Source of the DNA: Chlorobiota bacterium
GTDB taxonomy: Bacteria > Bacteroidota > Ignavibacteria > Ignavibacteriales > Ignavibacteriaceae
Length of the DNA: 15,379 nt
Direction: 5' to 3'
Assembly: GCA_008363265.1 (NCBI GenBank)
Contig: RHKR01000042.1
Location: 1-15,379 of the forward strand
The notes under the pieces were generated by a model. The model had not been told where the DNA came from. It made no database searches and worked only from the letters and a program-made list of their open reading frames with translations. This document shows, piece after piece, positions 1-15,379 of this stretch. Position numbers and translations under genes: made by a program. Position 1 is the first letter of the stretch. Each line of letters starts with the position of its first letter.

Positions 1-2675
1 GGGACGCTGATCTCGAGATCGTTTGCCATTGTGAGGGTATCGCACCAGATCTTAAAGACGTTGAGGGTCGGATCGGACCCGATCAGCGAAAGCTTACCGA
101 ACTGCATGCCTGAAGCACCATTAACGCCATACTGCGCGAGTTGGCTGTTGAGCGCGAGGAGATATGCTGAAGCTGCACCAAAATCGATCACGGTATCTTT
201 TCTCAGTGTGCCCTCTTCGATCGAAGCGATAAAAGGTGTAACCTGAGCATAGTTGCCGTAAACAACGTTGCCGTGGAAGACACGACCGGAGCGGAAGTAC
301 AGATTGTGTCCTACAACCAGCACATCTTCTGTACCATTCGAGTTAGGAAGCTTGTCGCCAACGCTGTAGTTCGCGATGTCGCAATCGTTACCCACCGCCA
401 CTTTACCTTCAGTATCTGAAGATGGAGCTGTGTAGTTGTTGAGAACGAAAAGACCGAAATCTTTCGCTGGACCGAGGTCGAATGAAACTGAGTTCATAAG
501 CGCGACATCAACTCTTGCGGTAATCACAAGGGTTGCGCTCGCGTTTGCGGCGAGAACAGGGACAGTCCAGAGGTCGGTATCTGTATCGAACGAACCGACA
601 GTCGGGGCCGAGCTTACATATACAACACCGGCGGGAAGCACATCACTTATCCTGATATTCTCTGCTGCACCAGGACCGGCGTTGTTGAGAACGATCGTAT
701 ACTGTATCTGCTCGCCGTTCTGCGGGGCAGGGTTGGAAACAGTTTTGATGATGCTGAGGTCGGCTTCCGGTTCGTTGGGTGGAGGACAAACATCAGGATT
801 CCAGAACAGTTTCCTGGTAACGGGATTTCCGATCACGTTGCCGTCGCAGTCGAGGATGGTCATCGTGTACTGAATCTGCACATCTGTACTGGCAGGTGTA
901 ATACCCGGCCACCAGGCCTGCATTGTGAAAGTTGTATCACCATAAATATATTTTGTGGTGATGTGGTCACCTGTGCAGGGATCGAATCCAGGAGGGCAAT
1001 TGGTAACTGTCGTGGGTTTAAGCACCTTCCAGTTCAGTTGAAGCTGTGCTCTCGTGCCATTAGGCATCAGATCAACGCTTCCGCCGATGGTGATCCATTT
1101 CGCATCGTATTCGCAGACCGAAGAGTCGGGACCAAGTGTTCCATTGAAGTCAGTGGCACAGGTTACAGGTACAAACGCGCCTGCGTCCCATGTCATATCG
1201 TTCTCACCGGGTGAGAGGTTCACGCAGATCGTGCGGCCGGTGTTGGGGTCGACGTCTGAATCCTTGCCATCGTCTGCACCCTGATTGTAGGGCGCAAAGG
1301 TGTAGTTGGCAGGAAGAACGAACTCAACTATATAGTCGCCGGGAGTCAGATTTGTGAATGAATAGAGTCCGTTGGCGTCTGTGGTTGTAGTAGCCACCTG
1401 CGTAAGATTGCAGTCGAGCAATTTCACGGTCGCGCCGGAGATACCCGACTCATTCTGATCCTGAATACCGTTAGCGTTCAGATCATTCCAGAAATAGTTG
1501 CCGATCGAGGCTTTCATGGTAAGAGGATCGTAAATACCGGCATCAACTTTATAATTGATCTTGTTGGCATCGTCATCAACATTGACGCATGCTGTTTTAC
1601 CAGTGGTTACATCAGCATCGGAATCAGCAGCATCGTCCGGGCCGGCATCTTTCTGAGTGAAAACATAACCATTGGGGAGTGTAAATTCGATGTAGTAAGA
1701 ACCGGGTGCCAGGTTTCTAAAGAAATAGTTGCCCTGTGCATCGGTTGTAGTAGTTGAGATGAAGCTGTTGTTGCAGTCGTAGAGTTTTACAGTCACTCCG
1801 GAAACGCCGGCTTCACCCACATCCTGAATACCGTCAAAATCGGTATCGAGCCATACCTTGTCACCGAGTTCACCCTCGGGTACAGGGGTGTTGATCAGAC
1901 CGGCATCCCACTTGGTGTCATTTTCACCGGGGGAGAGGGTGGTGCAACCTGTCTTACCTGTTGAGGCGTTGGGATCCGAATCGCGGGTATCATCCTCGGA
2001 TTCATTCTGTCGTGTGAATGAATAAGTTGAGGCGGGTTCGAACTTAACGTAGTAGTCGCCGGGTGTCAGGTTTGTGAAACTATAGTTACCGTTTGCGTCC
2101 GTTACGGTTGAACTTACGAATGTGTTGTCGCAGGCATAGAGTTTAACCGTGACGCCCTGAACCCCGTTCTCACCTGAGTCCTGAACACCGTCTTCATCGG
2201 TATCGAACCAAACCTTGTCGCCGATGGAGGCTTTAGGGCTGTAGGTTGAACAGGCAGGACCCGCAACCGTGCCGTACGAAAGATTCTGTCCGGCTTTAAC
2301 GCCAACCTGAACACCAATGGTATCCCATATACCGGGAATAGTGAGTGTGAAGGTTTTGGATTGACTGATCTTTACCGACACATCCCATTTAAACCCGTAA
2401 AAGTTAAGTGTGGGGTCGACTCCCACTGAAGTAGGAGAAGGTGTTCCAGAAGGTCCCGAGTGATTATTGCAAAGGGCAACAACCCAATGTGAAAGGTCTT
2501 TACCGTTACCATCGCCCCTGACAACATATGTAAATGTTGTTCTGTTGTTGGTATAATCGTAGTTCAGACCGTTTAGTGAGATAAAGTAGTCTCCCACCTT
2601 TGTGCTTGTCTGGGCATTTGGAGCAACCCAGAACAGGATCATGAACAATAAGGTTAATTTGAATAAATGTCTCAT
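1..2675 (-). CDS. Secreted multidomain surface protein with SdrD-B-like repeats, DUF11-like and choice-of-anchor-A-like domains (3' end off window)
   Basis: An uninterrupted minus-strand frame runs from ATG at 2675-2673 to the window edge (891 codons, no stop). Residues 1 to about 21 (MRHLFKLTLLFMILF..APNA) form a Sec signal peptide. Residues 22-147 are an unrecognised beta-rich domain. Residues 148-268, 269-387 and 388-500 are three SdrD-B-type (CnaB-fold) repeats, each with a calcium-loop-like DxDxDGxxD or related segment, a TDAxGxYxFxNLxPGxY core and a DSDxxxxTGKT segment. Residues 501-636 are another unassigned segment. Residues 637-725 (ADLSIIKTVSNPAPQNG...) match the DUF11 repeat style. 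From 727 on, the FDLGPAKDFGLFVLNN and DTEGKVAVGNDC segments resemble the choice-of-anchor-A domain. The expected role is an exported adhesin or matrix-like protein. The attachment signal (for example a type IX secretion tail) is outside the window. ATG 2675 is chosen because it directly precedes the signal peptide. No strong Shine-Dalgarno is seen. Confidence 0.9.
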   Translation of the reverse strand, partial: MRHLFKLTLLFMILFWVAPNAQTSTKVGDYFISLNGLNYDYTNNRTTFTYVVRGDGNGKDLSHWVVALCNNHSGPSGTPSPTSVGVDPTLNFYGFKWDVSVKISQSKTFTLTIPGIWDTIGVQVGVKAGQNLSYGTVAGPACSTYSPKASIGDKVWFDTDEDGVQDSGENGVQGVTVKLYACDNTFVSSTVTDANGNYSFTNLTPGDYYVKFEPASTYSFTRQNESEDDTRDSDPNASTGKTGCTTLSPGENDTKWDAGLINTPVPEGELGDKVWLDTDFDGIQDVGEAGVSGVTVKLYDCNNSFISTTTTDAQGNYFFRNLAPGSYYIEFTLPNGYVFTQKDAGPDDAADSDADVTTGKTACVNVDDDANKINYKVDAGIYDPLTMKASIGNYFWNDLNANGIQDQNESGISGATVKLLDCNLTQVATTTTDANGLYSFTNLTPGDYIVEFVLPANYTFAPYNQGADDGKDSDVDPNTGRTICVNLSPGENDMTWDAGAFVPVTCATDFNGTLGPDSSVCEYDAKWITIGGSVDLMPNGTRAQLQLNWKVLKPTTVTNCPPGFDPCTGDHITTKYIYGDTTFTMQAWWPGITPASTDVQIQYTMTILDCDGNVIGNPVTRKLFWNPDVCPPPNEPEADLSIIKTVSNPAPQNGEQIQYTIVLNNAGPGAAENIRISDVLPAGVVYVSSAPTVGSFDTDTDLWTVPVLAANASATLVITARVDVALMNSVSFDLGPAKDFGLFVLNNYTAPSSDTEGKVAVGNDCDIANYSVGDKLPNSNGTEDVLVVGHNLYFRSGRVFHGNVVYGNYAQVTPFIASIEEGTLRKDTVIDFGAASAYLLALNSQLAQYGVNGASGMQFGKLSLIGSDPTLNVFKIWCDTLTMANDLEISV
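1176..2234 (-). repeat. Three tandem SdrD-B-like coding repeats of about 340-365 bp
   Basis: Within the minus-strand surface-protein gene, three consecutive units encode homologous domains: 2234-1872, 1871-1515 and 1514 to about 1176. Shared landmarks in each are a G(D/N)xxW start, a D/N-rich loop ending GxQD, KL(Y/L)xC, TDAxGxY, NLxPGxY, DSD and TG(K/R)TxC. Units differ substantially at nucleotide level, so this is an old domain duplication and not a recent copy. Each unit carries two cysteines exactly 62 residues apart. Confidence 0.85.
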
Positions 2676-2698
2676 ATGGAGTCCATTCGATTGTTTAT

Positions 2699-2727
2699 TA
2701 TTTAAAACGTATATTAATTTCATGCAA
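2699..2727 (-). promoter_or_regulatory. Candidate promoter for the surface-protein gene
   Basis: On the minus strand, TTGCAT (2727-2722) and TAAATA (2704-2699) are separated by exactly 17 bp, resembling -35 and -10 hexamers. Transcription would begin near 2692 and leave a short leader before ATG 2675. The region is AT-rich, so chance matches are common, and FCB-group promoters often deviate from the E. coli consensus. Confidence 0.3.
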
Positions 2728-2751
2728 TAATCGTGCCGCTAAAAAAGCTGA

Positions 2752-2792
2752 ATTTTGAGAGGATATTTTATAAAATACGTCTCAAAATGAGA
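2752..2792. promoter_or_regulatory. AT-rich inverted-repeat cluster in the divergent intergenic region
   Basis: ATTTTGAGA at 2752-2760 is the reverse complement of TCTCAAAAT at 2780-2788, and between them TATTTTA (2764-2770) abuts its complement TAAAATA (2771-2777). The central TCTCA (2780-2784) can also pair with TGAGA at 2788-2792, so two alternative hairpins, or three half-sites of one operator, are possible. It lies 77 bp upstream of the surface-protein start and about 150 bp upstream of lon, between divergent genes, so it is not a 3' terminator. A regulatory site is inference. The remainder of 2676-2944 is AT-rich with no supported ORF. Confidence 0.4.
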
Positions 2793-2884
2793 TTTTATTG
2801 ATGAATAGTGTATTAAATAGAGTCATTAAAAATCCAACGTAATTATACAAAAAAAGAATAAATTAACACGCCAAAAAGAGTGAC

Positions 2885-2913
2885 TTGAATAACCGGATGT
2901 GATATGGTATTTT
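2885..2913 (+). promoter_or_regulatory. Candidate promoter for lon
   Basis: TTGAAT at 2885-2890 and TATTTT at 2908-2913 are separated by 17 bp, and would start RNA near 2920, just upstream of ATG 2945. No CIRCE-type heat-shock operator or other known stress motif was seen here. The match is weak and rests on spacing alone. Confidence 0.28.
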
Positions 2914-2944
2914 TACAGGTTACATCTAAAAAATTAAGATACGA

Positions 2945-4870
2945 ATGACCAAAATGCACAATGAAGCGGAAGATCAGAATCTGACCGTTGAAATTCCCGA
3001 AATAATTCCCGTGCTTCCGTTAAGGGACTTGGTGATATTTCCGTATATGATATCCCCCGTGCTTGTGGGACGCGACCTCTCGATAAACGCCGCCAATTTT
3101 TCCCTGAACAACCACAGGCTGATCTTCCTCTCGGCCCAGAAAAATTCGAACATCGATGAACCGGGGCCGGATGAACTGTACCGAGAAGGTACGATCGCGA
3201 AAATAGTCCAAACGATGAAGCTCCCCAACGGTTTGTTAAAGATCGTGGTGGACGGACTCGTAATGGGTAAAATTAAGAATTTTACGGGAGAAACCGAGTA
3301 CTTTGAAGCACAGATCCAGCTCAGGGAAGTGCAGTCATCGAACGATGCCGAGATAACAGCCCTCATCCGTCAGGCTGAGATAGCATTTAAAGAATATGCT
3401 TCACTGAACAAGAACATCAATGCCGAGACGCTCGTCTCGTTCGAAAATATTTCAGAGCCCGACAGAAAACTCTACTTCGCTGCTGCCAACATCAATCAGG
3501 CGATCGAAGGGAAGATGAAGATAATGCGGAAGTCGAGGCTTAAAGATCAGTATTACGAACTGATCAAACTCCTCCGCGGTGAGATCGAGATACTCAAAGT
3601 TGAGAAAGAGATCGACCACAAAGTTCAGGAGAACATTGCCCGCACTCAGAGGAAATTTATAATCCAGGAACAGATCAAGATACTTCAGGAAGAACTCGGT
3701 GAAGATGACGCCCTTTCTGAAGAGGCAAAACTTCTTGAGGAGATCGAGTCTGCCGGCATGCCCGAAGCAGTTGAAGACAAAGCGATAGAGGAGTACAACA
3801 AGCTTTCAAAAATTCCGCCGATGTCGCCCGAATATACAGTTATCAGAAACTATCTCGACTGGCTCATTGCCGTTCCCTGGAAGAAACAGACCAAGGACAA
3901 ACTTGACATTTCACATGTTCAGAAGATACTCGATGAAGACCACTTCGGCCTTGAGAAGCCAAAGGAGAGGATCATCGAGCATATTGCCGTGCTTAATCTT
4001 GTAAAGAACATGCGTGGGCAGATATTATGTTTGGTTGGCCCTCCGGGAGTGGGTAAAACCTCGCTCGGCCGTTCGATCGCGAGAGCACTTGGCCGTCAGT
4101 TCGTGAGGATAAGTCTTGGCGGAGTGCGAGATGAGGCGGAGATAAGAGGCCACAGAAAAACCTACATCGGTTCAATGCCCGGAAAGATCGTTCAGGCCAT
4201 GAAGCGGGCGGGTACCATCAACCCCGTGATCCTCCTTGATGAAATTGATAAACTCAGTTCCGATTTTCGAGGTGATCCCTCATCAGCGATGCTGGAAGTG
4301 CTTGACCCAGAGCAGAACTTCTCTTTCAACGATCACTACCTCGAAGTTGACTACGACCTCTCGCAGGTGCTTTTCATTACCACCGCGAACGTAAGGTACA
4401 ACATCCCGCTGCCGCTGCAGGACAGGATGGAGATAATCGAACTTTCAAGCTACCTTGAAGTGGATAAGATTGAAATAGCCAAGCGGCATATCATCCCTAA
4501 ACAGGTTAAACTCCACGGACTCAGCAAATCGAGAGTGAAGTTTGAAGATGAGGCCATTCTCGAGATAATCGGCAACTATACCCGGGAGTCGGGGGTAAGA
4601 AGCATGGAACGCGAGATAACCGCTGTGCTTCGGAAAGTCGCAAAGGACGTGGTCAGCCGGATCCAGGCGAAGGAAAAAGGATCGAAAAAACAGGTTGTGG
4701 TCACCCCGCAGCTTGTCGAAAAATACCTCGGCGCGCCAAGGTATAAAAAGCACATTTACGAAAAAGGCGCCCGCATCGGGAGTGTTACCGGTTTGGCATG
4801 GATAAGGTTGATGTCACCGTTATGCACGGCAAGGAGAAGCTCACCCTCACCGGTCAGCTCGGCAATGTGA
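2945..4870 (+). CDS. lon: Lon protease, N-terminal substrate-binding and ATPase part (frame broken near 4799)
   Basis: Lon is a cytosolic ATP-dependent AAA+ serine protease that degrades damaged and regulatory proteins as a hexamer. The N-domain opens with the typical IPVLPLRDLVIFPYM-like stretch (about residues 18-40), followed by a long helical segment. The AAA+ module has Walker A GPPGVGKT at 365-372 and Walker B ILLDEID with D432-E433. Residues up to W619 (VTGLAW) are collinear with Lon. The last 22 residues (from IRLMSP to the stop at 4870) are unlike any Lon and are out of frame. The real continuation is in the next frame, where the protease domain resumes at 4798. ATG 2945 is the first start; ATG 2954 is also possible, and neither has a clear ribosome-binding site. 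Intact Lon here would be about 820 residues, a normal length. The gene is transcribed away from the surface-protein gene. Confidence 0.93.
   Translation: MTKMHNEAEDQNLTVEIPEIIPVLPLRDLVIFPYMISPVLVGRDLSINAANFSLNNHRLIFLSAQKNSNIDEPGPDELYREGTIAKIVQTMKLPNGLLKIVVDGLVMGKIKNFTGETEYFEAQIQLREVQSSNDAEITALIRQAEIAFKEYASLNKNINAETLVSFENISEPDRKLYFAAANINQAIEGKMKIMRKSRLKDQYYELIKLLRGEIEILKVEKEIDHKVQENIARTQRKFIIQEQIKILQEELGEDDALSEEAKLLEEIESAGMPEAVEDKAIEEYNKLSKIPPMSPEYTVIRNYLDWLIAVPWKKQTKDKLDISHVQKILDEDHFGLEKPKERIIEHIAVLNLVKNMRGQILCLVGPPGVGKTSLGRSIARALGRQFVRISLGGVRDEAEIRGHRKTYIGSMPGKIVQAMKRAGTINPVILLDEIDKLSSDFRGDPSSAMLEVLDPEQNFSFNDHYLEVDYDLSQVLFITTANVRYNIPLPLQDRMEIIELSSYLEVDKIEIAKRHIIPKQVKLHGLSKSRVKFEDEAILEIIGNYTRESGVRSMEREITAVLRKVAKDVVSRIQAKEKGSKKQVVVTPQLVEKYLGAPRYKKHIYEKGARIGSVTGLAWIRLMSPLCTARRSSPSPVSSAM
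4795..4806 (+). other. lon: Frame-disrupting lesion in lon (apparent loss of about 22 nt)
   Basis: Lon proteins read GLAW-TxVGGxxL-xIE before the PGKGKL-like segment. Here GLAW (ending 4801) is followed, one frame back, directly by DKVDVTVMHGKEKL. Six residues equivalent to T-x-V-G-G-D are absent and the frame changes by -1. A deletion of 22 nt between two copies of ATGG (one now left at 4798-4801) would explain both the missing residues and the shift. This reconstruction is inferred from family conservation. An assembly or base-calling error cannot be excluded. Confidence 0.75.
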
Positions 4871-5385
4871 TGAAGGAATCAGCCCAGGCGGGTCTTAGTT
4901 ACATCCGTTCCAATGCCCATAAATTCGCGCTTAAACCCGATTTTATGCTGAACAAGGAGATCCACATCCATCTCCCCGAAGGTGCCATCCCGAAAGACGG
5001 TCCATCGGCCGGTATCACCATGATCATGGCGATGCTCTCGGCATTCCTTGAGCTGCCCGCAAGTGACTCTGTCGCGATGACAGGCGAGATAACCCTCAGG
5101 GGTGAAGTGCTGCCGATCGGTGGACTGAACGAGAAACTCCTCGCGGCCAGAAGGAACGGTTACAAAACGGTACTGATTCCTAACGACAACACAGCCGATG
5201 TTGCAGAGATCAGGGATACCATTACCAAAGACCTTACTATCGTCCCTGTTGAAACGGTTGAAGAAGCCCTCGACTGGGTATTCCCCGGTTGGAAGGAAGC
5301 TGTCGCTCTCAGAAAAGCCAAAGCCGATGAAGAACCGGCTGAGCCCAGGAAAAAACGGAGAACACCACTGCAGGACCTGAACTGA
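4798..5385 (+). CDS. lon: Lon protease, C-terminal proteolytic domain (downstream part of the broken gene)
   Basis: This frame holds nearly the whole Lon serine-lysine protease domain. Numbering from ATG 4798, the catalytic serine is S70 in PKDGPSAG (codon 5005-5007) and the catalytic lysine is K113 in GGLNEK (codon 5134-5136). MTGEITLRGEVLPIGG surrounds the dyad as in the family. The last 20 or so residues are a charged tail rich in K, R and E. The ATG overlaps the upstream frame by 73 nt and is probably not a native start: it encodes an internal residue of the ancestral protein, and no ribosome-binding site precedes it. Translation as a separate protease fragment by reinitiation is possible but unsupported. 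Its stop is 1 nt upstream of the next gene, consistent with an operon. Confidence 0.88.
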   Translation: MDKVDVTVMHGKEKLTLTGQLGNVMKESAQAGLSYIRSNAHKFALKPDFMLNKEIHIHLPEGAIPKDGPSAGITMIMAMLSAFLELPASDSVAMTGEITLRGEVLPIGGLNEKLLAARRNGYKTVLIPNDNTADVAEIRDTITKDLTIVPVETVEEALDWVFPGWKEAVALRKAKADEEPAEPRKKRRTPLQDLN

Positions 5386-5386
5386 A

Positions 5387-5887
5387 ATGAGCGCGGAACT
5401 TAAGTTTTCCCCCGAAGCGGGGAAGGCAGAAAGGTACGAATTGCTCTTACAGCAGGCGGAACACCTCTTTCTGGCGGAAGACCACTGGCTGGCGAATCTC
5501 TCGAACTTCACCGCGGTATTGAAGGAGGCGTTTCTTGTGATCAGCTGGGTGGGTTTCTACTTTATGTCGGGTGACAGACTTGTCCTCGGCCCCTTTCAGG
5601 GAAAGATTGCGTGTACCGTTATTGCTCCCGGTAAAGGTGTCTGCGGAAAGGTCGCGGTTACCGGTGAGACAGAAATAGTGGAGAATGTTCACGAATTTCC
5701 GGGACACATCGCTTGTGATTCCGGCAGCAATTCCGAAATTGTAGTCCCATTAATAAAAAATGGGAAGCTTACCGGGGTGCTCGATCTCGACAGTTACGAA
5801 TTCGCCGCGTTCGACGGTACCGATAAAGAATATTTGGAGCAACTCGCAGCCATCCTTTTGAAAGTAACATCAATTCCTGAATTATAG
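5387..5887 (+). CDS. msrC: Free methionine-(R)-sulfoxide reductase (GAF-domain fRMsr)
   Basis: This enzyme reduces the R form of free methionine sulfoxide to methionine using a cysteine relay recharged by thioredoxin, in the cytosol. The 166-residue protein is a single GAF domain of normal family length. The three cysteines used by fRMsr are present as C76 (KIACTVI), C86 (GVCGKV) and C110 (HIACDS); their 10- and 24-residue spacings equal those of the E. coli enzyme (C84, C94, C118). Other family marks are NLSNFTAVL, WVGFYFM, GPFQGK and SNSEIVVPL. The start is 1 nt after the lon stop and dnaX begins 8 nt after its end, so it is probably cotranscribed with both. Pairing with Lon fits a role in coping with oxidative protein damage, but that link is inference. 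The identification is firm. Confidence 0.93.
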   Translation: MSAELKFSPEAGKAERYELLLQQAEHLFLAEDHWLANLSNFTAVLKEAFLVISWVGFYFMSGDRLVLGPFQGKIACTVIAPGKGVCGKVAVTGETEIVENVHEFPGHIACDSGSNSEIVVPLIKNGKLTGVLDLDSYEFAAFDGTDKEYLEQLAAILLKVTSIPEL

Positions 5888-5895
5888 AAGGTAAA

Positions 5896-7452
5896 ATGAG
5901 TTTTCAGGTTTCAGCAAGAAAATACAGACCGCAAAGTTTTGAGACAGTGCTCGGACAGGAGCATGTTACCGTCACCCTGAAGAACGCGATAATTCGCGAC
6001 AGGATTGCCCACGCGTACCTTCTTACGGGTCCGAGAGGGGTGGGGAAGACCACGACGGCACGCATTATTGCCAAGTCGATCAATTGTCTCGATCCGCAGG
6101 ATGCTGAACCGTGCAACCAGTGCGTTAACTGCAAAGCGATCACTGCCGGGCAGTCGATCGATTTTATCGAGATAGATGCCGCTTCGAACCGCGGAATTGA
6201 TGAAGTGCGGTCGCTGACCGAGTCGGTGCGCTACTCACCCGTTGACATGAAGTACAAAGTGTACATCATCGACGAGGTTCACATGCTCACCAAGGAGTCG
6301 TTCAACGCCTTCCTGAAAACCCTCGAGGAACCACCAGAGCACACCATTTTTATTTTCGCGACGACCGATGTTCACAAAGTACCGATAACCATCATATCGA
6401 GGTGTCAGCGCTACGATTTCCGCAGGATACCGCTAGATATAATTAAAGCCGGCCTCCGCGAGATCGCCGAAAAAGAGAACATTACTATTGATGATAAAAC
6501 GCTTACGCTGATCGCCAAAAAAGCCGACGGCGGTATGCGCGACGCGGAGAGTTTCTTCGATCAGGCAACTGCTTTTTCCGGTGACAAGATCGAGTACTCA
6601 TCCGTTATTAAAGTTTTTAATTTTATTGATGAGGATATCTACTTTGAAGTGACCGACGGACTTCTGAACAAGGACTTCAGGATGCCGTTCATGGTCTGTG
6701 ACCGCGTTTACAAGAACGGCTGGAGCTTTATCGACTTCTTCAATGGCCTCCTTGAGCATTTCAGGAACATCCTCTCCGTGGCCGCGACAAAGGACACATC
6801 ACTCCTCGAAAGTGCCGCTGTTTATTTCGAGCAGTACAAACAGCTCGCGAAAAGTTTCTCGGAAGGCGACCTTCTCAGAATAATGAACTATCTGAGCCGC
6901 TTGCTATCGGAACTGAGATTCTCTCAGAACCACAAGCTCCGGAGTGAGCTGGCACTCAGTCAGTTAACAGGCTTTGAGACGTCGGAGACGATATCGAATC
7001 TGATCAACATACTCGGCAATACGAATGCCGGTGAGACGATAAAGATCGAAAGAACTGTGGTTCAGGCAACACCTCCCCCTTCGGAAGACGAAAAAAAAAA
7101 GTCTGAACCAAACGTAGAGGCTCCCCCGGAACCTGCTGAACCGGTGACCGCCGCACTACCTCAGCCGGAACCCGTGACAGAACCCGAACCGGAATACCTC
7201 CCACCCACGGTGGAAGAAGAGTTCATCCCCATGGAAGAACCCGAAATATCGATGGAGTTCGAACATTCCCCATTGGATGAGGCACCCCCTTACGAACCCG
7301 AAACACCCCTTCAGCACCACAATCACCTCGCCGGCGAGAAGAAGTTCTTCGCCTCCCTTTCAAAGAAAACCCCACTCCCCGAACCCGAAAAACCCGAAAC
7401 AGACCCCTATGTGAGGTTTATTGTGGATAAACTTGGGGGGAGAGAGATTTAG
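5896..7452 (+). CDS. dnaX: DNA polymerase III subunit tau (gamma by frameshift), clamp loader
   Basis: DnaX is the ATPase of the clamp loader that places the sliding clamp on primed DNA. The AAA+ module spans residues 1 to about 178, with Walker A GPRGVGKT at 45-52, zinc-binding cysteines C64, C73, C76 and C79, Walker B IIDEVHM with D126-E127, and the arginine finger R169 in ISRC. The lid and oligomerisation domain follow to about 370. From about 375 the chain is a proline- and glutamate-rich linker ending in a short conserved-looking tail (YVRFIVDKLGGREI). The tau form is 518 residues. An A10 run at 7091-7100 contains A-AAA-AAG in the correct frame; slippage there would yield a form of about 403 residues (gamma). 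AAGG at 5888-5891 lies four bases upstream of the ATG and supports the start. The stop TAG at 7450-7452 uses the first bases of a repeat element. Confidence 0.96.
   Translation: MSFQVSARKYRPQSFETVLGQEHVTVTLKNAIIRDRIAHAYLLTGPRGVGKTTTARIIAKSINCLDPQDAEPCNQCVNCKAITAGQSIDFIEIDAASNRGIDEVRSLTESVRYSPVDMKYKVYIIDEVHMLTKESFNAFLKTLEEPPEHTIFIFATTDVHKVPITIISRCQRYDFRRIPLDIIKAGLREIAEKENITIDDKTLTLIAKKADGGMRDAESFFDQATAFSGDKIEYSSVIKVFNFIDEDIYFEVTDGLLNKDFRMPFMVCDRVYKNGWSFIDFFNGLLEHFRNILSVAATKDTSLLESAAVYFEQYKQLAKSFSEGDLLRIMNYLSRLLSELRFSQNHKLRSELALSQLTGFETSETISNLINILGNTNAGETIKIERTVVQATPPPSEDEKKKSEPNVEAPPEPAEPVTAALPQPEPVTEPEPEYLPPTVEEEFIPMEEPEISMEFEHSPLDEAPPYEPETPLQHHNHLAGEKKFFASLSKKTPLPEPEKPETDPYVRFIVDKLGGREI
7091..7106 (+). 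promoter_or_regulatory. dnaX: dnaX slippery site with immediate stops in both shifted frames
   Basis: Ten consecutive A residues (7091-7100) followed by GTCTGA. In the tau frame the codons are GAA AAA AAA AAG TCT, so A7095-AAA-AAG is an E. coli-type slippery heptamer in register. A -1 shift, or one extra A in the transcript, reads GTC then TGA at 7104-7106 and ends gamma after residue 403. One missing A reads AGT CTG AAC CAA ACG TAG and also stops. A weak purine-rich GGAAG lies at 7083-7087. No strong stem-loop was recognised downstream. Confidence 0.7.
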
Positions 7453-7601
7453 TGGTTAGAGGTAAGTGGTTAGAGGTTAATGATTTCTATGGGACTTTGT
7501 GCAGATTTTTCGACCTCTAATCCACTGATATCTCACTTCAGTTTTTGCAGCTAACATTCGGCACAGTAAGATTAACCACTAACCTCTAACCACTAACCAC
7601 T
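7451..7601. repeat. 151-bp segment bounded by 31-bp imperfect inverted arrays of a 7-bp repeat (possible bidirectional terminator)
   Basis: The left arm, 7451-7481, reads AGTGGTT, AGAGGTA, AGTGGTT, AGAGGTT, AAT. The right arm, 7601-7571 on the minus strand, reads AGTGGTT, AGTGGTT, AGAGGTT, AGTGGTT, AAT. They match at 27 of 31 positions, with 89 bp between. A further degenerate copy (AGTGGATTAGAGGT on the minus strand) lies around 7512-7526. dnaX ends on TAG at 7450-7452 and mazG on TAG at 7588-7586, both formed by these arms. Transcripts from either side could fold into a long hairpin. A terminator role is plausible but lacks the usual compact GC stem and T run. No clear target-site duplication is visible. 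Confidence 0.65.
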
Positions 7602-8353
7602 CCTTTAGCACGCTCCCACAAAACCAGCATTTCGTTTAGTGAGGCCTCTGTCGGGGTGCGGTTTGTTTTGGCGAGTTCTGATTCTATGAAGGAGAAGCGC
7701 TTTTCGAATTTTTTGTTGGCGAGGTTGAGGGCGTTCTCGGGGTTGATCTTTTTGAAGCGTGCATAGTTGGTGAGGGCGAAGAGGTAGTCACCGAATTCCT
7801 CTTCGAGGCGGGTGAGGTCGCCGGAGGCTTCTGCTTCTTCAAGTTCGGCGCGTTCTTCAACCATTTTGTTTTTTACATCTTCCATTGATTGCCACTCGAA
7901 GCCCGTTTTCGCGGCTTTCTCCTGCATTCTTGCAGCACGGTGCAGCGCGGGCATCGCGACGGGGATCCCTGACAGCACCGATTTCTTCCCTTCGGCGAGC
8001 TTTATCGCTTCCCAGTTTTTCATCACTTCGCCTGTATCCGCCACTTCGGTGTCACCGAAAACATGGGGGTGGCGGCGAATGAGCTTTTCGGAAATACCCT
8101 GAATTACATCATCCAGAGTGAAATGGCCATCCTCTTCAGCTATGACAGAATGGAAGGCAACATGCAGCAGAAGATCGCCCAGTTCCTCCTTGAGGTGAGC
8201 GAAATTTTTGCTGTTGATCGCGTCGAGCGTCTCGTAGGCTTCCTCGATGGTAGCCATCTTTATTGAGTCGTTGGTCTGCTCGCGATCCCAGGGGCATTCC
8301 TTCCGCAACCGCCTCATTATATCAATAAATTCCTTAAATTTAAACTCTGTCAT
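7586..8353 (-). CDS. mazG: Nucleoside triphosphate pyrophosphohydrolase MazG
   Basis: MazG hydrolyses nucleoside triphosphates to monophosphate and pyrophosphate, clearing unwanted nucleotides in the cytosol. The 255-residue protein has the usual two tandem MazG domains. The first contains LRKECPWDREQT at about 16-27 and the metal-binding glutamates and aspartate in EEAYE (37-41) and EELGD (56-60), followed by RRHPHVFG. The second contains VEERAELEEAE, EEEFGD and an ALNLANKKFEKRF segment. Length and motif order are normal. ATG 8353 is the only start that keeps the N-terminal helix. The last five residues (GVVSG) and the stop are encoded by the heptamer repeat arm at 7601-7586, so the native C-terminus has probably been replaced or extended by it. 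It converges on dnaX and diverges from the Rid-family gene across a 68-bp gap. Confidence 0.95.
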   Translation of the reverse strand: MTEFKFKEFIDIMRRLRKECPWDREQTNDSIKMATIEEAYETLDAINSKNFAHLKEELGDLLLHVAFHSVIAEEDGHFTLDDVIQGISEKLIRRHPHVFGDTEVADTGEVMKNWEAIKLAEGKKSVLSGIPVAMPALHRAARMQEKAAKTGFEWQSMEDVKNKMVEERAELEEAEASGDLTRLEEEFGDYLFALTNYARFKKINPENALNLANKKFEKRFSFIESELAKTNRTPTEASLNEMLVLWERAKGVVSG

Positions 8354-8421
8354 ACTTGATTTCCGGAATAGTGTACATTAAGAACAATTAAGAAAATATC
8401 CTTCAAAATTAGAGAATTAAA
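8354..8421. promoter_or_regulatory. Divergent promoter region between mazG and the ridA-like/LPS operon
   Basis: The 68 bp are AT-rich and must contain the start signals for mazG leftward and for the long operon rightward, since both genes begin here. I could not assign convincing -35/-10 pairs with good spacing in either direction. GAGA at 8411-8414, upstream of ATG 8422, is a weak ribosome-binding site. Confidence 0.4.
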
Positions 8422-8880
8422 ATGATTAACGAAAAACTGGCTGAACTCGGTATAACCCTTCCCAAGCCATCAAAACCACTTGCCGCATACATCCCCGGGC
8501 ACATCATCGGAAACATGCTCTACACTTCGGGACACCTGGCGAGGAAAGACGGCGAACTGATCCATAAAGGGAAGATAGGGGCGGAAGTGTCGGAAGAAGC
8601 CGGTATGGATGCCGCGAAATGGTGCATAATTGACCTGCTCGCGACTGTAAACGATATGCTTGGCAGCCTCGACAGGATCGAAAAGATAGTGAAGATCACG
8701 GTTTTTGTTAACTGTATTGAGGGGTATGGCAATCAGCCGAAGATAGCCAATGGAGCTTCAGAGTTGCTTGTTGAGATCTTCGGTGAGAATGGCAAGCATG
8801 CCAGAAGTGCCGTCGGGGTCAGTGGTCTGCCGCTCGATTCCCCCGTTGAAATTGAAATGATCGCATTGATCAAAGAGTAA
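8422..8880 (+). CDS. Rid-family (YjgF/YER057c/UK114) protein, probable enamine/imine deaminase
   Basis: Rid proteins are small cytosolic homotrimers, and the best-studied members hydrolyse reactive enamines and imines produced by PLP enzymes. The 152-residue protein fits the longer YjgF-like subgroup (classical RidA is about 130). Family marks are LYTSGHLARKDGELIHKGKIG (about 33-53), the central DRIEKIVKITVFVN segment and the C-terminal HARSAVGVSGLPLDSPVEIEMIA. R128 aligns with the arginine that holds the substrate carboxylate in RidA, and E143/E145 lie in the VEIE strand. The exact substrate cannot be told, so no symbol is given. It is probably the first gene of the long rightward operon; the next start is 2 nt after its stop. 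Confidence 0.88.
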   Translation: MINEKLAELGITLPKPSKPLAAYIPGHIIGNMLYTSGHLARKDGELIHKGKIGAEVSEEAGMDAAKWCIIDLLATVNDMLGSLDRIEKIVKITVFVNCIEGYGNQPKIANGASELLVEIFGENGKHARSAVGVSGLPLDSPVEIEMIALIKE

Positions 8881-8882
8881 AA

Positions 8883-9974
8883 ATGTCTGAGAGCCTCAAC
8901 AAGAACCGTGTAATTTTTCTTGACCTGCTGAGAGCGGCCGCGATCCTGCTTCTCCTCTTTACCGTGAACATCGAGCACACGCTCGGCGATGAGTTCAGAA
9001 AAGGGGGAACTACACTACTTCAGGCCTGGGTTTACCTGAATTCGGTGACGATCCCGTTCTTCATCTTCACTTCGGGCACACTTTTCATGTACCTGTATAA
9101 AACCCAGAACCTACCGTTCAGAGAAAATGAAATGGTGACCAGGGGACTGAAGAGGGGTATCACCCTGCTGGCTATCGGTTACACGCTGCAACTTCCATGG
9201 TACAGATGGCTTTCAATCGGTGGTGAATCGGTGACTGCCGTATGGGACTCTTTCGTTGTGGTGGATATCCTGCAGATACTCGGGATATGCATGCTTCTCA
9301 TGGTTCTGTTGATGTACATTTCTGACAGGTCACGAATCAAGAATTACCAGCTTTTCTCGCTCGCGGCTGTGATTCTTCTGGCGAGCGGACTCATTTTCGA
9401 ATATTCCGGCATCGCGGAAAAGCTACCGCCGGCACTTCAAGCGTGGTTCACCCAGGTGGGCGGCTCAAAGTATCCGTTGTTCCATTTCGGTTTTTATTTT
9501 CTCGCCGGTAACTGCGCGGGATGCTATATCTACAACCATCCAGAAGCGTTTGAGTCAGTGAATAACGCAAGAATGCTCCTGTTGTCCGGAGTGCTGCTGA
9601 TTGCCCTCTCTTTTGCAGGTGAGTTGATAATCAGCGCAATCGGGACATATGACAGGATCGCCGATAAAGTGGTGATAAAAGTTTTCAGGAAGACCGGTCT
9701 TATCATCCTGGGTCTGATCGCTGTTATCCACACCGCGATCATACTGAAAGAGAACCCAAAGATATTCATCCTGCTGGCGCGGAACACCCTTCTGCTTTAT
9801 GTGGTTAATATCATTTTGATCGAGCGGACACCATTGCGTGAATATTTTCTGAAGATCTACGGTCCTGTGGAATCGGTCGTAATGGCCGCGGGAATGACCG
9901 CCTTCATGGTTCTTTTCGTAATAATCTACAACAAACTCCATTTCAAGAATTTCTCGATGATGAGGGGCGGATAG
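8883..9974 (+). CDS. Multipass membrane protein, acyltransferase-3 / HGSNAT (DUF1624)-like
   Basis: The 363-residue protein has about ten hydrophobic segments (for example 10-30, 49-71, 91-106, 121-145, 156-173, 198-217, 230-251, 271-288, 294-313 and 329-350), so it is an inner-membrane protein. The N-terminus [19 protein letters not shown] resembles the lead helix of membrane acyltransferases (LDxLRGxAIxxM). The segments [23 protein letters not shown] and [13 protein letters not shown] recall the heparan-glucosaminide acetyltransferase-like DUF1624 family. H32 follows R17 by 15 residues, not the 11 of the classical acyltransferase-3 R-X10-H motif, so activity and substrate are uncertain. Its place ahead of KDO and LPS-export genes would fit acylation of an envelope glycan, but ruvB lies between and this is only inference. 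It starts 2 nt after the Rid-family stop and ends 2 nt before ruvB. Confidence 0.72.
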
Positions 9975-9976
9975 GC

Positions 9977-10999
9977 TTGAACAAAACTTTGGATCCAAAT
10001 CTGACCGGTGAAGAAAAGGAACTGGAGCGGAATCTCCGGCCCTCCTCATTCTCCGGATTTCAGGGACAGCGTAAGATCGTTGACAACCTTAAGGTCTTCA
10101 TCGGTGCCGCGAACAAGAGGGGAGAGTCGCTCGACCACACCCTGCTGACGGGCCCTCCCGGACTCGGAAAGACCACCCTTTCGAACATCATAGCGAACGA
10201 ACTGAAGGTGCCGATAAAGCTCACTTCAGGTCCCGTGCTTGAGAAGCCGGGCGACCTCGCGGGAATCCTTACGGGGCTTGAGGAGAGGAGTGTTCTTTTC
10301 ATCGACGAGATCCACCGTCTTTCACCCGTGGTCGAGGAGTACCTCTACTCGGCAATGGAGGATTTCCGGATCGATATCATGATCGAGAGCGGACCCGCAG
10401 CAAGAACCGTTCAGATAAGTCTCCCGAAGTTCACACTCGTGGGTGCAACCACCCGTGCGGGGATGCTGACCTCACCTCTCCGTGACCGGTTCGGCATCAA
10501 TTTCCGGCTCGACTATTACGACGATGACACCCTGAAGGGGATCATCGAACGCTCCGCCTCGATACTTGGGGTGAAGATCGATCCGAAGGCAGCACTCGAG
10601 ATAGCGGGAAGATCGCGCGGAACGCCGAGGATCGCCAACCGCCTGTTGAAGAGAACCCGTGACTTCGCCGACCACATGGACAGGTCAGGAATCGACATGG
10701 AAGTGGCGCAGACAGCACTTCAGGCGCTTGATGTCGATAAGTTCGGGCTTGATGAGATGGACAAGGAGATCATCCTTTCGATAATCGAAAAATACGGCGG
10801 GGGACCGGTCGGTCTCACCACCATCGCCGTTGCGGTGGGAGAGGAAAAAGACACGATCGAGGAGGTTTATGAACCTTTTCTGATCCAGCGTGGATTTTTA
10901 CAGAGAACACCCCGAGGGAGGGTGGCAACGGAATTTGCATACAGACATTTTAAAAAACCATTCAGGAGAGACCAGGTCTCTCTTTTCGATGAGGAATAA
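9977..10999 (+). CDS. ruvB: Holliday junction branch-migration helicase RuvB
   Basis: RuvB is the hexameric AAA+ motor that, with RuvA, drives branch migration of Holliday junctions in recombinational repair. Motifs in the 340-residue protein are [12 protein letters not shown] (20-31), Walker A GPPGLGKT at 59-66, Walker B LFIDEIH with D110-E111, the sensor-1 [18 protein letters not shown] segment with arginine finger R169, and a C-terminal winged-helix domain ([17 protein letters not shown] to RTPRGRVAT). Length is normal. The start is TTG at 9977, 2 nt after the upstream stop; no ATG is available before the conserved N-terminal region. Its TAA stop shares one base with the kdsA ATG, so the two are probably translationally coupled. 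ruvA and ruvC are not next to it. Confidence 0.96.
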
Positions 11000-11814
11000 T
11001 GGTAGAAGTAAACGGAATTAAGATCGGTGGCGGCAACCCCCTCGTGCTTATCGCGGGGCCATGTGTCGTTGAAAACTCCGACATGATCTTCGCAACGGCG
11101 ACAAAGATAAAGGAGATCACCAACAGGCTCGGCATCCCCTACATCTTCAAATCAAGTTTCAAAAAGGCCAACCGCACCAGCGTCGGCTCATTTACGGGAC
11201 CCGGTGACGAAAAGGCGCTGAAGATTCTTTCGAGCGTCAGAAACACCCTCGGCCTCTCCGTGATCACAGACATACACTCTCCCGAAGATGCTGAAATGGC
11301 GGCTGAGTCGGTCGATCTCCTCCAGATCCCGGCATTTCTCTGCCGTCAGACCGATCTCCTTCTGGCTGCAGGAGAAACGGGGAAGGTAGTGAACATTAAA
11401 AAAGGCCAGTTCCTTGCTCCCGAGGATATGGAACACGCGGCCGCAAAGGTCGCCTCGACGGGGAACAAGCGGATCATGCTCACCGAGCGCGGAACCACAT
11501 TCGGTTACCACAATCTGGTGGTCGATATGCGTTCCCTGGTTATCATGAAGAAAACCGGCTATCCCGTTGTTATGGATGCCACCCACTCGGTACAGCTCCC
11601 CTCGAAAGGGAATGAAAGCGGCGGTCAGCCCGAGTTCATCAAGCCGCTCGCGAGGGCTGCAGTTGCCGTCGGTATCGACGCTCTCTTCCTTGAAGTGCAC
11701 CCCGATCCGAAGAACGCGAAGAGCGATGCCGCGAGTCAGTTCCCGCTTGATCAGCTTGAAGGGTTCCTCACTGGCATAAAGAGGCTCGAAGAAGCCGCGA
11801 GGGGATTGGCATGA
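10999..11814 (+). CDS. kdsA: 3-deoxy-8-phosphooctulonate synthase (KDO-8-P synthase), metal-dependent type
   Basis: KdsA condenses phosphoenolpyruvate with D-arabinose-5-phosphate to KDO-8-phosphate, the committed step to the KDO of the LPS inner core. The 271-residue TIM-barrel protein shows AGPCVVE (19-25), KSSFKKANRTS (51-61), LTERGTTFGYHNLVVDMRS and MDATHSVQLPS. C22, H196, E232 and D243 match the metal ligands of the Aquifex-type enzyme (C11, H185, E222, D233) with nearly identical spacing. The Cys in place of the Asn of the E. coli type makes this a metallo-KdsA. GAGGA at 10991-10995 serves as ribosome-binding site and lies inside ruvB. The stop overlaps the kdsD start by 4 nt (ATGA), so the substrate-making and substrate-using enzymes are coupled. 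Confidence 0.96.
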   Translation: MVEVNGIKIGGGNPLVLIAGPCVVENSDMIFATATKIKEITNRLGIPYIFKSSFKKANRTSVGSFTGPGDEKALKILSSVRNTLGLSVITDIHSPEDAEMAAESVDLLQIPAFLCRQTDLLLAAGETGKVVNIKKGQFLAPEDMEHAAAKVASTGNKRIMLTERGTTFGYHNLVVDMRSLVIMKKTGYPVVMDATHSVQLPSKGNESGGQPEFIKPLARAAVAVGIDALFLEVHPDPKNAKSDAASQFPLDQLEGFLTGIKRLEEAARGLA

Positions 11815-12815
11815 ACAACGGCCGGAACAGCATTGAATACACGGTCGATCAGATAATCGCCTCGGGCCGCGAGGTTATCAGGATCGAGTCGGAATCCGTC
11901 AGCGGCCTCCTCGGAAAGATAAATGAAGGCTTTGCCCGCGCGGTTGACCTGATCCTCCGCTCCGAGGGAAGAGTGGTGCTTACAGGCGTCGGCAAATCGG
12001 GCCTAATTGCCCGGAAGATCGTCGCCACGATGAACTCCACCGGCACACCGGCCATTTACCTTCATCCGACCGACGCGCTTCACGGCGATCTCGGCATGGT
12101 AAGAAGGGAGGATGTGGTCATCCTTCTCTCGAAATCGGGCGCCACGGAAGAACTTATGATGCTCATCCCGATGCTCAAGCGCCTGGATGTAACCCTTATT
12201 GGCATGCTGGGAGATTCCAGATCGAAGATGGCACGGCAGATGGATGTAGTTCTCGATGTCGAAGTAGGCGAGGAAGCCTGTCCGTACGACCTCGCTCCAA
12301 CCGCCTCAACCACCGCCACGCTCGCGATGGGTGATGCCCTTTCGGTCGCGCTCCTCAAGCTCCGCGGATTCACTGAGCAGGATTTCGCGATGCTTCATCC
12401 GGGTGGATCCCTCGGCAAGAGGCTGTCGCTGAAGATATCGGAAATAATGTACACCGGCGATTCCATCCCCGTTGTGCACGAATCAACCTCCTTCAAAGAT
12501 TCGATCCTCGAGATAACCTCAAAACGCCTCGGCGTCACCTGTGTGGTTGACGATGCCGGAAAACTCCTCGGCGTGATAACCGACGGTGACCTCCGGAGGC
12601 TGCTCGAAAAAACCACCGATCTGGCGGTTCTCACTGCCCGTGAAATGATGACAAGCAACCCGAAACGGATAAAGCCCGAGCAGCTCGCGTCATACGCGCT
12701 GCAAAAGATGGAGAGCCACAAGATCACATGCCTTCCAGTGATAGACGGGGATGAGAAACCGGTGGGAATAGTGCATCTTCATGATTTGGTGAATTTGGGG
12801 CTACGAATCAGGTGA
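11811..12815 (+). CDS. kdsD: D-arabinose-5-phosphate isomerase (SIS domain plus two CBS domains)
   Basis: KdsD converts D-ribulose-5-phosphate to D-arabinose-5-phosphate, the substrate of KdsA. The 334-residue protein has a SIS domain (about 40-185) with GVGKSGL at 59-65, LHPTDALHGDLGMV at 84-97 and SKSGATEE at 107-114, then two CBS domains (about 213-266 and 279-334; each has a VxxxxKLLGVITDGDL-like segment). K62, H91, E114, E155 and H196 correspond, with a constant offset of 3, to the residues K59, H88, E111, E152 and H193 of E. coli KdsD. Length is normal. The stop TGA at 12813-12815 sits at the very edge of a heptamer array. KdsC, the KDO-8-P phosphatase often encoded next, is absent here. 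Confidence 0.95.
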   Translation: MNNGRNSIEYTVDQIIASGREVIRIESESVSGLLGKINEGFARAVDLILRSEGRVVLTGVGKSGLIARKIVATMNSTGTPAIYLHPTDALHGDLGMVRREDVVILLSKSGATEELMMLIPMLKRLDVTLIGMLGDSRSKMARQMDVVLDVEVGEEACPYDLAPTASTTATLAMGDALSVALLKLRGFTEQDFAMLHPGGSLGKRLSLKISEIMYTGDSIPVVHESTSFKDSILEITSKRLGVTCVVDDAGKLLGVITDGDLRRLLEKTTDLAVLTAREMMTSNPKRIKPEQLASYALQKMESHKITCLPVIDGDEKPVGIVHLHDLVNLGLRIR

Positions 12816-12816
12816 T

Positions 12817-12872
12817 AGTGATCAGTGATTAGTGATCAGTGATCAGTGATTAGTGATCAGTGATTAGTGATC
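12817..12872 (+). repeat. Eight perfect-period 7-bp tandem repeats (AGTGATY)
   Basis: Eight contiguous units of AGTGAT followed by C, T, C, C, T, C, T, C occupy 12817-12872, with a degenerate extra unit (AGGTGAT, 12810-12816) in front that includes the kdsD stop. The last unit supplies the GTG start of lptC at 12867. Because 7 is not a multiple of 3, the array places TGA or TAG in every frame. The unit is a variant of the AGTGGTT heptamer found at 7451-7601. Confidence 0.93.
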
Positions 12873-13457
12873 CAGAGGCTAAGAAAAGAGATTTATAAAG
12901 CATTGAGCAGATATTTAAATTTTTTAATTTTTATTTTGGTTGTTTTTCTGGTTGCCGGATGCGGGGACCAGGAGAAGGTTAGTCCCGCGCAGAAGGGGTT
13001 GAAGGGTGAACTGCCCGATCAGCAGAGCTTTAACTCGACCGTCAGTTTTACCGATTCGGGGAAGGTGATGGCGATACTTCAGGCCGGCGTTATCAAGGTT
13101 TTTTACTCCCGCAACTACACGCTCCTTGAAAACAAAATGAAAGTGGATTTCTACAACGAAAAGGGGAGCATCGAGGCCGTTTTGACGGGCGAGCACGGAA
13201 AGGTAGACGATGTCACGAAGGATATCCACATCTACAAAAATGTTGTGGTAAAAAGCGACAGCGGAATGGTGCTGACAACCGAAAAACTGATGTGGCGCAA
13301 CAGTGACCAAAAGATCTGGACCGATGAGTTCGTGAGGATCAAAACCCCCACGGAAGAGATCGAAGGGTACGGCTTTGAGTCGGATCAGTCGCTCCGCAAC
13401 TACACCGTGTTCAAGGTCACCCTGATCACCGACGGAAGCGGGCTGAAGAATGAGTAG
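12867..13457 (+). CDS. lptC: LPS export periplasmic lipoprotein-like protein LptC
   Basis: LptC links the inner-membrane LptBFG transporter to the periplasmic LPS bridge. The 196-residue protein has a basic N-terminus and hydrophobic stretch (17-31) ending in a lipobox FLVAGC, so C32 could be lipidated, a departure from the membrane-anchored E. coli LptC. The domain at about 50-190 has the FCB-type LptC pattern: LPDQQSFNSTVSFTDSGKV, VDFYNEKG, GKVDDVTKDI, VVVKSDSGMVL and the strongly conserved YGFESDQSLRNYTVFKVT. The start is GTG at 12867, inside the last heptamer unit; an in-frame TGA at 12861-12863 rules out starts further upstream, and no later ATG keeps the signal sequence. Its end overlaps the next gene by 8 nt. 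Identification is by pattern and context; neighbours lptA and lptB support it. Confidence 0.88.
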   Translation: MIQRLRKEIYKALSRYLNFLIFILVVFLVAGCGDQEKVSPAQKGLKGELPDQQSFNSTVSFTDSGKVMAILQAGVIKVFYSRNYTLLENKMKVDFYNEKGSIEAVLTGEHGKVDDVTKDIHIYKNVVVKSDSGMVLTTEKLMWRNSDQKIWTDEFVRIKTPTEEIEGYGFESDQSLRNYTVFKVTLITDGSGLKNE

Positions 13458-14934
13458 AATTCTGAAGGCACTGCTTTTCGCCGTTCTGCTGATTCCGGCA
13501 CTTCTTGCCCAAGGCGGTTCAAAGATCGTGATCACGGGCGAGAGGATGACGGGCAAGGAGGATGACACCCAGAAGATCCGCGGCTTCGGCGGCGATGTGG
13601 TGATAACCCACCTGAATGTGCGGATCACCTGCGACTCAGCCGTTCATTTCGTTGACAGAAATGAAGCGGAACTCATCGGAAGTGTTGTGATCACTCAGGA
13701 TACCCTGACCATTAAAACCGACCGCGGTTTCTACAACGGCAACCAGAAAAAGGCCTGGGCATCAACCCCAGTTGAACTCGACGATAAAAAAGTTTTCCTG
13801 AAGGCGGAGTCGGGCGACTACCTCTTCGATTCAACCAGGGCGCGGTTCGTCAAGAATGTAAGACTTTACGACGCTACAGGCACGATGACCTCAAGTGAAC
13901 TTATCTATTACAGAAATTCTCAGGTTGCTTACGCTTTCGGCGGGGTGAAGCTGTGGGATGAGTCGAGCTCACTCGATGCCGACAGCCTTGTCCATTTCCG
14001 CGTTACCAGGGTGACCAACGCATACCGTAATGTGAAAATAGTTGACTCGACCAATGTCGTCCTTTGCGACAGCGTGATCTACGATCAGACCAACCGCGTT
14101 ACCGACGCCTGGGGGAATGTTCAGATAAAGAACTTTGAAGAGAACACCCTCATTCTCGGCGATCATGTGAACGATCTCCGCGCGATAAAGCACACACGGG
14201 TTGAAGGGGAGCCGTTCATAATGCAGATCGATACCGTTGACGGAGCGGCTGACACCCTCCTCGTCAGGGCGCTGCTGCTTGAGTCGATCGGGGCGGGCGA
14301 CACTTCAAAACTGATCGCTCACGACTCTGTCACCATTCTTCGCGGCGGATTCGCTTCAAGAAACTCATACACCGAATACACCCGCGATCCCGAGACGATC
14401 TACACATACAAAAAAGAGGAAGACGCCGGTCCGCCCGTTCTTTGGTACGACAATTCGCAGCTCTCGGGGGACACGGTTACACTTCACATAAAACAGAAGA
14501 AGGCCGACAAGGTCTTCATAAACAACAACAGTTTGATTATTTCGAAGAACGGCCCCTTCAGGTTCGATCAGGTTTCTGGGACCAATGTGGTGATGAACTT
14601 CGAGAAGGGGAACCTGAAGCAGACGAACATTTACGGAAATGTTCTCAGCTTCTATTATGTTTACGATGACGGCGAGCCGAACGGACTGATCCGCTCGAGC
14701 TCGAACAGCGCGGTGATCACATTCGACAGCAACAAGGTTGAGGATGTGCGGCTTTACGGCGATCCGATAAGTGAGTATTACCCCGAGAACCTGGTCACGG
14801 GGAACGAGAAGAAATATTTCCTCCCAACTTACCGCGACTACGGAGCCGCTCCCGCGAAAAGCGAATATTTTGACAAATTTTTGATAAAGATCAGAGAGAC
14901 AGAGCATCCATTCTATGCCCGAACAACTGAGTAG
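13450..14934 (+). CDS. lptA: OstA/LptA-like periplasmic LPS transport protein (long form)
   Basis: This 494-residue protein starts with a signal peptide (about 1-20, [21 protein letters not shown]) and continues with OstA/LptA-type beta-jellyroll repeats: [56 protein letters not shown], then many strands with G(N/D)V and LxADSL-like turns. LptA proteins polymerise into the bridge that carries LPS across the periplasm. E. coli LptA is only about 185 residues; the long form here resembles the extended OstA-like proteins of the FCB group and might span more of the periplasm alone. It overlaps lptC by 8 nt and lptB by 20 nt, which argues for coupling and for the lptA assignment. It could alternatively be named OstA-like, and it lacks the large C-terminal barrel of LptD. 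Confidence 0.8.
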
Positions 14935-15379
14935 TGAAAATCTGGTAAAAGTTTACAAGAAGAGAACTGTGGTCAACAAGGTCTCAATCTCCGTCTCACG
15001 GGGCGAGATCGTCGGTCTGCTCGGTCCGAACGGCGCGGGAAAGACCACCACATTCTACATGATGGTGGGAATGATAAAACCCGACGGCGGAAAGGTTTTC
15101 CTCGACGACTCCGAAATATCATCCCTTCCGATGTACAAACGAGCCCGTCTGGGGATCGGTTATCTCCCTCAGGAGGCATCGATCTTCAGAAAACTATCGG
15201 TCGAGGACAACATTAAATCGATACTTCAGATGCTTCCCCTCACCAACGCCGAGCGGAAGGAAAAACTTGAGTCACTCCTCGAAGATTTCCGTATTACGCA
15301 CATCCGCAAGAGCCTCGGTTACCAGCTCAGCGGCGGCGAAAGAAGGCGAACAGAGATCGCCCGTGCCCTCTGTACCAAC
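14915..15379 (+). CDS. lptB: LPS export ABC transporter ATPase LptB (3' end off window)
   Basis: LptB is the cytosolic ATPase that powers LPS extraction by LptFG. The 155 residues present begin at ATG 14915, inside the end of the OstA-like gene (20-nt overlap), and run to the edge with no stop. Walker A is [10 protein letters not shown] at 37-46, the Q-loop lies in [18 protein letters not shown], as is typical of LptB, and the ABC signature LSGGERRR starts at 138. Walker B and the H-switch lie beyond the window (E. coli LptB has 241 residues). [13 protein letters not shown] after Walker A is also characteristic. Confidence 0.96.

Follow-up and report, generated by a model that had tools for sequence, protein, structure and literature searches.

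The dnaX gene of this Chlorobiota bacterium carries an uninterrupted run of ten A residues. The locus thus raises the question of whether the run allows one gene to make two proteins and, if so, whether the change of frame would arise in the RNA polymerase or in the ribosome.

The A10 run and the predicted products of dnaX

In the window, that is the whole stretch of 15,379 nucleotides that was analysed, dnaX occupies 5896..7452 of the forward strand as an open reading frame of 518 codons from the ATG at 5896, and its zero-frame product is the 518-amino-acid tau protein. The protein matched the Pfam families DNA_pol3_delta2, DNAX_ATPase_lid and DNA_pol3_gamma3 as well as the NCBIfam families TIGR02397 (dnaX_nterm) and NF004046, the latter two above cut-off, and its PDB match was E. 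coli gamma/tau 1-361. An AlphaFold2 model from a 17-row alignment (mean pLDDT 68.7) predicted the domains mostly well up to about residue 374, with a final helix at 366-374 ahead of the disordered part; the end of Pfam domain III lies at residue 358. Domains I-III (residues 1-374; 5896..7017, forward strand) are common to tau and to the shifted products described below. The tau-only tail (7101..7449, forward strand) is mostly predicted to be disordered, with pLDDT below 50 at residues 380-501, and ends in a short C-terminal helix at 504-513. This helix belongs to a conserved tau C-terminal motif, DPYVRFIVDKLGGREI (7402..7449, forward strand), and an [LF]GG-type motif was found within the final 14 amino acids of 51 of the 54 order-level tau products. 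A tail domain of about 90 amino acids, which is present in the other 13 aligned sequences, is absent in the four members of the genus (the window and loci L002-L004). Its loss left the C-terminal motif DPYVxxIxxxLGGREI in place, and this motif is a candidate binding peptide of tau.

The A10 run (7091..7100, forward strand) is bounded by a G at 7090 and a G at 7101. It is read in register with the ATG at 5896 as GAA AAA AAA AAG, from the GAA at 7090 to the AAG at 7099, followed by TCT GAA, and it encodes residues 399-402. Since the domains of the model end at about residue 374 and disorder spans 380-501, the run sits in the linker. One extra A in the RNA would bring the ribosome to a TGA (7104..7106, forward strand), which also closes the frame of a -1 ribosomal shift, and the predicted gamma-like product has 403 amino acids and ends in EKKKV. 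One A fewer would lead to a TAG (7115..7117, forward strand), which lies in the frame of RNA with two extra A's as well, and the predicted product has 406 amino acids and ends in EKKSLNQT. Both stops were read from the sequence. An earlier note on this DNA had described the ten A's, the stops in both shifted frames, the immediate GTC TGA of the -1 frame and expected products of 518 and about 403 residues, and this reading of the sequence was confirmed.

When both strands were searched, the run in dnaX was the sole A run of at least nine in the window. However, as many or more such matches occurred in 19 of 200 dinucleotide shuffles, which makes the run weak evidence by itself. Because A10 is not very rare under shuffling, the case rests on comparison with relatives. 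In the organism's own genome the 30 loci examined, out of 52 matches, held 22 distinct sites of nine or more A's, and among these the dnaX run alone lies on the sense strand within an open reading frame of more than 150 amino acids; four others fall within reading frames of 104-134 amino acids. Homopolymer errors are common in some sequencing methods, and the window comes from a 627-contig assembly, both of which would suit a run created by assembly or sequencing. Against such an artefact, the reading frame continues unbroken before and after the run, and two further genomes of the genus have A10 in the same phase; we regard an artefact as extremely improbable.

Two features elsewhere in the window were also recorded. 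The lon gene is split between overlapping reading frames at 2945-4870 and 4798-5385 on the forward strand, which are in different frames and encode 641 and 195 amino acids; this is either a real break or an assembly error, and no homopolymer of six or more was found at the junction. Between dnaX and the next gene, at 7449-7603, lies an inverted repeat that begins right at the tau stop. Its arms of 24-31 nucleotides are about 90-100 nucleotides apart and consist of tandem 14-mers, AGTGGTTAGAGGTT. Across the genome, 19 copies of the 14-mer GTGGTTAGAGGTTA are present compared to 0 of a reversed control, so that the repeat resembles a small palindromic element of the dispersed kind.

Length, codon phase and flanking stops of the run among relatives

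dnaX genes were collected at three taxonomic depths. At the order level, 56 loci were fetched, of which 55 were usable (L056 is truncated) and 54 closed (L006 is open at its 3' end); two order-level genomes reported to be about 99% complete, G039 and G045, gave no dnaX match except weak delta-prime-like hits. The class level contributed 107 loci out of 124 hits. The phylum level contributed 38, of which 37 were chosen by hand in a way that favoured short open frames, plus one; because of this bias, 20 further phylum-level genes were added by taking about every fourth remaining row, two of them chosen freely. The linker zone was scored as the 75 codons after domain III.

Of the 220 dnaX genes, 130 have nine or more consecutive A's in the linker zone, namely 32/55 at the order level, 52/107 at the class level, 30/38 at the phylum level and 16/20 of the further genes. 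In the first 200 usable genes the density of such runs was 2.78 per kb inside the zone and 0.014 per kb outside it, where there were four runs. In principle the lysine segment could be kept for the sake of the protein, with the A run following from lysine codon use and no switch involved. Lysines are frequent in the linker, which is polar, and the run is commoner in AT-rich genes. However, when codons were drawn from the gene itself with the protein kept fixed, 29.0 of the 169 tau-in-frame genes were expected to have the run, compared to 83 observed. Moreover, run presence drops only from 17/25 in the lowest GC3 bin to 8/25 in the highest, and composition was rejected as its sole cause. The lengths, the stops and the avoidance of long A runs in other reading frames, all described below, likewise speak against an origin in lysine codon use, which we consider very unlikely.

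The lengths of the runs skip one value. Among 199 closed genes, the longest run in the zone measured 9-11 A's in 113 and at most seven in 86, while exactly eight occurred in none, compared to about 20 expected when each gene's own codons were resampled (6.4, 10.2 and 3.4 in the three groups). The further 20 genes comprised 16 with nine or ten A's, four with at most six and none with eight, so that the overall count for eight is 0/219. In all, 124 of the 129 closed genes with a run have A9-A10, and five have A11. For the genome-wide A-run counts, in which the null drew codons from sampled reading frames, A7 and A8 were near expectation in the reading frames of G028 (77 vs 83 and 23 vs 27) and of G003 (43 vs 51 and 9 vs 14), whereas runs of nine or more were rare (3 vs about 16 and 1 vs about 8). 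Thus, A9+ is avoided elsewhere in the coding sequence of these two sampled relatives, and nine is the length at which avoidance begins. A passage of PMC1088944 reports the like in a large proportion of bacterial genomes. The threshold of nine is not absolute, as the section of Antonov 2013 (PMC3711429) on two-ORF dnaX genes gives 9 A's for Chloroherpeton thalassium and 8 and 7 for two Chlorobium species. By these comparisons, the A run in the dnaX linker is a selected element.

Runs of at least nine A's are conserved in all codon phases. Phases 0, 1 and 2 were represented by 5, 18 and 9 genes at the order level and by 16, 7 and 29 at the class level, and on a dnaX tree made with FastTree alone the phase changed at least 31 times among 113 run genes. 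Shuffled labels gave a mean of 48.0 changes, and the lower observed number shows that phase is still partly inherited.

Furthermore, early stops lie in both of the other frames. In the 31 tau-in-frame genes of the order level, the stop reached by one extra A lay at a median of 2 codons compared to 4-5 in two nulls, and the stop reached by one A fewer at 5 codons compared to 9-11 (p about 2e-4 for each frame). For the 41 genes of the class level, where the nulls gave 5-12 and 12-13 codons, the corresponding values were p ≤1.5e-7 and p ≤5.9e-6. These nulls draw codons from the gene itself and take genes as independent; in a thinned test, which kept 70 of 89 genes as distant relatives, p was 2e-14 and 1e-9. 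In 24 gamma-in-frame genes the third frame also stops early (p 1.4e-5); for a -1 ribosomal shift, that frame could stay open.

Probable polymerase slippage and the ribosomal alternatives

Early stops guarding both frames are the main reason for preferring slippage by the RNA polymerase. It is highly probable, in our view, that the A10 run of dnaX makes RNA polymerase slip, so that the mRNAs form a mixed pool from which both tau and gamma-like products would be made. Those mRNAs with 10 (or 10+3n) A's would encode tau, whereas the others would end within a few codons at the stops in both frames, giving products of 403 or about 406 amino acids that would retain the ATPase and oligomerisation domains and lack the tau tail. 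The gamma-making switch proposed in the earlier note thereby gains support from the lengths of 9-11 A's, the use of all phases, the early stops and the avoidance of A9+ elsewhere. From this anatomy we infer slippage by this organism's own RNA polymerase, and with it a gamma:tau ratio and a presumed role of gamma in the clamp loader.

If the ribosome shifted by -1 in a programmed manner, as on E. coli dnaX, it would do so at A_AAA_AAG with the TGA one codon on, the long run being incidental or a help to slippage. The window holds the in-register A_AAA_AAG followed by GTC TGA and in this resembles E. coli dnaX, which in the parts of PMC5009743 and PMC3711429 that describe it has the same heptamer, a -1 stop after one codon and a comparable position in the protein. 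In contrast to E. coli dnaX, no Shine-Dalgarno or significant stem stimulator was found in the window, its run is longer, stops are present in both frames and there is a second tRNA-Lys (CUU). The 19 bases that precede the run in the window contain no Shine-Dalgarno match of four bases, and at the order level weak upstream Shine-Dalgarno-like matches occurred in 10/32 genes against a background of 22%, with strong ones in 1/32 against 7%. Downstream of the run, folding at the order level was marginally above shuffles (mean z -0.46, p 0.046, 5/32 below -2), which favours the ribosomal route, but the window itself folds no more strongly than shuffles (z -0.31, -0.79 and -0.44). A stem of about ten pairs does close over the run in the window (7059-7109); it was taken as chance, since z is -0.79 for the 121 bases concerned and neither L002 nor L003 forms this fold.

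Two further observations on the codons and lengths of the run do not fit a ribosomal shift. Of the 83 tau-in-frame run genes, just 19 have AAG as the final codon that overlaps the run. Thus, while the earlier description of the site as an E. coli heptamer combined with a run of Thermus length is literally true, the heptamer looks incidental. Moreover, A7-A8 would suffice for the ribosome, yet A8 is never the longest run among the 219 genes, and early stops are present also in the frame that a -1 shift does not use. Finally, tRNA-Lys(CUU) and tRNA-Lys(UUU) are present together in 4/4 genomes of the genus, so that tRNA-Lys(UUU) is not the sole species; PMC5009743 (section 21) suggests that having both tRNAs may explain the reliance of Thermus on polymerase slippage.

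The direction of the shift speaks against polymerase slippage. Gamma-in-frame genes reach the tail by one extra A, equivalent to a -1 shift, in 23/24 and 7/7 cases, the one exception among the 24 reaching it by two extra A's, and of the two stops in tau-in-frame genes, the nearer is that reached by one extra A, again the direction of a -1 ribosomal shift. By the rule given in a passage of Antonov 2013 (PMC3711429), clusters that shift in one direction lean to ribosomal shifting. However, this bias is not decisive, because one-base insertions may be the commonest product of slippage. Weighing these points, we judge a programmed -1 ribosomal shift unlikely. The lean towards transcriptional slippage in the earlier note thus appears justified by the lack of a Shine-Dalgarno excess, the presence of tRNA-Lys(CUU) and the use of all phases.

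Alternatively, ribosomes might slide along the lysine codons of a poly(A) stretch, with no programmed signal involved. Such sliding is independent of phase and may exit in either frame, as can be deduced from the relevant part of PMC4363877, and would explain both stops too; the run of the window shares with the sliding substrates of that study that it encodes lysines. On the other hand, the same part of PMC4363877 reports for the E. coli system that the truncated product is robust at A11 and that there is little at A9 or A10, whereas nearly all closed run genes here have A9-A10 and just five have A11, a comparison made with E. coli ribosomes. Sliding of this kind is therefore highly improbable as the source of the switch.

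Slippage by the polymerase, in turn, has close counterparts. The transcriptional slippage of Thermus thermophilus dnaX (Larsen 2000), as described in parts of PMC1088944 and in section 21 of PMC5009743, resembles the window in four respects: at least nine A's stand without interruption past the domains common to both products, the unshifted frame encodes tau, each of the two other frames is closed by a stop close by, and two tRNA-Lys species are present. The Thermus run is A9 rather than A10, and the tau tail of the window is mostly disordered and lacks the globular domain of other family members. In the Thermus type, mRNAs with non-templated A's occur and two products are made in about equal amounts, whereas for the window both slippage and a tau:gamma ratio are predictions. 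The two-ORF dnaX genes of Antonov 2013, in the portion of that paper concerned with them, likewise have an A run at the gamma/tau junction with transcriptional realignment predicted; unlike in the window, where the zero frame encodes tau, their zero frame encodes gamma and the shift leads to tau. Thermus dnaX and these two-ORF genes are of the same kind as dnaX of the window.

Loss of the run and change of frame among the relatives

Within the genus, the window (L001), L002 and L003 have retained GAA-A10 and a stop in each shifted frame amid a linker that otherwise drifts. The fourth member, L004 (G001:C10; WBUK01000017.1), has a linker rich in glycine, serine and alanine with no A run of five or more in codons 355-440, and appears from this to be a natural loss of the switch. 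In all, a run of at least nine is absent from 23 of the 54 closed order-level genes, L004 being the one in the same genus. Conservation of the run, which the earlier note had offered as a check, therefore holds for two of the three other members of the genus, with both stops, and fails for L004 and the rest of these 23 order-level genes. Some relatives, it follows, can do without gamma from this source. The idea that a ribosomal heptamer has taken the place of the run was considered and rejected, as an in-register A_AAA_AAR is present in only 2 of the 23 run-less genes (L051 and L054). Another run-less order-level gene, L021, has an in-register TTTTTTA. At L144 (G071), which has no A run, a run of eight G's stands at codon 391 in the same linker.

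The relatives include both architectures, tau in frame as in the window and gamma in frame as in L181, L193 and L198. On the dnaX tree the architecture changed at least nine times among the 113 run genes, in a sample whose phylum-level part is biased towards gamma-in-frame genes. One contrasting pair is L197, with A10 and tau in frame, and L198, with A9 and gamma in frame: their DNA is 90% identical, they lie 0.011 apart on the tree, and the one frame-changing indel before the end of tau is located in the run. This difference may be a homopolymer assembly error.

We see about even chances that dnaX slippage is old, phylum-wide and indifferent to frame. If so, a run of 9-11 A's would be selected while the linker around it turns over and the phase shifts, and indels in the run would flip the zero-frame product. 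Both forms would work because the RNA pool carries all frames, and an essential gene would therefore tolerate a frameshift mutation at this site. In a search confined to the open-licence literature, no report of dnaX slippage in Ignavibacteria came up; Antonov 2013 names further species in its supplements. What may be new is the breadth of the phenomenon, its neutrality to phase and the interconversion of tau-in-frame and gamma-in-frame genes by a single base.

The importance of gamma to the replisome has long been disputed (PMC5009743, section 21). That divergent relatives have kept nine or more A's, with stops guarding both wrong frames, indicates on comparative grounds that producing gamma pays in much of the phylum, and the run-less lineages, such as L004 in the same genus, provide a natural contrast. 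Slippage that gives a shortened product is called difficult to judge by comparative analysis in a passage of PMC1088944; the signature described here, at least nine A's in any phase and a stop in each of the other frames, can be used to look for it.
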